Virus record (IMG/VR): IMGVR_UViG_3300042556_001858
Span: 59,596 to 123,595 of that record
DNA length: 64,000 nucleotides
Reading direction: 5' to 3' (one strand)
Source of the DNA: a virus
Below, piece after piece: positions 1 through 64,000 of this stretch. Position numbers and translations under genes: made by a program. The notes below the pieces were generated by a model. That model ran no database searches, was not told the DNA's origin, and saw only the letters and a program-made list of their open reading frames with translations. Every line of letters begins with the position of its first letter. Positions within the stretch are counted from its first letter, which is position 1.

Positions 1-199
1 AAATATCAACCAGCATAGCATTATTGCCCAAATAATCTGCGAAATTTCCGGTAAAAAGAAGTGGGCCATTGGCGTCTACGAAGATGGGTCATATAGGTCG
101 ATCACATCAGATTCAGAGAAAGATGAGTCATATGACACAAAACTTGAAGATCTCAGAACTTCTGGGGTGGTCAATATATTGACCTCAGATGAGGTCTAA
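1..199 (+). CDS. Unknown protein, C-terminal part only
   Basis: A frame is open from base 2 to the TAA at 197-199 and encodes the last 65 residues of a protein whose start lies outside the window. The segment is hydrophilic and acidic near its end (it finishes ILTSDEV), with no motif I recognise. It runs on the + strand directly into the leader of the next gene. It contains one copy (48-58) of the CCGGTAAAAAG motif that recurs across the window. Function unknown. Confidence 0.55.
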   Translation, partial: NINQHSIIAQIICEISGKKKWAIGVYEDGSYRSITSDSEKDESYDTKLEDLRTSGVVNILTSDEV

Positions 200-240
200 G
201 CGTATTTATCCTTAGGAAGACAGGACTTTTCTTTTACTGG
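179..240 (+). promoter_or_regulatory. Promoter candidate and 5' leader of gene 272-901
   Basis: TTGACC (179-184) is followed after 18 bases by TATTTA (203-208), an acceptable sigma70-like pair. The string CGTATTTAT (201-209) also resembles CGTATTAAAT upstream of nrdA and CGTATAAATA upstream of the tail-tube gene. Downstream, CTTTTACTGG (231-240) lies in the leader, as similar strings do in those two other leaders. The promoter call is inference; the shared leader words are seen directly. Confidence 0.45.
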
Positions 241-271
241 ACCCTTGGGATGGATATTGTGGAGATCTATT

Positions 272-901
272 ATGGCACTTTTGCCAACTGGTTATGTTGT
301 TAGCTGTAGAGGAACGGGCGTAGCTCCTCTGGAGCAAATTGGTGGTGTGGCGATGGGGATCACAGATGCCACTACTGTCACAACTGGAAGTCCTTTAACT
401 CAGACTCTGTCTATTAAGGACGCTATTACAAGCAGCACTATGTCTACAAGACGTAATCGTGTTGCTGAAGCAAGCGGAACCTACCATACGTATAGTGCCC
501 AAAAAGCATTGTCCGCTGGTACTTTCGCTTATGAGCCTAATGCTTTCCTTATTCAGGGGTATAGCACTACAGTCAATGGTATCGCGAATAACGCCCTGTT
601 ATTCACTGACGGCGACCCATACCGCAAAAGAACCGCTCTCATCCAGAAGTCTTGGGGCTACAAGTACTCTACCGCAATTCGGGCCGGGTACTTCAGCTTT
701 ACGAAGATTGCTGGTAAGAGAACTAACTGGACGACTGCACCTTCTGCTCTGAACGATACGTTCCGGTCTACAACCAACAACGCTGTCGCTTCTTCTGACG
801 AGGCTCAGTTCGTTACGTTCCGTTCTGTTCCGGGCGAGTTGACCTACATGGATGGATCTCGACACCCAATCACTGACGAATATCCAGCAATTACTGGCTA
901 A
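272..901 (+). CDS. Unknown, probably abundant virion-type protein
   Basis: A 209-residue protein. ATG 272 is chosen because GGAGAT (261-266) sits 7 bases upstream; a longer reading from 245 has no such site. It is rich in Ser, Thr, Ala and aromatic residues, with no signal peptide, membrane segment or catalytic motif, which fits a beta-rich structural protein. It is a one-gene transcription unit: its own leader (201-271) and a GAAA-tetraloop terminator (915-932). The tail-tube gene far away has the same kind of leader and nearly the same terminator, so I infer a virion component needed in high copy, such as a capsid decoration protein. The fold was not recognised. Confidence 0.7.
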   Translation: MALLPTGYVVSCRGTGVAPLEQIGGVAMGITDATTVTTGSPLTQTLSIKDAITSSTMSTRRNRVAEASGTYHTYSAQKALSAGTFAYEPNAFLIQGYSTTVNGIANNALLFTDGDPYRKRTALIQKSWGYKYSTAIRAGYFSFTKIAGKRTNWTTAPSALNDTFRSTTNNAVASSDEAQFVTFRSVPGELTYMDGSRHPITDEYPAITG

Positions 902-914
902 TCAAAACTGACTA

Positions 915-932
915 GGGGGGCGAAAGCCCCCT
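915..932 (+). terminator. GAAA-tetraloop hairpin terminator
   Basis: GGGGGGC / GAAA / GCCCCCT forms a seven-pair stem with a GNRA tetraloop 13 bases after the stop of the gene ending at 901, followed by a T-containing tract (GTCTTAACTCTTCT). The core GGGGGCGAAAGCCCCC is the same as in the hairpin after the tail-tube gene (50999-51018, minus strand). Confidence 0.75.
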
Positions 933-961
933 GTCTTAACTCTTCTATAAAGGCTTAAGCC

Positions 962-1216
962 ATGAATTTTCTGTCTAAACTAAAAGATGCAATGTTCGGC
1001 AAGTCAGAACCATCCGTGACTCCTGTCGGTAAGGTTGATGCTGTTGACCTAGCCAAGGTAACACGCACAGCTATCCTGATGGGATTGGCTACTGCTGTTA
1101 CGTCCCTTTTGGCCAATGTTAAGCCAGAAATGTTTGGCGAGCACTCGGGAATTGCAGCCATAGTACTAACTGTAGTAAGTGAACTGTCACTAAGATTTTT
1201 GAAGGACAACAAGTAA
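962..1216 (+). CDS. Holin-like small membrane protein
   Basis: An 84-residue protein with a charged N-terminus, then two hydrophobic stretches at about residues 37-51 (AILMGLATAVTSLLA) and 62-75 (GIAAIVLTVVSELS), and a basic/acidic C-terminal tail. Size, two-helix pattern and position just before a small membrane protein, a secreted protein and a cysteine peptidase suggest a holin or other lysis-related membrane protein. No sequence motif proves this; holins are recognised mainly by shape. It abuts the next gene (the stop ends at the base where the next ATG begins), so the two are probably translated together. Confidence 0.6.
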   Translation: MNFLSKLKDAMFGKSEPSVTPVGKVDAVDLAKVTRTAILMGLATAVTSLLANVKPEMFGEHSGIAAIVLTVVSELSLRFLKDNK

Positions 1217-1512
1217 TGCAAGCCATCATTGATTTTCTTATCGCTAACAAAATGCCAGTTGGTGGTGTTCTTATCGCCATTGTCGCGTTTTGGGATAAGA
1301 TCAAAGCAGCTTTTGCTGCTGTAAAAGAGAAGGTCAAAATCCCTTCCTTCGGTGGGTCAGTGATTGTGGATGACGAAGAAGCAGATCAGGATGCCCTGCG
1401 ACATCTTAGAAATAGAGCTGTTGCTATTGGGAATGTTGAGCTTCTTGCCCTAATCAAAGAGATCGATACTCGATTCTATGACATCCACACGGGGATCAAA
1501 AATGCGAAATAG
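1216..1512 (+). CDS. Small membrane-anchored protein
   Basis: A 98-residue protein with one N-terminal hydrophobic segment (about residues 13-26, MPVGGVLIAIVAFW), followed by a Lys/Ala-rich amphipathic stretch and an acidic helical C-terminal half. The start is fixed by overlap with the previous stop codon (TAATG). It may be a second component of the lysis or membrane-disruption set, since it lies between a holin-like gene and a secreted protein, but no family was recognised. Its last codons overlap the next gene, whose ATG lies at 1502. Confidence 0.6.
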   Translation: MQAIIDFLIANKMPVGGVLIAIVAFWDKIKAAFAAVKEKVKIPSFGGSVIVDDEEADQDALRHLRNRAVAIGNVELLALIKEIDTRFYDIHTGIKNAK

Positions 1513-1900
1513 ACTAGCTACGCTCGTCATTATTATTTTGATGAGCTGTTCGGCAATTGCTGCCGACAAGGAGTCAGTAGCAAAAGCGGTAAAAGAAGAT
1601 GGTATGTCTGTTCAGGACTGCCGAAAGTGGTACACCGTTTACAAGGGTGCGTACATTTATGTCAAAGAACTGGATGCTGCTGGTTCTAAAGACTTTGGTG
1701 ATGTTTTTGTCAGGTTCCGCTCAGTCAGAGATAAGGTTATGCCGACAAAAGGCAATGAGGCCTTTAAAAAGGCCACCGATCTGTCCAAATTCGCAGATCC
1801 AGTGACTAATACTTATGCCGACTTTACAGCAGAAAACAAAACAGATCTGGCCGAAGAATTGTTCCAAATTTGCGAAGGTCTTAAAGCCGGGATTAAATAA
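1502..1900 (+). CDS. Secreted protein with signal peptide, unknown function
   Basis: A 132-residue protein. ATG 1502 is preferred over upstream alternatives because the reading then begins with a clear signal peptide: MRNR, a hydrophobic core LATLVIIILMS, and a likely signal-peptidase I site after AIA (about residue 20). The LMSC string could instead be a weak lipobox, so a lipoprotein is possible. The mature part is helical and charged and contains two cysteines. It overlaps the preceding gene by 11 bases and touches the following one, inside the putative lysis/envelope set. Role unknown; acting outside the cytoplasm is inferred from the signal peptide. Confidence 0.65.
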   Translation: MRNRLATLVIIILMSCSAIAADKESVAKAVKEDGMSVQDCRKWYTVYKGAYIYVKELDAAGSKDFGDVFVRFRSVRDKVMPTKGNEAFKKATDLSKFADPVTNTYADFTAENKTDLAEELFQICEGLKAGIK

Positions 1901-2793
1901 TGTATACATACAACATGGCCGGGTGGGTGGACCTACCCGACGCAGTAGACGCTGTAGAATCCCAAGTCGGTGTGTTTGGATCTGCAGCGTCTTTTCTTAC
2001 AGATACTGGCAAGGGAAAAATAGTCTGCCTTCATGATAACTACAAGAGAGCTGGCTCCAGCTTTTACTATGTCAATCAAGGCGACGTTGGTAGCTGTGTG
2101 TCTGCTGCTGCCTCTCTAATTACTAATACCCTTATGAGCACAGAAATAGCCTATGGGGAAAGAGAAGAGCTAAGAGGATGGATAGCGATTGAGCCACTCT
2201 ATTATGGTGCCCGAGTTGTCATAGGTAAGAATCAAATAAGGGGCGATGGAGCGGTCGTTGCACATCAGATTAAGTATATGGCCGAATATGGCACCCTACT
2301 TAAGCAGAAGTATGGGGCTATCGACCTAACAGAATATTCAGTTGAGCGATGCCGAAAATGGGGCACTGGATCTGGTTTCCCAAAAACCCTTGAAACTATC
2401 TCCAAAGATCACACTATATCTGTTTACTCACGAGTTAAGAGCTACGATGAAGTCAGAGATAGTATCGCCAACGGATATCCAGTAGAAGTTGGATCTTCTT
2501 ATGGATTCGCTAGCGAGACTGATAATGAAGGATTCTGCTCCCAAAACACAACTTGGCAGCACGCCCTATCGATCATCGCTGTAGATGACAACAGTAAAAG
2601 AAAAGGTTGCATGATCTCTAATACTTGGCCTCTTAACTGGCTAAAGATCCGCAAACGTAAGCTTAATCAACCAGACGGATGCTTCTGGGTTGATGCTGAG
2701 ATCATCAATAAGATGGTTTCGAGGGGCGATGCGTGGTCAATTGGCGGATTCAATGGATACAAGGCAAAGGTAGATACTAGCCTTAGCTGGTAG
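1900..2793 (+). CDS. Papain-like (C1 family) cysteine peptidase
   Basis: A 297-residue protein with the catalytic pattern of papain-like peptidases in the right order: Gln60 and Cys66 in NQGDVGSCVSAAASL, His221 in TTWQHALSIIAVDD, and Asn241 in SNTWP. In C1 enzymes these form the oxyanion Gln and the Cys-His-Asn triad. It has no signal peptide. It follows holin-like and secreted-protein genes, and no lysozyme, amidase or other classical endolysin is visible in the window. It may therefore act on peptide links of the cell envelope, mature virion proteins, or attack a host protein. Peptidase class is well supported; substrate is unknown. Confidence 0.75.
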   Translation: MYTYNMAGWVDLPDAVDAVESQVGVFGSAASFLTDTGKGKIVCLHDNYKRAGSSFYYVNQGDVGSCVSAAASLITNTLMSTEIAYGEREELRGWIAIEPLYYGARVVIGKNQIRGDGAVVAHQIKYMAEYGTLLKQKYGAIDLTEYSVERCRKWGTGSGFPKTLETISKDHTISVYSRVKSYDEVRDSIANGYPVEVGSSYGFASETDNEGFCSQNTTWQHALSIIAVDDNSKRKGCMISNTWPLNWLKIRKRKLNQPDGCFWVDAEIINKMVSRGDAWSIGGFNGYKAKVDTSLSW

Positions 2794-2802
2794 GAGATAG
2801 AG

Positions 2803-3432
2803 ATGAAGAAAACACTGATTCTAGCAATCATACTATTCATGATGTTTATGCCAACTGAGAGTACGCCAGCAGTACTCGATTTTTCGGCTGAAGATCTTGA
2901 TGCTTATGGTATTGCTGGTGCGATGATGATGGTAGCACCTATCGGTGCTGATGATCTGGTTCCTATCCCTAAGCCAGAACCGCCAAAGCCAGTCACTGAA
3001 TGTAAATGTAAAAATGGCAAAGTCTCATACGATGGTGGGACCTCTCTGACAGACTGCCCATGCAAGGACTCCGATAAAGATTGCGGCTGCAAGAAGTCGG
3101 TAAAAGAGATATTACCAGACACTTTTCCTAGAATCGTGCTAATTACTCAACCATCTGTGTGCCCACCGTGTGTGACTACAGACAAAAACGTTGTTGCCAA
3201 ACTCAGGGATGATATTCATAAAAAGGCCGGTTGGGATGTGGGACCAGAAGCCTTCAATGATCTTCAGGTGTTAGATTTAGATGATGAAGCATCTTATGAT
3301 GAGATTGACAGATTGAAACTAAAATACACATCAATTCCCTCTTTCTTTTATTTGGAGAAGAGCGGAGTCACTAAAATTTACACTGGTGCTATATCTTACG
3401 ACACTTATATTAAGTGGTCTAAAAAAAACTGA
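2803..3432 (+). CDS. Secreted thioredoxin-like protein with Cys-rich linker (0-frame product)
   Basis: A 209-residue protein beginning with a signal peptide (MKKTLILAIILFMMFM). Residues about 65-98 form a Cys-rich stretch (CKCKNG...CPCKD...CGCKK) after a Pro-rich linker. A thioredoxin-like part follows, with the redox motif C120-P-P-C123 after a hydrophobic strand (RIVLITQ), as in thioredoxin-fold proteins; later the segment TSIPSFFYLEKSG resembles the cis-Pro region. It probably acts in the periplasm or on the cell surface as a thiol redox protein. It ends TCT AAA AAA AAC TGA, a slippery string from which a 66-codon extension could be reached in the -1 frame. Confidence 0.7.
   Translation: MKKTLILAIILFMMFMPTESTPAVLDFSAEDLDAYGIAGAMMMVAPIGADDLVPIPKPEPPKPVTECKCKNGKVSYDGGTSLTDCPCKDSDKDCGCKKSVKEILPDTFPRIVLITQPSVCPPCVTTDKNVVAKLRDDIHKKAGWDVGPEAFNDLQVLDLDDEASYDEIDRLKLKYTSIPSFFYLEKSGVTKIYTGAISYDTYIKWSKKN
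3423..3429 (+). other. Candidate -1 ribosomal frameshift site (A AAA AAC)
   Basis: The heptamer A AAA AAC is in the right phase relative to gene 2803-3432 and sits immediately before its TGA stop. A possible stem CTACG (3436-3440) with CGTAG (3459-3463) starts 6 bases downstream, in the spacing range of known stimulators, though five pairs with an 18-base loop is weak. Slipping gives direct entry into the open frame 3429-3629. The alternative is an indel, natural or from sequencing, in the run of eight A residues. Confidence 0.5.
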
Positions 3433-3629
3433 GTACTACGTATTCTCGTATTAGTTATCGTAGATGGCAACTTAATGGATCGTCTTTTCCTAGCCGAGAT
3501 CAACTAGTACAACACCTACAATCACAACATGGAATATCTAGCTTAGACGATTTGTCATATGAAGAACTATTAGCAATTCACGACGATGATCACAATGGAG
3601 TATACAATGAAGCTAATAGATCTTTTTGA
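3429..3629 (+). CDS. C-terminal extension of the thioredoxin-like protein in the -1 frame
   Basis: Sixty-six codons are open from the CTG that overlaps the upstream stop to TGA at 3627-3629. There is no ATG or GTG in the frame and only one late TTG, so it is unlikely to be a free-standing gene. The peptide looks like real protein: an aromatic/basic start (YSRISYRRWQLNG), then a helical part, then LSYEELLAIHDDDH near the end. I recall similar C-termini ending in LHxDDH in planctomycete and related phage proteins, some fused to thioredoxin-like domains. Fusion through the A AAA AAC site would give a 275-residue protein. It overlaps the next gene by 23 bases. Confidence 0.5.
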   Translation: MSTTYSRISYRRWQLNGSSFPSRDQLVQHLQSQHGISSLDDLSYEELLAIHDDDHNGVYNEANRSF

Positions 3630-3900
3630 GGAATTAATCAAGAATAAGACTGTCGAAGTATCTGATGGCGTAAATATAAAATGTAGTGATGAGATCAATC
3701 TAACGATTTCATCACATAATGACGAAGTCGTAATCAAATTTGGATCACCAGCAGTTCAGGTATTTATTACCAAGATGGGGCCGATGCGGCTCTTGAATGC
3801 AGTTCGGCCCACTATTCAGTCAATTACCATAACAGACAAATCGTTCAAAATCAGTGTAGACAATGCTCCCGATATGGAGGTGGCTCGTGAACTGGTATGA
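3607..3900 (+). CDS. Conserved small phage protein, unknown
   Basis: A 97-residue protein. ATG 3607 is chosen over the in-frame ATGs at 3586 and 3595 because GGAG lies 7 bases upstream of it. After an N-terminal helix the sequence alternates short beta-like segments (VEVSDGVNIKC, NLTISSHNDEVVIKF, SITITDKSFKISV), with no catalytic motif or membrane segment. It overlaps the -1 frame extension upstream and, at its end, the next gene. It may be a small virion or assembly protein by context, but function is unknown. Confidence 0.6.
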   Translation: MKLIDLFEELIKNKTVEVSDGVNIKCSDEINLTISSHNDEVVIKFGSPAVQVFITKMGPMRLLNAVRPTIQSITITDKSFKISVDNAPDMEVARELV

Positions 3901-4183
3901 AGAATACTGCAAAGAGTTCGGCTATTCTGCAAAACCGGGCAGAAGAGGCGAGCGAGACGCCGACAGAATGAAGAGACGAGTAGAGAAGGCCGCTACCTTG
4001 TCTAAGGAGGACCTTTCTTCTTTTACCGATAGGGTTTCAGCAGAAGCCCATTTGGAGGATAAAGCCGTAGGCATGTATGGATCTTTTGGATTCATGCTAT
4101 TTCAAGCTTTGATATCTTGGGTGATTCGAAGAATTTTAGACAGCTATTTTGGGTCAAAGAATGACAATAACAGTATCGGCTAG
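3887..4183 (+). CDS. Small basic protein with C-terminal membrane-like helix
   Basis: A 98-residue protein starting at GTG 3887, chosen because a perfect GGAGG (3876-3880) lies 6 bases upstream; the ATG at 3863 in the same frame has no such signal. The first two thirds are charged and rich in Arg/Lys/Glu; about residues 66-82 are hydrophobic (YGSFGFMLFQALISWVI) and followed by RR. It overlaps the gene before it by 14 bases and the gene after it by 23. It may sit at the membrane or oligomerise through that helix. Unknown function. Confidence 0.55.
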   Translation: MNWYEEYCKEFGYSAKPGRRGERDADRMKRRVEKAATLSKEDLSSFTDRVSAEAHLEDKAVGMYGSFGFMLFQALISWVIRRILDSYFGSKNDNNSIG

Positions 4184-4670
4184 TTCTTTAGTAAAAACAT
4201 CCTTCAATTTCACAGAGACTCAGTCTGGCACTATCAGATCTGAGAATGAGTCTATTACAGCCAATCGGGCCTACACCTACGGTACTGGCAATTTTGAGAT
4301 TGATGCCGCAGTAAAGAACACTGGGGTGATCCCCTCAGGTGGGTCTGTAGTGCTCGACCTTAACGCAATGACTAATGAGTCATTTGGAATTACTTCCACC
4401 ATTGCATTTTCTGGGATTAAGACTGTAACGGTCTATAATACGTCCACAGTCCAAAATAGAGATATCAATATCAGAGCTACTGGATCGAATGCTTTCACGA
4501 ATTTGTTCAATGGTGGGTCTGGAAACCTCCTTATTAAGCCCTACTCTAGTTTTACCTACAATGACCCATATAAGCTTACGGTAAGCTCAACCCAGAAGAA
4601 CATCAGTTTGTTTGACGTGAGTGGCTCTGGGGCCACCTACGAGATCTGTGTGTTAGGAAATCTGAGCTGA
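4161..4670 (+). CDS. Beta-rich virion-type protein
   Basis: A 169-residue protein (ATG 4161, overlapping the previous stop). The composition is rich in Ser, Thr, Asn and Gly with alternating hydrophobics throughout, typical of phage surface or decoration proteins. Segments such as AFSGIKTVTVYNTST and a final TYEICVLGNLS match the general layout of a structural-protein family I have seen in many phages, where a strand is followed by N/G-rich turns and a ...YDI.ILG end. It is the last gene before the terminator/promoter at 4685-4728, so it closes the left transcription unit. Role as a virion surface protein is inference. Confidence 0.55.
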   Translation: MTITVSASSLVKTSFNFTETQSGTIRSENESITANRAYTYGTGNFEIDAAVKNTGVIPSGGSVVLDLNAMTNESFGITSTIAFSGIKTVTVYNTSTVQNRDINIRATGSNAFTNLFNGGSGNLLIKPYSSFTYNDPYKLTVSSTQKNISLFDVSGSGATYEICVLGNLS

Positions 4671-4684
4671 GTCTGAAAGACTCC

Positions 4685-4713
4685 TTGACATTTTGACCTC
4701 CGAAGATTATAAT
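4685..4713 (+). promoter_or_regulatory. Perfect consensus sigma70-type promoter
   Basis: TTGACA (4685-4690), a 17-base spacer, and TATAAT (4708-4713) match the bacterial housekeeping consensus exactly. The -10 box lies in the loop of the terminator hairpin 4695-4724, so transcripts would start at about 4720, inside the right arm. It faces the block beginning with the MazG-like gene at 4762 and probably drives early transcription by unmodified host polymerase. Confidence 0.85.
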
Positions 4714-4728
4714 CCTCGGAGGTCTTTT
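4695..4728 (+). terminator. Intrinsic terminator ending the left operon
   Basis: GACCTCCGA (4695-4703) pairs with TCGGAGGTC (4716-4724) in a nine-pair stem, followed by TTTT (4725-4728). The loop contains the nested palindrome GATTATAATC. It lies 25 bases after the stop of gene 4161-4670. It overlaps the promoter 4685-4713, so upstream transcripts stop where the next unit begins. Confidence 0.8.
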
Positions 4729-4761
4729 CGTTGACTCACATACGTTCGTCGGAGCACAGCC

Positions 4762-5448
4762 TTGAATCACGTTGATGGTATTGTGGCCTTCATGCAGAAG
4801 GCCGGTCAGGCAACCCCAGAGAAGTTGACGGTTCCTTCGGAACAGGACCGAATCCTTCGGGCCAAGCTCATCCTTGAAGAGGCCTTTGAGCTTATTAACG
4901 ATGGGCTCGGGATCGGCGTAGCTAACTTTGGCCATTTTTTAAAGCCAGCGGATTTCAATTATGTGATTACTGGAGAGGCTGATGCAGTAGACGCCCTTGA
5001 TGGAGCCGCCGACTTGTTTTGGACAGGTGTGGGCGGTGTAGCCATCATCTTTGGAGCTGATCTAGAACCAGTCCTAGATGAAGTTGACCGAAGTAACCAG
5101 TCTAAGTTCATAGATGGATATAGGGGTCAAGACGGAAAATGGCAAAAAGGTCCCTCGTACAGTCAGGCTAATATTGAGTGTGCTCTTCGGGATCGTGTTC
5201 GTCCTATCGGCGAAGACTATTACGCTTTCCAGCATGATTGTAACGATAATGCTTGGTGGGTAGTTCTACAGGACTACTGGCACTATAATCATTGCGTTGA
5301 TGATTGCCAATTAGGGATCGATATTCCCGGATTCATAGAGTCCATGGAGTCGTGTTTCTATCCAGTAGACGACCGTGTAAACTCAATCGAAGCTGAAAAC
5401 ATGCTGAAAGCTTTGGGCTTTACTATTTTGGATGATGAAGATGCTTAG
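4762..5448 (+). CDS. MazG-like nucleoside triphosphate pyrophosphohydrolase with C-terminal extension
   Basis: A 228-residue protein. TTG 4762 is chosen because GGAG (4751-4754) is 7 bases upstream. Residues about 1-135 match the phage phosphoribosyl-ATP-pyrophosphohydrolase/MazG-like pattern: RILRAKLILEEAFEL (metal-binding Glu pair), then DALDGAADLFWTG (acidic residues of the second helix), and EVDRSNQSKF...DGKWQKG at the end. Such enzymes hydrolyse NTPs or dNTPs to monophosphates. About 90 further residues, rich in Trp, Tyr, Cys and Asp, have no family I know. First gene after the consensus promoter, hence likely early; it overlaps the phosphoesterase gene. Confidence 0.7.
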   Translation: MNHVDGIVAFMQKAGQATPEKLTVPSEQDRILRAKLILEEAFELINDGLGIGVANFGHFLKPADFNYVITGEADAVDALDGAADLFWTGVGGVAIIFGADLEPVLDEVDRSNQSKFIDGYRGQDGKWQKGPSYSQANIECALRDRVRPIGEDYYAFQHDCNDNAWWVVLQDYWHYNHCVDDCQLGIDIPGFIESMESCFYPVDDRVNSIEAENMLKALGFTILDDEDA

Positions 5449-6103
5449 GATAATCGGGGATGTCCATGGGAAGTTCAGCAACTATCTGCAAATAGCAGAA
5501 GTGGCAGAGCATAGCCTCCAGATTGGGGACTTCGGCTTAAGTAGTAGCTGGAACAATCTAACATATTCCGGCCTACATCCGGACAATCATAAAGTGCTTG
5601 CCGGGAATCATGAGGATTATGACTTCGCTCCGAAATCCCCTTTCTACCTTGGTGATTTCGGCGAAGCCACCATCGGTGGCGTAGCCATCTTTTTCATGAG
5701 AGGTGGTATTTCCATAGATCGAACCTACCGAGAAGCTGAACGTATCAATAGGGGACCTAGGAGTTGGTGGTCCCAAGAGGAACTGAGCTTCGCTCAAATG
5801 ATCGAATGTATGAAGGCCTATCGTAGGGCGAAGCCCTCCATTGTTGTATCACATGTGCCTGCGGCAAGTTTCGCTTCGGTTATGTCCCCAGACGATAAAA
5901 TCTTAGTAGATTTTGGCTTCCATAAAGGCTTCAAAGAAGCCACCCAGCTACTCGGGGATGAACTGCTTAAAATTCATCGACCAAAGGTTTGGCTGTCCGC
6001 TCACTTTCATAAGTCCTTTCAGGACGAAATTGGCGGTACAAGGTTTGTAGGCCTTGCTGAGTTAGAGTATGTAGACATTGATTCGAACGGAGAAATAGTA
6101 TGA
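5432..6103 (+). CDS. Calcineurin-like metallophosphoesterase
   Basis: A protein of about 223 residues with the metallophosphoesterase motifs in order: GDVHGK near the N-terminus, GDFG, GNHED, SHVP and AHFH. These bind the two metal ions of this superfamily. It may cut phosphodiesters in nucleotides or nucleic acids, or remove phosphate from proteins; the substrate cannot be read from the sequence. The start is ambiguous between ATG 5432 and ATG 5441, the latter giving MLRIIGDVHG and overlapping the previous stop. It lies in a run of nucleotide-handling genes. Confidence 0.8.
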   Translation: MMKMLRIIGDVHGKFSNYLQIAEVAEHSLQIGDFGLSSSWNNLTYSGLHPDNHKVLAGNHEDYDFAPKSPFYLGDFGEATIGGVAIFFMRGGISIDRTYREAERINRGPRSWWSQEELSFAQMIECMKAYRRAKPSIVVSHVPAASFASVMSPDDKILVDFGFHKGFKEATQLLGDELLKIHRPKVWLSAHFHKSFQDEIGGTRFVGLAELEYVDIDSNGEIV

Positions 6104-6414
6104 AATCTGCAAAAAAGAAGTATATTGAGAGTGTGGTTCCCACACTGGCTCGTGAAGGAAAAACTCTTGACGAGGCAGTAGCTCATGCATCAGAGCTTTG
6201 GGAGAAAAGTATTGCTCTCGAATCTGAACAGGCTCTTGAGGTTTGCTATGAAAGTAGCCTAGAATTTACAGCCGAAGTAACAAGTACTGGATTTAAAACA
6301 GTAGTTCAGGAAGGAGATGTTATTGAGGAGATGACTTTTGCTCAAGCGTTCGCGGCATTCAAATGTGAGCCCGGTAAAAGATATGAGATTGAGATCTGCG
6401 TAGAGGAAGCGTAA
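6100..6414 (+). CDS. Unknown small protein
   Basis: A 104-residue, acidic protein starting at an ATG that overlaps the upstream stop (ATGA). A Lys-rich start and two helices (residues about 1-50) are followed by a beta-rich C-terminal half ending in YEIEICVEEA. It carries one CCGGTAAAAG copy at 6371-6380. No motif or family recognised. Translation is probably coupled to both neighbours, since start and stop codons touch on each side. Confidence 0.5.
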   Translation: MKSAKKKYIESVVPTLAREGKTLDEAVAHASELWEKSIALESEQALEVCYESSLEFTAEVTSTGFKTVVQEGDVIEEMTFAQAFAAFKCEPGKRYEIEICVEEA

Positions 6415-6881
6415 TGTTCAGACAACATGTTCCAAACTATGTATACACAAACTTTAAAAGAGTAGACGATGCTAATACTCTAGAAAAAGTTCTAGATATT
6501 AACTGGGTCAAAAAATGGACTGAGTCTACCGAACATATCTTCTATATGTGGACCTGTGATGGTAGATCTCTCGTAGCCTTATACGATAAGGGAGAGTATT
6601 GGTGGTTGGTAGGTTTTGCTGATTTTGATCTAGATTTGCCAAAATTTAGAGATCACAGAATCGAAAGACGGAGAGATCCAAATATAGTCGAAGATGGAAT
6701 CCATGTAAAATCTGATGGCAGAGCGTGGTATGTGCTCAAGGCAAACGACGCGAAGACTGGATATCTCGGGTATAGGGTGGATGTTGGTAGGTGGCTCGGG
6801 CACAGATACACCGTATTTTTGTCTGAAGCTGAAGCTCAGGCGGTAAAAGATAAACTCTTGGGGGCGAAGCATGCAACGTAG
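6414..6881 (+). CDS. Unknown protein, aromatic-rich
   Basis: A 155-residue soluble protein, rich in Trp, Tyr and Arg (for example GEYWWLVGFADFDLDLP), ending in a helix SEAEAQAVKDKLLGAK. No signal peptide, Cys cluster or catalytic motif is seen. It begins at the stop of the previous gene and its last 11 bases overlap the first Tat-signal gene. Function unknown. Confidence 0.5.
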   Translation: MFRQHVPNYVYTNFKRVDDANTLEKVLDINWVKKWTESTEHIFYMWTCDGRSLVALYDKGEYWWLVGFADFDLDLPKFRDHRIERRRDPNIVEDGIHVKSDGRAWYVLKANDAKTGYLGYRVDVGRWLGHRYTVFLSEAEAQAVKDKLLGAKHAT

Positions 6882-7452
6882 ATCTTTCCTAGGAGGGCTT
6901 ATGGCCCTTCCTATATTCGGCGTATTCAAGAAGGCTCCCCGTGATTTCTCTATGTGGACAAACTACCCTGTAAAATTGACTGAGCCAGTTAGGCTAGACC
7001 CATTCATTGAGGTGAATCTCGACAATGGTCCGGTAACTATCGGAGATATTACATTCTCTACAAGTGATTTAGAGCCAGTAAGACTCTCGACGGGCTATGG
7101 GCCTATACCTAAAGAAACAATCAATCTGACTCCGAACAGAGAGACTGTCGAAAAGCTTAGAAATCTTCTTAAATCAAATGACGGTGGTACTTTAGACCTA
7201 GTATGGGGTCCTGACATATTCTATAATTGGGTCAGGATAGATTGTATGGGAAGTAAACATAGTAATTTGATTCCTCTTTCTAGAGAGAACCATATTAGGT
7301 CCGATTTTTTTGACTCACAAAACAAAGAGTATGGTGGCCTAATGAAGTCATTCTACCATATACGGTATAAGGATACGAGCAACCTTTGGGCTAGAATTTA
7401 TGGAACTCCTAAAGAATTAATACCGGGAAAGGGCTTTAGCCATGAAGCGTAG
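6871..7452 (+). CDS. Tat-exported protein, unknown
   Basis: A 193-residue protein with a textbook twin-arginine start: QRRSFLGG, then a hydrophobic stretch LMALPIFGVF, then KKAPR. The Tat pathway exports folded proteins across the cytoplasmic membrane. ATG 6871 is supported by GGGGG about 6 bases upstream. The mature part is beta-rich, with no metal or cofactor motif that I recognise. A second Tat-signal gene follows directly, and the two starts are nearly identical at DNA level (CGTAGATCTTTC and CGTAGATCCTTTC), which suggests a shared origin of the leader. Confidence 0.6.
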   Translation: MQRRSFLGGLMALPIFGVFKKAPRDFSMWTNYPVKLTEPVRLDPFIEVNLDNGPVTIGDITFSTSDLEPVRLSTGYGPIPKETINLTPNRETVEKLRNLLKSNDGGTLDLVWGPDIFYNWVRIDCMGSKHSNLIPLSRENHIRSDFFDSQNKEYGGLMKSFYHIRYKDTSNLWARIYGTPKELIPGKGFSHEA

Positions 7453-7843
7453 ATCCTTTCTGTTCGCGACAGCATCCCTACCACTTCTGGGTAGCGTGCC
7501 CCCATATTTCCCGGCTCCTCTTCTTGTTAAGCCCAAGGTAATACTGCTCAGAACTGCAGTTGATTTTGATCTGACCCCAATCTTTATGTCCGGCGCGCTA
7601 GTCCACTATGAGGCGGCGTCAAATACAATCAGGGTTGATCTAGCGGCAGAATATGATGATGGGTCTGTCAGGAATTTCATCTGCGACAACAAAAAATGGC
7701 ATTATGAGACGATCAATCATGAGCATGAACTAATAATTGATGGGGATACAATCACATATCGTCGCCCTAGTAATATTGCTGGAGATCATCTATCTTGTGT
7801 TTGCACATTTAAAAACGTGAAGGAAGTATTCGATGGGATTTGA
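7442..7843 (+). CDS. Second Tat-exported protein, unknown
   Basis: A 133-residue protein with another twin-arginine signal: KRRSFLFATASLPLLG, followed by Pro-rich PPYFPAP. The mature part is about 105 residues, beta-rich, with two cysteines (LSCVCTF) near the end. It overlaps the preceding Tat-signal gene by 11 bases and the thyX gene by 11. The mature parts of the two Tat proteins do not look alike, so they may be partners rather than copies. Function unknown; location outside the cytoplasm is inferred. Confidence 0.6.
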   Translation: MKRRSFLFATASLPLLGSVPPYFPAPLLVKPKVILLRTAVDFDLTPIFMSGALVHYEAASNTIRVDLAAEYDDGSVRNFICDNKKWHYETINHEHELIIDGDTITYRRPSNIAGDHLSCVCTFKNVKEVFDGI

Positions 7844-8753
7844 AGTAAAAGTTTTAGCAGATAGCTTGTCGACGACTACCAACAGTCGTCTCACGACTTT
7901 GATGATGACCTATCCGAGAATCATCCATAGCGAACATCTGCGACACCGCATGTTCTCTTTCAACGCGGCTAGTTCTAGGGCTATTCCAGTTGAAAAGTTC
8001 ATTAAACAGGTTGAGGAAGATCCATTCATCCCGATCCACTGGGGTGCTGCACAAAAGGGGATGCAGGCATATGGAGAGATACAAGATATAAACGAGAAAT
8101 ATAGATTTACTGGAGTCTGCCATCTTCCCAACGATGACAGTAATCATGCCTCTACAGTACAATCATATATGTCTGATAGTAAGTATTGCGAAGAGCTATG
8201 GTTGTCCGCAAGGACATCTTCTGTGTACTATGCTAAGCAGTTGTTAGCACTTGGTCTCCATAAGCAGATTGCCAATAGAATTCTTGAACCGTGGATGTGG
8301 ACTACTGTTATCTGCACTGGCAATAGTGGTGCTTGGAATAACTTCTTTGCTCTGCGTTGCCATCCGGAAGCAGAGCCGCACATTCAAAAATTAGCCTACA
8401 TGTCTCGTGACTGCATGAAGGCTTCTTGGCCGAAACTTCTCGAAGCTGGAGACTGGCATCTTCCCCTCACTGGATTCCCCGGAGATGAAGTCCTATCAAA
8501 GGATGATCTTATTAAAGTTTCTGCTGGTAGGTGTGCCCGTGTGAGCTACCTCACTGCCGAGGGCACCAGAGACGTATCCCAAGATATTGCATTGCATGAC
8601 CGTCTAGTCTCATCAAAGCACTTCAGCCCAACAGAGCATCAGGCCATGTGTGGTGTCGAAGACACCTTCCTATCAAATGGTGGGAATTTTGGGCAAGGAT
8701 GGATACAGTACAGGAAAACACTAATGGGAGAATATCAGTGCTTATCGACGTAA
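7833..8753 (+). CDS. thyX: FAD-dependent thymidylate synthase
   Basis: A 306-residue protein with the ThyX signature RHRxxSxNxxSxR at residues 37-49 (RHRMFSFNAASSR). ThyX makes dTMP from dUMP using FAD, methylene-tetrahydrofolate and NADPH. The C-terminal half has the matching nucleotide-binding features (SAGRCARVSYLT; SSKHFSPTEHQA). It is somewhat longer than typical bacterial ThyX. The start has a GAAGGAAG-type site 7 bases upstream. It supplies dTTP together with NrdAB, the dNMP kinase and the nucleotidase encoded nearby. Confidence 0.92.
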   Translation: MGFEVKVLADSLSTTTNSRLTTLMMTYPRIIHSEHLRHRMFSFNAASSRAIPVEKFIKQVEEDPFIPIHWGAAQKGMQAYGEIQDINEKYRFTGVCHLPNDDSNHASTVQSYMSDSKYCEELWLSARTSSVYYAKQLLALGLHKQIANRILEPWMWTTVICTGNSGAWNNFFALRCHPEAEPHIQKLAYMSRDCMKASWPKLLEAGDWHLPLTGFPGDEVLSKDDLIKVSAGRCARVSYLTAEGTRDVSQDIALHDRLVSSKHFSPTEHQAMCGVEDTFLSNGGNFGQGWIQYRKTLMGEYQCLST

Positions 8754-9151
8754 TTAAAGCAGACATTACCACAGCCACCAAAATGAGAAATCAGCTAGCT
8801 AGCGATATTCTAAAGGTAGTCCTTGGAGAATGCCAAACCAAGAACAACTTTACGGACGAGTTTATCGTCCGATATTGTAGAGACATCGTCAAAGGCAATA
8901 CTGAAACTATGAGTTTTGGCGAGAGTGTCAAGCTCTCAAGAGAAAACGAGCTACTTCGCAGCTACCTACCAAAAGAGGTTAGCGAGGCAGATCTCCTAGT
9001 CTACGCCAATCAAATCCCAGACGACATCAAAGCCGCCAAAAGCGATGGGCAGGCTGTTGGGGTTCTCGTTAAGTATGTGAAATCACTAGACTTATTAGCC
9101 AATGGTGAATTAGCCAAGAAAGTAGTGACTTCGTTGAGGAACTCAACATGA
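8738..9151 (+). CDS. YqeY/GatB-domain-like protein
   Basis: A 137-residue protein. GTG 8738 is chosen because GGGAG (8726-8730) lies 7 bases upstream and the reading then begins MLIDVIKADITTATK, as expected for the family. The central ENELLRSYLPKEVSEADL is the hallmark of YqeY-type proteins, which share a domain with the GatB subunit of the tRNA amidotransferase; the end (VGVLVKYVK) also fits. In bacteria the domain is thought to bind tRNA; its role in phage is not known to me. It overlaps thyX by 16 bases. Confidence 0.75.
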   Translation: MLIDVIKADITTATKMRNQLASDILKVVLGECQTKNNFTDEFIVRYCRDIVKGNTETMSFGESVKLSRENELLRSYLPKEVSEADLLVYANQIPDDIKAAKSDGQAVGVLVKYVKSLDLLANGELAKKVVTSLRNST

Positions 9152-9672
9152 TGTTTTTGCTGGATATGGACGGGGTTATCTGCAACTTCGTTGATGGTCT
9201 CATTAGGTCTGCCAAGTGGAGCCTTGAACATGAAGATTGGGCCTCGTGGAGCCATCATCAGACCTTCGGTCTTACAGACGAGGAAATGTGGGCGTTCACT
9301 AGGGAAGAAGGTTGGTGGACTAATCTTCCAGAATATGGCTGGGCCAATAGACTATTCACAGAGCTAGAATGTCGTGGAGAGGTTATATTCTGTACATCTC
9401 CAAGTTTAGATTGGAAGTGTCCCGGCGAAAAAATCCAATGGTTGAGGAATCATGGATTTATGTCTCATAAGAAGAACAATTTCCAAATTGGGCCTAGAAA
9501 AGAATTAATGGCTAGATCTGGGGCTATCCTGATCGATGACTATGAGACTAACGTATCAAAATTCAGAGAAAATGGCGGTAGGGCTATACTATTCCCTCAA
9601 CCTTGGAACGAAAATCGATCGGTAAAAGAAGATAGGGTGGACTTCGTACTACAGGAGCTATCTCGTGGATAA
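9148..9672 (+). CDS. HAD-family 5'(3')-deoxyribonucleotidase
   Basis: A 174-residue protein starting MMFLLDMDGVICNFVDG, the HAD motif I (DxDGV) with the nucleophile and acid/base Asp. Motif II is near IFCTSPS, and the acidic motif with LIDDYETN follows at about residue 128. Length and layout match phage and bacterial 5'(3')-deoxyribonucleotidases, which remove phosphate from dNMPs. It fits a nucleotide-pool role next to thyX. It overlaps both neighbours by a few bases. Confidence 0.8.
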   Translation: MMFLLDMDGVICNFVDGLIRSAKWSLEHEDWASWSHHQTFGLTDEEMWAFTREEGWWTNLPEYGWANRLFTELECRGEVIFCTSPSLDWKCPGEKIQWLRNHGFMSHKKNNFQIGPRKELMARSGAILIDDYETNVSKFRENGGRAILFPQPWNENRSVKEDRVDFVLQELSRG

Positions 9673-9958
9673 GAGTAAAGCAGCACAAGCACTACAAGCA
9701 GCCTTTGAAGCTGACCCATGTGCTATGCATTCACTAATGGTAAATCGTGTGCCGTGCAATATGGCACTTGCTGATGATCCATTTGTCGTAGTGGACAAAT
9801 CTCCAGTTTTAGAAACTGAATGTTTTCAAGTCGGAGCATTGGGCCTGATCAATGCCGTTTTGGTCGCGAATGGATTACCATTAATCGCTGCAGAATTTAG
9901 TGATCCCGACAAGGATGGACGTAGAAAAGTAATAGGGTTTTGTGACTATGTCCAGTAA
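9665..9958 (+). CDS. Unknown small protein
   Basis: A 97-residue protein starting at GTG 9665, overlapping the nucleotidase gene by 8 bases. A helical N-terminus (SKAAQALQAAFEADP) is followed by a compact mixed alpha/beta part ending VIGFCDYVQ. I have a vague memory of similar small proteins in other phage nucleotide-metabolism blocks, but cannot name a family. Function unknown. Confidence 0.5.
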   Translation: MDKSKAAQALQAAFEADPCAMHSLMVNRVPCNMALADDPFVVVDKSPVLETECFQVGALGLINAVLVANGLPLIAAEFSDPDKDGRRKVIGFCDYVQ

Positions 9959-10673
9959 AAGAGAATGGGTAATAGAAGATGGAGCTTTTCCAGAGAATGA
10001 GCACAAGATTAGGGATATCCTTGGCGACCGACTAATCTGGATGAATTATACTATCGACGGGCCGACTTTCTCCAAGTCTTTTGTTACAGACTATATCTTC
10101 TACGGTTCTCCAGTCATAGGTCGTCGCCTTCAGAGATCCCAAGGGCCGAAGGCTCTATCTTGGCTCTATGATTATGTGTATGACTGTAACTATTACCTAC
10201 CTTATTTTCAGAAATTGGCCCTAAACAATCCTCATATGTTTGTTGAGTCGGGCACTTTACCTTTACTGGCTGAGTTTCTTGAGAATCCCGAGTGGTTTAT
10301 CAAGGAAAACTCCGGCTACAAAACCTTCACAGGAATGGTGGGCTCTGGCGGAATAGAAACTGGCCTATTTTCTCACGAGCTTCTGATGCTCGCTCAGAAG
10401 AAGCCAATTGAGGCTGAATGGCGATTCGTTATAAAGGACAATTCTGTCTTGACTTACTCGGGTTACGGAGATAATATCCAGTGCGGCAAGGAAGCCGAGG
10501 AATTTGCAAAAACTTGCCTCTCGACTGGATACGATCCGGCCCCAATGTGGACACTTGACATTTGCCGCTCAGAAGGAGCGTATAAAGTACTGGAGGTCAA
10601 CAGCTTGCTTAGTGCAGGCTGGTACGACTGCGATGTAAGAGCAATTGTGGAGGCTGTCGATGGGTACAACTAG
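9948..10673 (+). CDS. ATP-grasp domain protein
   Basis: A 241-residue protein. Start ATG 9948 overlaps the previous gene. Later segments match the phage ATP-grasp pattern: FIKENSGYKTFTG (ATP-binding Lys region), EAEWRFVIKDNSVL (conserved EWRF), and WTLDICRSEGAYKVLEVNS near the end, with Asp, Glu and Asn in metal-binding positions. ATP-grasp enzymes join a carboxylate to an amine or thiol through an acyl-phosphate. The EWRF motif suggests the clade found in phage and defence contexts that modifies peptides or proteins; substrate unknown. Confidence 0.65.
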   Translation: MSSKREWVIEDGAFPENEHKIRDILGDRLIWMNYTIDGPTFSKSFVTDYIFYGSPVIGRRLQRSQGPKALSWLYDYVYDCNYYLPYFQKLALNNPHMFVESGTLPLLAEFLENPEWFIKENSGYKTFTGMVGSGGIETGLFSHELLMLAQKKPIEAEWRFVIKDNSVLTYSGYGDNIQCGKEAEEFAKTCLSTGYDPAPMWTLDICRSEGAYKVLEVNSLLSAGWYDCDVRAIVEAVDGYN

Positions 10674-10881
10674 AATTGTTATGCTGGCCACTTTTGTGAC
10701 TTTGGGTATTTATGATGTCTGGGTCTGCTCATCTGGAGATGATTCTGCCTCGATTAGTCAGTTCGTAGTAGATTTCGTGAACATTAGTCCAGTAGGGTAT
10801 GGAGTATGTTGCCTCCTGCTAGGACACTTTGGTTTTCCAATGACTTCCAAGTTTAAGACCAGAAAGTCAAAAGATTTGTAG
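10660..10881 (+). CDS. Small two-helix membrane protein
   Basis: A 73-residue protein. ATG 10660 is fixed by GGAGG (10649-10653), 6 bases upstream, and overlaps the ATP-grasp gene end. Two hydrophobic segments, residues about 3-21 (TTRIVMLATFVTLGIYDVW) and 45-60 (VGYGVCCLLLGHFGFP), are followed by a basic tail rich in Lys. Topology suggests an inner-membrane protein; function unknown. It closes the operon before the nrdA leader. Confidence 0.55.
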   Translation: MGTTRIVMLATFVTLGIYDVWVCSSGDDSASISQFVVDFVNISPVGYGVCCLLLGHFGFPMTSKFKTRKSKDL

Positions 10882-10900
10882 TCGTGCCCGCCTGTTAGGA

Positions 10901-10937
10901 CGTATTAAATAATGCCCTTCTTTTTTACCGGGAGATA
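10901..10937 (+). promoter_or_regulatory. nrdA leader with CGTATTAAAT and TTTTTTACCGG elements
   Basis: CGTATTAAATAAT (10901-10913) resembles a TATAAATA-like late -10 box. TTTTTTACCGG (10921-10931) matches the motif found in the leaders of genes 272-901 and 51047-52252. GGGAGA (10930-10935) is the ribosome-binding site 4 bases before ATG 10940. I see no good -35 box. Promoter function is inference from the repeated layout. Confidence 0.4.
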
Positions 10938-10939
10938 AG

Positions 10940-13300
10940 ATGTCTGAGTTGTTAGTTCGCAAGCGTAATGGGAAGACTGAGTCTTTTGATGTAAATAAAA
11001 TTAATATCTTCCTTGAAAGGTGTTGCGAAGGGGTCAGAAATGTTTCAGCTTCTGAGATAGCTATAGACGCTCAGATTACATTCAGGGATAAGATTCCAAC
11101 ATCAGAGATCGACCAAGCCCTTGAGCTTACTGCGAGAGCCAAGATTTGGAAACACCCAAATTATGGCAAAGTTGCTTCCCGAATCATAATGTCCTGCCTG
11201 TATAAAGAAATTATTGGCGAATCAGTAGACCATGATACGTTTGAAGCAGACTATCGATCTAAGTTCATCAAGAATATTAAACGTGGCGTAAAGTCTGGCA
11301 TTATTGACAAGAGAATGCTGGCATACGACTTGAAATTTTTGGCTGATTGTTTAGTAATCTCTAGAGATGATGAGATTGATTACATTGGCATTAAGAATTT
11401 GGCCGACAGGTATTTTCTTAAGGATACTAGCGGGAAGCTATTGGAGACTCCACAGGCTTTCTATATGCGAATCGCTATGGGTCTGTGCCTTAATGATCCT
11501 ACTATGGTACTAGACTTCTACAATATGTATTCACAGCATTTGGCTAGCCCCTCCACGCCGACGCTGTTCAATAGCGGCACTACGCACCCGCAGCTAAGCT
11601 CTTGCTATTTATCTATGATTGAAGATAGTGTAGATGGGATCTTCGATGGTCTCTGGCAAGAGGCCAGAAAGTCAAAATATGCTGGTGGGCTCGGATTCCA
11701 TATGGGAGGAATTAGATCGACCAACTCTAAAATAGTTGGCACTAATGGTAAAAGCTCAGGACTTATCCCTTGGATGAAGATCTACAACGACATGCTCGTC
11801 GCTGTAAACCAAGGAGGAAAGAGACCCGGATCTGGTTGTGCATATATAGAGCCTTGGCATAAGGACGTCTACGAGTTTGTAGATGTTCGGAAGAATACTG
11901 GCGACGATCGAATTAGGTGTCGTGATCTACAAATAGCTCTATGGATTCCTGATCTATTTATGGAACGAGTTGAAGCCGATGCAGATTGGACCTTATTTTG
12001 CCCCAGAGACTGCCCAGAACTTAATGAGACATACGGTAGTGAATTTCGTGCTCACTATGAGAAATACGAAACTACCAACCTCGGTAAAAAGGTAAGGGCT
12101 AAAGATCTATGGAAGCATATCTTGCGTGCGTTATTTGAAACTAGCCATCCGTGGATATGCTTTAAAGATAGATCAAATGAACGATATACTAATAAGCATA
12201 TGGGCATTGTTCATGGCAGTAATTTATGCACCGAGATTATACTACGCAACAAAGCCCCTAAGTATAAAGATGGTGTAAAGACAGAGCATGGTTTAACTGC
12301 AGTATGTACTCTGGCCTCTATCTGTCTACCTAACCATATGGAGTTGGTTGATGAGGTTTGGATGATAGACTATCCACAGCTTCAAGACACTGTAGAAAAA
12401 CTCATTAGGTCTCTAGATAATGTTATCGATATTAACTTCTACCCAACAGAGGAAGCGAGGATTGGTGCTACCGCTGATCGTCCACTCGGGATGGGCACAA
12501 TTGGGTGGGTTAATGTGTTAGCTAGGCTAGGTATAGCGGCAGACTCTGAAGAGGCTGTACAAGTTGCCTCAGAATTGACAGAGTTCATCTCCTATCATGC
12601 GATTCTTACCAGTCATAAGCTTTCTCAGGATAGAGGTAGTTATCCGACCTTTAGCGGCTCCTTATGGAGTAATGGGGTCCTACCTATAGATTCGGCCAAA
12701 GATCAAATGGCCCATCTTGGCATTAAAGCAAAATTTGATTGGGAGCCCCTTAGGGAACTAGTCTCTAAAGGTATGAGAAATTCTAACCTGTTAGCGATCG
12801 CTCCTAACGCTTCCATCGCATATATATTAGGGTTTTCTCAATCGGTAGAACCCAACCTATCAATAGCTTATGCCTATGAAAATTTGAGCAGCATAACGTG
12901 GTTAGTAGATAAGGACTTTGTAGCAGAAATGGAGAGGGAGGGCTTGTGGTCTACTGAATTCGCAGATAAGTGCAGATTCATCGACGGGGACACCTCTCTT
13001 TTACCGATCTCTGATAAACAAAAGGCTATCTATAAAGGTGCCTTCAAAATGAATCAGTTCGGACTTATCAAAACCAATGCTGCCAGACAGGTGTGGATAG
13101 ATCAGGCGATCTCATTCAATCTTTATAACGCAGGAACCTCCATCAAGCATATTAATGATATGTATTTTGCCGCTTGGAAAGATGGATTAAAGACCACTTA
13201 CTACCTAAGGAACGTCAGAGCTAATAAGGCAGAACAGATTGAATCTGAGCAAAAGACCTGCTCTATCTCTGACCCAACATGTGAAAGTTGTCATGGCTAA
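10940..13300 (+). CDS. nrdA: Class I ribonucleotide reductase, large (catalytic) subunit
   Basis: A 786-residue protein. The first 95 residues form an ATP-cone regulatory domain (LVRKRNGKTESFDVNKI). The catalytic barrel shows LASPSTPTLFNSGTTHPQLSS with the active-site Cys region, NLCTEI (Asn/Cys/Glu catalytic loop), and MRNSNLLAIAPNASIAYILG. The C-terminus ends in a Cys pair (PTCESCHG), as in enzymes re-reduced by thioredoxin or glutaredoxin. It reduces ribonucleoside diphosphates to deoxy forms with the NrdB encoded next, whose start overlaps its end. The ATP cone suggests dATP feedback control. Confidence 0.93.
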   Translation: MSELLVRKRNGKTESFDVNKINIFLERCCEGVRNVSASEIAIDAQITFRDKIPTSEIDQALELTARAKIWKHPNYGKVASRIIMSCLYKEIIGESVDHDTFEADYRSKFIKNIKRGVKSGIIDKRMLAYDLKFLADCLVISRDDEIDYIGIKNLADRYFLKDTSGKLLETPQAFYMRIAMGLCLNDPTMVLDFYNMYSQHLASPSTPTLFNSGTTHPQLSSCYLSMIEDSVDGIFDGLWQEARKSKYAGGLGFHMGGIRSTNSKIVGTNGKSSGLIPWMKIYNDMLVAVNQGGKRPGSGCAYIEPWHKDVYEFVDVRKNTGDDRIRCRDLQIALWIPDLFMERVEADADWTLFCPRDCPELNETYGSEFRAHYEKYETTNLGKKVRAKDLWKHILRALFETSHPWICFKDRSNERYTNKHMGIVHGSNLCTEIILRNKAPKYKDGVKTEHGLTAVCTLASICLPNHMELVDEVWMIDYPQLQDTVEKLIRSLDNVIDINFYPTEEARIGATADRPLGMGTIGWVNVLARLGIAADSEEAVQVASELTEFISYHAILTSHKLSQDRGSYPTFSGSLWSNGVLPIDSAKDQMAHLGIKAKFDWEPLRELVSKGMRNSNLLAIAPNASIAYILGFSQSVEPNLSIAYAYENLSSITWLVDKDFVAEMEREGLWSTEFADKCRFIDGDTSLLPISDKQKAIYKGAFKMNQFGLIKTNAARQVWIDQAISFNLYNAGTSIKHINDMYFAAWKDGLKTTYYLRNVRANKAEQIESEQKTCSISDPTCESCHG

Positions 13301-14294
13301 GTTGTTAGATCAAACAGTGGATCATGGTGTTAGTCAAATAATTCAATCTGGGAATCAATGGGCATGGGATCTTTATAAGAAGAGCCTGAATGCTCACTGG
13401 AGCCCATTTGAAGCCCCTATGAGTGAGGATATTAAACAATGGAAAGATGGGTTCATCTCTGATGATGAAAAATTATTAGTAAAAAGAATATTAGGCCTCT
13501 TTTCTGCTGGAGAGAGCTTAGTGTCAAATTCTATCTTCTCTGTCGAGCGGAAGTATTTGACCGATGGCTGCGTTCGACAGTATTTAGGAAAGAAAGATTT
13601 TGAAGAGCAGCTTCACAATGCCACAGTCGCTGTATGTTGTGAGAGCTATGGTTTCGACGTAAAGGAAGTGGCGGAAGCATACAAGAGCATTCCAAGTGTC
13701 AAGAAGAAAACCAGATTCCTAAAAGAGTCGCTAGACTCATTTGATAAAGATTTTGATATCTCAACAATTGAGGGGAAGACTACTTTTGTAAGAAACCTAT
13801 ATGTCGTATATATGCTTATGGAGGGCGTGTGGTTCTTTTCTGCATTCTGTGCGATCATGTCTCTTGGTAGACAAAAGAAGCTTCCCGGCTTGTATTTTCA
13901 GATTGATTATACAATTGCTGACGAGACTCGCCATGTAGAGTTTGGGGCCAGAATTATCAACCAGATAAAAGAAGAATATCCTAAGATCTGGACAAAAGAA
14001 CTTAGAGAAGATCTAACTCTCCTGACAGAAGAGGCCATATCTTTAGAAATAGACTTTGTCAAAGATGCCCTCCCTAATGGCCTCCTTGGTATAAACTCTT
14101 ATTCGCATGAGCTTTATGCTAAGTTTTTAGCGAGTCGAAGAATGTCTTCGGTAGGACTTGCCCCGCTCTATTCAGAGGTAACAAATCCATATGGGTGGAT
14201 CTCTGAAACGCAGGGGGCGTCTGTCTTAACAAACTTCTTTGAAGCAACGGTCAGGGATTATCAGAGTGCGTCTGCACTAGATGACGATTTTTAA
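13293..14294 (+). CDS. nrdB: Ribonucleotide reductase small subunit, tyrosine-less (class Ic-like)
   Basis: A 333-residue protein; ATG 13293 overlaps the nrdA stop. Metal ligands can be placed as Glu74 (GESLVSN), Glu105 and His108 (FEEQLHN), Glu177 (MEGVWFF), Glu211 and His214 (DETRHVEFG). The first ligand is Glu, not the Asp of E. coli NrdB, and the radical-tyrosine position (four after the first His) is Val112. The same features, with Phe instead of Val, mark the Chlamydia-type class Ic enzyme, which uses a Mn/Fe cofactor. I infer that this phage enzyme initiates catalysis without a tyrosyl radical. The sequence around ESLVSN and CCESYGF supports this relation. Confidence 0.9.
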   Translation: MAKLLDQTVDHGVSQIIQSGNQWAWDLYKKSLNAHWSPFEAPMSEDIKQWKDGFISDDEKLLVKRILGLFSAGESLVSNSIFSVERKYLTDGCVRQYLGKKDFEEQLHNATVAVCCESYGFDVKEVAEAYKSIPSVKKKTRFLKESLDSFDKDFDISTIEGKTTFVRNLYVVYMLMEGVWFFSAFCAIMSLGRQKKLPGLYFQIDYTIADETRHVEFGARIINQIKEEYPKIWTKELREDLTLLTEEAISLEIDFVKDALPNGLLGINSYSHELYAKFLASRRMSSVGLAPLYSEVTNPYGWISETQGASVLTNFFEATVRDYQSASALDDDF

Positions 14295-14303
14295 GGGGAA
14301 GTT

Positions 14304-14633
14304 ATGATCACAGATCATATTAATGATGAACAGCTTTTAGAGATTCTACTAGAGAATCAGTCTATACAAGACTATCGGATGGAAGGTCTAAGTGGAGAAC
14401 TAATAACTCTCTACTGTATGAATAGGGTCGGAGTCGACTCTCCATTCAGTGTAGTATACGAAGAAATCTGTAGTCTCATAAATGGGTATATCACTTCAAA
14501 ATTAGTAGAGGATGGCTTGATAGAGCCAGAATTTACTGAGAATGGAATAGAGTATACCTGTACTACAGAAGGTCTTAAGCTTTCAGAAATGTACGCCAAA
14601 CTAAGGGGTTCAGATGACACGTCGAAGAGCTAA
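14304..14633 (+). CDS. Unknown small acidic protein
   Basis: A 109-residue, strongly acidic protein, largely helical by composition, with no metal or catalytic motif. Segments LLEILLENQSIQDYRM, a middle helix, and LIEPEFTENGIEYTCTTEGLKLSEMY at about residues 72-97 resemble a small winged-helix layout (helix, helix, two-strand wing), so a regulatory DNA-binding role is possible but unproven. It sits 9 bases after nrdB and its end overlaps phoH by 20 bases. Confidence 0.5.
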   Translation: MITDHINDEQLLEILLENQSIQDYRMEGLSGELITLYCMNRVGVDSPFSVVYEEICSLINGYITSKLVEDGLIEPEFTENGIEYTCTTEGLKLSEMYAKLRGSDDTSKS

Positions 14634-15327
14634 AGCCGAAGAGAATACTCCATACTCCCCATGTCCTAGGTATAGGCTGATTAAGCCAAAGACTCTCAAC
14701 CAAAGAGATTATGTTTCTTCGATCGTGGATAATGATGTTACAATTTGTTCTGGTCCGAGCGGGTCGGGGAAATCATTGGTAGCTCTCTCCACTGCTATCT
14801 CCCACATGTCTAATCCCAACATGCCGCATAGTAAGATCTATGTCACTAGGCCAATGATCTCAACATCCACTAAAGACTTCCCTTGGATCAAAGGGAGTCT
14901 GATCGACAAATTACGCCCATGGTTCGCCCCAATTTTGGCAAACCTTGAAGAGCTTGTAGGGTCAAAAACTGAGCTTGAAAAGCTCCTAGAGTCTGAGACT
15001 ATCTGTCTACAAGCCATCGAGCTAATGAGAGGGTTCACCTATAAGAACTGCTTCGTTCTTATCACTGAAGCCCAAAATATGACCGTGCCTCAGGCCGTCA
15101 TGGCTATCACAAGAATTGGGGAAAATTGCAAGATGGTCTTTGAGGGCGACACGGACCAGAAAGACTTGCGTGGGGAAGAAGATGGGCTATCATACCTAAA
15201 GAGGAAGCTCATTAGCCGCAGCGACTTGTGCGGCATGGTAAGTTTAGACTCTTCCGACATCTTACGCCATCCTCTCATTGGCCAAATTCTAGAACAGCTT
15301 GACTATAGAGGTTTGGGCTCTTATTAG
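14614..15327 (+). CDS. phoH: PhoH-like P-loop ATPase
   Basis: A 237-residue protein with Walker A GPSGSGKS at residues 47-54, and the PhoH-type segments KTLNQRDYV before it, KIYVTRPMIS after it, FVLITEAQNMT (Walker B region, with ITEAQNMT in place of the usual DEAQN, a mild deviation), and MVFEGDTDQKDL. PhoH proteins are frequent in phages, bind and hydrolyse ATP, and are linked to RNA or to phosphate stress; the phage role is not settled. A GGGG-type site precedes ATG 14614. Confidence 0.85.
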   Translation: MTRRRAKAEENTPYSPCPRYRLIKPKTLNQRDYVSSIVDNDVTICSGPSGSGKSLVALSTAISHMSNPNMPHSKIYVTRPMISTSTKDFPWIKGSLIDKLRPWFAPILANLEELVGSKTELEKLLESETICLQAIELMRGFTYKNCFVLITEAQNMTVPQAVMAITRIGENCKMVFEGDTDQKDLRGEEDGLSYLKRKLISRSDLCGMVSLDSSDILRHPLIGQILEQLDYRGLGSY

Positions 15328-15335
15328 GAGCTACA

Positions 15336-15548
15336 ATGATATTCAGACTTTTTCAGGATGGGAATCCTATAATTACTAGATCGAATAAGGACAACATATA
15401 CATGTCACTAAAGAATGCAAAAATTGCCCTTAAGAACTATCTGTCGTATGTCAACAAAAAGGTGCCGCAGAAGAATCTACAGATAAAAGCAGAGAACTGC
15501 CAAATCATAGGATTTGATCTAGTAGAAAAATCTAGGTATCCACTATGA
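15336..15548 (+). CDS. Unknown small basic protein
   Basis: A 70-residue, Lys/Asn-rich protein with GGAG 6 bases upstream of its ATG. The middle (SLKNAKIALKNYLSYVNKK) is a basic amphipathic helix, and the end forms a short beta segment (NCQIIGFDLVEK). No family recognised; basic charge would allow nucleic-acid contact. It overlaps the next gene by an ATGA junction. Confidence 0.5.
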   Translation: MIFRLFQDGNPIITRSNKDNIYMSLKNAKIALKNYLSYVNKKVPQKNLQIKAENCQIIGFDLVEKSRYPL

Positions 15549-15877
15549 GATTCATAGTACTGTTCATATGTTTAGTCTGTGTGTATGATATTTATCTAAC
15601 AGTAAAGCATGCTGATAGTATGCATTTATTTGAGAGAAATATGATAGCCAGAATGCTCATATACAAAGAAGACTCACCAGTTCCGCCACGAACTATTACG
15701 TGCCAACAAGATCCGACTATAGATGTGTCTAGGTTGGTCGCATTTAAGTGCCTCGGGCTATTGGCGGCTGCTGACATCCTAGAATGGATGGTCAAGAAGA
15801 ACACTAGATGGAGTCGTTTGGTCATCTGGATTATGGCAGCGATTCAAACATGGCTTCTCTTTTACTTGGTGTACTAA
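15545..15877 (+). CDS. Membrane protein with three predicted helices
   Basis: A 110-residue protein. Hydrophobic stretches lie at about residues 3-19 (FIVLFICLVCVYDIYL), 63-78 (VAFKCLGLLAAADIL) and 90-108 (VIWIMAAIQTWLLFYLVY). The first could alternatively be a signal anchor. The loop between the first two is about 40 residues with one Cys. No holin or spanin feature is clear. It overlaps the previous gene by 4 bases. Function unknown. Confidence 0.5.
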   Translation: MRFIVLFICLVCVYDIYLTVKHADSMHLFERNMIARMLIYKEDSPVPPRTITCQQDPTIDVSRLVAFKCLGLLAAADILEWMVKKNTRWSRLVIWIMAAIQTWLLFYLVY

Positions 15878-15878
15878 A

Positions 15879-16196
15879 ATGCCGCAGTACGAATATGCAT
15901 GCTCTGCATGCCAACATCAGTTTGAAACCTATCAGGGGGTAAAAGACCCGGCAAAAAAGAAGTGTCCTCAGTGTAAGAAGATGGGGCTGCAGCGGCTAAT
16001 CTTTCCCGCTATGGGCCAAGTCAAGTCCATCAAAACATTAGGCCAGCTAGCCGAGAAGAACACCAAGAAGGCTGGGTCTTCTCTACAGTCCGCAGAGGAA
16101 GATAGAAAGATCGCAGCAAAAGCGAAGCTTAAAGAGATCAACCAGATTAACAACATGACCGAAAAACAGAAAATCAAATTCATAGAAGGTAAGTAA
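15879..16196 (+). CDS. FmdB-type zinc-ribbon protein
   Basis: A 105-residue protein beginning MPQYEYACSACQHQFE, with a second pair KKCPQCKK: the CxxC...CxxC zinc ribbon of FmdB-like putative regulators. The family usually starts MPxYxYxC and ends the ribbon with a hydrophobic strand, here LQRLIFP. The rest is a charged helix (AKAKLKEINQINN). In bacteria it is annotated as a putative regulator; what it does in phages is not known. It overlaps the next gene by one base. Confidence 0.75.
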   Translation: MPQYEYACSACQHQFETYQGVKDPAKKKCPQCKKMGLQRLIFPAMGQVKSIKTLGQLAEKNTKKAGSSLQSAEEDRKIAAKAKLKEINQINNMTEKQKIKFIEGK

Positions 16197-16507
16197 TGAC
16201 ACAGTTCATCAGCGATCCATCCCAAATCAACAAGACGGTTGTCGTGACTAAGTGTTTCGGCCAAGCCGGAAAAGAATGTACCCACGAAAAGGCCATTCTT
16301 ATATCTGTAACGTCGGATGGAAGAAGTACTTATAAGGCCCTAGTACATAATGGGTCTCTCTACGATCCAACCTCGATTAAGTTTCCACGAGAGAGACTTT
16401 ATCAGAATGTGACCAAGGCGTGTTTCGACAAGTTCCTACTAGCTCTAACCTCAGGCGATTATCAAGATTATGAAAAAGCAACCCGCGAATACCGAAAGTC
16501 TCAATAA
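16196..16507 (+). CDS. Unknown small protein
   Basis: A 103-residue protein with a beta-rich first half (KTVVVTKCFG, AILISVTSDG) and a helical charged end. Three cysteines occur but are not arranged as a metal site. Its last 38 bases overlap the start of the next gene. It lies among small unknown genes between phoH and the recombinase. No function can be assigned. Confidence 0.5.
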   Translation: MTQFISDPSQINKTVVVTKCFGQAGKECTHEKAILISVTSDGRSTYKALVHNGSLYDPTSIKFPRERLYQNVTKACFDKFLLALTSGDYQDYEKATREYRKSQ

Positions 16508-16838
16508 GATTCAAAAGTTTTACATTGCCCATCATAAGTCGCGAGATATCAAGACTTTGGCTAGTGATGTTGGATCGACTGTGAAGCTTGTAAGGGCCTT
16601 CCTCAAGTCCCTTGAGAAGAGGGAGGCTAAAAAGATAGCAGACGCCGAAAAAGCCGAAGCTAATAAGCCACCAGATCCGGGTATCAGACCCGTCAAGATC
16701 GACGACCTGATGATGAAGAATAAGAAGCGTGGTGCTGTCGTGATGACCCAAGCAGCTTCTGAAATGGGTGATGCTACTCGGACTACTCGAATGTCTCCTA
16801 GATTGTCTCAAAATGTCCAAAAGATACGACCAGAGTGA
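16470..16838 (+). CDS. Unknown basic protein with possible DNA-binding helices
   Basis: A 122-residue Lys-rich protein. Residues about 10-45 (NKIQKFYIAHHKSRDIKTLA, then SDVGSTVKLVRAFLKSL) have the length and pattern of a helix-turn-helix, and a highly charged coiled stretch follows (EKREAKKIADAEKAEANK). The C-terminal part is Ser/Thr/Arg-rich and looks flexible. Nucleic-acid binding is inference. It overlaps neighbours on both sides (38 and 26 bases). Confidence 0.5.
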   Translation: MKKQPANTESLNKIQKFYIAHHKSRDIKTLASDVGSTVKLVRAFLKSLEKREAKKIADAEKAEANKPPDPGIRPVKIDDLMMKNKKRGAVVMTQAASEMGDATRTTRMSPRLSQNVQKIRPE

Positions 16839-17220
16839 TCTAAGACCATTCCCCTCAATGTACAAAGAGGGAAATGTCACAGTCGATAATTATATAGCAG
16901 AGATGCTATTCAAGAGGAGAGCCGAATTTAGCAAGTCGGCTCTTCCTCAGTCTTTCTGGAACAATCCTAAATTCAAAAAGGATTACCAGCTTGAGATAAT
17001 GCGAATAAACAAGCTCCTTGAGAGGGTTTGCTCGTCATGTATCCTCAAAGCTTTTAAGCAGACCAACGCTTGCTCAGTTAAGAATCCGCAGTTGGTCGCT
17101 CTAGCCGAGAAATTTCAGCAAGAGATGGAAGATAGTCAGAAGATTATCGAGAAGTCGGTAGAAGAAGTGAAGGTTCCCACCAAACCATTTGGCAAAATAA
17201 ATAGATTGAGTGAGCTATGA
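16813..17220 (+). CDS. Unknown helical protein
   Basis: A 135-residue protein; ATG 16813 (MSKRYDQSDLRPFP) is preferred because an upstream ATG in the same frame lies deep inside the previous gene. It is helical, with a possible Cys pair (RVCSSCILKAF, then NACSVKN), a Glu/Lys-rich helix and a Pro/Lys end. No family recognised. It overlaps the next gene by 4 bases, so expression is coupled to the recombinase gene region. Confidence 0.5.
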   Translation: MSKRYDQSDLRPFPSMYKEGNVTVDNYIAEMLFKRRAEFSKSALPQSFWNNPKFKKDYQLEIMRINKLLERVCSSCILKAFKQTNACSVKNPQLVALAEKFQQEMEDSQKIIEKSVEEVKVPTKPFGKINRLSEL

Positions 17221-17453
17221 GCGTTACACAAGAAGATATCTTCAAGCTACTATTAGAGAACTCCAAGAATGGGCAAGCTCAAATAAGCAGAGTTGATGTT
17301 GACACTAGTGTTTTTGCTGATATATGTGGAGACCATAAAGGAAATCTATTCTCTACTCCGTTTAGATATGACGAAATAAATCTAAATATCTCGTTCAAGA
17401 TGAAGAGAAAAGCGTTTATAGAGGTTAATGAGTTACTTTCTAGGGTAATGTAG
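17217..17453 (+). CDS. Unknown small protein
   Basis: A 78-residue protein with a helical N-terminus (TQEDIFKLLLENSKN) and a beta-rich remainder (INLNISFKMKRK). It starts in an ATGA overlap with the previous gene and ends 4 bases before the recombinase. Function unknown. Confidence 0.45.
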   Translation: MSVTQEDIFKLLLENSKNGQAQISRVDVDTSVFADICGDHKGNLFSTPFRYDEINLNISFKMKRKAFIEVNELLSRVM

Positions 17454-17457
17454 TAAT

Positions 17458-18501
17458 ATGGCAAAAAAAGCAAAGAATGAGACAGTTGATGTTGGTGACG
17501 TTGGGATGGCCGCAATCAAGAAGAAGTATGGAGATATTATCCGTAGTGGTTCTGACATTTTTGACGAGAAGTCAAACAAGCAATGCATCAGTATCAGCCC
17601 AGCTTATGACCTAGGGCTAAATGGTGGTATCCTAGAAGGTAGCTGGACAGTTATCTCTGGAGTTCCCAAGTGTGGCAAATCTTCTCTGTGTCTGCAACTT
17701 ATTGCGAATGCTCAGGCACAAGGCCGGAGGGGTATTTATGCCGACGCGGAAAGTCGTATCAAGCAATACAATTTGGCGGGTATCCATAACCTAGATAAGA
17801 AAGAGATCGAGGTTATCAGCGGTAAAGAAGAAGATCTTTCTGCCGAAGATATGCTGAATACAGTCAATGCTATGATCCGACTCCCTAAGAATAGAGGGGC
17901 TGTATGCGTAATTGATTCTACATCATCTCTCTTACCAAGAGACGAGATGGATGCCGAAGTATCCTCTAAGCTTCGAGCACAGCTCCCTAAGATGCTTTCC
18001 CACTGGGTCAAGCAGAATGCTCAGGTTGTCGTCAGGAATGACATCCTAATGGTTCTTATCACCCACTACATTACTAACACGAGTGGGTATGGTAAGCATA
18101 AAGTGGCAGACTGTGGAGTTATGGTCCAATATCAGGCCGACAACAGACTTGACTTTACCCATGTAGAACCATGGGAAGAGAACGGTAAAAAGATAGGCCA
18201 GAAGACCACTTGTGATATCAGTTGTTCCGCTATGGGTGCGAGTGGGAATACTGTCACCTCGTACCTTAGATTTGGCCATGGAATTGACTGCACTAAAGAG
18301 TTCATCGAACTCGGCGAATCTTTCGGTCTGATCGAAAAGGCTGGAGCTTGGTTTACACTTCCATATCTGGCTGAGCATCCCGATTTAGCTTCAGTAGCCG
18401 AGCAGAAGTTCCAAGGCCAACAAAAGGTCTATGACTTCATCTCTTCTACTCCATCAGCCAGTGAGTTCCTAAAGAAGGAGCTTGGATCATTGCTCGCTTA
18501 G
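17458..18501 (+). CDS. RecA/UvsX-type recombinase
   Basis: A 347-residue RecA-fold protein: LNGGILEGSWTVISG leads into the Walker A motif GVPKCGKS (residues 68-75); GIYADAESR holds the usual catalytic Glu region; AVCVIDSTSSLLPR is Walker B; and VLITHYITNTSGYG corresponds to the L2 region. It lacks the C-terminal domain of bacterial RecA and is of UvsX length. It should form filaments on ssDNA and catalyse strand exchange in recombination-dependent replication and repair. Downstream lie a UvsY-like gene, helicase and primase, as expected for a phage recombination and replication block. Confidence 0.85.
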   Translation: MAKKAKNETVDVGDVGMAAIKKKYGDIIRSGSDIFDEKSNKQCISISPAYDLGLNGGILEGSWTVISGVPKCGKSSLCLQLIANAQAQGRRGIYADAESRIKQYNLAGIHNLDKKEIEVISGKEEDLSAEDMLNTVNAMIRLPKNRGAVCVIDSTSSLLPRDEMDAEVSSKLRAQLPKMLSHWVKQNAQVVVRNDILMVLITHYITNTSGYGKHKVADCGVMVQYQADNRLDFTHVEPWEENGKKIGQKTTCDISCSAMGASGNTVTSYLRFGHGIDCTKEFIELGESFGLIEKAGAWFTLPYLAEHPDLASVAEQKFQGQQKVYDFISSTPSASEFLKKELGSLLA

Positions 18502-18509
18502 TAATAGGA

Positions 18510-18896
18510 TTGGATGGGAAGCAGCACAAACTTATTCTCCAGTCCACCAAACGGAAGACAAGAGCTAAGTCAGCCCCTCACCAAAAGGCCCTTTCTCTTT
18601 TACTGGAGATCCTGCCCGGAGTTGTTATCTTCGAAGAAGTAACGCTACCGGGCTGTGGGCTTTATCTGGACATATTCCTACCATCCATATCTCTTGCCAT
18701 CGAAGTACATGGTAAGCAGCACTATGAATTTGTCCCATTCTTTCATAAGACCAAGGCCGACTTTCTCTTAGCTCGCAAAAGAGATCGAGATAAATTAGAG
18801 TGGTGCAATCTAAATGATGTTACTTTGGTGACTCTGCCACATGACGAGGAGGACAAATGGAAGAACTTGATAAGTTCAGCGATATCACAGGGTTAA
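18510..18896 (+). CDS. Vsr/EDxHD-type endonuclease, possible free-standing homing enzyme
   Basis: A protein of about 128 residues. The core YLDIFLPSISLAIEVHGKQH shows the D...E-V-H-G-x-x-H pattern of the very-short-patch-repair (Vsr) nuclease fold, followed by a basic helix LLARKRDRDK and a C-terminal strand (LNDVTLVTLP). Related enzymes in phages include mismatch-type nicking nucleases and EDxHD homing endonucleases. The start is uncertain: TTG 18510 is used, the frame is open further upstream but no ATG is present. It sits between the recombinase and the UvsY-like gene, a common kind of site for invading endonucleases. Confidence 0.65.
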   Translation: MDGKQHKLILQSTKRKTRAKSAPHQKALSLLLEILPGVVIFEEVTLPGCGLYLDIFLPSISLAIEVHGKQHYEFVPFFHKTKADFLLARKRDRDKLEWCNLNDVTLVTLPHDEEDKWKNLISSAISQG

Positions 18897-19345
18897 AAGA
18901 ACTCACTTCATTTATAGATAGATACTGTCTTGAGTTTATGACTCCGGATTGTAGTTTTGATCCTGTCGTCCAGACTATTCTGGATATGCCGCATGAGGAT
19001 TTAATCTCTCTTTCCTCGGATGAAGCATATGCTGGGGCATTCAAGCTCCACTCCTATTGCATCTTTGTTCGTAAAGAGACAGACAAGTGTATCGCTAAGA
19101 AGAGCTGGTGCGAAGAGATACTCCATAACATTGTGGCCAGAAACTGGTCTAATCACTCCGAGTACATGAAATATGAAGTGAAAAGACAGGCGATTATTGC
19201 TGAGGATACCTTTGCCGTGAAGGTAGAGAAAATGAGAATTTATCTTACTTCTGTTATTTGTCAGGCTGACCAGAAGTTAGATTCAGTAAAAAGAATGGCC
19301 GATATCCTCCAAGACATTGGAAAGAAGAGATCTTATGATAGATGA
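18857..19345 (+). CDS. UvsY-like recombination mediator (putative)
   Basis: A 162-residue helical protein with GAGGAGG 5-6 bases upstream of ATG. Its C-terminal two thirds compares with T4 UvsY as I remember it: a helix ending in LHSYCIFVRKETDKCIAKK, then YMKYEVKRQAIIAEDTFAVK, and finally LDSVKRMADILQDIGKKR, with matching spacing of Tyr-Lys-Glu, the basic/acidic block and the terminal helix. UvsY loads UvsX onto SSB-coated ssDNA. Position just after the recombinase supports the call. Similarity is weak by eye and needs a profile search. It overlaps the endonuclease gene before it by 40 bases. Confidence 0.5.
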   Translation: MEELDKFSDITGLKELTSFIDRYCLEFMTPDCSFDPVVQTILDMPHEDLISLSSDEAYAGAFKLHSYCIFVRKETDKCIAKKSWCEEILHNIVARNWSNHSEYMKYEVKRQAIIAEDTFAVKVEKMRIYLTSVICQADQKLDSVKRMADILQDIGKKRSYDR

Positions 19346-19826
19346 GCTAAAGCTTGCGATTGATAGAAAAGATTGGGGATTGGTTGTCGATTTTTATCGA
19401 CGGCTAACCGGAACTCTGGAAGCCCCATCTCTCGAACCGAAGCAGAAACCCCCAGAAGTCAGCAGGAAAAGCGACCCAAATGACTTTACAATGCGGCCAG
19501 TCCAGACCAATCTCAAAAAGGCCACCAAGGCAGCGGCGAAGGTTGTCACTCCCAAAAAACCGAAGCGTGGCGGCAAAAAGAGCCCTGTAGTGGGTAAGCA
19601 GATTGAGTTCATCGACACTGGAGAAGCCCCAGACGAGCCGGGTGCGGATCAGATCAATGATAACGTTGCTTTGACCCCACGAAACCGTAAACCATTCAAG
19701 CCAATAATAATGGAGTGCGTTCGATGTAATCGTAAAGAGACTGTGGCCCCTCTCTTTAAAAGAGACAAAGATACATACAAGTGCAATAGCTGCCTGTGTA
19801 AAGGGAAAATAAATGGACCTGAGTAA
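19335..19826 (+). CDS. Basic protein with C-terminal zinc ribbon
   Basis: A 163-residue protein; ATG 19335 is used (a TTG at 19317 is possible). A short helical N-terminus (MIDELKLAIDRKDWGLVVDF) is followed by a long Pro/Lys/Arg-rich linker (KKATKAAAKVV, PKKPKRGGKK) and a C-terminal zinc ribbon, CVRCNRKETV...YKCNSC. The linker would bind nucleic acid or a partner non-specifically. Placed between the UvsY-like gene and the helicase, it may be a replication accessory factor or helicase loader; this is context inference only. It overlaps both neighbours. Confidence 0.55.
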   Translation: MIDELKLAIDRKDWGLVVDFYRRLTGTLEAPSLEPKQKPPEVSRKSDPNDFTMRPVQTNLKKATKAAAKVVTPKKPKRGGKKSPVVGKQIEFIDTGEAPDEPGADQINDNVALTPRNRKPFKPIIMECVRCNRKETVAPLFKRDKDTYKCNSCLCKGKINGPE

Positions 19827-21261
19827 TGTGGCTAGCGAGAGGGCTGTTTTAGCTGGTATTTGCTCTCACGGGGTTGACTGCTATCTTGATACAGAGGCAT
19901 TCTTAGAAGAGGCCACTTTTACCGTAGACTTTAACAAGGTGATGTACAAATGTATAAAGCACATCATCAATAAGTCTGACAGGGTTGACTTTGTGTCGCT
20001 TCTATCAGCCGCAACTGACCTATCTCTTGGGGATTATGTTAACAAACCAGATGTTCTGAAGCATTTCAATGGGGTCTTAGCGACTCCTGTGGACGTCTCA
20101 AGTGTTCTAGGACACGCCAAGAAGATCAGAAGACTACAGTTTGCCCGCCATCTTCAGGATACGATTAAGGAGTCCTACAAGAGCCTCAACGAGATATCTG
20201 GGGAAGAATCCCTATCTGATATCATCGCTGTAGTTGATACTCCACTCTCAAATGCCTCTACTTCTTACATGAAGAAAGATGAGAATCGGCCAAAACTTCT
20301 CGGCGATGCTGGGATGGACTACTTTGACTATTTGATGTCCGACGAAATTAAGCAGATTGGCATTCCTAGTGGGTTCCCATCCTATGATGATGCTATCGGC
20401 GGTGGGTTCCTTCGTAAGTGTGTTGACTTGGTCGGGGCAAGGACTAAAGGCGGGAAGAGTATCTTCTGTGAGAATGTGTCTCTGCATGTGGCTGGTAAAC
20501 TAAACATCCCTGTCTTAGTATTAGACACTGAAATGTCCGAGCTAGACCATATGAACAGGTCATGGGCAAACTTATCTGGGATTCCAATCAATACAATTAA
20601 GAAGGGGGAGTTTAAAACTGATCCTCTGTCTATTGAGTCGGTCAAATCTGCGAGAGACTCCCTTAAGCAGATGCCATATCACTATATTAATGTATCCGGC
20701 AAGGGATTCGACGAGATTCTATCTATTGCCAGAAGGTGGGTCCTTAAAGAAGTAGGATTTGAGCCGACTGGTAGAACTAAAGATTGCCTGATAATCTATG
20801 ACTATTTCAAATTGATGGACTCCTCTGGTCTATCCGAAAACATAGCCGAATTTCAGGCCATGGGATTCCAAGCAACAAAATTGCATAATTTCTGCGTAGA
20901 ACATGACGTTCCCTGTCTCTCCTTCGTTCAGTTGAATAGGGACGGGATAGAGAAAGAATCAGCCGATGTAATCTCACAGTCGGATAGAATTGGCTGGCTT
21001 TGTACCTCATTCACTATTCTGAAACAGAAATCTGTTGACGAGATCGCAGATGACGGCCCCAAAAATGGCAATCGTAAGCTAGTACCAGTACTTTCAAGAC
21101 ATGGCCCCGGAATGACTGATGACGGTTATATCTGTCTCGAAATGAAGGGCGAATTAGCAAGGATGAGAGAAATTGGCACTGTTAGACGACTTTCTAGAAG
21201 TAAAGAGTTCCCAGAAAGACCTCCAGAGTCTGAAGGCGAAGCTGAAGGCGAAGATACCTGA
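19813..21261 (+). CDS. DnaB-type replicative helicase
   Basis: A 482-residue protein. The N-terminal domain starts with the DnaB-like pattern ASERAVLAGICSHG. The RecA-like domain has IPSGFPSYDDAIGGGF, Walker A GARTKGGKS (residues 208-216), the acidic DTEMSELDH motif, Walker B LIIYDYFKL at about 318-327, and VPCLSFVQLNRDG. It unwinds the fork 5'-3' as a hexamer and partners with the primase encoded next. The C-terminus is a disordered Glu/Gly-rich tail (PESEGEAEGEDT), whose DNA is also read in another frame by the primase start; the overlap is 89 bases. Confidence 0.85.
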   Translation: MDLSNVASERAVLAGICSHGVDCYLDTEAFLEEATFTVDFNKVMYKCIKHIINKSDRVDFVSLLSAATDLSLGDYVNKPDVLKHFNGVLATPVDVSSVLGHAKKIRRLQFARHLQDTIKESYKSLNEISGEESLSDIIAVVDTPLSNASTSYMKKDENRPKLLGDAGMDYFDYLMSDEIKQIGIPSGFPSYDDAIGGGFLRKCVDLVGARTKGGKSIFCENVSLHVAGKLNIPVLVLDTEMSELDHMNRSWANLSGIPINTIKKGEFKTDPLSIESVKSARDSLKQMPYHYINVSGKGFDEILSIARRWVLKEVGFEPTGRTKDCLIIYDYFKLMDSSGLSENIAEFQAMGFQATKLHNFCVEHDVPCLSFVQLNRDGIEKESADVISQSDRIGWLCTSFTILKQKSVDEIADDGPKNGNRKLVPVLSRHGPGMTDDGYICLEMKGELARMREIGTVRRLSRSKEFPERPPESEGEAEGEDT

Positions 21262-22183
21262 GATTCTCAACTATTTCGGGGTTAAGACCTATCGTTCAGG
21301 ACAACTATTAGTCTGTAACTGCCCCATCCACGCGGGTGACAACATAACGGCCTTCAATATCAACTCTGACATCACATCAGAGTACTGTGGTCGTTGGTTC
21401 TGTAATACTGCTGGATGCCATAAGAAGTACGGTGGGGATGTCATAGGGCTCCTGAGGGGGCTCGCCACTATAAATGGCAACTTATCTTTTACTGAGGTGC
21501 TTAAGCTTGCTTCTACGTTCTGTGGGGCAGAACAAGTTGACTATGTCTCTGATGCCTTTAATGATATCGTACTAAGAGACAAAGACAGGCCTAGTGGCCC
21601 GTCTAGGGAAGAAATTAGAAGTAAGCTAATAAGACCAGTAGACTTCTACATAAAAAGAGGTTTCTCCTCTGAGATTCTTGACATCTTCGACGTTGGGATA
21701 TGTAATGATCCTGCGAAAGAGATGCATGGTAGAGTAGTATTTCCAGTTTACGATCCAACTGGAAAAGTCTTTATCGGATGTGTCGGGCGAACCCTCATAA
21801 ATGCTCCCGACAAGTGGAAGAACCAAAAGGGATTTAAGAAATCTCACCATCTGTACGGTTTATGGTTAGCTTTTCAGACCATTTGCCAAGCGGGCCGGAT
21901 TATACTAGTAGAGGGCCAAGGTGACGTGATCAGATTCCATCAGGCTGGGATAAAGAACGCTGTTGGGATTTTTGGGTCACGCCTATCAGATCATCAGGAG
22001 CTTCTACTGCAGAAAACTGGGGTTACTAATATAACCACAGTCTTCGACAGGGATGAGGCTGGGGATAAGTGTAGAGAAGACTGTAACAAGCTCAGTCGCC
22101 TATTCAATGTGAGGCATATAATGCCTCTTGTGGATGATATTGGGGAAATGTCAGTAGAAGAAGTTCAAGGATTAAAACTATGA
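21173..22183 (+). CDS. DnaG-type primase
   Basis: A protein of about 336 residues. A zinc-binding domain holds CNCPIHAGDN and YCGRWFCNTAGCHKK (Cys/His ligands). The TOPRIM catalytic part has the Glu in ILVEGQGDVIRF and the metal-binding pair in TVFDRDEAGDK (DxDxxG). It lays RNA primers for lagging-strand synthesis. It is shorter than bacterial DnaG, having no helicase-interaction domain that I can see. Start is TTG 21173, with no ATG available before the zinc domain; it lies 89 bases inside the helicase gene, an unusually long overlap. Confidence 0.8.
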   Translation: MALLDDFLEVKSSQKDLQSLKAKLKAKIPEILNYFGVKTYRSGQLLVCNCPIHAGDNITAFNINSDITSEYCGRWFCNTAGCHKKYGGDVIGLLRGLATINGNLSFTEVLKLASTFCGAEQVDYVSDAFNDIVLRDKDRPSGPSREEIRSKLIRPVDFYIKRGFSSEILDIFDVGICNDPAKEMHGRVVFPVYDPTGKVFIGCVGRTLINAPDKWKNQKGFKKSHHLYGLWLAFQTICQAGRIILVEGQGDVIRFHQAGIKNAVGIFGSRLSDHQELLLQKTGVTNITTVFDRDEAGDKCREDCNKLSRLFNVRHIMPLVDDIGEMSVEEVQGLKL

Positions 22184-23004
22184 CACAAATTATTTGTATG
22201 GCCGGAAGCAAAGAGTCTGGCAAGACGACAGCGGCGAACTTCCTGCATGGGCATCTATTGAAGCTCAATGAGGTCATCAGAGAATATGAGATCACCAAAG
22301 CTGGCGAGCTTAAGGTTAACACCCATTACATGAAGGATGGGGAAGTCAAAGAAGATATGGGGGTGCTGGACCTGTCCCGTAAAGACGACTTGTACGTCCA
22401 GTACGCCGATCAGAGAATTTGGCCGTATGTGAAGATGTATAACTTTGCAGATGCATTGAAAGAACTCTGCATCACAATGTTCGATATTTCCCATGAGCAG
22501 GCTTATGGCAGCTATAAGAATAGCTTGACCAAGCTGAAGTGGGAGAATATGCCGGGTGTCGCAAGCTCCACCCAAATCGAAGATTTGTCCTTATCGACTG
22601 AGGACCTAGAGAAGCTAGGTATTCAGTCACATAAACCCGGCTTCATGACCGCTCGTGAAGTCCTCCAATTCGTCGGCACCGACATCTTCCGCCGCATGTA
22701 CGAGCCAGTCTGGGTCAAGCTCCTCATGAACAAAATCAAAGAGGATTCTCCATTGGTCGCGGTTATTGCCGACTGTCGCTTTGACAATGAAGCACAGGCA
22801 GTAAAAGATGAGGGCGGCATTATTGTGCGACTGACACGCCGCCCAACAAGAGACAACCACGCATCTGAAGACGGATTCAAGGAATTCTCAGATTTCGACC
22901 TAGTGTTAGATAATGAGATCCTCGATATCAAGAACGCTAACCAGCAACTGCTAGACTTCTTGGTTCAAAAGGGTCTTAGTGAATTCGTCAACAAAGCAGA
23001 GTGA
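22180..23004 (+). CDS. Deoxynucleoside monophosphate kinase
   Basis: A 274-residue protein with P-loop GSKESGKT (residues 9-16), a nucleotide-binding motif FVGTDIFRRMYEPVWVKLL, and a VAVIADCRFDNEAQAV strand with Asp before a long helix, then VRLTRRPTRDNHASE. Layout and length match phage dNMP kinases such as T4 gp1-type enzymes. It converts dNMPs to dNDPs, linking ThyX and the nucleotidase to dNTP supply. It overlaps the primase by 4 bases. Confidence 0.8.
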   Translation: MTQIICMAGSKESGKTTAANFLHGHLLKLNEVIREYEITKAGELKVNTHYMKDGEVKEDMGVLDLSRKDDLYVQYADQRIWPYVKMYNFADALKELCITMFDISHEQAYGSYKNSLTKLKWENMPGVASSTQIEDLSLSTEDLEKLGIQSHKPGFMTAREVLQFVGTDIFRRMYEPVWVKLLMNKIKEDSPLVAVIADCRFDNEAQAVKDEGGIIVRLTRRPTRDNHASEDGFKEFSDFDLVLDNEILDIKNANQQLLDFLVQKGLSEFVNKAE

Positions 23005-23030
23005 TTCGCTGTGCGACTCTGGGAGATGTT

Positions 23031-24074
23031 ATGATACTAACCTACCTACGCTCTAGTTCCATCGGAACTTATGCTATGTGTCCACAGAAGTACTTATTCA
23101 CATACCTTTTAGGCATGAAGGATAAGGATAATGGTAAGGCCATTATGGGCAGTACGATGCATAAAAACCTCGAACTATTAGGTAAGCAAAAGATAGCACA
23201 GCAGAATAAGAAGCGAAGCTTCGTAGACGAAGAGTTTGGCAAGATTAACTTTTCAAAGTGTTCTATCGAATATTTCAATGAGCTTTCTCACTCTTATTAT
23301 GAGAAACTCTTTCCGGGAATAATGCCCCACAATTCTAAAAAAATAACTTTAGAATGGACTCATTTAGCCATCACTAAAATGGATGGCGAGATGAATCCAC
23401 TTAACCAGAATGTGCATGCCGTAGAGGAGTTCTTTGAAGTTGAGGTTCCCCATGAGTGGGCCAATTATTCCTATAAGGTTGGCGATGAAGTGATCGAGGG
23501 GAGACTAGGGCTTAAGGGCACAGTGGACCTGATCCTAAAAGAGGACGATGTTTTCTTTCATGTAGTAGATTATAAGAGCGGTAGAAGATACAACTGGGCC
23601 ACAGACAAGGTTAAGACCTATGACTGCCTAGCGGAAGATAAACAGCTCTTACTGTATTACTATGCTTTGCGACTTAAGTATCCTGACAAACACTTCTACA
23701 TCTCGATCTACTACACGAACGACTATACAATCGACAAAGTCTTTGTCCCCGGCGGGGTCTTTACCTTCGCCTTTGACGACAAGGACTTCAAAAAAGCTGA
23801 GAATATGATTCGGGAGCAGTTTGAGACTATCAGAGATGATAAGTTCCCCCGAGTCATTAGTAAGACATGTAATAGTTTCAAATGCAAGTATCTCTGTGCA
23901 TTTTCTCAGATCATCCCAGAGATTTCCCCAGACGTGCCAGCCTGCATCTTTATGCGTAGCGAGATTGAGCGGATTGGTATAGATGCAGTCACAGAGAAGT
24001 ATGCCGACTTGAGCCGTATGAAGGTTTATAGTGGGGGCGGCAGGCAGGACGTAATTTTAGAACCTAAGGATTAA
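23031..24074 (+). CDS. Cas4/RecB-like PD-(D/E)XK nuclease with Fe-S-type cysteines
   Basis: A 347-residue protein; ATG 23031 is supported by GGGAG (23021-23025). It starts LRSSSIGTYAMCPQKYLF, with the first Cys of a Cas4-type cluster (Cys17). The nuclease core includes GLKGTVDLIL (active Asp) and VVDYKSGR at about 178-185 (Asp/Lys), and further cysteines lie in KTCNSFKCKYLC near residues 279-288. RecB/Cas4-like nucleases trim DNA ends; phage versions are thought to serve recombination. It precedes the inserted HNH gene and the DnaQ exonuclease. Confidence 0.8.
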   Translation: MILTYLRSSSIGTYAMCPQKYLFTYLLGMKDKDNGKAIMGSTMHKNLELLGKQKIAQQNKKRSFVDEEFGKINFSKCSIEYFNELSHSYYEKLFPGIMPHNSKKITLEWTHLAITKMDGEMNPLNQNVHAVEEFFEVEVPHEWANYSYKVGDEVIEGRLGLKGTVDLILKEDDVFFHVVDYKSGRRYNWATDKVKTYDCLAEDKQLLLYYYALRLKYPDKHFYISIYYTNDYTIDKVFVPGGVFTFAFDDKDFKKAENMIREQFETIRDDKFPRVISKTCNSFKCKYLCAFSQIIPEISPDVPACIFMRSEIERIGIDAVTEKYADLSRMKVYSGGGRQDVILEPKD

Positions 24075-25128
24075 ATGATGAAACTATTTTACACCACCTG
24101 ATGAAATCTCTATCGTCCATCGCTTGTTTCATTATGTTTATGCTCTTGTGGACCCACTGAACATTAGTTTCTATGTAACCTACGGAAGAATCTATTCTGT
24201 CTAATGATGCTGTAAAATTGCCAGACACGAAATCTGAATAACATGATGGCAGAGATATATCAACACCAGAAAGTTTACATTTTTCGCCTTGCTCCATATA
24301 GAGTTCAAAGAGAAAATCGCGATCTAGTTCAAAACTCAATTCCCTTACATCGGCACTTGCCTTTATCCGTCCGAATTGAGCATTAGATATTTTCGAATAT
24401 CCATCTCCCCGAACGGCCTCTGTATATTTCTCTCTTATTTTTATACCCAACTTTTTCAGCTCAGTCAAAATAGTCGTATGGCTAAATCCAAATTTCTTCC
24501 CTATCTCTTGGGCCGAAAAACCTCTTTCATACAATTCGATTGCCTCTTTAACGCATGAATCATCCCATGTTTTGGATCTAAATGTTTTTACCCCTAACTT
24601 TATAAGTTTTTTCTTTATGAACGAAGTAGAGACCTTGAAGTGTGCCGCTGTTTTAGATAACGATTTGTGAGAAGAATATATCTCAAGCAATTCGTCATCA
24701 CCTATCTTTAATAGGTGGTTATCAATAGTGATCCCCGCCTCTTTTAGCTTTGCTGTTACTGTGCAAGTAGAGCACCCAACTATCCGAGCAACTTCGGAGG
24801 TCAGTAAACCAGAACTATACAGCCCTATGATCGGCTCACTGTCTACCTCATTAGTTCTGGTCTGAATATTATTCACCCGAAGTCTATAGGCTATAGTATT
24901 CTTACAAAGGCCGACTTCCTTTGAAACTTGTATGGCTGACTTACCTTCATCGACATACTTCCTGATAATCTCTTTATCCTTTTCTCCTTTGCTAACCCAG
25001 ACATCGTTTAGTTTCAAGTGTTTCAAAATAGTAGTTCTGCTATATTTCGTCTGATCTTCTATCTCCTTTAGTGAGCAACCAGAAGAATACATATCAAGAA
25101 TTCTCTTTTTATCGACTATTTTAGGCAT
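24064..25128 (-). CDS. HNH endonuclease with five tandem helix-turn-helix units
   Basis: A 354-residue protein on the opposite strand to all its neighbours, between the Cas4-like and DnaQ genes; its end overlaps the Cas4-like gene tail by 11 bases. Five similar units of about 40 residues lie at roughly 5-43, 50-90, 97-135, 143-180 and 188-225, each of the form (I/L)xxxYxxGxSxxEIxxxxxxSxxTIxxxLxxxGI, typical for helix-turn-helix. The last 90 residues hold an HNH-type nuclease: KCKLSGVDI, TASLDRIDSSVGY, ETNVQWVHKSINIMK. It is likely a mobile homing-type enzyme inserted between two replication genes. Sequence is more AT-rich than the flanks, a sign of transfer. Confidence 0.85.
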   Translation of the reverse strand: MPKIVDKKRILDMYSSGCSLKEIEDQTKYSRTTILKHLKLNDVWVSKGEKDKEIIRKYVDEGKSAIQVSKEVGLCKNTIAYRLRVNNIQTRTNEVDSEPIIGLYSSGLLTSEVARIVGCSTCTVTAKLKEAGITIDNHLLKIGDDELLEIYSSHKSLSKTAAHFKVSTSFIKKKLIKLGVKTFRSKTWDDSCVKEAIELYERGFSAQEIGKKFGFSHTTILTELKKLGIKIREKYTEAVRGDGYSKISNAQFGRIKASADVRELSFELDRDFLFELYMEQGEKCKLSGVDISLPSCYSDFVSGNFTASLDRIDSSVGYIETNVQWVHKSINIMKQAMDDRDFIRWCKIVSSFNP

Positions 25129-25200
25129 TTTAATCTTTCTAGAAATTAGAGCATTACGTTTCTATATTATATACGTCTACTTTAAACAGAATCGAAGAAA

Positions 25201-25854
25201 ATGAACAAATCTTTATTCGTGGTCGCTGATCTGGAGACCGGGGGCCTTTCAACTGAGCGATCTCAAATTGTGCAGATCGGTGCAATAGCCGTTGACGCTA
25301 GACGACTTGAGATCATAGATGGATCAGAATTCAATATTCTTACTAAGCCTCTTTATGGAGAAGAAGCCAAAGCAAAGGGGCTAGAAGAAATCACAGAAGG
25401 AGCCATAGCCGTACACAAAAAGGGACACGCTCTATTGGCCGAAAAGGGGGTCGATATAGAGACCGGACTGAAAAATTTTGTGACATATGTCCATAGTCAT
25501 AACTACTCTAAGACAAAATGGCAGGCCCCAATAATCTCGGGCTATAATATTATCAACTACGACTTGCCAATCCTCAATAGAGAGTTCAATAGGTTTGGCA
25601 TTGATGACCCATTCCACCCATCAATCAAATTAGATGTGATGCAATTAATGTTTTTGTTCTTCGAAAACGACAAAAATGTCACTCGTCTCTCTGCCGACTC
25701 GCTCATCAGAAAGCACATGGGATGGAAGGACAAAGGAGAATCCCACGACGCACTCGGGGACGTAGTCATGACAGCGGAAGTCCTCATTAAATCAATGCGA
25801 CTAATTCGCAAAGCCGTAGGTACTGTCAAGTTCGAAAATTGTTTCGCCCTCTAG
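25201..25854 (+). CDS. DnaQ-type 3'-5' exonuclease
   Basis: A 217-residue DEDDh exonuclease: FVVADLETGG near the N-terminus gives the first Asp and Glu, GYNIINYDLPILNREF the second Asp, and SHDALGDVVMTAEVL the His and final Asp. It removes mispaired 3' ends or degrades DNA from 3' ends. No DNA polymerase is visible in this window, so this could proofread for a polymerase encoded elsewhere or act alone in recombination. A sigma70-like promoter before it is not clear, since only a TATATT box is present in the upstream gap. Confidence 0.85.
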   Translation: MNKSLFVVADLETGGLSTERSQIVQIGAIAVDARRLEIIDGSEFNILTKPLYGEEAKAKGLEEITEGAIAVHKKGHALLAEKGVDIETGLKNFVTYVHSHNYSKTKWQAPIISGYNIINYDLPILNREFNRFGIDDPFHPSIKLDVMQLMFLFFENDKNVTRLSADSLIRKHMGWKDKGESHDALGDVVMTAEVLIKSMRLIRKAVGTVKFENCFAL

Positions 25855-25871
25855 TACCAGACGGAGTCTAT

Positions 25872-26312
25872 ATGGATATCCTTGAAAAATATGAAGCCCT
25901 TATAGCCGATCTTGCACATTCTCTCTATAGGAAGACCCACCTCTATGATTTTAAAGACCTCTTCCAGATAGGACTCCAGTCGGCTATAAGGCTTGAAAAA
26001 AAGTTTGACCCAGTCAGGTCGCAGAGGAGCACATTCTTCACTCTATGCGTCCGAAGAGATATGGTCAAATTTGTCAAAAGACATAACAAAGCTTTCACTA
26101 ATACGATCCTACCAAGTGGCCTTGGATCAAGCGATGAGCTTCAGCTCTGGGAATCTCTGCCTGACTTATGTCCCGAGGATGCAGAGATGGTCAGGATGCT
26201 CTCCGAAGGCCACAGTAAAAGAGAAGTGGCCAAACGCTTACAGCTACCGCTCAAAGAAATAAAAAGTCGGCTAATCAAGGTTGGGGAGTTAATATGCTCA
26301 AAAGAGTGCTAG
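25872..26312 (+). CDS. RNA polymerase sigma factor (sigma70 family, phage type)
   Basis: A 146-residue protein; ATG 25872 has GGAG 5 bases upstream. Region 2 is seen in YDFKDLFQIGLQSAIRL with FDPVRSQRSTFFTLCVRRDM and a basic patch (core-polymerase and -10 contact), and region 4 in SEGHSKREVAKRLQLPLKEI (helix-turn-helix). Lengths and the absence of regions 1 and 3 are like short phage sigma factors such as T4 gp55. It probably directs host RNA polymerase to late promoters; the TATAAATA box before the tail-tube gene is a candidate target. It overlaps the glycosyltransferase gene by 19 bases. Confidence 0.8.
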   Translation: MDILEKYEALIADLAHSLYRKTHLYDFKDLFQIGLQSAIRLEKKFDPVRSQRSTFFTLCVRRDMVKFVKRHNKAFTNTILPSGLGSSDELQLWESLPDLCPEDAEMVRMLSEGHSKREVAKRLQLPLKEIKSRLIKVGELICSKEC

Positions 26313-29095
26313 TTGGGTCTGAGGCTTCTTATCTGAATACTGGGTATGCTTCTTACGGTCGTGAGCTTATCAGGCGGCTTATAGCCACCGGCAAATATGA
26401 AGTAGCCGAGATCTCCTGCTACGGATCTGCCGATGACGAAAGACGTAAAGAGATCCCTTGGAAGAATTATCCAATGGCTCCGTCTAAGACAGATTCAGAC
26501 GAGGTAAAGAAAATCTATGCGTCAAATCCAGCCAACCAATTCGGGGCATGGAGATTCGAGAGGGCCTGCCTAGATTTTAAGCCAGACTGCCTTATAATGC
26601 AGAAGGACCCTTGGATGGATTCTTGGGTGAAGCATTCGCCCTTTAGACCATTCTTCTCTTGGTCTTGGGCTAGTACGGTGGACTCAGCCCCTCAAAATCC
26701 AGAGTGGATTAATCAGTTTGCCGATGCTGACTATTTCTACACCCTATCAGAGTGGGCGGAAGGGGTCATCAAGGAGCAAGCTGGTGATTCGGTGAATCTG
26801 ATAGGCTCTGTCACGATGTGTGCCGCCGACGAGTTCAAGCCCGTCCCCAACAAGGCCGCTCACAGGCTCTCCATGGGCCTAGATCCCGATTGGAAGATTA
26901 TTGGGACGGTTATGCGAAATCAAAGACGAAAGCTCTTCCCTGACCTCCTAGAGGCCTTCGCTTTTTATCTGGCCACTACCGGAGATGAAAAGACTTATCT
27001 CTATTGTCATACGTCATACCCCGACAACGGGTGGGACCTGCCCCAATTAATGATGAAGTATGGGATTTCATCTCGGGTCCTATTTAGCTATGCCTGCGAA
27101 GAATGTGGCAAATTGTCAATCAGCAAATTTAGTGATACGATCAAGCAATGTAAAAATTGTAAGAAGTATGCAGCAAAGCTATCTAGTGTAAGTAATGGTG
27201 CTACGACCGCTGAGTTGGCTAAGATTTATAATCTGTTTGATGTGTATACTCAATACTCTAACTGTTTGACTCCGGGTCAAGAGATTTGTACGTCAACAGG
27301 ATGGAAGAATACTGAGGATATTCAGATCGGAGAGTCTGTTCTGACCCATAAAAACAGATGGAGGCCAGTAGTAAGAACGTTTAAGCACGAACATGCGGGT
27401 GATGTACTAACGTTCACTACTCATTCTGATGACGAGTCACTCACAGTTACGGGCGAGCATCCACTATATGTATTGTCTGCCAAAAATTACAAATTTGGCC
27501 AGAGTAGAAGTTTTAAAAAGAGACTGAGTGACATTATCAGGCTCGGAGGCAAGATAGAACCAACTTTTGAATTAGCTAGGGACATTAAGGCTGGCGACTT
27601 TGTCGCTTATGCCATCGATCAAGAAGAATTTGATCATACTATTGATCTACAGCCTTGGAATAATAGCCAATATGTAATCGAGGGAGATACATATCGACAC
27701 AAAAATTCTTCTGTAGCTCACAAATTGAAATATGTAGTAGACGCAGATTTGGCTAAATGGATTGGACTATATGTAGCCGATGGTTGCTCTATGACTACAG
27801 ATAGCTGCGGATCTGTGACTGTAACATGTCACGAGAAGGATAAGGCCAATATAGAATTATGCGAAAAGGTCATGGCAAGATTCGGGAATGTGTCAGTACA
27901 GCCATATCCTGAGAAACATGCTGTAGCAGTACAAATACACAACAAGGTATTTGCGACGTATTTGCTAGACCATTGTGGTAAGCACGAGTACAAAAAACTA
28001 CCAGAATGGGCAAGTAAGCTACCTTTACCTCTGCAGAAAGAGATATTGTCTGGTTTGTTTATGGGGGATGGATGTTACTATGAGAAGAGAAAGACATCAT
28101 CGTATGCTACTATTTCAATATCCCTATCCCGGCAGATTAAACATTTGTGCCGAAGATTACGTATCAACTATAATGTTAGCTCTATTCAAAAAGTTGGAAA
28201 TAGAAAGCTGCAATATCGTTTTGAGATTTCTGGAGATGTCTCTATAGGAGCCTACAAAACTACTAAGACTTCAAGCAGGGGATTCTATCATGGTGGGTAT
28301 GCCTTCTATCAGATTAAAGATGTATCTACTAAAGAATATACTGGTTTTGTCTACAATTTAGAGGTAGAAGAAGACAATTCATATACTGGTAGGATGGGTA
28401 CTATACACAACTCGGAGGGAATGGGCTTAGGCCAAATAGAAGCCGCCGCATGTGGGATTCCAGTTATGTCTACTGACTATTCCGCAATGGAATCCATCGT
28501 CCGTAAAGTTGGAGGATTCCCGATTCCGCTCAGGGCAAAAGTCCTAGAGCTTGAAACCGGATGCTATAGGGCCATTCCCGAGATTGACGATGTTGTTTCC
28601 TACTGGAAGATGTTTTTCTCTTTACCGGAGAGTGATAGGGCGGCGATATCTGAGAAGACTTTGTCTGAGTACTCTCGCAACTTCAACTGGGACGATGTTG
28701 TAGCCAAGTGGATGATCTCCTTAGACCAGTCTCCGAAGGCGACTTGGGATAAGCCACTAAGACAAATCAAGATGCCCGATGACAAGATTCCCAATTTTAC
28801 CAATAATAAGGATTTTCTTGATTGGGCCATCTCTGCTTATTTGCCCCACTCTAATCTGACTAATTCGTATGAGGCCAACTGCCTACTTAGGGACCTGAAT
28901 TTCAGATCATACAAGCCGAATCCGTGTGGCTTCTTCTATGCTGAAAGCTCCTACTTCAATAGGGTCCCGTTTGTCGATTTTGGCAAGGAGCATGTGATTA
29001 ATATGTTTAAGGCCAAGGCCGAAACATTCAATTTCTGGGAAAATGTAAGATGTGGAAAAAGAAAGCTCCAGACGGAGGATTGGCTCAATGATTAG
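26294..29095 (+). CDS. Glycosyltransferase (GT-B type) interrupted by an intein
   Basis: A 933-residue precursor. The N-extein (residues 1-323) starts with the family's N-terminal part (YLNTGYASYGRELIRRLI) and contains a four-Cys zinc-type insert (YACEECGK...KQCKNCKK). Residues 324-706 are an intein. The C-extein (227 residues) resumes with SEGMGLGQIEAAACGIPVMS, the conserved donor-binding E-x7-E region of family GT4-like enzymes. Splicing would give a 550-residue retaining glycosyltransferase. It opens an island of sugar-transfer genes. ATG 26294 has GGGGAG 6 bases upstream. Confidence 0.8.
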   Translation: MLKRVLVGSEASYLNTGYASYGRELIRRLIATGKYEVAEISCYGSADDERRKEIPWKNYPMAPSKTDSDEVKKIYASNPANQFGAWRFERACLDFKPDCLIMQKDPWMDSWVKHSPFRPFFSWSWASTVDSAPQNPEWINQFADADYFYTLSEWAEGVIKEQAGDSVNLIGSVTMCAADEFKPVPNKAAHRLSMGLDPDWKIIGTVMRNQRRKLFPDLLEAFAFYLATTGDEKTYLYCHTSYPDNGWDLPQLMMKYGISSRVLFSYACEECGKLSISKFSDTIKQCKNCKKYAAKLSSVSNGATTAELAKIYNLFDVYTQYSNCLTPGQEICTSTGWKNTEDIQIGESVLTHKNRWRPVVRTFKHEHAGDVLTFTTHSDDESLTVTGEHPLYVLSAKNYKFGQSRSFKKRLSDIIRLGGKIEPTFELARDIKAGDFVAYAIDQEEFDHTIDLQPWNNSQYVIEGDTYRHKNSSVAHKLKYVVDADLAKWIGLYVADGCSMTTDSCGSVTVTCHEKDKANIELCEKVMARFGNVSVQPYPEKHAVAVQIHNKVFATYLLDHCGKHEYKKLPEWASKLPLPLQKEILSGLFMGDGCYYEKRKTSSYATISISLSRQIKHLCRRLRINYNVSSIQKVGNRKLQYRFEISGDVSIGAYKTTKTSSRGFYHGGYAFYQIKDVSTKEYTGFVYNLEVEEDNSYTGRMGTIHNSEGMGLGQIEAAACGIPVMSTDYSAMESIVRKVGGFPIPLRAKVLELETGCYRAIPEIDDVVSYWKMFFSLPESDRAAISEKTLSEYSRNFNWDDVVAKWMISLDQSPKATWDKPLRQIKMPDDKIPNFTNNKDFLDWAISAYLPHSNLTNSYEANCLLRDLNFRSYKPNPCGFFYAESSYFNRVPFVDFGKEHVINMFKAKAETFNFWENVRCGKRKLQTEDWLND
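27263..28411 (+). mobile_element. Intein with LAGLIDADG homing endonuclease domain
   Basis: A 383-residue in-frame insertion. It begins with Cys1 (CLTPGQEICTSTGWKNTEDI, block A), has block B-like TVTGEHPLYV (Thr-x-x-His), two dodecapeptide-type motifs WIGLYVADGC and LSGLFMGDGC of the LAGLIDADG family, block F YTGFVYNLEVEED, and terminal His-Asn before Ser+1 of the C-extein. All splicing residues are present, so it should be active. The insertion lies exactly before the glycosyltransferase SEGMG motif. Confidence 0.9.
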
Positions 29096-29792
29096 TACAA
29101 CTTGTAGAGACTGCGTGTTTAAAGAAATGCATGGTAAGGTTCAGACTGGATGTAGCCTGAATATTCTAGATAGGTTCAAGGACGCCGGAGAAGAACTGTC
29201 GAGATATCAGGATGAGGATTTTACCTTCTACAAGGTGGATCGCCTCTGTATGTGGCGAAGGTCTGAACCGACTGAAGATATCGAAAATGACGTCTATATC
29301 AAATCTAACATTGTGGTAATGCATGATGAAGGTGACGATCTTGATCAAACCCTCGAAGATATCTATAATCTTGACACTCCCAAGCCCCCGAGGGTTATAG
29401 TATGTCATACGACCAAAAATCTGCTTGAGATTTATAACAAATGGTCGAAGAAATTCGGCCCACAAAGATTCTCATGTATCATGTTGGTTGAATCTCTATA
29501 TGATGGCTCTGGGTGTGATGAGGCATTCAAAAGGTCTAAGAATGGATGGCTATTCTTCATCAAATCTGGAGACAGAGTAGATAGGGACATGCTTAATGCC
29601 TTGAACTACTCCGTCAATTACAAGATGAGCAAACATCTAGCTACAACCGGAATCATTAGCTATATGGCGGTTGCATATAAGTTACTCAAAGGACAAATGG
29701 GAAATATCCACGAGACATTGCTCGAAATAAATGGTGCTACAAAAGACTGGAAGGAAATAGATGAAGATTACAGGCTACACATTTCGGGATAA
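29088..29792 (+). CDS. Cys-cluster protein with glycosyltransferase-like domain
   Basis: A 234-residue protein; ATG 29088 follows GGAGG by 9 bases. The N-terminus holds four cysteines spaced as CRDC-x13-C-x30ish-C (TTCRDCVFKEM, QTGCSL, RLCMWRR), suggesting a zinc or Fe-S site. The following part has IVVMHDEGDDLDQTL and PPRVIVCHTT, resembling the start of a GT-A family domain, then SKNGWLFFIKSGDRV. It may be a sugar transferase or accessory protein in the glycan island. Function uncertain. It overlaps the glycosyltransferase gene by 8 bases. Confidence 0.5.
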   Translation: MISTTCRDCVFKEMHGKVQTGCSLNILDRFKDAGEELSRYQDEDFTFYKVDRLCMWRRSEPTEDIENDVYIKSNIVVMHDEGDDLDQTLEDIYNLDTPKPPRVIVCHTTKNLLEIYNKWSKKFGPQRFSCIMLVESLYDGSGCDEAFKRSKNGWLFFIKSGDRVDRDMLNALNYSVNYKMSKHLATTGIISYMAVAYKLLKGQMGNIHETLLEINGATKDWKEIDEDYRLHISG

Positions 29793-30129
29793 TCCGCCAA
29801 AAACTAGTCCATTTGTTGATGAAGTAGTCACTATCAAGGACTACAGCGAGCTAAAGTCTGACTATGCTATAGACATAACCCTTGGTAGATTAACTGAGGA
29901 CCCAAGACCTTGGCTCAAAGATGGAGCTGCGTATTATGGCGACTATTTTGATCAGCACGGTACTTATTCTCTACATAGTATGTTCCCATCTATAAGGACG
30001 ACATATCCCGGAATGCTATATAAGGTATCCCTGTTGGAAGAATGCAAAACTAAAAACCCACTGGAGGAGATCTGCAAGAATAATGTCATTTCCTATATTC
30101 CTCGCCCAATTTTTGAGATTGTAGTATGA
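29761..30129 (+). CDS. Unknown protein of the sugar-transfer island
   Basis: A 122-residue protein without signal peptide or membrane segment; aromatic and Pro-rich (DPRPWLKDGAAYYGDYFDQH). The start overlaps the preceding gene by 32 bases and the end overlaps the nucleotidyltransferase by 4. No motif recognised. Context suggests a part in glycan or sugar-nucleotide handling, but that is inference. Confidence 0.45.
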   Translation: MKITGYTFRDNPPKTSPFVDEVVTIKDYSELKSDYAIDITLGRLTEDPRPWLKDGAAYYGDYFDQHGTYSLHSMFPSIRTTYPGMLYKVSLLEECKTKNPLEEICKNNVISYIPRPIFEIVV

Positions 30130-30773
30130 GCACATATATATTGCTTTCTGCTGGGGCGGGAAGGTCGATGCAGACTAGAGGGGCAAAGGCCCTATTGGAG
30201 TATAATGGCCTGACGGTTTTAGACCATCAGGTCAAAACCATACAGAAGTTCGACAAGAAAGCAGATATACTAGTTGTGACAGGAGTAGGTCATGAGAAGA
30301 TCGTCAAACACGTCGGTAAAAAGGAATATGACATCCGGGTTCTGCTTAACTATAATTACAAGCTGACTAGCCAAACCGAGAGTCTCAGACTGGCCCTAAA
30401 TGCAATAAGGCATGACGCAGTCTATATTATACACGGCGATATGATCTTTAATGAAGCGAGTCTATGTTGCTCAAGTAAGTCTTCTTTAGTTCTTTCATCC
30501 AATGATGACAAGAAGAGTGTTGGGGTTGCCTATTGTGATGGGGCAGTTATTCATCTCTCTTATGGTTTACCCGAAAAATGGGGCCAAATAGCCTATATCT
30601 GCAAAAAGGACTTCCGAGCGGCCAAAATGGTCATCAACTCATTCAGAAACAACAAGATGACATTTGAGTATATCAACATGCTCTTAAAAGAGATTAGCAT
30701 GTCTATCGTTTATGATGGTGTCAAAACAGTAGAGATAAATAAAGACTATGAAAACACTAGTGATAACATCTAG
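30126..30773 (+). CDS. Sugar-phosphate nucleotidyltransferase-like protein
   Basis: A 215-residue protein with the nucleotide-binding start of NTP transferases: ILLSAGAGRSMQTRGAKALL (consensus LAAGxGxRxxxxK, here with a Ser-Met shift), then a helix and strand DILVVTGVGHEKI, QTESLRLALNAI, and VYIIHGDMIF where Asp would bind the metal. Such enzymes make NDP-sugars or CDP-alcohols. The C-terminal half is shorter than in full GlmU or RfbA-type enzymes. It would feed activated sugar to the neighbouring glycosyltransferase. Confidence 0.65.
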   Translation: MSTYILLSAGAGRSMQTRGAKALLEYNGLTVLDHQVKTIQKFDKKADILVVTGVGHEKIVKHVGKKEYDIRVLLNYNYKLTSQTESLRLALNAIRHDAVYIIHGDMIFNEASLCCSSKSSLVLSSNDDKKSVGVAYCDGAVIHLSYGLPEKWGQIAYICKKDFRAAKMVINSFRNNKMTFEYINMLLKEISMSIVYDGVKTVEINKDYENTSDNI

Positions 30774-31437
30774 GAATGACTTCAGAATTCACTCCTTAAT
30801 GGCTCCGCTTAAGAGCCTAATGGAGGTTGGATTCCTCGTGAAGTATGATCCACAGTCTGTTGCCGACTTTGGTGCCGATCTCATTTTTACCGATGAGCCC
30901 CAAAAGAGCCCTGATGGTTATGACCTAACCAAGGTCGCCTCACTCAAACCATTCATAAATCTTCTATCCTATACCGAGCCCCATATTTTGGACAAGTATG
31001 AATCAGATGTTTCTTATATCGGCCCAATATCAGATCTGGATTCATCTCTGTTGGACCTATACAGGCTCGGCTATAATGTGAGGAATTTCTTTGGGTCACC
31101 TTCTCTTTTACCGTGCTATTCTGGCTCTGTCAATATTGGTGAGTGCTGGTCGATCTATAAAACGGCCAAAGTTTCTCCGGTCCCTAAGTCAGACATAGGT
31201 TATCGCGAACTCGACATTATTGCCGCAGACGGCAACCCCCTAAAATTCTCCACAAAAGAAGATTTCTTATCAGAGACGATCAAGGGGATCAATGGCAAAA
31301 AATTTAAGCATATTATGTCCAAGACCAGCATTTTTGCTGGTCACACAAATTTCGACAGGCTGTCCCAGATCGTTAGTGGTTTAGGTTTCTCTGCTGTGGC
31401 CAAAAAGATACTAGAGGACAAAAAATGCTTGGTATAA
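30748..31437 (+). CDS. Putative glycosyltransferase-related protein
   Basis: A 229-residue protein. The N-terminus MKTLVITSRNDFRIHSLMAP and ADLIFTDEP look like a Rossmann-type GT-B domain, and PVPKSDIGYRELDIIAADGNPL later resembles the acceptor/donor-binding end of such enzymes, where a Glu would contact the sugar nucleotide. It lacks enough of the second domain to be a complete family-1 or -4 enzyme, so it could be a shortened or partner subunit. It overlaps the nucleotidyltransferase gene by 26 bases. Confidence 0.45.
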   Translation: MKTLVITSRNDFRIHSLMAPLKSLMEVGFLVKYDPQSVADFGADLIFTDEPQKSPDGYDLTKVASLKPFINLLSYTEPHILDKYESDVSYIGPISDLDSSLLDLYRLGYNVRNFFGSPSLLPCYSGSVNIGECWSIYKTAKVSPVPKSDIGYRELDIIAADGNPLKFSTKEDFLSETIKGINGKKFKHIMSKTSIFAGHTNFDRLSQIVSGLGFSAVAKKILEDKKCLV

Positions 31438-31862
31438 TTGTGGCCGATACTAACTTCTCAGAACGATCCATAATAGTGTTCGAAGAGTTGAACAAGAAGG
31501 CTAGAGGACTAGGCGAAGCCTCTCTCTTCTATGTGAACTTGAGTTCTCAAGTACTTCCAGCCGATTTCTCCATCATGAATATTACTGAGATCGCCAATGC
31601 ATATGGGTGGACTCTCGTGGCGACTTGCCCGATGTCAGCCGATATACTTAAAATGGCCACTGTAAAAGCCAAAAAAGCGTATTATATGATGGATCTGGCC
31701 TTTTTGATGAAGCCGTATGACTTCTCAAAGATGTACGAGACGCTCTCTAAGCTGAAGCTTATCGTAAGGTCTGAGCACCACCAAAGGTTCATCAAGAACC
31801 TATTTAATCTTGACTCTATTGTTTTACCGTTTGAGTTGGACAAGATATGCAATACGCCATAG
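31425..31862 (+). CDS. Unknown protein, possibly glycosyltransferase N-domain-like
   Basis: A 145-residue alpha/beta protein: MLGIIVADTNFSERSIIVFE, a strand/helix pair ASLFYVNLSSQVL, AKKAYYMMDLAFLM, and LKLIVRSEHHQRFI. The order of strands and helices looks like half of a Rossmann-type GT-B fold and may pair with the protein encoded just before it. No conserved motif confirms this. It overlaps both neighbours (13 and 16 bases). Confidence 0.4.
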   Translation: MLGIIVADTNFSERSIIVFEELNKKARGLGEASLFYVNLSSQVLPADFSIMNITEIANAYGWTLVATCPMSADILKMATVKAKKAYYMMDLAFLMKPYDFSKMYETLSKLKLIVRSEHHQRFIKNLFNLDSIVLPFELDKICNTP

Positions 31863-32653
31863 TTAATTCGGAGAAGCTTCGCTTCTCCTATCTGGATGAA
31901 AAGAAGTCTGTTCCCACCATCGCTGTTGAAATGGGCACCAATGAAACCAAGATTAGGCGAGCCCTAAAGTTCTTGGGGGTTCCAATCCGCTCTTATGCGG
32001 AGGCTCAGAGTGTAGCCATTTCTCAGGGGATCGCTAAGCACCCCACCAAGGGGAAAAAGCTCTCCAAGGAAACCATCAATAACATTTCAGCCCAAAGATC
32101 AAAAGCTTGGCTTGACTTGCCGGAAGATGAGAAGCAGAAGTTCCGCGACCTTAAAAAGGAGCAATGGAACAATATGACCGAGTCAGCTAAAGAGAATCTC
32201 AGATCCGCAGCCTACGCAGCGATCCGAGAATCAGCCGAAATTGGGTCTAAAACTGAGAGGTACGTTTCCGCCGCTCTTGAAGAAGAGGGCTATGGCGTAA
32301 TCATTCATGCCAGAAATCTCATACAAAGTCAGGCTCTTGAGGTTGACATGTTCATACCTGACCTTAAAACTGCTGTTGAGATTGACGGCCCGTCGCATTT
32401 CGAGCCGGTTTGGGGACCTGATCGGCTGAGAAAGCAGCAGTCTGCTGACACCGCTAAGCAGGGTTTGTTGATGAATAATGGGTATGCCCTGATAAGAGTA
32501 AAACAATTGGATAGGTCGATGAGTGTTAAAAGAATGAAGGATGTTTATGAGTTAATCCTGTCTGAACTTAGGAAGATTGAAGTTGAATTTCCTCCACTCG
32601 GCAAAAGGATGATCGAGTTGGAAATTAAAGATGGTGTTACTAGGAAGATTTAG
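31847..32653 (+). CDS. EDxHD-type (Vsr-fold) homing endonuclease, putative
   Basis: A 268-residue protein. The N-terminal part (residues about 1-55) is a helix-turn-helix (LDEKKSVPTIAVEMGTNETK), then a NUMOD-like basic region (KHPTKGKKLSKETINNISAQ). The C-terminal domain has ALEVDMFIPDLKTAVEIDG, then PSHFEP, with the E-D-x-H pattern of the Vsr fold used by homing endonucleases of the I-Bth0305I type, and ends in YALIRVKQLD. It sits between the glycan island and recombination genes. Mobility is inference from the family and position. Confidence 0.7.
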   Translation: MQYAIVNSEKLRFSYLDEKKSVPTIAVEMGTNETKIRRALKFLGVPIRSYAEAQSVAISQGIAKHPTKGKKLSKETINNISAQRSKAWLDLPEDEKQKFRDLKKEQWNNMTESAKENLRSAAYAAIRESAEIGSKTERYVSAALEEEGYGVIIHARNLIQSQALEVDMFIPDLKTAVEIDGPSHFEPVWGPDRLRKQQSADTAKQGLLMNNGYALIRVKQLDRSMSVKRMKDVYELILSELRKIEVEFPPLGKRMIELEIKDGVTRKI

Positions 32654-32676
32654 GCTATAATAGATCGAGGAAACGA

Positions 32677-33339
32677 ATGAGCACTGAGGAAAAAACAATT
32701 CCGGATTATTTATCTCCAGAGTGGGACACCTATGCGATGTCTCAGTTTGCCCCAAATGAACTCCAAGAGGGGCATCCTAACGCTGCTGGACTTCGTAGGG
32801 TAGCAGAACTACTCCTAGGACCAATTCTCAAGAGTGGCCCAACTCAGGTATTTCCATCTGAGGGGAATGGCCCCACTAGAGCTACTGTCGTTTATTCTGT
32901 CACATTCTCGTGGAAAGCGGACGGTACTATCAGAGAATACTCTGAAGTGGCTGACGTTTGGCACGGGAACACCGATTCGCTCTTCTGCGGATATGCTGTA
33001 GCTACCGCCTCCACCCGAGCAGAGGGAAGAGCCCTCCGCAAGGCTTTAAAGCTTAAGAAGTGTTCCGCAGAAGAGCTGAGCAAAAATGATGTGGCCAAAA
33101 TTGTGGCCGAAGAAACTGTGGAGAAAGTCTCCAATGAACAAATTAGTTTCATTGACAGCAAGTGTAAGAAGCTTGATATCAATGTGGTCGCCTTTATTAA
33201 CTCTGGGGAGAAGCAATATCGCAGCATTTACGACGTGACGAGAGATACAGCAGCAAAGATGATCAAGAAGTTAACAGAGTTAACGAATGACAAGACCAAG
33301 ATTGATGAATCAATTAAGGTCTATACAGACTGGAGGTAG
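32677..33339 (+). CDS. Rad52-like single-strand annealing protein (putative)
   Basis: A 220-residue protein; GAGG 7 bases upstream supports ATG 32677. The core has VVYSVTFSWKADGTIREYSE and then YAVATASTRAEGRALRKALK, a pattern I associate with phage Rad52-type annealing proteins, in which a basic conserved helix (TRAxxRALR) follows a beta-sheet. The C-terminal third is Lys-rich and helical (VSNEQISFIDSKCKKL). It would anneal ssDNA during recombination together with UvsX and the ssDNA-binding-like protein encoded next. A profile search is needed. Confidence 0.5.
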   Translation: MSTEEKTIPDYLSPEWDTYAMSQFAPNELQEGHPNAAGLRRVAELLLGPILKSGPTQVFPSEGNGPTRATVVYSVTFSWKADGTIREYSEVADVWHGNTDSLFCGYAVATASTRAEGRALRKALKLKKCSAEELSKNDVAKIVAEETVEKVSNEQISFIDSKCKKLDINVVAFINSGEKQYRSIYDVTRDTAAKMIKKLTELTNDKTKIDESIKVYTDWR

Positions 33340-33351
33340 CTGTCGCTACCT
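33334..33351 (+). terminator. Short hairpin after the Rad52-like gene
   Basis: AGGTAGC (33334-33340), loop TGTC, GCTACCT (33345-33351), followed by TTCAA. The left arm contains the stop codon TAG. It may be a weak terminator or attenuator that lowers, or an RNA-processing site that separates, expression of the next gene. A similar TGTC-loop hairpin occurs at 56315-56330 in the late operon. Confidence 0.5.
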
Positions 33352-33379
33352 TTCAATAACGACTTTATAAGGCGAAATC

Positions 33380-33982
33380 ATGAGCAGAACAGACGTGCCA
33401 ACATCAAACAGAATCAAATCCCCACTCAAGTACTACATTGAGTTCGGCGGTGCCGAAGGTATCTGGGCCTATTGGGATGGTGAAAAGAATGTGAGGGTTG
33501 ACGCCCTCGAATTTGTAGTTATGGATGTCCGATCTTCTATCGGTGGCTGGAGCGATGCGAATAACTGTCGTATCAATTCTAACATCGTTAAGGCTACAGG
33601 GAAGAATCCACTGACTGTCAGGGCTGGCAAGGTGGTCCTCGCTGAAGGGCTCTACGCTGACATTAAGAATGACGTAGTGGCGGCAGGAGGTAAGTTCGTT
33701 ACCAATATTTTTGCTATGGCCAAGATTGATGGTGATTGGACCCCAGTAGACATTCAGCTTTCAGGGGCGTGCCTGCGAGACTGGTCAGCCTTCGTTGAGG
33801 CTAGCGGAAGCATCTTCAAGGTATACGAGATGGTCGTTTCTGCGACTCGTGGCGAAGCCCAGAAGAAGGGGGCAGTCAAGTACTTCACTCCTACTTTTAC
33901 TGCTGGGGCCTTGGGTACTGAAGTGGCCGCAGCAGCAGATGAATTCTGTAGAGATAAGCTGATTCCGTACTTGAATCAGTAA
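33380..33982 (+). CDS. ssDNA-binding-like protein
   Basis: A 200-residue protein. Layout: LKYYIEFGGAEGIWAYWDGE, VDALEFVVMDVRSSIGGW (OB-like strands), VRAGKVVLAEGLYADIKND, and KFVTNIFAMAKIDGDWTPV, LSGACLRDW, KKGAVKYFTPTF. The order and conserved aromatic residues match a widespread phage family that I believe acts as ssDNA-binding protein. Last gene of the left arm, next to the Rad52-like gene, and followed by the strong terminator. The call is from memory of the family's shape; confidence moderate. Confidence 0.5.
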   Translation: MSRTDVPTSNRIKSPLKYYIEFGGAEGIWAYWDGEKNVRVDALEFVVMDVRSSIGGWSDANNCRINSNIVKATGKNPLTVRAGKVVLAEGLYADIKNDVVAAGGKFVTNIFAMAKIDGDWTPVDIQLSGACLRDWSAFVEASGSIFKVYEMVVSATRGEAQKKGAVKYFTPTFTAGALGTEVAAAADEFCRDKLIPYLNQ

Positions 33983-34007
33983 GAAGCATCTGCTGAATCG
34001 AAATAGA

Positions 34008-34037
34008 AGAGGTTGGGTTTTCCCAGCCTCTTTTTTT
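34008..34037. terminator. Strong intrinsic terminator between convergent arms
   Basis: AGAGGTTGGG (34008-34017), loop TTTT, CCCAGCCTCT (34022-34031) form a ten-pair stem with one G-U pair, followed by a T tract to 34037. It lies between the + strand arm ending at 33982 and the - strand arm ending at 34036, and A-rich DNA on the left side (TCGAAATAGA) makes it partly usable in both directions. Confidence 0.85.
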
Positions 34038-34572
34038 ATCCACATCCACATCCGCCAGATTTGCCTACCACTACTTCCTTTGGCATAGTCTGTTTTTTAG
34101 GAATGACCGAATCTCTTTTACTGGTGGTCTTTTCGACTTTCCATGCTTCGATAGCTTTTGAGATATCTGATCTCAGCCTAAGCCTAATTACTGGGTCTCC
34201 AATCGCTGGGAACATAGTGGCCCAAGGCATATTCTCCTTAACCCACATTTTAGCTCTTGGGAACATGTCTTCGACTATATGGTCAATCCTAGAAGAGCAG
34301 CTATCTCCCCAAATATTCATTTGCCTAGCTAATTTAAAACAGTCCTGACATGGTGGCATGCCTTGAGCCGAGTAGATATTTAGAAGCTCAGATCCCGGAC
34401 CGTAGCCTATATTGTCGTAGTCTAAAATTACCTCTGGTGGAAGCTCATTAAATAATGGAGACAGACCAAAATTAATCCGGTATTTGTCTATTTTCCATTT
34501 GGGTAGATCCGCAGCCCCCGTGCAAATGTTATACAAATGTTGACTATGTCTAAACTTTTCGCACTCTTGCAT
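34036..34572 (-). CDS. GPGSEL/Cys-cluster domain protein, end of virion operon
   Basis: A 178-residue protein. The middle has GYGPGSELLNIYSAQGM, PPCQDCFKLARQMNIWGDSC and HIVEDMF: a domain I recall from phage and planctomycete proteins of the form GPG(T/S)EL...C.C...A..MN..G...C...I. The Cys residues could bind metal. It ends GGCGCG. It is the last gene of the minus-strand operon and follows the Cys-rich 835-residue protein, so it may belong to the tail tip. Function unknown. Confidence 0.55.
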   Translation of the reverse strand: MQECEKFRHSQHLYNICTGAADLPKWKIDKYRINFGLSPLFNELPPEVILDYDNIGYGPGSELLNIYSAQGMPPCQDCFKLARQMNIWGDSCSSRIDHIVEDMFPRAKMWVKENMPWATMFPAIGDPVIRLRLRSDISKAIEAWKVEKTTSKRDSVIPKKQTMPKEVVVGKSGGCGCG

Positions 34573-34573
34573 C

Positions 34574-37081
34574 TTAAAGCTCCACTATCGTCATTTCCAT
34601 TCTGCCAGCCCCATCTCCGCAATCTGCAGATCTACCACATCCTCTCAGCCAAAATGGGCACATGCCACCCCCGTCTGGATTTATCAAACCGTGGAAATAG
34701 TATGGATTACAGGATTCAGTATAGGACTCAAAAGAACTTTTAGACTCTGGCGGATCTAAATTGAAGTGACTAGATATCATTGTGCCAAATTGCATTAATG
34801 TATATGCTCCTCCATTCATAGCCACAATCACCTTTATTATGTCGTCACCGCAAGTTGTGTATCCCTCATAATAGCACTCATGAGAAAACTCAATTGGGTC
34901 TGTGCTTGACAGATTATAGATATCTACATATTTTAGGTCAATGCTCAGGCCGAATACTCCAGTCGGAGAAAAGGGACCGCTGATATCATCCGCTGGAGAT
35001 ACACTATAGGCCGAAAAGGATACGTTTATTCCCTCTGGATGGCTTCCACATTCTATATAGCACGGAGAGGCCACCTCGCAACGAGATCTCGATGAGCAAT
35101 CTGCAAACATCGGATATGTTTGTGCTCTCATCGTTCCAACAGTAAGTCCACTCTCAACTACTGTATCGGTAAAAGAGTATGACATGTCTAATGAGCTACA
35201 TACAGCAGGATATGAGGAATTAAATGAGTAAGCGTATCCAGTTTCAAAAAATCCTCCACCTAAGCTTATTCCGCACAGACCATTGTAGGTTTCGTGCCCG
35301 ACAAAGCCGATCTCTGGATTCTGAGTTAGACAAAGCCTAATTTCGCTATCTCCACTTCCTGTTATCCAACAAGAGTCCCCATCCCACTCTAGGGTATTCC
35401 TGTTGATATTTGTAGCAAGTGTGCTTCTTACTGTTTCTACTGTAAGTAGGCATAGTCTCTTAGGAACACATCGGCATTTATCACTGCAAAAATATTTCCA
35501 GCAGGAGCATCTTCCCGGCCTTATGTATCTATAGTCTATATATTCAGCCGCTTTAGTATAAGATCCGAATGCTTTGGTCTCGCATGTGCAAGATGATCCA
35601 TCCCCGTATGAGACAGTACTATTAGTTCTATTCCCGCCCAAGAATAGAGATCTGCTGGTGTTATTGCCCGGCTCGTAGTAGTAATCTTCATTGTAATTAA
35701 TGAATGATGCATCGCCAGAATGGCTAAGATAATTTATGGTTGGAGAAGAGTAGAAAGCCCCACCTCTCCATACATGATCAAGTTCAAGTGGAGTGAACCC
35801 ACTATCCAGTACGTCCACTGGTATGAAAATGAACTTAGGATCTCCGCTATCCCTTACTAGGTCCATCTGGCCGCTATATCTGGCTATCTCATCAACATAT
35901 GTTTCATACAGATATAGGTATCTTTTATGTTCTCCTGCTGGAACCTGACCAACTCCAGTATCATTGAGTGGAGTATATGTCCATCTGGCCAAAGCTTGTC
36001 CTGTGTAAGCATACTCATATCCTGTATACGATGGGTGGAACTCCATCCTCTGGATTGGGTAGAAGCCAGTGTCGTATGCATATTCTCGATACCTAATGAG
36101 TTCTTCTGTAGCACTAAATGAGCTATAGTCCCTATTGAACTCAACACATAGGTATCTGGGGACTTCAGAGCAGTCAGTAACGAGTGGAATTATTCCAGTA
36201 GGGTATTGCCCATCCGGATGGTCTGGGAATCCAGAATCCCTAACTGGAGGAGATATTATTCCAGATGGGAGCCTTACCATTGTGCCACTATTTGGAGGAT
36301 CTACTGCCTCGAAAGCGTATATCCCGCCATAGTTGGGGAATGGACTCATATCAATTGGGTTTGGCTGTCCGCTAGCATTGTATAGATTTCCTTGGCCAGT
36401 TATAGGTGATGCAGACAGATTTCTTTTCTCAAAAGCAACTTTTGCCGAATCAAAGTTTTCAAGAGTAACAGTTCCCCCATATCCTCCAAAAGCGGATACT
36501 CCACTAAAAGAGAAATTTGGAGCGTTCAGGCATGTTGTATCTGTATGATTAATGAATTCAGTATCTGAATAGGAGCCATCAGCAAGCGACACTCCGGTAG
36601 CTACATGCATTGTCCATCTACATCCAGAAGAATCAATGCTGATTGCCCCGGTACTGTCAACTGCAAATGGAGACAAATAGATTGCCACTGGATGATTTAT
36701 TATTGTCCCCATGTATCTAACAGATTTAAGGGCATATGTATCCAGATAGTATGGTTCAAAGAATAATTCTTGCTTTTGCTCGTATATGTCGCAAGCATCT
36801 CCAGAGTTGTCAGGAGTCCACTTAACAACTAAAACCTTTGGATTGCAAGAGCAGCAATGCTCTACGTCTGGATTTCTATCCCCGTCTACCCACCCAGCGG
36901 CAACAGAAAAGTCTACCTTCATATATAGGCATGGATCGCAACAGCAATCGTAGTCCATCAGGGCCTTTTTGCCCGTATCGACTACTGAAGCATTAAATTC
37001 GGTGAAAGATCTAACCCCGTTATGATGAGCATAACAAGCGAAACCATTTTTCAGCTTGTCTGGTCCTTGACTCCTAGGCAT
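34574..37081 (-). CDS. Large Cys-rich tail-end protein
   Basis: An 835-residue protein with about forty cysteines in clusters (DYDCCCDPCLY, EHCCSCNPK, SCTCETKAFG, GRCSCWKYFCSDKCRC, CEVASPCYIECG). Between them it is rich in Gly, Ser, Tyr and Asp, typical of beta-structured phage tip or fibre proteins. The Cys clusters may bind metal or form disulphides after assembly. Located after the tail-tip genes, it is probably a receptor-binding or tip protein. No enzymatic motif seen. It overlaps the upstream gene by 8 bases. Confidence 0.6.
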   Translation of the reverse strand: MPRSQGPDKLKNGFACYAHHNGVRSFTEFNASVVDTGKKALMDYDCCCDPCLYMKVDFSVAAGWVDGDRNPDVEHCCSCNPKVLVVKWTPDNSGDACDIYEQKQELFFEPYYLDTYALKSVRYMGTIINHPVAIYLSPFAVDSTGAISIDSSGCRWTMHVATGVSLADGSYSDTEFINHTDTTCLNAPNFSFSGVSAFGGYGGTVTLENFDSAKVAFEKRNLSASPITGQGNLYNASGQPNPIDMSPFPNYGGIYAFEAVDPPNSGTMVRLPSGIISPPVRDSGFPDHPDGQYPTGIIPLVTDCSEVPRYLCVEFNRDYSSFSATEELIRYREYAYDTGFYPIQRMEFHPSYTGYEYAYTGQALARWTYTPLNDTGVGQVPAGEHKRYLYLYETYVDEIARYSGQMDLVRDSGDPKFIFIPVDVLDSGFTPLELDHVWRGGAFYSSPTINYLSHSGDASFINYNEDYYYEPGNNTSRSLFLGGNRTNSTVSYGDGSSCTCETKAFGSYTKAAEYIDYRYIRPGRCSCWKYFCSDKCRCVPKRLCLLTVETVRSTLATNINRNTLEWDGDSCWITGSGDSEIRLCLTQNPEIGFVGHETYNGLCGISLGGGFFETGYAYSFNSSYPAVCSSLDMSYSFTDTVVESGLTVGTMRAQTYPMFADCSSRSRCEVASPCYIECGSHPEGINVSFSAYSVSPADDISGPFSPTGVFGLSIDLKYVDIYNLSSTDPIEFSHECYYEGYTTCGDDIIKVIVAMNGGAYTLMQFGTMISSHFNLDPPESKSSFESYTESCNPYYFHGLINPDGGGMCPFWLRGCGRSADCGDGAGRMEMTIVEL

Positions 37082-38177
37082 TTATTTCCTCTCCGCAACA
37101 CATTCCTGTGACAACCCACCTAAACGGTGCCGATACGATAGATGCACTTATACATCCGGAGGCAGGATTTCCATCATAGATATTCTTGAAAGCCTGAGCT
37201 GTCCCCTTCATGCCAATAAGTACGGAGATGGGCAAATTAAAAAAGCACATTCCTTCATCAAATACTCTGATTCCAGTATCTCCAACAGCTACTGATGAAG
37301 TGGTTTGTCCTATGTCTGTTACCGTAGTTATGACGTAGTTACATCCAGCAGAGCTTGATCCTATGTCTTCAGATGGGCTATCGATCGTAAACCTCATCAA
37401 CTCTGTACTTCCGCCAGTAGCTATCCACACCTTTTTACCGTCATCCCATCTTACATCTAGAGGACCTGTTTTCCAAAGAGATGGATCGGAATATGCTTGA
37501 GGGTGCATGATCCCGCTTTCTCCAGTTGGGACTGGGTTTCCGCTAATGTCATAGCCGGGGCCACTCAATATCAGAGGGGCTCTGTGGGCTACTGATCGTA
37601 TGTCCAGTAACTCTGTCTTCTTGCGGTAGTAGAAGTCAGCATCAAAATAATTAGAGACTGAGTGAACGCCAGACTCTAGCGATTCAGCACTAGCGATTCT
37701 GTTCGCTGTCATAGCAGCCAAGATATTATGTCCACCTTCGGCCCATCCACTTGGGTTATATGTGCCAGTATCTACCAATCCAATATTATTAACCCCTGTC
37801 CCGTACATGTTAGATGGGTTAAATGGGTTCAATGAATTAACATTGATTACGCCAGCACCAGTCTCGGTTGGTGCCTCAAAATGTGGGAGAAGACCAGTAT
37901 AGTAAGGTGATGTGGAGTACCCGACGTACAACCCATCAAGGCTTATAGCTCCAACATTAATAAGATTGTCTGCATTACCAGCTGCTGATAGCAGTGTTGT
38001 ATACTGCCTAAAATATTCAGTATCAACTATGTTGTTACAATAGTACGAGAAACTATGCTTCTCCGACGCCGCATCTAGTAGATTACCAGTGGACCTTACA
38101 AACTGCTTTGCAGCAGAAATAATAAACTGAGGAGACGAAATCATGTCTCTCTTTTTACTGGTTTTATTTTTGCTCAT
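37074..38177 (-). CDS. Tail-tip associated protein, unknown
   Basis: A 367-residue protein following the 1261-residue protein with one-base overlap. A basic start (MSKNKTSKKRDMIS) is followed by Asn/Gly/Ser-rich sequence with short motifs such as HRAPLILSGPGYDISGN and VRWDDGKKVWIATGGS. The composition is that of a phage tail structural protein. Position at the distal end suggests tip or fibre-connector. Family not recognised. Confidence 0.55.
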   Translation of the reverse strand: MSKNKTSKKRDMISSPQFIISAAKQFVRSTGNLLDAASEKHSFSYYCNNIVDTEYFRQYTTLLSAAGNADNLINVGAISLDGLYVGYSTSPYYTGLLPHFEAPTETGAGVINVNSLNPFNPSNMYGTGVNNIGLVDTGTYNPSGWAEGGHNILAAMTANRIASAESLESGVHSVSNYFDADFYYRKKTELLDIRSVAHRAPLILSGPGYDISGNPVPTGESGIMHPQAYSDPSLWKTGPLDVRWDDGKKVWIATGGSTELMRFTIDSPSEDIGSSSAGCNYVITTVTDIGQTTSSVAVGDTGIRVFDEGMCFFNLPISVLIGMKGTAQAFKNIYDGNPASGCISASIVSAPFRWVVTGMCCGEEINA

Positions 38178-41100
38178 TATTTAGATCTTAGCTTATCAGA
38201 AAGTTTTCTTAGTCTTCGCACAACATCCCTACTGTCCCTGCCGAATCTCTGACTCAAGCTTCTAAAGTTGTATGTAGTCTGGACTTCAGAAGAATTAAAG
38301 GTAATATTGATATCGGTTATCCTAGGACCATTTGGTATAATCCCGCCTATTCTCTGTATTATAGGCAATCCCGGCAGGGTTAGCGTACCCTCTTCCTGAG
38401 CAAATAGTGAAAAGTTGTCTATACTATTGGCTATCGCCTGACCTGCTAGATTCATTCCAGCAAAGCCGCTCAGAGATGTCCCTTTTACTGTACTGACCAC
38501 TCTGGAGACCGACCCGTTTGGGTTAACTACCTGCCAATTAGTAGTTATGTCCCCATAGACTGGCATCATAAAGTTTTCTGGGACTAGATCCTCGTCTCGT
38601 TCATACTCAATTTTGCCACAGAATATAGTATTTTCGAAGTTAGTCATCCATGGACCATACACGTACCTATTTGATTTCTGCGGAATGCCCACAGCTTTTG
38701 GCGAGACAGCGGCTCTCGATGCAGAACTCTTCCCAAATTCTTCTCCGAATTCAGCAAAATCAGCCAGTTGGTCTGGCAAGCTATCTATAGCGTTTAGTCT
38801 TATCGAGTTGGACATTTCATCAATATATTTAGCCGATAGTGGATTTACTCCATCACTTTGGAACGTGGAGGGGTAGTATACTGGGGAAGTTGTGAATTTT
38901 ATGAATGGGAGTCCACTTCCTGCAGTGACAACCGGCTGATTTTTGATACCATACAATATGTCCTTCAGAGCGGTTCCGGAGTAGGTAAACGCAAAATGAG
39001 AGTCATACAACCCAGTCACAGATGGGGTAGGAACAAGGTTGATATTGTCTATAGTATTATCATTTTGTCTTTTGTAGTTGTTTAATACCTGAGTACGTAA
39101 GCCCTTAGTGCTCAGAGTATTGAAATAACCACTAGGCCCTATATCGTTCACACCAAATGGTGGAGTATATACCTCGATGTAATCATAAGGCAGACCTAAT
39201 GATGCAGAGATACCAATCTCGCTATGATGCTCTTTCATGGTATCAACGACATCTGAACTAGGGAAGAACACTTTAGACGCTGCATCAGTAATTGAATTGC
39301 TGGGGAGACCCTGAACTCCAACAGCCTCAGCTATTTGCTTGAAGCTAAACGTATACTCGTACATATAAAAATTGGTTGTGCTTGTGCTCATGCTCTCTGG
39401 TGGAGTACCAGTACCAGCAGGAGGATCAACGCTATCTATTACTGGACAATGTCCTCGATTATAGTAATCGAAGTACTTAGGAGTTAGATATATGTAATCT
39501 TCTCCGAGCGAAATAGGGGCGTGTGCGATACTAATGACTGGGCAATTTCCAGTACCGGATGGGTCGATATCAAAAACAGTACTGTCATTATGCTCAGAAA
39601 AGTCATATTTGTACTTGACTCCGGAGGCAAAACCAGATAGTTGCCCAGAGAGAAGACCGTAGCAGAGGTCGTCATCTCCACCGGCTACGAAAGAGTGCTC
39701 AAAATTTGCAAAAGACTTAAGTCTTCCATCCTGCATAAAGCTTGAATCTTTTGGTGCCTCCATTTGATTGTAAGCATATGGCTCGACATAGGCAGAGTCT
39801 GTAATGTCCCATGACTTAACAACATTGCCGACTAGGCTAGTATCACTCTCTGTAGTCTTTGTTCTAAACAGTGGGATTGGGGCAACCCAACTCTTGCCGT
39901 AATGGGTGTCGCCAATGTCTTTAACTTTTTCCCATATTTGCTTTATAATCTCGTAGTCGTCCGGAAGATCAAACTCTTCTGCTTGGGTAGAAGCACCAGC
40001 GAATCCCCTAAGAGACATGTATTTTCTAGTAGTGGCGACATTGGATGTGGTGATTTTGTCTCTTAGAACGTCCAACCCTCCACCTTCAAGTACATCAATC
40101 TTGTGTTTCTTCGTAGCCCTTAGATATGACTCCCAAGCCTCATAGGAGACCATCGCAGCCCTTATCTCAAGCATGCTTGCAAAGTATACACCGTCATAAC
40201 ACACCCCGACAATGGTCTCCTGAGAGAAGATAGACTGCATGTCTATAGCAACCCAGTCCCACGTATCATTAGGTGGCAGGGTTTGGGTGATGACTGGTAT
40301 GCTTTTAGTAGAAGTGGCTGTTGCTGAGCAGTAGTCCCCAGTTTGAGACACAAGAGCTATTTCTCCCCAGTATTGGTAGATATAATCTCTAGGAACAACA
40401 TTCATTCTAGTCTGGAAACCACCAACTACCATTTTGGCCGCTGTTACATCGCTAGCTTTCAAGCTCAAGGAAAGGTTGATTGGCCTGCTAATGCCAGAGT
40501 CAAAAACCCCACTTGCGAATGCTTCAGGCGGCTGAGGAACAGCTAAGATAACTCCAGTTTCTGGCCCAACTACCGGAAAGCGTCCCCCATATGGTCTAGA
40601 TCCATCAGTACCATTCTGTGCATAGTCAAAATCTATAGGATTAATGAATCTGCTACCATCGTCGAGTAATACCGTACCAGTATCTCTCGGCATATTAAGG
40701 TATGGAGGAAGCCCCGGATTTATGCTTCCGGCTCCACTAGATGGAACAAGTATCCCATAATCGCCAGCGTCTGGTCTTTCAAGATTCAATAGATCATAAG
40801 TGAACTCACTGAATGGCCTATTGCAATTTACGTATGTATTCCTTTGTATCAGGACTATCGATATGATTCCGCCAAAGATGGAATTCGGATATGTCTGAAT
40901 TAGTTCTGCCGCAAAACTTCCATCCCCATATGACTCATCATTCAGTTCGATGATAAAATCTGCATTAATAGCATCACATATGTTTGCTATAAAGTCGGCT
41001 AGTGATATGGAATCGCCAGAGATCAAGAAGTCCTCTGGTAGATAGTATAAAGCCGAAGAAATGAATCCAATTATGTCTATACCGTAATAGTATGGATACG

Positions 41101-41962
41101 GAGGGATATTTCCCTGTGCAGTATCACATATGTTATAGGTATTAGTGCCATAGAGGATATTGCCTCCTATGTACCTTTTGACAGAGGTTGCACTGGTTTT
41201 ATTCACTAGCTGGTCTATCGCGTATGCAATTTTGTCAACTCTCATACCGGAGTTAGAACTAGATGCTCCAAAACCAGCAAATGGGACAACAGCAACTCGG
41301 AATTCATCACCCGGAGGGCCTAGCAGGCCAAATGGATCTAGTGGATCTTCCTTCACCCATTCATTCTCGTAAGCGGCAAATACGTTGATGATGTTATAGG
41401 ACCTCTCCCACATTCCGGTAAAAGAGAGGTTCGAATTATTGGTCGCGAAAGAGTAGTCGCTAGTCTTGAAATAGTCTTCTGTTGGGGTCATACTGACTCC
41501 GTCAGGCAGATATCCCGGCTGCTTATCGGAGTCATCTATCTGATAGTAGCCGTCTCCTGAGAAGAACTGTGGAACCCCCTCGGTCGCAGCCCCATATCCC
41601 GGATAAGTATTTATTACTAGGGTTACGGCCTGTAAGACCTTCAGGGGGCTTACTATATTTGCCTTATATGATTTGTTGTCCGGACCTGAGTCTCTAGAGA
41701 TCGAGTCTAGGACTCCGTTAAAACCAAATATGGTTGCCCCGCTATTATCAACTATTTTGAAAAACTTGGGCGATCCTATAACTCCGGGGCTAAAGACATC
41801 ATTGTCCGTTGTGTCAACAACTAGGTCGATGGAGCATGAGCCGGGTTGGGAAGCATAGTCGGCAGAGCAATTAAATTTGGCTACGGTGGCCCCCATAAAT
41901 TTCTGCACTGGCACCAACGAAGACACGCCACTTCCAAATGGCTCAATTCTTTCATTCGTCAT
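38177..41962 (-). CDS. Tail-tip/hub protein, very large
   Basis: A 1261-residue protein. The start (GSGVSSLVPVQKFMGATVAK) introduces a beta-rich region; segments SKSLRGFAGASTQAEEF-like and long Gly/Pro/Ser/Tyr stretches recur. Order after tape measure and the 553-residue distal tail protein corresponds to the tail-tip or baseplate hub (the Tal/gp27-like slot) in siphoviruses. No peptidase or lysozyme motif is obvious. A CCGGTAAAAG copy lies at 41415-41424. Hub assignment is by position. Confidence 0.6.
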   Translation of the reverse strand: MTNERIEPFGSGVSSLVPVQKFMGATVAKFNCSADYASQPGSCSIDLVVDTTDNDVFSPGVIGSPKFFKIVDNSGATIFGFNGVLDSISRDSGPDNKSYKANIVSPLKVLQAVTLVINTYPGYGAATEGVPQFFSGDGYYQIDDSDKQPGYLPDGVSMTPTEDYFKTSDYSFATNNSNLSFTGMWERSYNIINVFAAYENEWVKEDPLDPFGLLGPPGDEFRVAVVPFAGFGASSSNSGMRVDKIAYAIDQLVNKTSATSVKRYIGGNILYGTNTYNICDTAQGNIPPYPYYYGIDIIGFISSALYYLPEDFLISGDSISLADFIANICDAINADFIIELNDESYGDGSFAAELIQTYPNSIFGGIISIVLIQRNTYVNCNRPFSEFTYDLLNLERPDAGDYGILVPSSGAGSINPGLPPYLNMPRDTGTVLLDDGSRFINPIDFDYAQNGTDGSRPYGGRFPVVGPETGVILAVPQPPEAFASGVFDSGISRPINLSLSLKASDVTAAKMVVGGFQTRMNVVPRDYIYQYWGEIALVSQTGDYCSATATSTKSIPVITQTLPPNDTWDWVAIDMQSIFSQETIVGVCYDGVYFASMLEIRAAMVSYEAWESYLRATKKHKIDVLEGGGLDVLRDKITTSNVATTRKYMSLRGFAGASTQAEEFDLPDDYEIIKQIWEKVKDIGDTHYGKSWVAPIPLFRTKTTESDTSLVGNVVKSWDITDSAYVEPYAYNQMEAPKDSSFMQDGRLKSFANFEHSFVAGGDDDLCYGLLSGQLSGFASGVKYKYDFSEHNDSTVFDIDPSGTGNCPVISIAHAPISLGEDYIYLTPKYFDYYNRGHCPVIDSVDPPAGTGTPPESMSTSTTNFYMYEYTFSFKQIAEAVGVQGLPSNSITDAASKVFFPSSDVVDTMKEHHSEIGISASLGLPYDYIEVYTPPFGVNDIGPSGYFNTLSTKGLRTQVLNNYKRQNDNTIDNINLVPTPSVTGLYDSHFAFTYSGTALKDILYGIKNQPVVTAGSGLPFIKFTTSPVYYPSTFQSDGVNPLSAKYIDEMSNSIRLNAIDSLPDQLADFAEFGEEFGKSSASRAAVSPKAVGIPQKSNRYVYGPWMTNFENTIFCGKIEYERDEDLVPENFMMPVYGDITTNWQVVNPNGSVSRVVSTVKGTSLSGFAGMNLAGQAIANSIDNFSLFAQEEGTLTLPGLPIIQRIGGIIPNGPRITDINITFNSSEVQTTYNFRSLSQRFGRDSRDVVRRLRKLSDKLRSK

Positions 41963-41964
41963 AC

Positions 41965-43626
41965 TTATCCCTGTTCTTTCTCATAAGTCCATCCTATAGA
42001 ATATGTGTAGCTTCCGCTCTTTGGATTCCATGACTCCTGAGGGGCATCATAGAATACTTTAGTAGGAATTACTCCAGATTCATTGGCGGGATTCGCCGCG
42101 TCATATATTGCCTGAAAGTCCCCAGAGCTAGCTATGCTTGGTTTTTGTGTGAATAGCCAATTCTTGATTTTGTCTGATCTAGTCTCTACTCCGGTTGGAG
42201 GGAGGAACCTGCCACTCTCGTCTGTTCTAGAAGCATAGTCCGGATTGTCTGAATATCCCCAGTTCCTTGACAGATCGCCCATCTGGACATTAATGTTTAG
42301 CGTTCTCTTATACTCACTTCTGGACCCCAAGTATTGTAGAACTGGCTGACTTCGTCCTATTACTGGCGTGGCTGAATACAACTGGCCGGGATAGGTATCA
42401 TCAATTGATATCTCTTCTGATATACTACCAGCAATGATGTTTGGTGGCCTATTATCATAGCTGAACTTGTATGTAATCTCCCCAGCATTTGGGAATCTAC
42501 CGACAGAAGAGCTTACTGGCCTTGGATGTAGCCAAGCCATACTGCCAATGTTCTGCTTAACTCTATTATACAGGGATGATTCTACTGCCCCATAGTATGA
42601 TAGAGCATTTGTGTACTTAGATACTGAAGTGCCTGATACTCCGGTTGGTAAATTAGTCTCTATCCCCTTGATCGATCCATCGATTGAGACGCTAGTTAGT
42701 GATGATTCTGACTTATCGACAGAAATTGAGCAGTTTTCAAAGGCCAATATACCAGATGGGAAAAGTCCACTTGGTACATAAGAAAAGGTTTCTTCTACCT
42801 GATAAGATCCAGCCGATCTATTTATCGTCTCATTCATGGTCCTATTAGTAATATAGTAGCCGGAGGCAACGTATAGGAGCCCTTGTGGGATGTTGGCCGG
42901 GCCTAATCCAACTACTGAATTCACGTATCCACTAGCTTGCTGCCAAGCCTTTAAGGGGATATTCCCAGAAGAGTCATAAACTCTTTTACCCTGTGCCTCA
43001 ACCGAGTGAGATATTGAGTAGACCTTTTTGATTTCTCCCCAATTCCCCGTGTTAACTACAACGTTTTCATCTTCTTGTATGGACCAATTCTCATTTACTG
43101 AAGAGACATAGTAGGAGAAGCCGTCTTCGCTTGATCCATTTGTGAATAGGCCAGTATTGGCGGGCGATATGAAGTTGGCAAAATCAAACTCCATAGTATA
43201 ACTGGCAGGTTTGGCCCAGTTACCGTCTGAGTCTACAGTGAAAGATTTAAGATCTCCATAGAACTTAAGCCCCTGATCGTGGGCGAATCCTACAACTTCT
43301 ACCTTGATGCCAGTAGCTGGAGATACTAAGTCTCTCAACTGCTCCATTTTGGTAATTGTGGAAATCAGTAGGTCTGATTCCCCTATGTTGTGTAGCGGGT
43401 CATCGTCTGCGGATTGGGTTGTAGTCCAACCGGCAACAGACATAGACGAAGCAAATGAAACTCCAGAGGTAGAGATCGGGTTTCCCTTATTTTGCAGGAT
43501 TTTGCCCTGTAAAGATAAAGTGTATCCAGCCCCAAGGTTCGTGCCATCATCTGCTATGATGGTATTTTTAGAGAAACTAGCAACTGGGGCCGGTAATATG
43601 GCTTTTCCATTTACGATTACTGGCAT
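41965..43626 (-). CDS. Distal tail protein
   Basis: A 553-residue protein immediately downstream of the tape-measure gene, sharing the last base with it. It is rich in Ser, Gly, Thr and Tyr, with a beta-type N-terminus (MPVIVNGKAILPAPVASFSK). In siphovirus gene order the product after the tape measure is the distal tail (Dit-like) protein that caps the tube and binds the tip. The length is larger than the usual Dit, as if extended by an extra domain (residues about 250-553). Assignment by order and composition. Confidence 0.6.
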   Translation of the reverse strand: MPVIVNGKAILPAPVASFSKNTIIADDGTNLGAGYTLSLQGKILQNKGNPISTSGVSFASSMSVAGWTTTQSADDDPLHNIGESDLLISTITKMEQLRDLVSPATGIKVEVVGFAHDQGLKFYGDLKSFTVDSDGNWAKPASYTMEFDFANFISPANTGLFTNGSSEDGFSYYVSSVNENWSIQEDENVVVNTGNWGEIKKVYSISHSVEAQGKRVYDSSGNIPLKAWQQASGYVNSVVGLGPANIPQGLLYVASGYYITNRTMNETINRSAGSYQVEETFSYVPSGLFPSGILAFENCSISVDKSESSLTSVSIDGSIKGIETNLPTGVSGTSVSKYTNALSYYGAVESSLYNRVKQNIGSMAWLHPRPVSSSVGRFPNAGEITYKFSYDNRPPNIIAGSISEEISIDDTYPGQLYSATPVIGRSQPVLQYLGSRSEYKRTLNINVQMGDLSRNWGYSDNPDYASRTDESGRFLPPTGVETRSDKIKNWLFTQKPSIASSGDFQAIYDAANPANESGVIPTKVFYDAPQESWNPKSGSYTYSIGWTYEKEQG

Positions 43627-46600
43627 TATAGTGCTCCCATTTCTTTTCCACGTATCGCTTCTGCTATCATATCACTTATTTCTCTTTTTGCTGCGTCACT
43701 TACCATCCCGATAACGCCACTTTTATCACTAATATCTACTGACACATTTCCTCCCTGCATCTTCAGATCAAAGCTAGCACCTTTTAGTCCGTCAAGTATC
43801 GTTCTCATATCTTCTGAGAACTTACCTAGGCCACCAGTCATACTCATTATAGACTGATTGAACATAGCCGCAGAGGAACTCAACATTTCAGAATGAAGCC
43901 TCATACCTTCTACAAGAGCGGCGTCGTTAGCATTGATCTCTGTATTTTGTGCCCCAACCTGTCCAGCAAGGTTACTACCATTAGCGGTAAATCCTGTCTG
44001 TCCGACCATGTTTAAATTCTGACCAAGTTCTGAGTTCTGACCAAGTCTTCGAAGACCGATCTTTCCACCAGTGGCACTAGCATCTCTTTGAAGGTTTTGA
44101 GCGGTTTCCGGAGCCTGTATTCCAGTATAGAAAGATCTATCCCCGCCATTTCTGTTAATGGCTCGGCCTATTTCCTTATTAGCAGCAGCTTCTCCACCAG
44201 TTAGTCTGGCATTCTCAACCCTCTGTAATGATCTCAACTTCTTCTGAGCATCTCTCTTCGCATCTGTACCAGCCCCACCGCTTAAAGCTATATTGAACTC
44301 TTCTATGGTTTGAGCCCTATCCTTCTCAAGAGAGAGTTCTTCTTTTATCGCCTCTATATTAGCTTCACGAAGACCGGTCTCTCGATTAATTGCAGCCGCT
44401 TGTTTTTCTGCTGCTACTTGCAGGGCAGAAAACTGGAACTGTAAACCTATGCTGTCTTGTGCTACTGCGTTGGCGGCAGCGGCAGCATCACTAGCTGCAC
44501 CGGGTGCGGCGTTAGGTCCAACAACTGGTCTAGCTGCACCAGCGGCGGCAGCACCACCACGAAGGGCTCCACCACCAGCCCCATTGACGGCAGTAGCAGG
44601 TACGCCAGCTACAGTAGCTTCTCTTCTTATCTTATTATCTCTGGCGGCTTTAGCTCCTACTGCGGTATTTAAAGGGTCAGAAGTTTCCTGAGCTACTATT
44701 CTTTTCCCTTTACGATTCAGCATTTCTGCAGTAAAGCCGTACTCGGCCCGAGTGTCATTTGCTGGAATAAGTGATCTTGTTTCGTCTTGTCTTGCTCGAA
44801 TCTCGCTAATTGTAGATCCACCTGATCTAAAGCTTTGTAGATCTGCATCTCTTCCTCTGGCCGAACGGCCAGCCTCGTCACTCGCAGCGGCATACTCCAT
44901 TTGAGCTTTATTGGCAGCATCTAAAGCGTCTATAAACCTATTGATGCCAGTTTCTACATTCGTAGCTGCTTCGATTAGTTTACTTTGAAGCTCGTCGGCT
45001 CCCGCTATTGTCGCCTCATAGGCTGCATTTATAGCATCCGCATCTAACCCATCTGCAGATCCACCAGCGGCCTCAATGGTGTCTCTTTTATTCTGTAGTA
45101 TTTTTTCGCTCAACTCCTTCCTCTTTTCAGGAGTGGCGGTTGCGAACTGCTGATTTAATTTTTCTAACTCAGACTTAGATCTATTTACAGCAGACAGATT
45201 TTCATCGTATCCAGTAACACCTAAAGATTTAGCAGCAGCTATCTGCCTATTAACATCAGAGCTAGAAGCATTGGTAGAAAGGGAGGAGCTTCTAAAACCA
45301 GAAGAAGACAGTCCAGCAATCGTACTGCCAAGCTGCGAAGCGGCAATACCCTTTCTGTTAGCTTCTGCAAGACCAGTAGTAGTAGCTAATTGCTTCACCA
45401 ATTGTTCACTAAGAATAGCTCGTAATGCAGCTTCTGTTTTAGCGGCTTCTATTGAATCTTCAAATTGCAGACGCATATCACCAGTGATACCAGCAAGCAT
45501 CATCATTTCTGCTGCTGCTGGACCGATAGATATTAAAAATGCATCCCAATCGGTGCCACCAAAGTCTGTAAACGCAGACATACTAGTGTCAACTAGTGGA
45601 GCAATTTGATCAAAATTAGATTTAGCTTGGTCTTTAACAGCCTGTCTATCGTCTTCCATCTCTTTACTGAGTCTTACATTAGTATCATTTATACTTTCTC
45701 CCCCCACCATTTGTGTAAAAGAATCCAGTACTTGTCCAAAATATCCAGTCTGAGAATTCTGAGTTTGTTGATCCTGCTTCTCTTTTGCGGATTTTCTTGC
45801 GTCTCGATCAGCAGCCCCTATAGCGGCAGCATTTTCTCTGACAACACCACCTCTCAGAACATTATCTGCTTTTTCTTTATTATTAGCTTTAGCCACTTGC
45901 TTAGAAAGAGCAGTACTATTTCTATCTGAAACGTTCTTAGCATTTTGTAAAGACGCTTTAAACGATGCTTTTGCCGCTATGGAGGCACTTGATTCTAGCA
46001 GTCCAAAGCTAGCTCCAAGGTCTCTGATACCTGTTGCGAGACCAGCTCCTACATCTGTCATTAAGACAAGCTTAGCAACAACACCGACGATAGCGGCTCC
46101 GAGCACTACTGGCCAAGCAGCAAGACCAGCTACGGCTAATCCAATACCAGCCACAAGTGCAGTAAACGATGCTGAAAGCACTGTCGCATCTGATTGACTC
46201 TTCTCGTAAGTAGCTGCTTCAGCAGCCTTAGCTGCATTTCCCTCCATAATTGCCTTATTAGTCGCTTCAGTCAGTCCTCTAGCACTATCCACGATAGACC
46301 CAAAAGCATAAACTGAGAGCCCAGCAGCAGCCATAGCAGCCGTAGTAGCAACAACCGCCCCACCCAAAGCAGACATACTACTAACAGTAGAGGCGGAAGC
46401 AATACTTGATCCTCCCACGTTTGTAGCGAGTAATTTAGAAGCCTTTGTAGCTATCCCCTTGAAACCACCAGATAAAAAAGAAGAAATACTTTTAGCATTT
46501 AGGGAAACACCAAACAGCTCTAAAGCTGACACCGCTAATGCAGCAGTACTTACAAATTCTAAGGTAGTCCCAATAGCACGACTCATAGCAGATTCTGAGT

Positions 46601-48962
46601 CGGTGTATTGTGAGGCGACCCCTGCAGCAACGAACGCAAGATCAGAGAACGATGTTTTTACTCTTTTGGTTTCATCGTCCAGATCTCCTGATCCTGAGAA
46701 CGCTCCAGTTCTTACCGCATCTGATGCCTTTTTGCCTCCTCTAGGTTTAGCTTGAGGAGGATTAACCTCTTGATCAAACTCATCCCAACTGTGGATCGTG
46801 GGCGGAGTAAAAACATCAGGCTTAACTCCACGACCTCTACTGCCAGTGGCAAATTTTTGAACACCTACATACCCACCAGAGGCATACTTATTAACCTTCT
46901 CTAGATTACCATAACCGAAGGCTTGTGCAGACTCCTTGTTGACAACGAACTCGCCGGGAGTAAGCAGTGCTGGCACTGTATCTGTACCAGAAATTCCACC
47001 ACCAGTAGCCCTTCTTATACCCACTTTCTTTTTCCGCTTCATCGTCCATAAATCTGGATCGGTTACATACGTAGTAATAGATTTTGGACTAAGATCCTTC
47101 TGCCTAATCTCCATTCCTCGTATTCTTCTGTTCGCGTTATTAGAAGCAGATAATAATAGGGCCTTCGCAGCAATACCTGCATGTGTTGCCCCCTTTATAT
47201 TATCATCATCACTATACGTGGTTCCCTCCTTCATGAATTTAGCTTCAGAAGCACCTCCGGGAGAATATGGAAAATCTACATATGCATATGGATTAGTAGA
47301 TGGCCGACCAGTTTTAAATCTTCTACTCTTAGATAGAACCTGCTCAAATCTTTTTCCATACGGGCCACTCAATTTATGGAATAGCTCAATATCTTTCTGA
47401 TTTGGTATTACTTTTTTAAAATCAGCCGTATAATTCATTTTTCTTTTAGCTAGAGCACTAATATTACCTGAAGAATCTTTAAAGCCTTTAAGGGTTTTAA
47501 TGCTCTTATAAGAATCGCTTAATTTCTCTACTGTGCCCCCAAAGCCATATTTATTGATTCCATGCAAAGCCTCAGCCCCCATAGCCTGAGCCGCACTCTT
47601 TCTAATCACAAATTCGCCGGGCTCCAACATAGCCGGTACAGTGTCTCCACTCCCGCTACCGGGAACGAACCCACCAGATGCTCTCTTTATTGGGGCCTTT
47701 CCTCTCCCAAAGCTAGGCAAACCAACACCCAGCAATGATTTTGACAATTTAATAGCTGCGAATGTAGCGAGAAGCGGAATCAGTTCCTTGATAGAACCAG
47801 CGAACCCGATGAATGCGTTAGTGAGTGATAGCACAGTCGAGATCATAGCCTTAAAAGAGCTAGTCTCCATAACGTCGCCAATCAGCTTAGCAAAATTTTG
47901 CTGAGTCTGTGCAAGCTTAAATGAGAGAGTCTCTTGTGCCTTGGCTAAGTCGGCAGCGGTCTCTGACGAAGCATTCTGAGCGTCCGCATAAATCCTTTGC
48001 ATCTTAGCGGCTTGAGTCAGTAAAGGAATAACTCTCGATTGCTGCAAGACCCCACCGAGCTGTTCTACGATAGCTGAGAACTGAAGAGAGCCCGGTTGAA
48101 TATTGGCTCTCTGTATGCCTTTTTGGATCTCTATGATGGCCTCATAGTTACCAATAAAGTTCCCCTTAAGGTCTGTAAGCTCGATACCGAATTGACGAAG
48201 ATAGTCAATCGTTTTAGGTCTCTGTAGACGAGAAAAGATGGTTCTAAGACCTGTAGAGATAGTCTCAGAGCTTTCTCTAGTAGTATCTCTTACTGTTGTG
48301 TAAATGGTCACAAGCTCTTCAAGGCTTCCACCAGTAGCAGCGAAAACACCGCCCGCCCGCTTGGCCGCATCGACCAAGTCGTCAGATTCAACAGCGTACT
48401 TCTTAGCAACCACATTCAGTAAAGAAAGAACTCTGGCAGACTGTCCAACGGTTTCTGTGAACTGCTTATTGATAGCAATCAAACCTTCTGTGGTATTTGA
48501 TATGCTCTCGAAGGATGCCAGTAGGGTTGTCTGGGCCAGATTGTCTGCAGCCGCCTTTGCTTCGTTTAAAGAATAACCAGCCTGAGCCAAAACCCTTATG
48601 GTCTCTGCGATTTTTGGAGCGGATAAACCATAAGCAACAGACATTTTCCTGATAGACTCAGAATGCTCCTTTATATCCTTATTGCTGACCCCAACAGTCT
48701 GAGCTAGTTTGGCCAATTCTTGGTCAAATCTAATAGCGTCATGAGTGGCACTAGCGACCACCATGCCGATCTTGGCCATAGCACCGCCCAAAGCGGCATA
48801 CCCAGCTAGATTGATCCCCTTTAGGCTGGCAGCATCATAAAATGCTTTAGCGGATTTGGTTCCTCTCTCTAGGCGAGTATTGACACTAGAAACGGCCCTC
48901 TGGACGGATGAGCTATCCACGCTTTCTAGAACTAGTCTAGCAGATACGTCGTAAAGGGCCAT
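43626..48962 (-). CDS. Tape-measure protein
   Basis: A 1778-residue protein. Residues about 1-330 are a TP901-type tape-measure core (FDQELAKLAQTVGVSNKDIK, YGLSAPKIAETIRVLAQAGY). Two copies of a module DTVPAxLxPGEFVxxK...INKYxxGG lie near residues 437 and 657, separated by a basic insert. Hydrophobic helices are near 775-870 and 925-965 (GIGLAVAGLAAWPVVLGAAI), and long Ala/Gln/Glu-rich coiled regions follow. It sets tail length; at about 0.15 nm per residue the tail would be roughly 260-270 nm. It also helps DNA pass the membrane. Confidence 0.9.
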   Translation of the reverse strand: MALYDVSARLVLESVDSSSVQRAVSSVNTRLERGTKSAKAFYDAASLKGINLAGYAALGGAMAKIGMVVASATHDAIRFDQELAKLAQTVGVSNKDIKEHSESIRKMSVAYGLSAPKIAETIRVLAQAGYSLNEAKAAADNLAQTTLLASFESISNTTEGLIAINKQFTETVGQSARVLSLLNVVAKKYAVESDDLVDAAKRAGGVFAATGGSLEELVTIYTTVRDTTRESSETISTGLRTIFSRLQRPKTIDYLRQFGIELTDLKGNFIGNYEAIIEIQKGIQRANIQPGSLQFSAIVEQLGGVLQQSRVIPLLTQAAKMQRIYADAQNASSETAADLAKAQETLSFKLAQTQQNFAKLIGDVMETSSFKAMISTVLSLTNAFIGFAGSIKELIPLLATFAAIKLSKSLLGVGLPSFGRGKAPIKRASGGFVPGSGSGDTVPAMLEPGEFVIRKSAAQAMGAEALHGINKYGFGGTVEKLSDSYKSIKTLKGFKDSSGNISALAKRKMNYTADFKKVIPNQKDIELFHKLSGPYGKRFEQVLSKSRRFKTGRPSTNPYAYVDFPYSPGGASEAKFMKEGTTYSDDDNIKGATHAGIAAKALLLSASNNANRRIRGMEIRQKDLSPKSITTYVTDPDLWTMKRKKKVGIRRATGGGISGTDTVPALLTPGEFVVNKESAQAFGYGNLEKVNKYASGGYVGVQKFATGSRGRGVKPDVFTPPTIHSWDEFDQEVNPPQAKPRGGKKASDAVRTGAFSGSGDLDDETKRVKTSFSDLAFVAAGVASQYTDSESAMSRAIGTTLEFVSTAALAVSALELFGVSLNAKSISSFLSGGFKGIATKASKLLATNVGGSSIASASTVSSMSALGGAVVATTAAMAAAGLSVYAFGSIVDSARGLTEATNKAIMEGNAAKAAEAATYEKSQSDATVLSASFTALVAGIGLAVAGLAAWPVVLGAAIVGVVAKLVLMTDVGAGLATGIRDLGASFGLLESSASIAAKASFKASLQNAKNVSDRNSTALSKQVAKANNKEKADNVLRGGVVRENAAAIGAADRDARKSAKEKQDQQTQNSQTGYFGQVLDSFTQMVGGESINDTNVRLSKEMEDDRQAVKDQAKSNFDQIAPLVDTSMSAFTDFGGTDWDAFLISIGPAAAEMMMLAGITGDMRLQFEDSIEAAKTEAALRAILSEQLVKQLATTTGLAEANRKGIAASQLGSTIAGLSSSGFRSSSLSTNASSSDVNRQIAAAKSLGVTGYDENLSAVNRSKSELEKLNQQFATATPEKRKELSEKILQNKRDTIEAAGGSADGLDADAINAAYEATIAGADELQSKLIEAATNVETGINRFIDALDAANKAQMEYAAASDEAGRSARGRDADLQSFRSGGSTISEIRARQDETRSLIPANDTRAEYGFTAEMLNRKGKRIVAQETSDPLNTAVGAKAARDNKIRREATVAGVPATAVNGAGGGALRGGAAAAGAARPVVGPNAAPGAASDAAAAANAVAQDSIGLQFQFSALQVAAEKQAAAINRETGLREANIEAIKEELSLEKDRAQTIEEFNIALSGGAGTDAKRDAQKKLRSLQRVENARLTGGEAAANKEIGRAINRNGGDRSFYTGIQAPETAQNLQRDASATGGKIGLRRLGQNSELGQNLNMVGQTGFTANGSNLAGQVGAQNTEINANDAALVEGMRLHSEMLSSSAAMFNQSIMSMTGGLGKFSEDMRTILDGLKGASFDLKMQGGNVSVDISDKSGVIGMVSDAAKREISDMIAEAIRGKEMGAL

Positions 48963-48976
48963 AACTTACTCCTTAA

Positions 48977-49750
48977 TTATTGAGGAACTACTTCGGTAGG
49001 CACATTAAAGTCATCCTCAAATTCGGCTTCTTCAATCTTAACACCGAGTGGATTACCATTTAGATCAATGCGTTTTCCTTCAGAATCGATCCTGTAGCCC
49101 TCTTCATCAACCCTGTGGCCCTCAATATCAACTAGGTTTCCAGCGTTATCGACGAAGTGTCCAAGGTCGTTTACAAGCTTAAATCTCTTTAAGAACTTGT
49201 TCTCAACTAGAGTACTCTCATAATCTTCATTGACACCGTAAAGGAAATTGGCGAACTTCTCGGCGAGAGAGATGCCTAGATCGTCAGACCCCTTCTCTAC
49301 GTAGTCTTCCGTAGAGGCATAAACGCACTTTTGAGTGTCGTAGTCAAAAACTGACTTAGCCAAAAGGGCATTGAATCTGGCATTATCGGCCTGTGCTTCG
49401 GCGGAATTAGATTCCATCTGATTTCGCTCAGAAATCAATAATCTGAACTCGGCACGCTTTTTAGCAAGCTGGATGGCGAGAGCTTTCCCCTCACTAACCT
49501 TCATTTTTCCAGACGATAGCTTGTATTCCAGCTCCCCAATCTCTTTGACGAAGGATTTATACAGTTCTTCCTTCTTGTCGTTCCACACTCCTTGTTCGAT
49601 CATATAGTTCATTAGGCTCTTTTTCAAAAGAGCCCCATCATCGAGGGCCTGACGAAAGGCCTTATTGTGGATCTTCTTACCTTCGGCGATAGCCTGTGGG
49701 GTAATCTTGATGAAATAATCTTTTTCCCCAACTGTGAATCTATTTTCCAT
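48977..49750 (-). CDS. Tail assembly chaperone-like protein with octad repeats
   Basis: A 257-residue protein between tail-tube and tape-measure genes, where phages keep tail assembly chaperones. A helical region (LLKKSLMNYMIEQGVWNDKK and following) resembles residues of the 304-residue protein encoded at 50019-50933. The C-terminus has a run of four to five eight-residue repeats of the form (V/I)DxEGxRxD (for example DIEGHRVD, DEEGYRID, DSEGKRID). The repeats may bind metal ions or the tape measure. Chaperone role is by position. Confidence 0.6.
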   Translation of the reverse strand: MENRFTVGEKDYFIKITPQAIAEGKKIHNKAFRQALDDGALLKKSLMNYMIEQGVWNDKKEELYKSFVKEIGELEYKLSSGKMKVSEGKALAIQLAKKRAEFRLLISERNQMESNSAEAQADNARFNALLAKSVFDYDTQKCVYASTEDYVEKGSDDLGISLAEKFANFLYGVNEDYESTLVENKFLKRFKLVNDLGHFVDNAGNLVDIEGHRVDEEGYRIDSEGKRIDLNGNPLGVKIEEAEFEDDFNVPTEVVPQ

Positions 49751-49988
49751 GATCTCTCCTAAGTGGCATAAAGTAAACTGTCTTGTATTTGATATCGAAC
49801 CCGTCTAAATCCCGTTCCAATTCCCTGATCTGAAAATGGCCCTTGTCCAAAATGTCTTTTCTTAGTCCTTCATATTCATCCTCCTCAAAAATTTCTTTGA
49901 ACTCTTCCAAACTTGCAAGAGCCCCAATCATTGTTGTCATGATGCGTTTCCGCACCGCTTGATAAAGTTGTACTGCCCCGTTCCCCAT
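49740..49988 (-). CDS. Small protein of tail chaperone region
   Basis: An 82-residue, charged, helical protein (ASLEEFKEIFEEDEYEGLRK). ATG 49988 has GGGGG about 7 bases upstream; it overlaps the next gene by 11 bases. It lies between the two chaperone-like genes. No slippery frameshift site was found at its junctions. Function unknown; probably a tail assembly helper. Confidence 0.5.
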   Translation of the reverse strand: MGNGAVQLYQAVRKRIMTTMIGALASLEEFKEIFEEDEYEGLRKDILDKGHFQIRELERDLDGFDIKYKTVYFMPLRRDHGK

Positions 49989-50018
49989 TTTTAACCCCCA
50001 ATCCTTATTGAGGCAAAT

Positions 50019-50933
50019 CTATTTGCCCCTGAAACTTAATTCGTTTTTCTTGAGGCCTATCTCTTGTTTTACGTGTGAGAACTGACGCTCATCAAGCTCA
50101 CCTTTAGCGACTAAATCCTTGGCTCTGGACTTCAGAATTTGCTTGCCCTCTACGCTGTTCAGGCTATTAATCTCTTTAATCTCCTTCTGGCTAGAAGCCA
50201 TAACGAAGACCTCCCCAGCATTTTGGCTTGGAAGATCTTTCTTCTTTTCTTCGGCCTCTCTCTTCTTCGCCTGCTTGATAAACCAGCCATCTACGGCTAG
50301 AGAATCTTTCATGACAGCACTACCCGGAGCATCTGTAGATTCGCTAATATTGTCGTACAATTTACTCCAGTAGAGTAAACTAAGCTGGTTATCATTTAGC
50401 TGGTTAGCACTAAGCCCGAAAATGGATTGCGGGTCTTTAGAAACACCCCATATCATTCTCCAAGTACTGTCGAAATACAGGGCTCTTATGTCATCCTCTG
50501 GCATTCTAGAATTAAGAAATTTACGTGAAAACGCAAAGGGATAATCCTTGTCTCTAAATAGATAGTATGCATAGGCCTCATCACGAGCATATTCGCATGT
50601 ATACTCGTTTAGATAGACCTTCTTCTGAAATACGGCGTTCAATTGGTGAATTTTGGCCTCGATTGCCCGCTTAACTTTCATGCGTCTTGTTTCAATAGCG
50701 AACATCTCGAAGTAGTCCACTTTCATTTGTTGCAAATCCTCAAGCCCCTGAAGATAATCTTCCTCTTCCTGCTGACTCCATAGACCAATCTCTATTAGAT
50801 AGTCGGCCAATTCTTCTTTACTGAAAGACCCAGACTCAAAGCATTCGTCGTAGACCGCTTCGGCATAAGCCGAAGCTTCAGCCTTCTCTATAGGGGAGAA
50901 ATTGGCGATCCTGATCGGCTTTTTAAAAGCCAA
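50019..50933 (-). CDS. Tail assembly chaperone-like protein
   Basis: A 304-residue, highly charged helical protein. It resembles the protein of 48977-49750: both start with a short strand region (KPIRIANFSP versus FIKITPQAIA), then EELADYLIEIGLWSQQEEE versus KKSLMNYMIEQGVWNDKKE, and a Tyr/Arg-rich middle (YTCEYARDEAYAYYLFRD). Start is TTG 50933 with no clear binding site; the frame is open upstream to a strong AGGAGG (50976-50981) but without ATG. It lies just downstream of the tail-tube terminator. Confidence 0.6.
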   Translation of the reverse strand: MAFKKPIRIANFSPIEKAEASAYAEAVYDECFESGSFSKEELADYLIEIGLWSQQEEEDYLQGLEDLQQMKVDYFEMFAIETRRMKVKRAIEAKIHQLNAVFQKKVYLNEYTCEYARDEAYAYYLFRDKDYPFAFSRKFLNSRMPEDDIRALYFDSTWRMIWGVSKDPQSIFGLSANQLNDNQLSLLYWSKLYDNISESTDAPGSAVMKDSLAVDGWFIKQAKKREAEEKKKDLPSQNAGEVFVMASSQKEIKEINSLNSVEGKQILKSRAKDLVAKGELDERQFSHVKQEIGLKKNELSFRGK

Positions 50934-50965
50934 TAGCGTCGTGTTAGACAGCAGTTCCTGTATGA

Positions 50966-50981
50966 TGGGCTTCGCCCTCCT
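50966..50981 (-). promoter_or_regulatory. Hairpin overlapping a strong AGGAGG site
   Basis: On the minus strand AGGAGG (50981-50976) runs into GGGC-GAA-GCCC (50977-50967), a four-pair hairpin with a GAA loop. It lies about 40 bases upstream of the TTG start of gene 50019-50933, too far to serve that codon. It may control translation, or indicate that translation starts at a nonstandard codon nearer to it (ATC or ATA). Confidence 0.35.
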
Positions 50982-50998
50982 AAAGTCCTTATACGAGA

Positions 50999-51018
50999 AT
51001 GGGGGCTTTCGCCCCCAT
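50999..51018 (-). terminator. Terminator of the tail-tube gene
   Basis: On the minus strand ATGGGGGC, loop GAAA, GCCCCCAT form an eight-pair stem followed by TCTCG. It starts 29 bases after the stop of gene 51047-52252 and shares GGGGGCGAAAGCCCCC with the terminator after gene 272-901. The lack of a long T tract suggests partial stopping, so some transcripts run on into the chaperone genes. Confidence 0.7.
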
Positions 51019-51046
51019 CAAGTCCGAAGGTTCACGCAGCTAAGGC

Positions 51047-52252
51047 CTACGTAAACCAGTACTTAAAGTAGCTACCAGCCTCAAGCCCCATTGGGTCTCC
51101 AGAGTGTAGAACTACGAAGTCGTTGTTGTTCTGCATTGAGTATGTGATAGAGGCGTTGCCCCCACCAGCGTCCCCACCACCATAGCTTACGCTAGTTAGC
51201 TTGTTCTTGTTGCCAACCTGAATCACGGTTGAGTCATCAAGACATACCTGAATGGTATGGTTTGACAAGTTACCACCGCTAGGTACGTCTTCGACAGCGT
51301 TGATATTGTCCCCACCAACTGCAATCACCTCAATCTCAGTTGTTACGTTGACTGGGAAGTTAACGTATCTGTAGTATGGGGCATAAGTACCAAGCTGGTT
51401 GATCGCTTCGCGGCCAGCATCAACTGAGAAACTGATAGACTGAACGTGAACGTCGGCAGTATTGATTGTCCCACAATTCTTGAAGGTCGATGCTCCGTTA
51501 GCTCCGGTGGATGGTCCGTTATTAGAAATACCAGTTATAAAACTCGGAAGGACGGTAACGAAACTATTGCCACCGCGAGTCACTAAGCCTGATCCGGTCA
51601 GGAAGTTGTTTCTTCGCAGGACACCACTATCTGGCGAATCAGGTGAGTCATCCCCGAATGCGAAGACAGAGTTGACAACTCCACCAGCACCAAGTAGAAT
51701 ACCGGCGGTTCCGTCAGAAGTGATCCACTTCTTGTTGTTGCCTACAAGGGTCAAGCTCTCAGTGAAGTTTCCATCAGTCGGCAGACTGATACTAACTGAA
51801 GACCAATACATACCTGAACAATACAACTCAGCGGCCAAACTATCACCACTAGTTACAGCAGAGTCAGTATCGAGACCGATAATCATTCTGAGGTCGGCTC
51901 TCGCGTTGGCTCTGCCAGAAAGGGTAGGATCGCTAGCAGTAATAGTGGCAGCATGATAGGCCATCGTGTAGCCATCCAGCAGACGCTCCATAGTCGCCTC
52001 GACATCCGGAACTTCTTCCACGTTCTCATAGATCGAAAGCTGACCCAATTCTTGCACGGCTTCAAGACTGAAGTTGGTATTAACCCCAAGGCTCTGAAGA
52101 CCATGCATGATGATCATGCTGCCAGAACCAACGAAGGTCCCACCATCGCTAGTACCCCATGCATCTTTTACACCAGTAGCCCCCATGTCGCCGATAGCAA
52201 CACCTTGAGTGGCGTAAAAAACACGCTTATTTGAACTTGTATTAAACGCCAT
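51047..52252 (-). CDS. Major tail (tube) protein
   Basis: A 401-residue protein upstream of the chaperone-like and tape-measure genes, the standard place for the tail-tube gene. The N-terminal part has GLQSLGVNTNFSLEAVQELG and YENVEEVPDVEATMERLLDG, which match the tube-protein pattern of a strand with VELG-type ending, followed by PxVExTxE. The remainder is Gly/Ser/Asn-rich and may form an extra surface domain. It has its own late-type promoter and leader (52262-52291) and a terminator (50999-51018), in line with the hundreds of copies needed. Confidence 0.8.
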   Translation of the reverse strand: MAFNTSSNKRVFYATQGVAIGDMGATGVKDAWGTSDGGTFVGSGSMIIMHGLQSLGVNTNFSLEAVQELGQLSIYENVEEVPDVEATMERLLDGYTMAYHAATITASDPTLSGRANARADLRMIIGLDTDSAVTSGDSLAAELYCSGMYWSSVSISLPTDGNFTESLTLVGNNKKWITSDGTAGILLGAGGVVNSVFAFGDDSPDSPDSGVLRRNNFLTGSGLVTRGGNSFVTVLPSFITGISNNGPSTGANGASTFKNCGTINTADVHVQSISFSVDAGREAINQLGTYAPYYRYVNFPVNVTTEIEVIAVGGDNINAVEDVPSGGNLSNHTIQVCLDDSTVIQVGNKNKLTSVSYGGGDAGGGNASITYSMQNNNDFVVLHSGDPMGLEAGSYFKYWFT

Positions 52253-52261
52253 TTATTTTCT

Positions 52262-52291
52262 CCAGTAAAAAGGAACTTCTAACTATTTATA
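52262..52291 (-). promoter_or_regulatory. Late-type promoter and leader of the tail-tube gene
   Basis: Read on the minus strand: CGTATAAATAG (TATAAATA at 52291-52284), then 14 bases, then CTTTTTACTGGAG (52272-52260) and ATG at 52252. TATAAATA is the T4-type late -10 box; no -35 box is present, as in T4 late promoters. The -10 overlaps the stop codon of the upstream gene (GTA TAA). Leader words recur before genes 272-901 and 10940-13300. GGAG acts as ribosome-binding site. Confidence 0.6.
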
Positions 52292-53228
52292 CGCCAAAAT
52301 GAATTACCTCAGTGGTAATTTTAACTGTGCCAATTTTTAGGGTGCCCAACGAGTATACAGAATCCAGCTTCGCATCTTTGATATACATGGTTCTGCCAGA
52401 GTATGTGCTACATAAGTCTGGGTAGGTTTTTGCCCCGGAGTTTGGAACACCCCGATAATCTAGGGGGAAATCATCAGCGTCTGCGATTTCGTTAAGATCA
52501 TACATCTTCATGGAGGCTTTAGATTGGTATGTAAGGGCATCCACAAGGGAATCCCGAGTGTATGAATCCTCGGCTACACAATGGCAGTAGAAATCTGTTT
52601 CGACCAATTGGCCACCTCCCAACTGATATGGGGCCAACCTACGCCCCGCCAATTCAACGCCTATTACCGGGAGAGCTTGGCGATTTTCGGGCAGGAGTTC
52701 ATATATGCCACTTTGTGAGGCGAAGTCCCCATTGGATCTCTCAGATCTCTCCTGTAGCTGCTTGAACCAGCTCAAACCATCCGAGCGTGTAACGCTCACA
52801 TACTTATAGGAGTAGGCCATTTCTACTACAGAGCTTGCGGCTATAGCTGTATCAAACCTTACTGCCCCATTTATGTGGTCAACATGGTAGGCATAAGTGC
52901 CAGTAGTAGATGGCGGATACAGGGTGGAATTAACACGAACCCCAGAAACCCCCGGATAGGCTGGATTAGTAGAGGTTAAGGCTCCGACTCCCGACTCCCA
53001 AACTAGATTTGGCCTGAAGGTGGCCCACACCTGTCCAGATGTATACCTCGGGTCATCTACAAGCCTAAGCCTGCTATCCACCCCGCCATAAAGTCCCGTA
53101 GACGGAACCGGCACATCAACAAAATTCCCCATCTGGAGAAGGCTGTGGTCGAGGTACGAGACCAGATTCTCTTGTATATCATTGGTGAGAGTAGAATCCC
53201 CCAACCTAACAAAACCTTTTAATGACAT
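52287..53228 (-). CDS. Neck/tail completion protein
   Basis: A 313-residue protein directly upstream of the tail-tube gene. It starts SLKGFVRLGDSTLTNDIQEN and contains GLYGGVDSRLRLVDDPRY, YHVDHINGAVRFDT and ALPVIGVELAGRRLAP, a pattern I know from head-to-tail neck proteins of large phages that complete the tail or connector. Order (connector, neck, tail terminator, tube) supports this. Its stop overlaps the promoter of the tube gene. Confidence 0.55.
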   Translation of the reverse strand: MSLKGFVRLGDSTLTNDIQENLVSYLDHSLLQMGNFVDVPVPSTGLYGGVDSRLRLVDDPRYTSGQVWATFRPNLVWESGVGALTSTNPAYPGVSGVRVNSTLYPPSTTGTYAYHVDHINGAVRFDTAIAASSVVEMAYSYKYVSVTRSDGLSWFKQLQERSERSNGDFASQSGIYELLPENRQALPVIGVELAGRRLAPYQLGGGQLVETDFYCHCVAEDSYTRDSLVDALTYQSKASMKMYDLNEIADADDFPLDYRGVPNSGAKTYPDLCSTYSGRTMYIKDAKLDSVYSLGTLKIGTVKITTEVIHFGV

Positions 53229-53235
53229 ACAGGCC

Positions 53236-53889
53236 TCACTGTAGGTAACTGAACATTATGTTGCCAATTTCCGGTAAAAGAGAAGCAATGGTGTTAACAA
53301 CAAAGTTATCATCTGCCGTTCCGGCGAAGTTTGGGTCAACTCGGAAGATCTTGCCACTTTCACCAGAGGGGAACATCAGGGCGAAACCAGACCTACTTGT
53401 CCTGAATTCCCCTTTGGCCACGAAAAAGTCATCATAGATGATCGTAGTTCCCTTGGTTAATAGCCACTCCATCCAAGGAATAAATTCGCCACTTCTGGGG
53501 CTTTGGTACGTTCCTATGCCTTTTAGGACGTCACTGAAGCCTTCCGGCAATATTGAGACCGACATGGACCATGCCGAATTTCCCAAAGATCCCCTATTCT
53601 TGATGCCCAGATTCACTTTTACCGATCGCTTTACCACGAACAGGAGTGACTCAATAGCTTCTTCAGCTTCTCCTATGTTCAGGCCGAAATCGGCTTGTAG
53701 TTGGCCGGAGATTAAGGATTTTACGTGAGGAGTGGCCCTAATCCTTGCCTCTATAAGCTCGCCCACTCTCAAATTGATTTGAGGGGCAGCTCTCCTCATC
53801 TTCCTGTCAACTTGCTCTGCTACCTCAAATAGGACCTTGGCAGATATTGAAGAGGTGGACTCAATAATTTGGATTCGGGATTTTGCCAT
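53236..53889 (-). CDS. Head-tail connector/neck protein
   Basis: A 217-residue protein with a helical N-terminal half (KVLFEVAEQVDRKMRRAAPQ) and a beta-rich second half containing GEFIPWMEWLLTKGTTIIYD, then GEFRTSRSGFALMF and GKIFRVDPNFAGTADDNFV. I recall this combination in phage neck proteins located between connector and tail genes. It shares one base with the previous gene. Name by position and general pattern; medium confidence. Contains a CCGGTAAAAG copy near its 3' end (53271-53280). Confidence 0.55.
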   Translation of the reverse strand: MAKSRIQIIESTSSISAKVLFEVAEQVDRKMRRAAPQINLRVGELIEARIRATPHVKSLISGQLQADFGLNIGEAEEAIESLLFVVKRSVKVNLGIKNRGSLGNSAWSMSVSILPEGFSDVLKGIGTYQSPRSGEFIPWMEWLLTKGTTIIYDDFFVAKGEFRTSRSGFALMFPSGESGKIFRVDPNFAGTADDNFVVNTIASLLPEIGNIMFSYLQ

Positions 53890-54344
53890 TATTTAGTCCA
53901 GTAGGCTACGCAATATTCCCCGTTTAGGCCCCAGACTAAGACTTCGCCACTTCTTTGAAGTCTGTCTTTATCGATGATAATGAAATCGGCCTTCCTAATA
54001 TTCTCCATCTGAGCAGCCGTACCAATCGTCATACAAGAACCAGCAGCATAATCGAAGCCTCCAATTTTCTCGAAGCTCTTTTTATCGGAGTAGACTCTCA
54101 GAGTTATATCCTCTGTGGTCTCTACAACCTTTGTTGCCTCGCCGCCCCTAAGCATTCCCGCTTGCCCCGTCTGGGGATTCATTGTAAGACGCTGCCTGAT
54201 ATCTGCTGGAGTTGAAGAAATCGGCATGATCTTCTGGTATACTAGCTGGCAAACTACGCCAAAGTTGTCCGTTAAGGAAAACATTGACATAGCTTCAGCA
54301 TACTTCGTATAGATGTTAGATGGTATTTGCACAGTAGCATCCAA
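53889..54344 (-). CDS. Head-tail joining protein, putative
   Basis: A 151-residue protein: DATVQIPSNIYTKYAEAMSM at the start, PQTGQAGMLRGGEATKVVET and FIIIDKDRLQRSGEVLVWGL later. The beta-rich second half and its place between connector-type genes suggest a head-closure or joining protein. No firm homologue in memory. It runs into the next gene with a one-base overlap. Confidence 0.5.
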   Translation of the reverse strand: MDATVQIPSNIYTKYAEAMSMFSLTDNFGVVCQLVYQKIMPISSTPADIRQRLTMNPQTGQAGMLRGGEATKVVETTEDITLRVYSDKKSFEKIGGFDYAAGSCMTIGTAAQMENIRKADFIIIDKDRLQRSGEVLVWGLNGEYCVAYWTK

Positions 54345-54346
54345 TA

Positions 54347-54541
54347 TTATGCGAAGTAATAACTTCCACTAGGGCCACAATCGTCAAATCTGGTGCTGAG
54401 AATCCCAGATTGTGCAACAACTACGTTATGCTCTATTTTAGCATTAACTATTTTAGTATTGCCCAATTTATCTGCCCAGACTACTGTTGTCCCATTCTTA
54501 TATGTGACACCAGTAGAGGCGTAAGCTATTACATCTGTCAT
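54347..54541 (-). CDS. Small protein sharing the N-terminal domain of its neighbour
   Basis: A 64-residue protein whose first 35 residues (MTDVIAYASTGVTYKNGTT, then VVWADKLGNTKIV) resemble the first 30 residues of the 424-residue protein encoded just upstream (FTYATTGTVYNNGGMT, then IWADKIGNTQSTT). It ends after a short unique tail containing one Cys. This looks like a partial duplication; it could modify or compete with its larger relative in a shared structure. Confidence 0.6.
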   Translation of the reverse strand: MTDVIAYASTGVTYKNGTTVVWADKLGNTKIVNAKIEHNVVVAQSGILSTRFDDCGPSGSYYFA

Positions 54542-54549
54542 AAAAACTC

Positions 54550-55824
54550 CTATGCGTTAACGTCTCTGAATTCTATCAGACTGAATCTACAACTTACAAA
54601 GGTATCATTAATATCTGTTGTTCCCTCGAACCATATACAACTCTTTTCACCAATTATAAATGGCTGCGAAGGGCTCAAATAAGTTGTATTTTCTGCTGCT
54701 GTATCAATTAGCTCATTGAATACATTATACTTACTATTACTGACAGCACTATAAACCCATGCCTTAACCCTTACCTTCGGGCTAGTTCCTCCACCAGTTT
54801 TCTCTGCGTTGAATCTTAAATAATCCGCCAATGCTGTATGATTATTTTGGACAAAGAATATAGATTGCTGCGTTGTCCCTTCACCTACTGGCATCTGTCC
54901 TTGTGTAGTTCCACTTATAGTAGCTGTAATGACTCCAACATTAGCCTTATTGCTTCCAGCTAAATATACAGAAATTCTGTTTATCCCTATCCAAGTACTT
55001 GTTGTTACTACTGGGGTGGTCCCATTTAGAGTTACAACTTCTATTTGCGACTCCCAATTACTATCGACTCCATAAATAACAACTGAATTAGCCCCAGTTC
55101 CTGCTGGACTGCCATCATCGTCTGCTGAAGTAGAGACTATAGAAATAGTCGCTCCAGTTGTTAATGGAACAAAGGCCCCGCCAAAAGAGGCAATTACTTC
55201 AGTACCTATATCTAGATCTGCATTATACCCGAACTTATTCCACGTAGTAGCACCTTGTCTCCTGCCTAAAGCAGTCTCATATTTATAATCAGTAGGTCTT
55301 ACTACTGTCGCATCATAATCCTGAGATAAGACCGAATCAGAAGGAGCATTAAGTGGGGCCTTTTCCCCATACATAGTCTGAAGACGAAAATAGGTTTGGG
55401 TTCCGCCTGTGTTGGTAAAAACTACTCTAGCAAATCGTCTTGAATTAGTGAATCTATGTGGGGCTTCGATCTGATCTGTACGGTAATACCTCAGTAAAGA
55501 AGAATCTAGATTTATTCCATCTGGGGAGTATTGAACCGCCAACGTCCCGTCAGAGTCGGTCTTTACGGCTACGACTAAGGAACTATAATTCTTTACATCT
55601 TCCCATGTTCCGGTGAAAGATGCACCAGAAGCAACAATTTCAGTTGACGAATTGATTGATGAAACTTTATATGGGTCTGCTTCGCTTGACAAGAAAACTT
55701 CACTTACATCATTATCTACAGTAGTAGACTGAGTATTGCCAATTTTGTCGGCCCATATAGTCATGCCACCATTGTTATATACCGTTCCTGTTGTAGCGTA
55801 GGTAAAACTCATGATCTGCTCCAA
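54550..55824 (-). CDS. Virion structural protein with tandem beta domains
   Basis: A 424-residue protein. After a 30-residue N-terminal element (ATTGTVYNNGGMTIWADKIG), residues about 60-150 have SFTGTWEDVKNYSSLVVAVK, SPDGINLDSSLLRYYR and RRFARVVFTNTGGTQTYFRL, a beta domain common in phage head-fibre or tail proteins. Further beta-rich repeats follow. It is located among connector genes; probably a fibre or decoration protein of the neck or head. Overlaps the upstream gene by 16 bases. Confidence 0.6.
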   Translation of the reverse strand: MEQIMSFTYATTGTVYNNGGMTIWADKIGNTQSTTVDNDVSEVFLSSEADPYKVSSINSSTEIVASGASFTGTWEDVKNYSSLVVAVKTDSDGTLAVQYSPDGINLDSSLLRYYRTDQIEAPHRFTNSRRFARVVFTNTGGTQTYFRLQTMYGEKAPLNAPSDSVLSQDYDATVVRPTDYKYETALGRRQGATTWNKFGYNADLDIGTEVIASFGGAFVPLTTGATISIVSTSADDDGSPAGTGANSVVIYGVDSNWESQIEVVTLNGTTPVVTTSTWIGINRISVYLAGSNKANVGVITATISGTTQGQMPVGEGTTQQSIFFVQNNHTALADYLRFNAEKTGGGTSPKVRVKAWVYSAVSNSKYNVFNELIDTAAENTTYLSPSQPFIIGEKSCIWFEGTTDINDTFVSCRFSLIEFRDVNA

Positions 55825-56279
55825 TACGACCCATACGGCGACAAGATAGCTTCGCCAACATTATTGTTGGTAGTAGCAAAATTCAATTTAGTACGTTCAT
55901 ATCTCTCGCACATGTCTGCATAGAGACTTTTGAAGTTAGTAGCTACGCCGCCCATATCGACGCTAGATGGACCATCGCTAACCCTAACCGCCGAAAGGCT
56001 GTGAGTCTTATACTCTGCCCCAATTATAATACAGGCCGCTTTTAGGGAAATCAGATTGATGAAGCCATCATCTTTACTGGTCGGCTCTGTCGGGTCTGGC
56101 GAAATTAAACATCGCTCCACATTAATAGTGTACACTTGTTCAAAATCAATCTCTGTAGATACCAACTGTGCAGCAACCAGTATAGTTTGCTCAATTCTCT
56201 CATCTGGATATGATGGGTTAGAGAAATCCGTATCATTAACGAGATATCTGACAATCGTCGTTATTTCGCTATTCCACAT
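55809..56279 (-). CDS. Head-tail connector protein (gp6-like layout)
   Basis: A 156-residue helical protein: EITTIVRYLVNDTDFSNPSY, ERIEQTILVAAQLVSTEIDF, FINLISLKAACIIIGAEYKT. The layout (short start, Tyr-x-Asp-E-R, hydrophobic helix, Phe-Ile-Asn-Leu-x-x-Leu-Lys-Ala-Ala-Cys) is one I know from neck/connector proteins in several large phages. It is preceded by GGGGGG as ribosome-binding site and two hairpins. Role in the head-tail joint is likely, exact position unknown. Confidence 0.6.
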   Translation of the reverse strand: MWNSEITTIVRYLVNDTDFSNPSYPDERIEQTILVAAQLVSTEIDFEQVYTINVERCLISPDPTEPTSKDDGFINLISLKAACIIIGAEYKTHSLSAVRVSDGPSSVDMGGVATNFKSLYADMCERYERTKLNFATTNNNVGEAILSPYGSYWSRS

Positions 56280-56289
56280 GATGCCCCCC

Positions 56290-56330
56290 TGCGGGAGTCA
56301 TCCCGCACCGTTTCGTAGGCGACAGCCTAC
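56290..56330 (-). terminator. Two tandem hairpins upstream of the connector gene
   Basis: In minus-strand sense: GTAGGC-TGTC-GCCTAC (56330-56315) overlapping the stop of gene 56327-56632, then TGCGGGA-TGAC-TCCCGCA (56307-56290), then GGGGGG and the ATG at 56279. There is no T tract, so they may serve as RNA-processing or stability elements, or as a partial terminator. The first resembles the hairpin at 33334-33351. Confidence 0.5.
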
Positions 56331-56632
56331 ACATTGCAATGAACCTTAAATGCAGCAGAACTACTATAGAATGTGCCTGAGCCAATAGTCACCTTGGCTT
56401 GAATCTTATATAAACCAGCTATGTCAGTATCACCATCTACGGTAGTGTACGTAAGTATACCATCGGTCCCATCTGTGTACAGATCAGCGTTCACCGTCAG
56501 AAGAGATCCATCTGGTTTCCTAATAAGGTATTCCAAAGTAGTGGCTGTAGAAAGGTCTACCGCAACACCATCATCAGTTATAGTGATTCTAAGTTCTGTT
56601 CCTATATCTAATGCATGTATTTCTTCTGACAT
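56327..56632 (-). CDS. Small beta-sandwich (BppU-like) structural protein
   Basis: A 101-residue all-beta protein: LDIGTELRITITDDGVAVDL, ATTLEYLIRKPDGSLLTVNA, IAGLYKIQAKVTIGSGTFYS. The alternation and the LxYxIRKPDGS motif are those of the baseplate-upper-protein N-terminal domain type found in phage fibres and baseplates. It could form a surface attachment module between fibre and neck genes. It carries no enzymatic motif. Confidence 0.55.
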   Translation of the reverse strand: MSEEIHALDIGTELRITITDDGVAVDLSTATTLEYLIRKPDGSLLTVNADLYTDGTDGILTYTTVDGDTDIAGLYKIQAKVTIGSGTFYSSSAAFKVHCNV

Positions 56633-56776
56633 TAGTATAATGCCTGTAAAGTGAATATTAGTACGCGACTAATTGGTAGTTCAAATAATGACACTTCACT
56701 CACTGATACTGAAAACAAGAAGATTTCTAGTGTATCAGAAGATGAACCTCCAGAGAGAGGAGATGAAGAAATGGGG

Positions 56777-56929
56777 CTATTCAGTAGCATCTAATTGTAA
56801 AACCTTTTGAATAAGGTCATTTGCTGCAGACATGATTTCAGCAGCTTTATTTAAAGGATTCTGATTCGCCAACGCTCTAGCCCCAGCCTCGATCAATACA
56901 ACAACATTCTGAATTTCTGTCTTGTTCAT
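56777..56929 (-). CDS. Small helical protein of 50 residues
   Basis: ATG at 56929-56927 to TAG at 56779-56777 encodes 50 residues: MNKTEIQNVVVLIEAGARAL, ANQNPLNKAAEIMSAANDLI, ending KVLQLDATE. It is a single amphipathic helical hairpin, with hydrophobic heptad spacing; such tiny proteins are often seen next to phage fibre genes. A GGGTGA sequence is the only ribosome-site candidate. It covers most of an otherwise empty stretch of 380 bases. Moderate support because of its sensible composition. Confidence 0.5.
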   Translation of the reverse strand: MNKTEIQNVVVLIEAGARALANQNPLNKAAEIMSAANDLIQKVLQLDATE

Positions 56930-57012
56930 AATTCACCCACTAAAGTAACTACTTATTAATACATAATATCGTACGACCCCATACGATTTCGTCCCATTCT
57001 AGTATAGTCGAT

Positions 57013-57369
57013 CTAATTAAAGCCATCAACGGATTCTTTCATTTTTGCTTCAACCGGATTGACACAGGCTAATACAGCGGCAAACGCTGCCTCAAGCTCT
57101 GGGACCTCTTTTTTGAATGCGTACAGGTTAGTCACCGAGATGGATCGCGTCGTGTCTTTCCCTTCCGCGTCGTTATAGAGGATCTCCCCCGACTCAGTCA
57201 TTGGACGATACTCGACTAGAAATCGTCCCTCTTCTTGTGGAGAAGGAGTTACCACTGTTATCGCCGTGAGCCACTTCAGACTCGCCCGCTTCTCTGCTGT
57301 AGCCGGTAGTGTTACGACCTCAGATTCAAGCAGTGGAAGCACCCTTCTAACCTCATATGGTTCAGACAT
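57013..57369 (-). CDS. Small protein downstream of the tail fibre gene
   Basis: A 118-residue, Glu-rich soluble protein (EVRRVLPLLESEVVTLPATA, ELEAAFAAVLACVNPVEAKM). Start is 16 bases after the fibre stop. A strand-rich centre and a C-terminal helix suggest a fibre-assembly helper or small fibre subunit; T4-like fibres need small chaperones, but there is no motif here to support this. Unknown function. Confidence 0.5.
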   Translation of the reverse strand: MSEPYEVRRVLPLLESEVVTLPATAEKRASLKWLTAITVVTPSPQEEGRFLVEYRPMTESGEILYNDAEGKDTTRSISVTNLYAFKKEVPELEAAFAAVLACVNPVEAKMKESVDGFN

Positions 57370-57385
57370 TTATCACCTCTTGTTA

Positions 57386-60300
57386 TTACGCATTAACACT
57401 TTTGATAACAGTAAACCGCAACACTATCGCCTCTGATAAGCTACCTGTGGTAAATCCTACGAGATATACAGTGATTACAGTTGACCCTGCTGCCGGGGTT
57501 GACGTGCAGAAATAATACCCGACAGTTCCACCGGATTCATGTTGCACAACTACGTGGTCAGTCGCTGCGATAGTGCTATTGGTCAGTGTGAACGAGACCT
57601 TGGTGTTATAGGTCATCGCAGCATTGTGCATCGTGATTGTGCCGGTGGTTTTATTCAGCGTGACCCCGGTTGTTTTCGAGGTAGCTTGCGTAACTGTTCC
57701 GCCAGCACCTGTAGTGTACCCTACACCACCAGTTCCTGTACTTCTAATAGCTCCTGTGCATGAGATAGCGTCAGAGAACGTGAACCCAGCAGATGCACCA
57801 ACTGCGTCGAAGGTAACTGCCCCTGCTGAACTGACCGTGGTTGAGTAGTAGTTGGAAGTATCATAACCAGTTCTCAGTTGTTCGGTTGTGCTGATGAGGT
57901 GGAGTAGACATGCTGGACTAACATTGTTGCCCCCTATCGCCACCCGCCCATCTTCATCGACAAGCATACGAAGTACTGCTGTCGCTGAAGCAATTGGCGT
58001 AGTGGTAAACCTTATGTTCCCGCCGCAAGCTGTAGACGTGAAATTCTCCGAGGCATACATAGAGATGCCCGTGGTGGCGTTAGTATGAAACGCTCCCCCG
58101 TTGTGATAACCAACAGCGTTCCAAAATCCCACTAAGTCACCGGACAGAACCTGCGTTGGCGAACCGAGCGTTCCGTTAGCCCTTCGATGACGGATACCGT
58201 TATGCGTACCATAGCTGTCGAAATACAGACTTGCCGTGCGAATGAAAACATTTGCTGATTCCGCAATCACTGAGTTATTGAAAGTTGTTGCACCAGTGAC
58301 AGCCAAAGTCGAACTAAGGGTCACTGCATCCGAGAATGTGAAGGCGGAACCAGCACCGACAGCGTTGAACGTAACCGCACCCGTTGAACTAACTGTGGAC
58401 GTGAAATAGTTTGAATCATCGTAATAGAACGCAGCAGTTCCTGTAGCGTTTATACCGAACCGATTAACCCACGTCCCCCCGTCATTCCAGTGACCCATAC
58501 GAATTGTTCTGGTAGGAGTTCCTCCTGCCGAGCCGACTTCGATCCCCATCTTCACGTCAGTGGTTGTTGGCTTGATTGAGAACTTCTCAAAGTTCGTTAC
58601 GGTTGTCGCTGTAGCATAAATGCCCAGTGTAGTTGCACCGGAGGGAATAGTAGCCGTTCCGAGGTCAACTGACGTGCCGTAAAGATATAACTGACCAGAA
58701 GCGTGAGTAAGAACATCGCCTGAGGTATTAGTCAGAAAGAAGGTATTTTGTACCTGCAGGGAAGATGCTCCCGTGAGTGGTAGGTAAGTAGACGCTGCCG
58801 TTGCGGAGGTGAGGTACGAACTCAAGTCTTGATCCCCAGAGTTTGTGCCGGTCAGCCCAAGATCGGTTTTGAGTGTTGCGAGGGTCTGGACTTCAGGGAC
58901 ACCACTGCCTGCGGTCTTGCGATAGATGAGTGACGCTGTCGCCATGTTAGCCATCTTCGCGAGAGATACAGCAGCGGTAGCAATCGTTGTCGCATTACCA
59001 ACTGAAGTGACATCTCCCGTGAGATTCGCATTCGTTGTCACATTACCGGCAGTCAATCCTGCCGCCGTTCCAGTTAAGTTAGTGGCCACTCCAGAAGAGG
59101 GTGTTCCTAATGCTCCCCCATTCAATACCACACTACCTTCAGAACCTACGTTAAGACCAAGAGCCGGCTTCACACCAACTCCAAGCCCAGAGACACTTCC
59201 AATATTAGGAGTGACAGTTTGGGCACTGATTGAAGTAATCAGACCTTTACTGTTACATACGATACTCAGTGAAGTAGTCGGCCCTCCATAAGATCCCGCA
59301 TCAGCATTCACTGTCGCCAAAGTTGTCGCATTTCCAACTGACGTCACATCTCCTGTAAGGTTCGCGTTTGTTATCACGTTCCCAGCGGTTAGTCCAGTTG
59401 CCGTGCCGGTTAAGTTCGTGGCTACTCCAGACGATGGGGTTCCTAACGCCCCTCCGACTATCACCGGGCCACCGCTGGACCCGACCGCGATAGCCAAAGC
59501 TGACGTTACACCCGTGCCGAGTCCGGTCACTGAACCGATTGCCGGAGTGATAGTCGCTACGCTTGCCGCTGTGACTAGACCCTTCGCGTTAACTGTAAGG
59601 ACAACACCTTGCGTAGCACTGCCGAAAGGTCCGACGTTTGCGTTGACCGTAGCCAACGTAGTCGAGAATGATCCCGTACCGCTGCCAGTAACATCGCCAG
59701 TGAGCGTGATCGTTTGATCGCCAGAGTTTGTTCCTGTAAGACCTAAGTCGGTCTTTAGAGTCGCTAAGGTTTGTACTTCTGGAACTCCAGAACCGCCAGT
59801 CTTTCTGTAGAATACAGTTGAAGTTGCTACGTTTGCCATCTTAGCTAATGAAACTACAGAGTTTGCGATAGTTGTCGCATTACCAACCGATGTAACATCA
59901 CCAGTCAAGTTAGCATTGGTAACTACATTACCAGCCGTCAGACCAGATGCAGTTCCGGTTAAGTTTGTAGCGACACCACTTGATGGTGTCCCCAACGCTC
60001 CACCGTTAACTACAAAGGCACCAACAGATCCAACAGCGACACCAAGAGCAGTTGCAACAGAAGTTCCAAGGCCCGTAATAGATCCAATGGCTGGAGTTAC
60101 GGTTACATTACTTGCAGCCGTAATCAAGCCCTTGGCATTTACAGTGAAAGATCCAACCTGTGTAGCAGAACCGAACGAACCGACATTGGAATTTACAGTC
60201 GCCAGAGTTAGCGTAGTAGAACCTGTAGCGTCACCAGTGTGGGTTGCATTCGATATTAAACCAGAGTACAATGAGTTTACTGCATTGTCACCAGTATTTG

Positions 60301-63280
60301 TTCCACTTACACTTGCAGTCGCTGACGCGGTTAGTGTAGCTCCATCAGCAATTGTCAAAGTCGCTGAAGTTGCCGGAGCAGTAATTGCAACCTTGTTAAC
60401 GCTAGTAACTGCAGCTACGCCAAGAGTTGGAGTAACTAAAGTGGGACTATTAGAGAATACCAGCGAACCACTACCAGTCTCGTCGCTGATCACTCCGGCT
60501 AGTTGAGCAGAAGTTGTGGCTGCGAATTGAGAAAGGGGACTAGCTGTCAAACCAAGTCCAGTAGTAGGATACCCAGTACAATTTGTCAACACACCAGCAG
60601 ATGGAGTACCTAGGGCTCCACCATTGGTAACAAAGGCTCCATCAGACCCTACGGCTACACCAAGAGCAGTAGCTACCGATGTGCCTAATCCAGTGATCGA
60701 ACCTATTGCAGGAGTGACTGTGACATTGCTAGCAGCGGTTACCAGACCTTTCGCATTGACCGTGAAAGTTCCTGCCTGAGTTGTACTTCCAAAAGACCCG
60801 ACATTGGCATTGACTGTAGCTAGAGTAGTCGATATGCCGCCTTGTCCGCTTCCAGTGATATCCCCCGTCAAAGAGATCGTCTGGTCGCCCGTATTAGTCC
60901 CTACCAACTGCAAGTCGGTCTTTAGTGCAGACAACGCCTGAACTTCAGGTACTCCAGTACTTGCTGTTCTTCTGTAGAAAACAGTACCAGCAGCGACATT
61001 AGCCATTTTGGCTAGAGTCACAGCCTCATTTGCAATTGTAAGTACAGTATCTCCAGTAACGTCGCCAGTATGCGTAGCATTGGTAACGAGTCCAGAATAC
61101 AGAGAGTTGACAGCGTTGTCGCCAGTATTAGTTCCAGACAATGCTGTAACGGCAGCAGGTACACTAGATAGCTTGCTCCAAGCTAGACCAGTTATCCAAG
61201 TCGGATCAGAGTACGATCCAGAAAGTGAAACGTATGTAGATGAAGCAGTCGACGAAGTTAGATACGCACTGAGATCTTGATCTCCAGTATTTGTACCAGA
61301 GAGACCAAGGTCGGTCTTCAGAGTAGCTAACGTCTGCACTTCTGGAACACCAGTTGATGCTGTCTTTCTGTAGAAGACTGTTCCAGTGGCTACGTCTGCC
61401 ATCTTAGCGAGAGTTACAGAACCATCGGCTATTCCCGTTAGGAAACCAGATGGGTTACCAACAAGTGGATAAGCGTCTGTTATACCATACCCAGAAAGAG
61501 TTGTTGGTAGACCACTAACTATATCTGTCCAAATATGAGTGTGAGTTGCAGCAGCGTAGCTGCCAGAGGCTTGAATGCCAGCTTCAGCCAATGTACTATT
61601 AATCCAAGCAGAACCATTCCACTTAAGGATTTCTCCAGAAGTGTTTGAAGCTATGGTAACATTACTTAGAGAGTCGAGAGAATGATTATGAGACGAAGAT
61701 GCGTAGCTTCCAATAGGCTGATATGCAGCAGCAACGGCGGCTGTTGTAGCGTAAGAACTCAGGTCTTGATCACCACTATTTGTTCCAGTAAGACCAAGGT
61801 CTGTCTTTAATGTAGACAACGTTTGTACTTCGGGAACGCCAGTACCAGTAGTCTTGCGATAAAATACTGTTCCAGTCGCCACATTAGCTTGTTTAGCCAG
61901 AGTAACAGAGCCATCCACAATTGCAGTTAAGAATCCAGAAGGATTTCCACTTAGAGGATAGGCATCAGTAATCCCATAGCCCGCCAAAGTCGAAGGAACA
62001 CCTGATAAGGAGCTATAAGCTCCGTCAAAATTAGAAGTTCCAGCCCCAATAGTAGATCTAATTCCTGAAGCGTCTACCTCAGTTAATAAAGATCGCCCAA
62101 ATGATGTAGTAGACAAACCAGCTATGTTAGTTAAGTCAGAATCTAGTGGTTGATAAGTGACTGACGCCACCGATGAAGTCAAATAAGAAGATAGGTCAAC
62201 CGACCCATTAGCAGCAGCGGTAATCCTACCCTGAGCATCCACAGTAAAAGAAGAGAGGGTGTAACTATCCGGAACAACTGTAGTATTTGCCAAATTTATT
62301 GTGCGATTGGTGGATAAATCACCTCCACCAGAGAGACCAGTCCCAGCGATCACCTGAATATTGCTGTGAGTATGTGCAGATGGGGAAAAGGTGGAAGGAA
62401 TCCCAGATAACGAGCCGTAGGCTCCATCAAATGACGAGGTGCCAGCTCCAATATAGTCCCTTACTCCAGACCCACTAGTCTTAGTTAGTAAACCAATTCC
62501 GTATGGATCAACTCCAGTAGATGCTATAGAAGTTAGATCAGAGTCAAGTGGCTGATAATTAGCAGAAACTTCAGAAGCTGATATAAAACCACTTGGATTA
62601 GTAGAACTATACTTGCCATCTATCTGCCCCTGAATAGATGAAGTTACCCCATTAAGATAGGAGAACTCTAGATTACTTACGGTGCCGTCCCCCAACTTAC
62701 CCGCTTCGAGCCCTGAAGACAGCATCTGATTAGTGATGCCACTTTCTTTTACCGAAGCCGTTATGGAGGGGGTCCCATCATTATAAGCAAAGCTTATACT
62801 TGAAGTATCAACAAGGATGCCTCCTACGGCGTCTTGAGCTTGCTCTTCTCCTACTCCGCCAGCGACTTCATTAACCCACTGAGATCCATTGTACGAAAGA
62901 ATGTCTCCGATAGCGGGGTCGGTCAAAGTAACATTAGACAGACTATCTAGTAAAAGAGATAGCTCCCCACTATTATCTATGAATGGGATTTTGCTAGCTG
63001 GCAGTACTACAAATACAGTAGATCGTCCACTTAGACTCAGTAGAGAGTCAGTTGAACTCTTTAATATGGTATCTCGTGAGAGGGTATTTGGGCCATTGAT
63101 GCCATAAGTGCCAATGCCAATCTCATAATTATTACTATTTTCTATGCAGTAATAGGTTTGATCTCCACTATTAAATACATTAGAAAAGGCCTCATACCCG
63201 TTTGGGGCAGAAGCTAGAGATATCACCCCAGTACCAGTACTTGATGATATTTGTTTTACCCTATCTTTTAGGAGTATCAC
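57386..63280 (-). CDS. Giant repetitive tail fibre protein
   Basis: A 1964-residue protein. The N-terminus (MILLKDRVKQISSSTGTGVI, YCIENSNNYEIGIGTYG) resembles the virion-attachment part of phage fibres. The rest is built of recurring Gly/Thr/Ser-rich units, such as DLGLTGTNSGDQDLSSYL and GGALGTPSSGVATNLTGTA, which occur several times each. The C-terminal 150 residues repeat (DSNYFTSTVSSTGAVTFNA; DTSNYYSTTVSSAGAVTFDA) and end in ITMHNAAMTYNTKVSFTLTN. There is no S74 autoproteolysis motif. It should bind host receptors. Its size is unusual for a single fibre chain. Confidence 0.75.
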   Translation of the reverse strand: MILLKDRVKQISSSTGTGVISLASAPNGYEAFSNVFNSGDQTYYCIENSNNYEIGIGTYGINGPNTLSRDTILKSSTDSLLSLSGRSTVFVVLPASKIPFIDNSGELSLLLDSLSNVTLTDPAIGDILSYNGSQWVNEVAGGVGEEQAQDAVGGILVDTSSISFAYNDGTPSITASVKESGITNQMLSSGLEAGKLGDGTVSNLEFSYLNGVTSSIQGQIDGKYSSTNPSGFISASEVSANYQPLDSDLTSIASTGVDPYGIGLLTKTSGSGVRDYIGAGTSSFDGAYGSLSGIPSTFSPSAHTHSNIQVIAGTGLSGGGDLSTNRTINLANTTVVPDSYTLSSFTVDAQGRITAAANGSVDLSSYLTSSVASVTYQPLDSDLTNIAGLSTTSFGRSLLTEVDASGIRSTIGAGTSNFDGAYSSLSGVPSTLAGYGITDAYPLSGNPSGFLTAIVDGSVTLAKQANVATGTVFYRKTTGTGVPEVQTLSTLKTDLGLTGTNSGDQDLSSYATTAAVAAAYQPIGSYASSSHNHSLDSLSNVTIASNTSGEILKWNGSAWINSTLAEAGIQASGSYAAATHTHIWTDIVSGLPTTLSGYGITDAYPLVGNPSGFLTGIADGSVTLAKMADVATGTVFYRKTASTGVPEVQTLATLKTDLGLSGTNTGDQDLSAYLTSSTASSTYVSLSGSYSDPTWITGLAWSKLSSVPAAVTALSGTNTGDNAVNSLYSGLVTNATHTGDVTGDTVLTIANEAVTLAKMANVAAGTVFYRRTASTGVPEVQALSALKTDLQLVGTNTGDQTISLTGDITGSGQGGISTTLATVNANVGSFGSTTQAGTFTVNAKGLVTAASNVTVTPAIGSITGLGTSVATALGVAVGSDGAFVTNGGALGTPSAGVLTNCTGYPTTGLGLTASPLSQFAATTSAQLAGVISDETGSGSLVFSNSPTLVTPTLGVAAVTSVNKVAITAPATSATLTIADGATLTASATASVSGTNTGDNAVNSLYSGLISNATHTGDATGSTTLTLATVNSNVGSFGSATQVGSFTVNAKGLITAASNVTVTPAIGSITGLGTSVATALGVAVGSVGAFVVNGGALGTPSSGVATNLTGTASGLTAGNVVTNANLTGDVTSVGNATTIANSVVSLAKMANVATSTVFYRKTGGSGVPEVQTLATLKTDLGLTGTNSGDQTITLTGDVTGSGTGSFSTTLATVNANVGPFGSATQGVVLTVNAKGLVTAASVATITPAIGSVTGLGTGVTSALAIAVGSSGGPVIVGGALGTPSSGVATNLTGTATGLTAGNVITNANLTGDVTSVGNATTLATVNADAGSYGGPTTSLSIVCNSKGLITSISAQTVTPNIGSVSGLGVGVKPALGLNVGSEGSVVLNGGALGTPSSGVATNLTGTAAGLTAGNVTTNANLTGDVTSVGNATTIATAAVSLAKMANMATASLIYRKTAGSGVPEVQTLATLKTDLGLTGTNSGDQDLSSYLTSATAASTYLPLTGASSLQVQNTFFLTNTSGDVLTHASGQLYLYGTSVDLGTATIPSGATTLGIYATATTVTNFEKFSIKPTTTDVKMGIEVGSAGGTPTRTIRMGHWNDGGTWVNRFGINATGTAAFYYDDSNYFTSTVSSTGAVTFNAVGAGSAFTFSDAVTLSSTLAVTGATTFNNSVIAESANVFIRTASLYFDSYGTHNGIRHRRANGTLGSPTQVLSGDLVGFWNAVGYHNGGAFHTNATTGISMYASENFTSTACGGNIRFTTTPIASATAVLRMLVDEDGRVAIGGNNVSPACLLHLISTTEQLRTGYDTSNYYSTTVSSAGAVTFDAVGASAGFTFSDAISCTGAIRSTGTGGVGYTTGAGGTVTQATSKTTGVTLNKTTGTITMHNAAMTYNTKVSFTLTNSTIAATDHVVVQHESGGTVGYYFCTSTPAAGSTVITVYLVGFTTGSLSEAIVLRFTVIKSVNA
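58800..61910 (-). repeat. Protein-level repeats within the fibre gene
   Basis: Five copies of a unit LAKMANVATGTVFYRKT... VPEVQTLATLKTDLGLTGT lie near 58,810-58,970, 59,690-59,850, 60,850-61,010, 61,260-61,420 and 61,740-61,910. About four copies of ITGLGTSVATALGVAVGS plus GGALGTPSSGVATNLTG lie near 59,080-59,200, 59,440-59,560, 59,980-60,100 and 60,590-60,710. DNA copies differ at many third codon positions, so the repeats are older than recent slippage. Confidence 0.75.
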
Positions 63281-63504
63281 TATCTAATCAATTCTATACT
63301 AAGAAGACGCTTACTTATTAGATTTATGTCTATTACACGTTCTATCTCTAGTCCAAATTCTACTGTCTCAATCGCTTGGCTAACAATAAAATAATGGCCA
63401 AATAAAGTAGCCCTGTCTAATTTTCCTATAATATCAATTGGTTCTCTAAGATAGATCCTTCCGAAAGATAATACAGCAGAGCGTTTACTTTTACTGTCAA
63501 TCAC
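63280..63504 (-). CDS. Small conserved phage protein
   Basis: A 74-residue protein: MIDSKSKRSAVLSFGRIYLR, REPIDIIGKLDRATLFGHYF. The start MIDSKSKR is a common opening for small proteins encoded next to fibre or collar genes in phages that I have seen; it is probably a virion or assembly protein. It overlaps the gene before it by four bases and shares its last base with the fibre gene start. Function unknown. Confidence 0.55.
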   Translation of the reverse strand: MIDSKSKRSAVLSFGRIYLREPIDIIGKLDRATLFGHYFIVSQAIETVEFGLEIERVIDINLISKRLLSIELIR

Positions 63505-64000
63505 GAGGCTTCTCCCTTTGTAAAGGTTACACCGTCATCAGTTATCGCCTCAGTAGAAACAACCGTGTTGGTATCATCGGCATAGAGCTTCCTCTGAGTA
63601 GCAGTGGCTGTTCCCTTATTCCTGAGCCACATAAATAACCAAGTGATTTTGTCCTTCAGGCTACTTGTCGCAGCCGGTGGGGAGCTTAGCTCCCCGAAGG
63701 TGTCAACAGATAGGACATCTAATACTTGAGCATTCACCTGAGCTGCACTTAAATTATTTAGGGCGGCAATAGCTGCTAAAACTGCGTCGTCTGCTGCAGC
63801 TAAAGCTGTCGTAAGTTCAGAATTTGTAGGAATATCATCAATACTTGTTTGTGTTGCTAAAGAACTAGTCGCTGCTGTGATCGCCGCCTCGACTGCTGAC
63901 TGGTCCGCTGGATCTGACGGTAGGTTGTCGGTCTTGGCTTTGATTGCGTCGATCTTGGTTTCGTTGGCATCGACCTGAGTAATGATTGCGGTCTGAGCGT
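63501..64000 (-). CDS. Structural protein, C-terminal part, runs out of the window
   Basis: The frame is open from 63501 (stop side) to the window edge, giving at least 165 residues. The upstream part is Ala/Thr/Asp-rich and helical: KIDAIKAKTDNLPSDPADQS, VEAAITAATSSLATQTSID. These are typical coiled linker sequences of phage tail or collar structural proteins. A GTG in the frame (near 63737) could suggest a shorter 78-residue gene, but the longer reading is uninterrupted and natural. End: ITDDGVTFTKGEAS. Confidence 0.6.
   Translation of the reverse strand, partial: AQTAIITQVDANETKIDAIKAKTDNLPSDPADQSAVEAAITAATSSLATQTSIDDIPTNSELTTALAAADDAVLAAIAALNNLSAAQVNAQVLDVLSVDTFGELSSPPAATSSLKDKITWLFMWLRNKGTATATQRKLYADDTNTVVSTEAITDDGVTFTKGEAS

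Follow-up and report, generated by a model that had tools for sequence, protein, structure and literature searches.

A glycosyltransferase gene in this virus sequence is, with very high probability, split just before the EX7E motif of a GT4-like enzyme by a full-length, bifunctional class 1 intein that arrived recently and belongs to a horizontally mobile family; protein splicing and DNA cleavage are its predicted activities. The window, the whole stretch of 64,000 nucleotides that we analysed, is part of a 123.6-kb virus contig and encodes tape-measure, NrdA, DnaB-like and UvsX-like proteins, which points to a tailed phage. The interrupted reading frame specifies 933 amino acids with the intein and a predicted 550 after splicing. 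The features of this locus are collected in Table 1.

Table 1. Features of the interrupted glycosyltransferase gene, its intein and related insertions (window positions unless a contig is named).
Feature	Coordinates	Strand	Basis
Host gene, GT4-like GT-B glycosyltransferase precursor	26294..29095	+	Glycos_transf_1 in relatives; AF2 model
Cys-rich zinc-ribbon-like insert, CEECG...CKNCK	27095..27163	+	Weak Zn_ribbon_8 and FmdB-type matches
Divergent tract, upstream half (possible co-conversion tract)	27218..27262	+	Comparison with L001
Intein, 383 aa, class 1 type with LAGLIDADG endonuclease	27263..28411	+	Motifs, profiles, AF2 model, empty sites
Intein Cys1, step 1 nucleophile	27263..27265	+	Sequence; invariant in 16 of 16 aligned inteins
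Block B TxxH, T63-G-E-H66	27449..27460	+	H66 invariant and T63 nearly so in 16 aligned inteins
LAGLIDADG motif 1, LAKWIGLYVADG, catalytic Asp173	27746..27787	+	Alignment; PI-SceI and PI-PkoII profile matches
LAGLIDADG motif 2, KEILSGLFMGDG, catalytic Asp269	28031..28075	+	Profile and alignment; Asp269 invariant in aligned set
C-terminal splicing part, blocks F and G, end ...VYNLEVEEDNSYTGRMGTIHN	28280..28411	+	TIGR01443 above curated cut-off
Ser+1, C-extein nucleophile	28412..28414	+	Ser or Cys at +1 in empty-site sequences
Divergent tract, downstream half (possible co-conversion tract)	28412..28466	+	Comparison with L001
EX7E donor-site motif (EGMGLGQIE) of glycosyltransferase	28415..28441	+	Alignment; begins directly past the +1 residue
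Second-site inteins (DIV/C)	L129:7806-8948; L134:4423-5616		End HN before Cys; 35% identical to each other

The intein corresponds to residues 324 to 706 of the precursor, in frame and stop-free over its 383 codons. The original prediction had described an intact intein at this position, and its coordinates, Cys1, the His-Asn/Ser+1 junction and both LAGLIDADG motifs proved exact by sequence, profiles and model. Its further proposal, that the insertion lies at a donor-binding motif, agrees with the sequence, the predicted structure and the empty relatives; the motif is the EX7E of GT4 enzymes, and the insert lies one residue before its first Glu. The intein ends in ...GTIHN, followed by Ser+1 and then EGMGLGQIEAAACGIP, and the sequence downstream reads SEGMGLGQIEAAACGIP. 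The resemblance is not accidental: the endonuclease profile PF14528 (LAGLIDADG_3) matches with 37.8 bits (cut-off, 22.5) and TIGR01443 (intein_Cterm) with 16.3 (cut-off, 15.6). Judged by profiles, the Hint part has diverged: PF14890 (Intein_splicing; 26.7, E = 5.6e-6, cut-off 35.8) and TIGR01445 both score below their curated cut-offs; PF14890 run alone against the phage's own genome gave no match, a sensitivity failure of that model. Block F carries an Asn at a position usually taken by Asp, Cys or Trp. An AF2 model built from an alignment of 16 inteins reached a pLDDT of 92.1 and a pTM of 0.89, and its top Foldseek matches in the PDB were TliVMA (E = 8.8e-19) and PI-SceI (E = 4.9e-18). Cys1, TxxH, His-Asn/Ser+1, the Hint fold of the model and the precisely removable insert together place the element among class 1 inteins, and two motifs with the acidic residues D173 and D269 place its endonuclease in the LAGLIDADG family. 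Third-position G+C is 0.35 in the intein and 0.52 in the host gene. A search of the 123.6-kb record for a second intein found none.

The host gene combines a GT-B fold with the EX7E motif, which is the donor-binding motif in GT4 enzymes. The Glycos_transf_1 profile matched all 19 of the aligned empty relatives, and in a 19-sequence alignment both Glu residues of the motif, E325 and E333 in spliced numbering, are invariant. For L001, a relative without the intein, the AF2 model (pLDDT, 87.8) had as its top PDB match the chlorovirus glycosyltransferase 3oy2 (E = 3.2e-19); MshA, BshA and WaaG came next. All four are GT-B enzymes of GT4 type, and the EX7E motif of the window aligns with that of the GT4 enzyme BshA (2jjm). 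The Cys-rich insert upstream of the intein belongs to the glycosyltransferase and not to the intein. We infer that the gene is important to the phage, which the conservation of the catalytic site and the wide distribution of the family fit. Relatives of the glycosyltransferase also occur in bacterial and archaeal metagenome-assembled contigs (L104 to L110; SAR202, Verrucomicrobiales, Phycisphaerales, Lokiarchaeota and others), which may be prophages or virus contigs binned with their host.

The site before the EX7E motif is, as judged from sequence comparison, a homing hotspot on which inteins have landed recurrently. Scanning viral contigs with a junction pattern (FD.Y.QY..-Cys-Leu) returned 24 stretches, 18 of which are the same glycosyltransferase family interrupted at the same codon; the other six (L118, L119, L124, L125, L127 and L130) were rejected as chance matches. 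The 18 stretches represent 14 distinct alleles besides that of the window (13 complete, 349 to 403 amino acids), all with 24 to 37% identity to the window intein, so that at least 15 distinct alleles occupy the site when the window is included. Occupied sites are nevertheless a minority, because the empty-site pattern matches at least 120 stretches. Two host lineages (L129/L131/L133 and L134) carry a second intein approximately 220 residues upstream in spliced numbering. In one allele (L111:616-1674) the first LAGLIDADG motif is disrupted (LFAAGDGIN), and its endonuclease is possibly decaying.

The intein and extein trees are in conflict (AU test, P = 0.013 to 0.019), and the intein data reject the host clade of L120, L111, L113, L115 and L134 (AU P = 0.018); the tested clades were chosen after the trees had been viewed, and these modest values are indicative. 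Pairwise comparisons run in both directions: the inteins of L128 and L132 are 57% identical while their hosts are 37% identical, and the hosts of L120 and L113 are 58% identical while their inteins are 28% identical. That the family of the window's allele moves horizontally among divergent glycosyltransferase genes of uncultivated viruses is therefore part of what we put forward as the best joint explanation, on the strength of these sequence comparisons. Ratios of dN/dS were 0.06 to 0.17 for whole inteins and 0.05 to 0.24 by domain, with 0.12 and 0.24 for the two intein halves of L116/L117 and 0.05 for L115/L134, a pair in which dS is saturated. These ratios point to purifying selection on both intein domains, and because both halves appear constrained, the related alleles are probably functional. 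The same ratios weigh against a degenerate intein, one that has lost endonuclease or splicing activity and persists as a relic or a cleavage-only element. We regard this as very unlikely: the divergent Hint scores and the unusual Asn of block F would fit such decay, but both LAGLIDADG Asp residues, Cys1, TxxH and His-Asn-Ser are all intact, and without splicing the EX7E active site would stay disrupted.

A sublineage of these inteins departs from the usual C-terminal residues. In 6 of the 14 complete alleles (L116, L117, L121, L128, L129 and L132) the intein ends in Phe, Tyr or Pro followed by Gln, before Cys+1, and both the terminal Asn and the penultimate His are absent. The Gln-ended alleles form a single clade in the intein tree (support, 97/95), and their hosts do not form one (AU P = 0.013). 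Gln ends before Cys+1 can be compatible with splicing, since the Gln-terminal inteins of the Chilo iridescent virus ribonucleotide reductase (RNR) and of Pyrococcus abyssi Pol II are able to splice (PMC4031507).

In the mechanism that we propose, Cys1 of the window intein would form the thioester, Ser+1 would attack it, and Asn383 would cyclise with the help of His382. The two halves of the host protein would thereby be joined as ...QYSN-SEGMGLGQIE... into an active 550-residue enzyme, which would be inactive before splicing. When a relative without the intein infects the same cell, the LAGLIDADG endonuclease would cut its allele at the conserved EX7E codons, and the ensuing repair would copy the intein in together with a short flanking tract. 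Cleavage and homing by the window intein are predicted activities, of which the conflicting trees and the tract resembling co-conversion are indirect signs. The site suits inteins because the motif encoded there is essentially invariant and because a Ser or Cys is available there to act as +1 nucleophile.

The original prediction suggested a search of relatives for empty sites, and nine exact ones came to light in IMG/VR relatives (L001 to L009) in which the gene is uninterrupted and the flanking codons are adjacent. Relatives with an empty site are up to 95% identical to the window in the spliced protein. L001 is the partner of the window in the host-protein tree (path, 0.055 substitutions per site; support, 100/98), and the clade around the two is empty throughout; in the intein tree the end branch of the window intein is 1.07. 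Because the host is nested in an empty clade and the intein is highly diverged, the simplest reading of the trees is a recent gain of the intein by the window's phage lineage. Of the 203 empty-site sequences examined, 92 have Ser and 111 have Cys at +1, with no other residue seen. Some of these sequences were collected through a DNA pattern that lets through no +1 residue but Ser, Cys, Thr, Arg or Trp, which makes them a selected portion; empty loci found by protein similarity alone, without that limit, likewise had only Ser or Cys.

The intein was apparently gained recently and is patchily present in a clade whose other members are empty, which is how a selfish element would look, and there is no conserved association. 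It is therefore very unlikely to be a domesticated conditional switch, one by which glycosyltransferase action would be delayed or set off once infection has begun. An insertion at a catalytic motif would indeed hold the enzyme off until splicing, and conditional splicing has been reported for some other inteins (e.g., PMC6195587). We give just as little credence to the extension of this idea, in which a cue such as redox state, temperature or infection stage triggers splicing and the recurrent occupation of the site reflects selection for control and not homing alone. The original prediction would have fallen had the 383-residue region been a natural accessory domain of the glycosyltransferase family, an idea that the uninterrupted reading frame and the at least 15 members with an insert here might favour; it is almost certainly wrong and is rejected by the exact empty sites, as 203 family sequences lack the insert at the exact point, the insert has the Hint and LAGLIDADG fold and motifs, and its tree conflicts with that of the host.

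Divergence from L001 around the insertion involves 29 of 100 nt, and this tract lies between identical stretches of 45 nt on its upstream side and 30 nt on its downstream side. A strong synonymous excess at the site was found in only 3 of 34 close glycosyltransferase pairs (P = 6.6e-6, 1.2e-5 and 1.1e-3; the next value was 0.02), and all three are drawn from one clade, made up of the window, L024 (on the contig of L001) and L025 (on the contig of L003). A general hotspot of synonymous change at the site was rejected, as 28 close pairs of the family averaged 0.36 versus 0.32, which is not elevated. The empty alleles L024 and L025 also differ from each other in the tract, and this points to more than one exchange there. 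A search for the donor of the tract found none, and the tract differs from every known empty allele. The tract is a possible co-conversion footprint of homing; it could also stem from some other local recombination, since no donor was found and two empty relatives differ there. The tract also bears on whether an intein from another genome was misjoined into the gene during assembly: the lower third-position G+C of the intein and the empty sites of close relatives would be expected of such a chimera, but codon-exact junctions at a site where 14 further alleles sit on contigs of their own, and a flanking tract unlike every known empty allele, make it extremely improbable.

Other genes near the locus deserve mention. 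Between host genes, on the opposite strand, the gene at 24064-25128 (minus strand) encodes repeated helix-turn-helix units and a C-terminal part that is HNH-like by eye, with no nuclease domain among its best profile matches. It is absent from L001, where the interval spans approximately 100 nt versus 1.2 kb, and the interval differs in L002 and L003; for these reasons a second mobile endonuclease gene is the probable reading. The product of 31847-32653 (plus strand) may be a nuclease of MTES_1575/DUF559 type; it matches NUMOD3 weakly, and aligned DNA is present in relatives over this interval. In the interval 29052-30773 (plus strand), the GT4 gene is followed by a weak match to family 2 glycosyltransferases and by a MobA-like nucleotidyltransferase, and the two together suggest a small glycan-synthesis cluster.

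The kind of element is known, and its host protein and site appear to be new. The original prediction held that inteins in glycosyltransferases are rare, which stands for the literature searched and fails for this gene family, with its at least 14 other alleles and a second site in two lineages. No report of an intein in a glycosyltransferase was found in the titles, abstracts and passages searched in openly accessible literature, and the text of a survey of mycobacteriophage inteins has no word beginning with "glycos". Among 50,697 GenBank phages the glycosyltransferase family and the intein alleles are essentially absent: only distant glycosyltransferases turned up, in S-CBS4 and TJE1, the intein matches in cultured phages were only to distant inteins in other host genes, and none of the 40 intein-match records listed had a host annotated as a glycosyltransferase. 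The best-ranked intein matches were in Eggerthella phage LE2-3 (MW679026.1), one in a gene annotated as a tRNA synthetase and one in a gene annotated as a portal protein. The locus adds a carbohydrate enzyme to the intein-bearing proteins and shows that its EX7E motif has been targeted repeatedly. At this one site (GT-a), many empty alleles can be set beside at least 15 distinct occupied ones, a state with two inteins and a mobile sublineage with Gln ends, so that it lends itself to the study of homing, of co-conversion and of how catalytic residues are lost. Protein engineering also gains new inteins from these alleles, the His-less Gln-ending ones among them. Automated annotation would probably mislabel the gene, as the splicing-domain scores fall below the cut-off.

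Phage inteins are known in genes for ribonucleotide reductase, terminase, DNA polymerase, helicase and methylase (e.g., PMC5050341 and PMC3653736). Like the intein described here, they are of class 1 type, bear endonucleases, sit in conserved motifs and are patchily distributed; their hosts, however, mostly act on nucleic acids or nucleotides, whereas the host here is a glycosyltransferase. That host shares the GT-B fold and the EX7E motif with the GT4 enzymes BshA, MshA, WaaG and chlorovirus B736L (3oy2), but is only approximately 15% identical to them and has an extra Cys-rich insert and C-terminal helices. The Gln terminus of six alleles recalls the Chilo iridescent virus RNR and P. abyssi Pol II inteins, with the difference that here the replacement of Asn by Gln is combined with that of His by Phe, Tyr or Pro in one clade spread across divergent hosts; the window's own allele, in contrast, keeps the standard His-Asn/Ser end. 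In architecture the window intein resembles PI-SceI (yeast VMA), TliVMA and PhoVMA, in which a two-motif LAGLIDADG endonuclease likewise splits the Hint domain, but it is only 14 to 17% identical to them, and it interrupts a glycosyltransferase where they interrupt a V-ATPase subunit.
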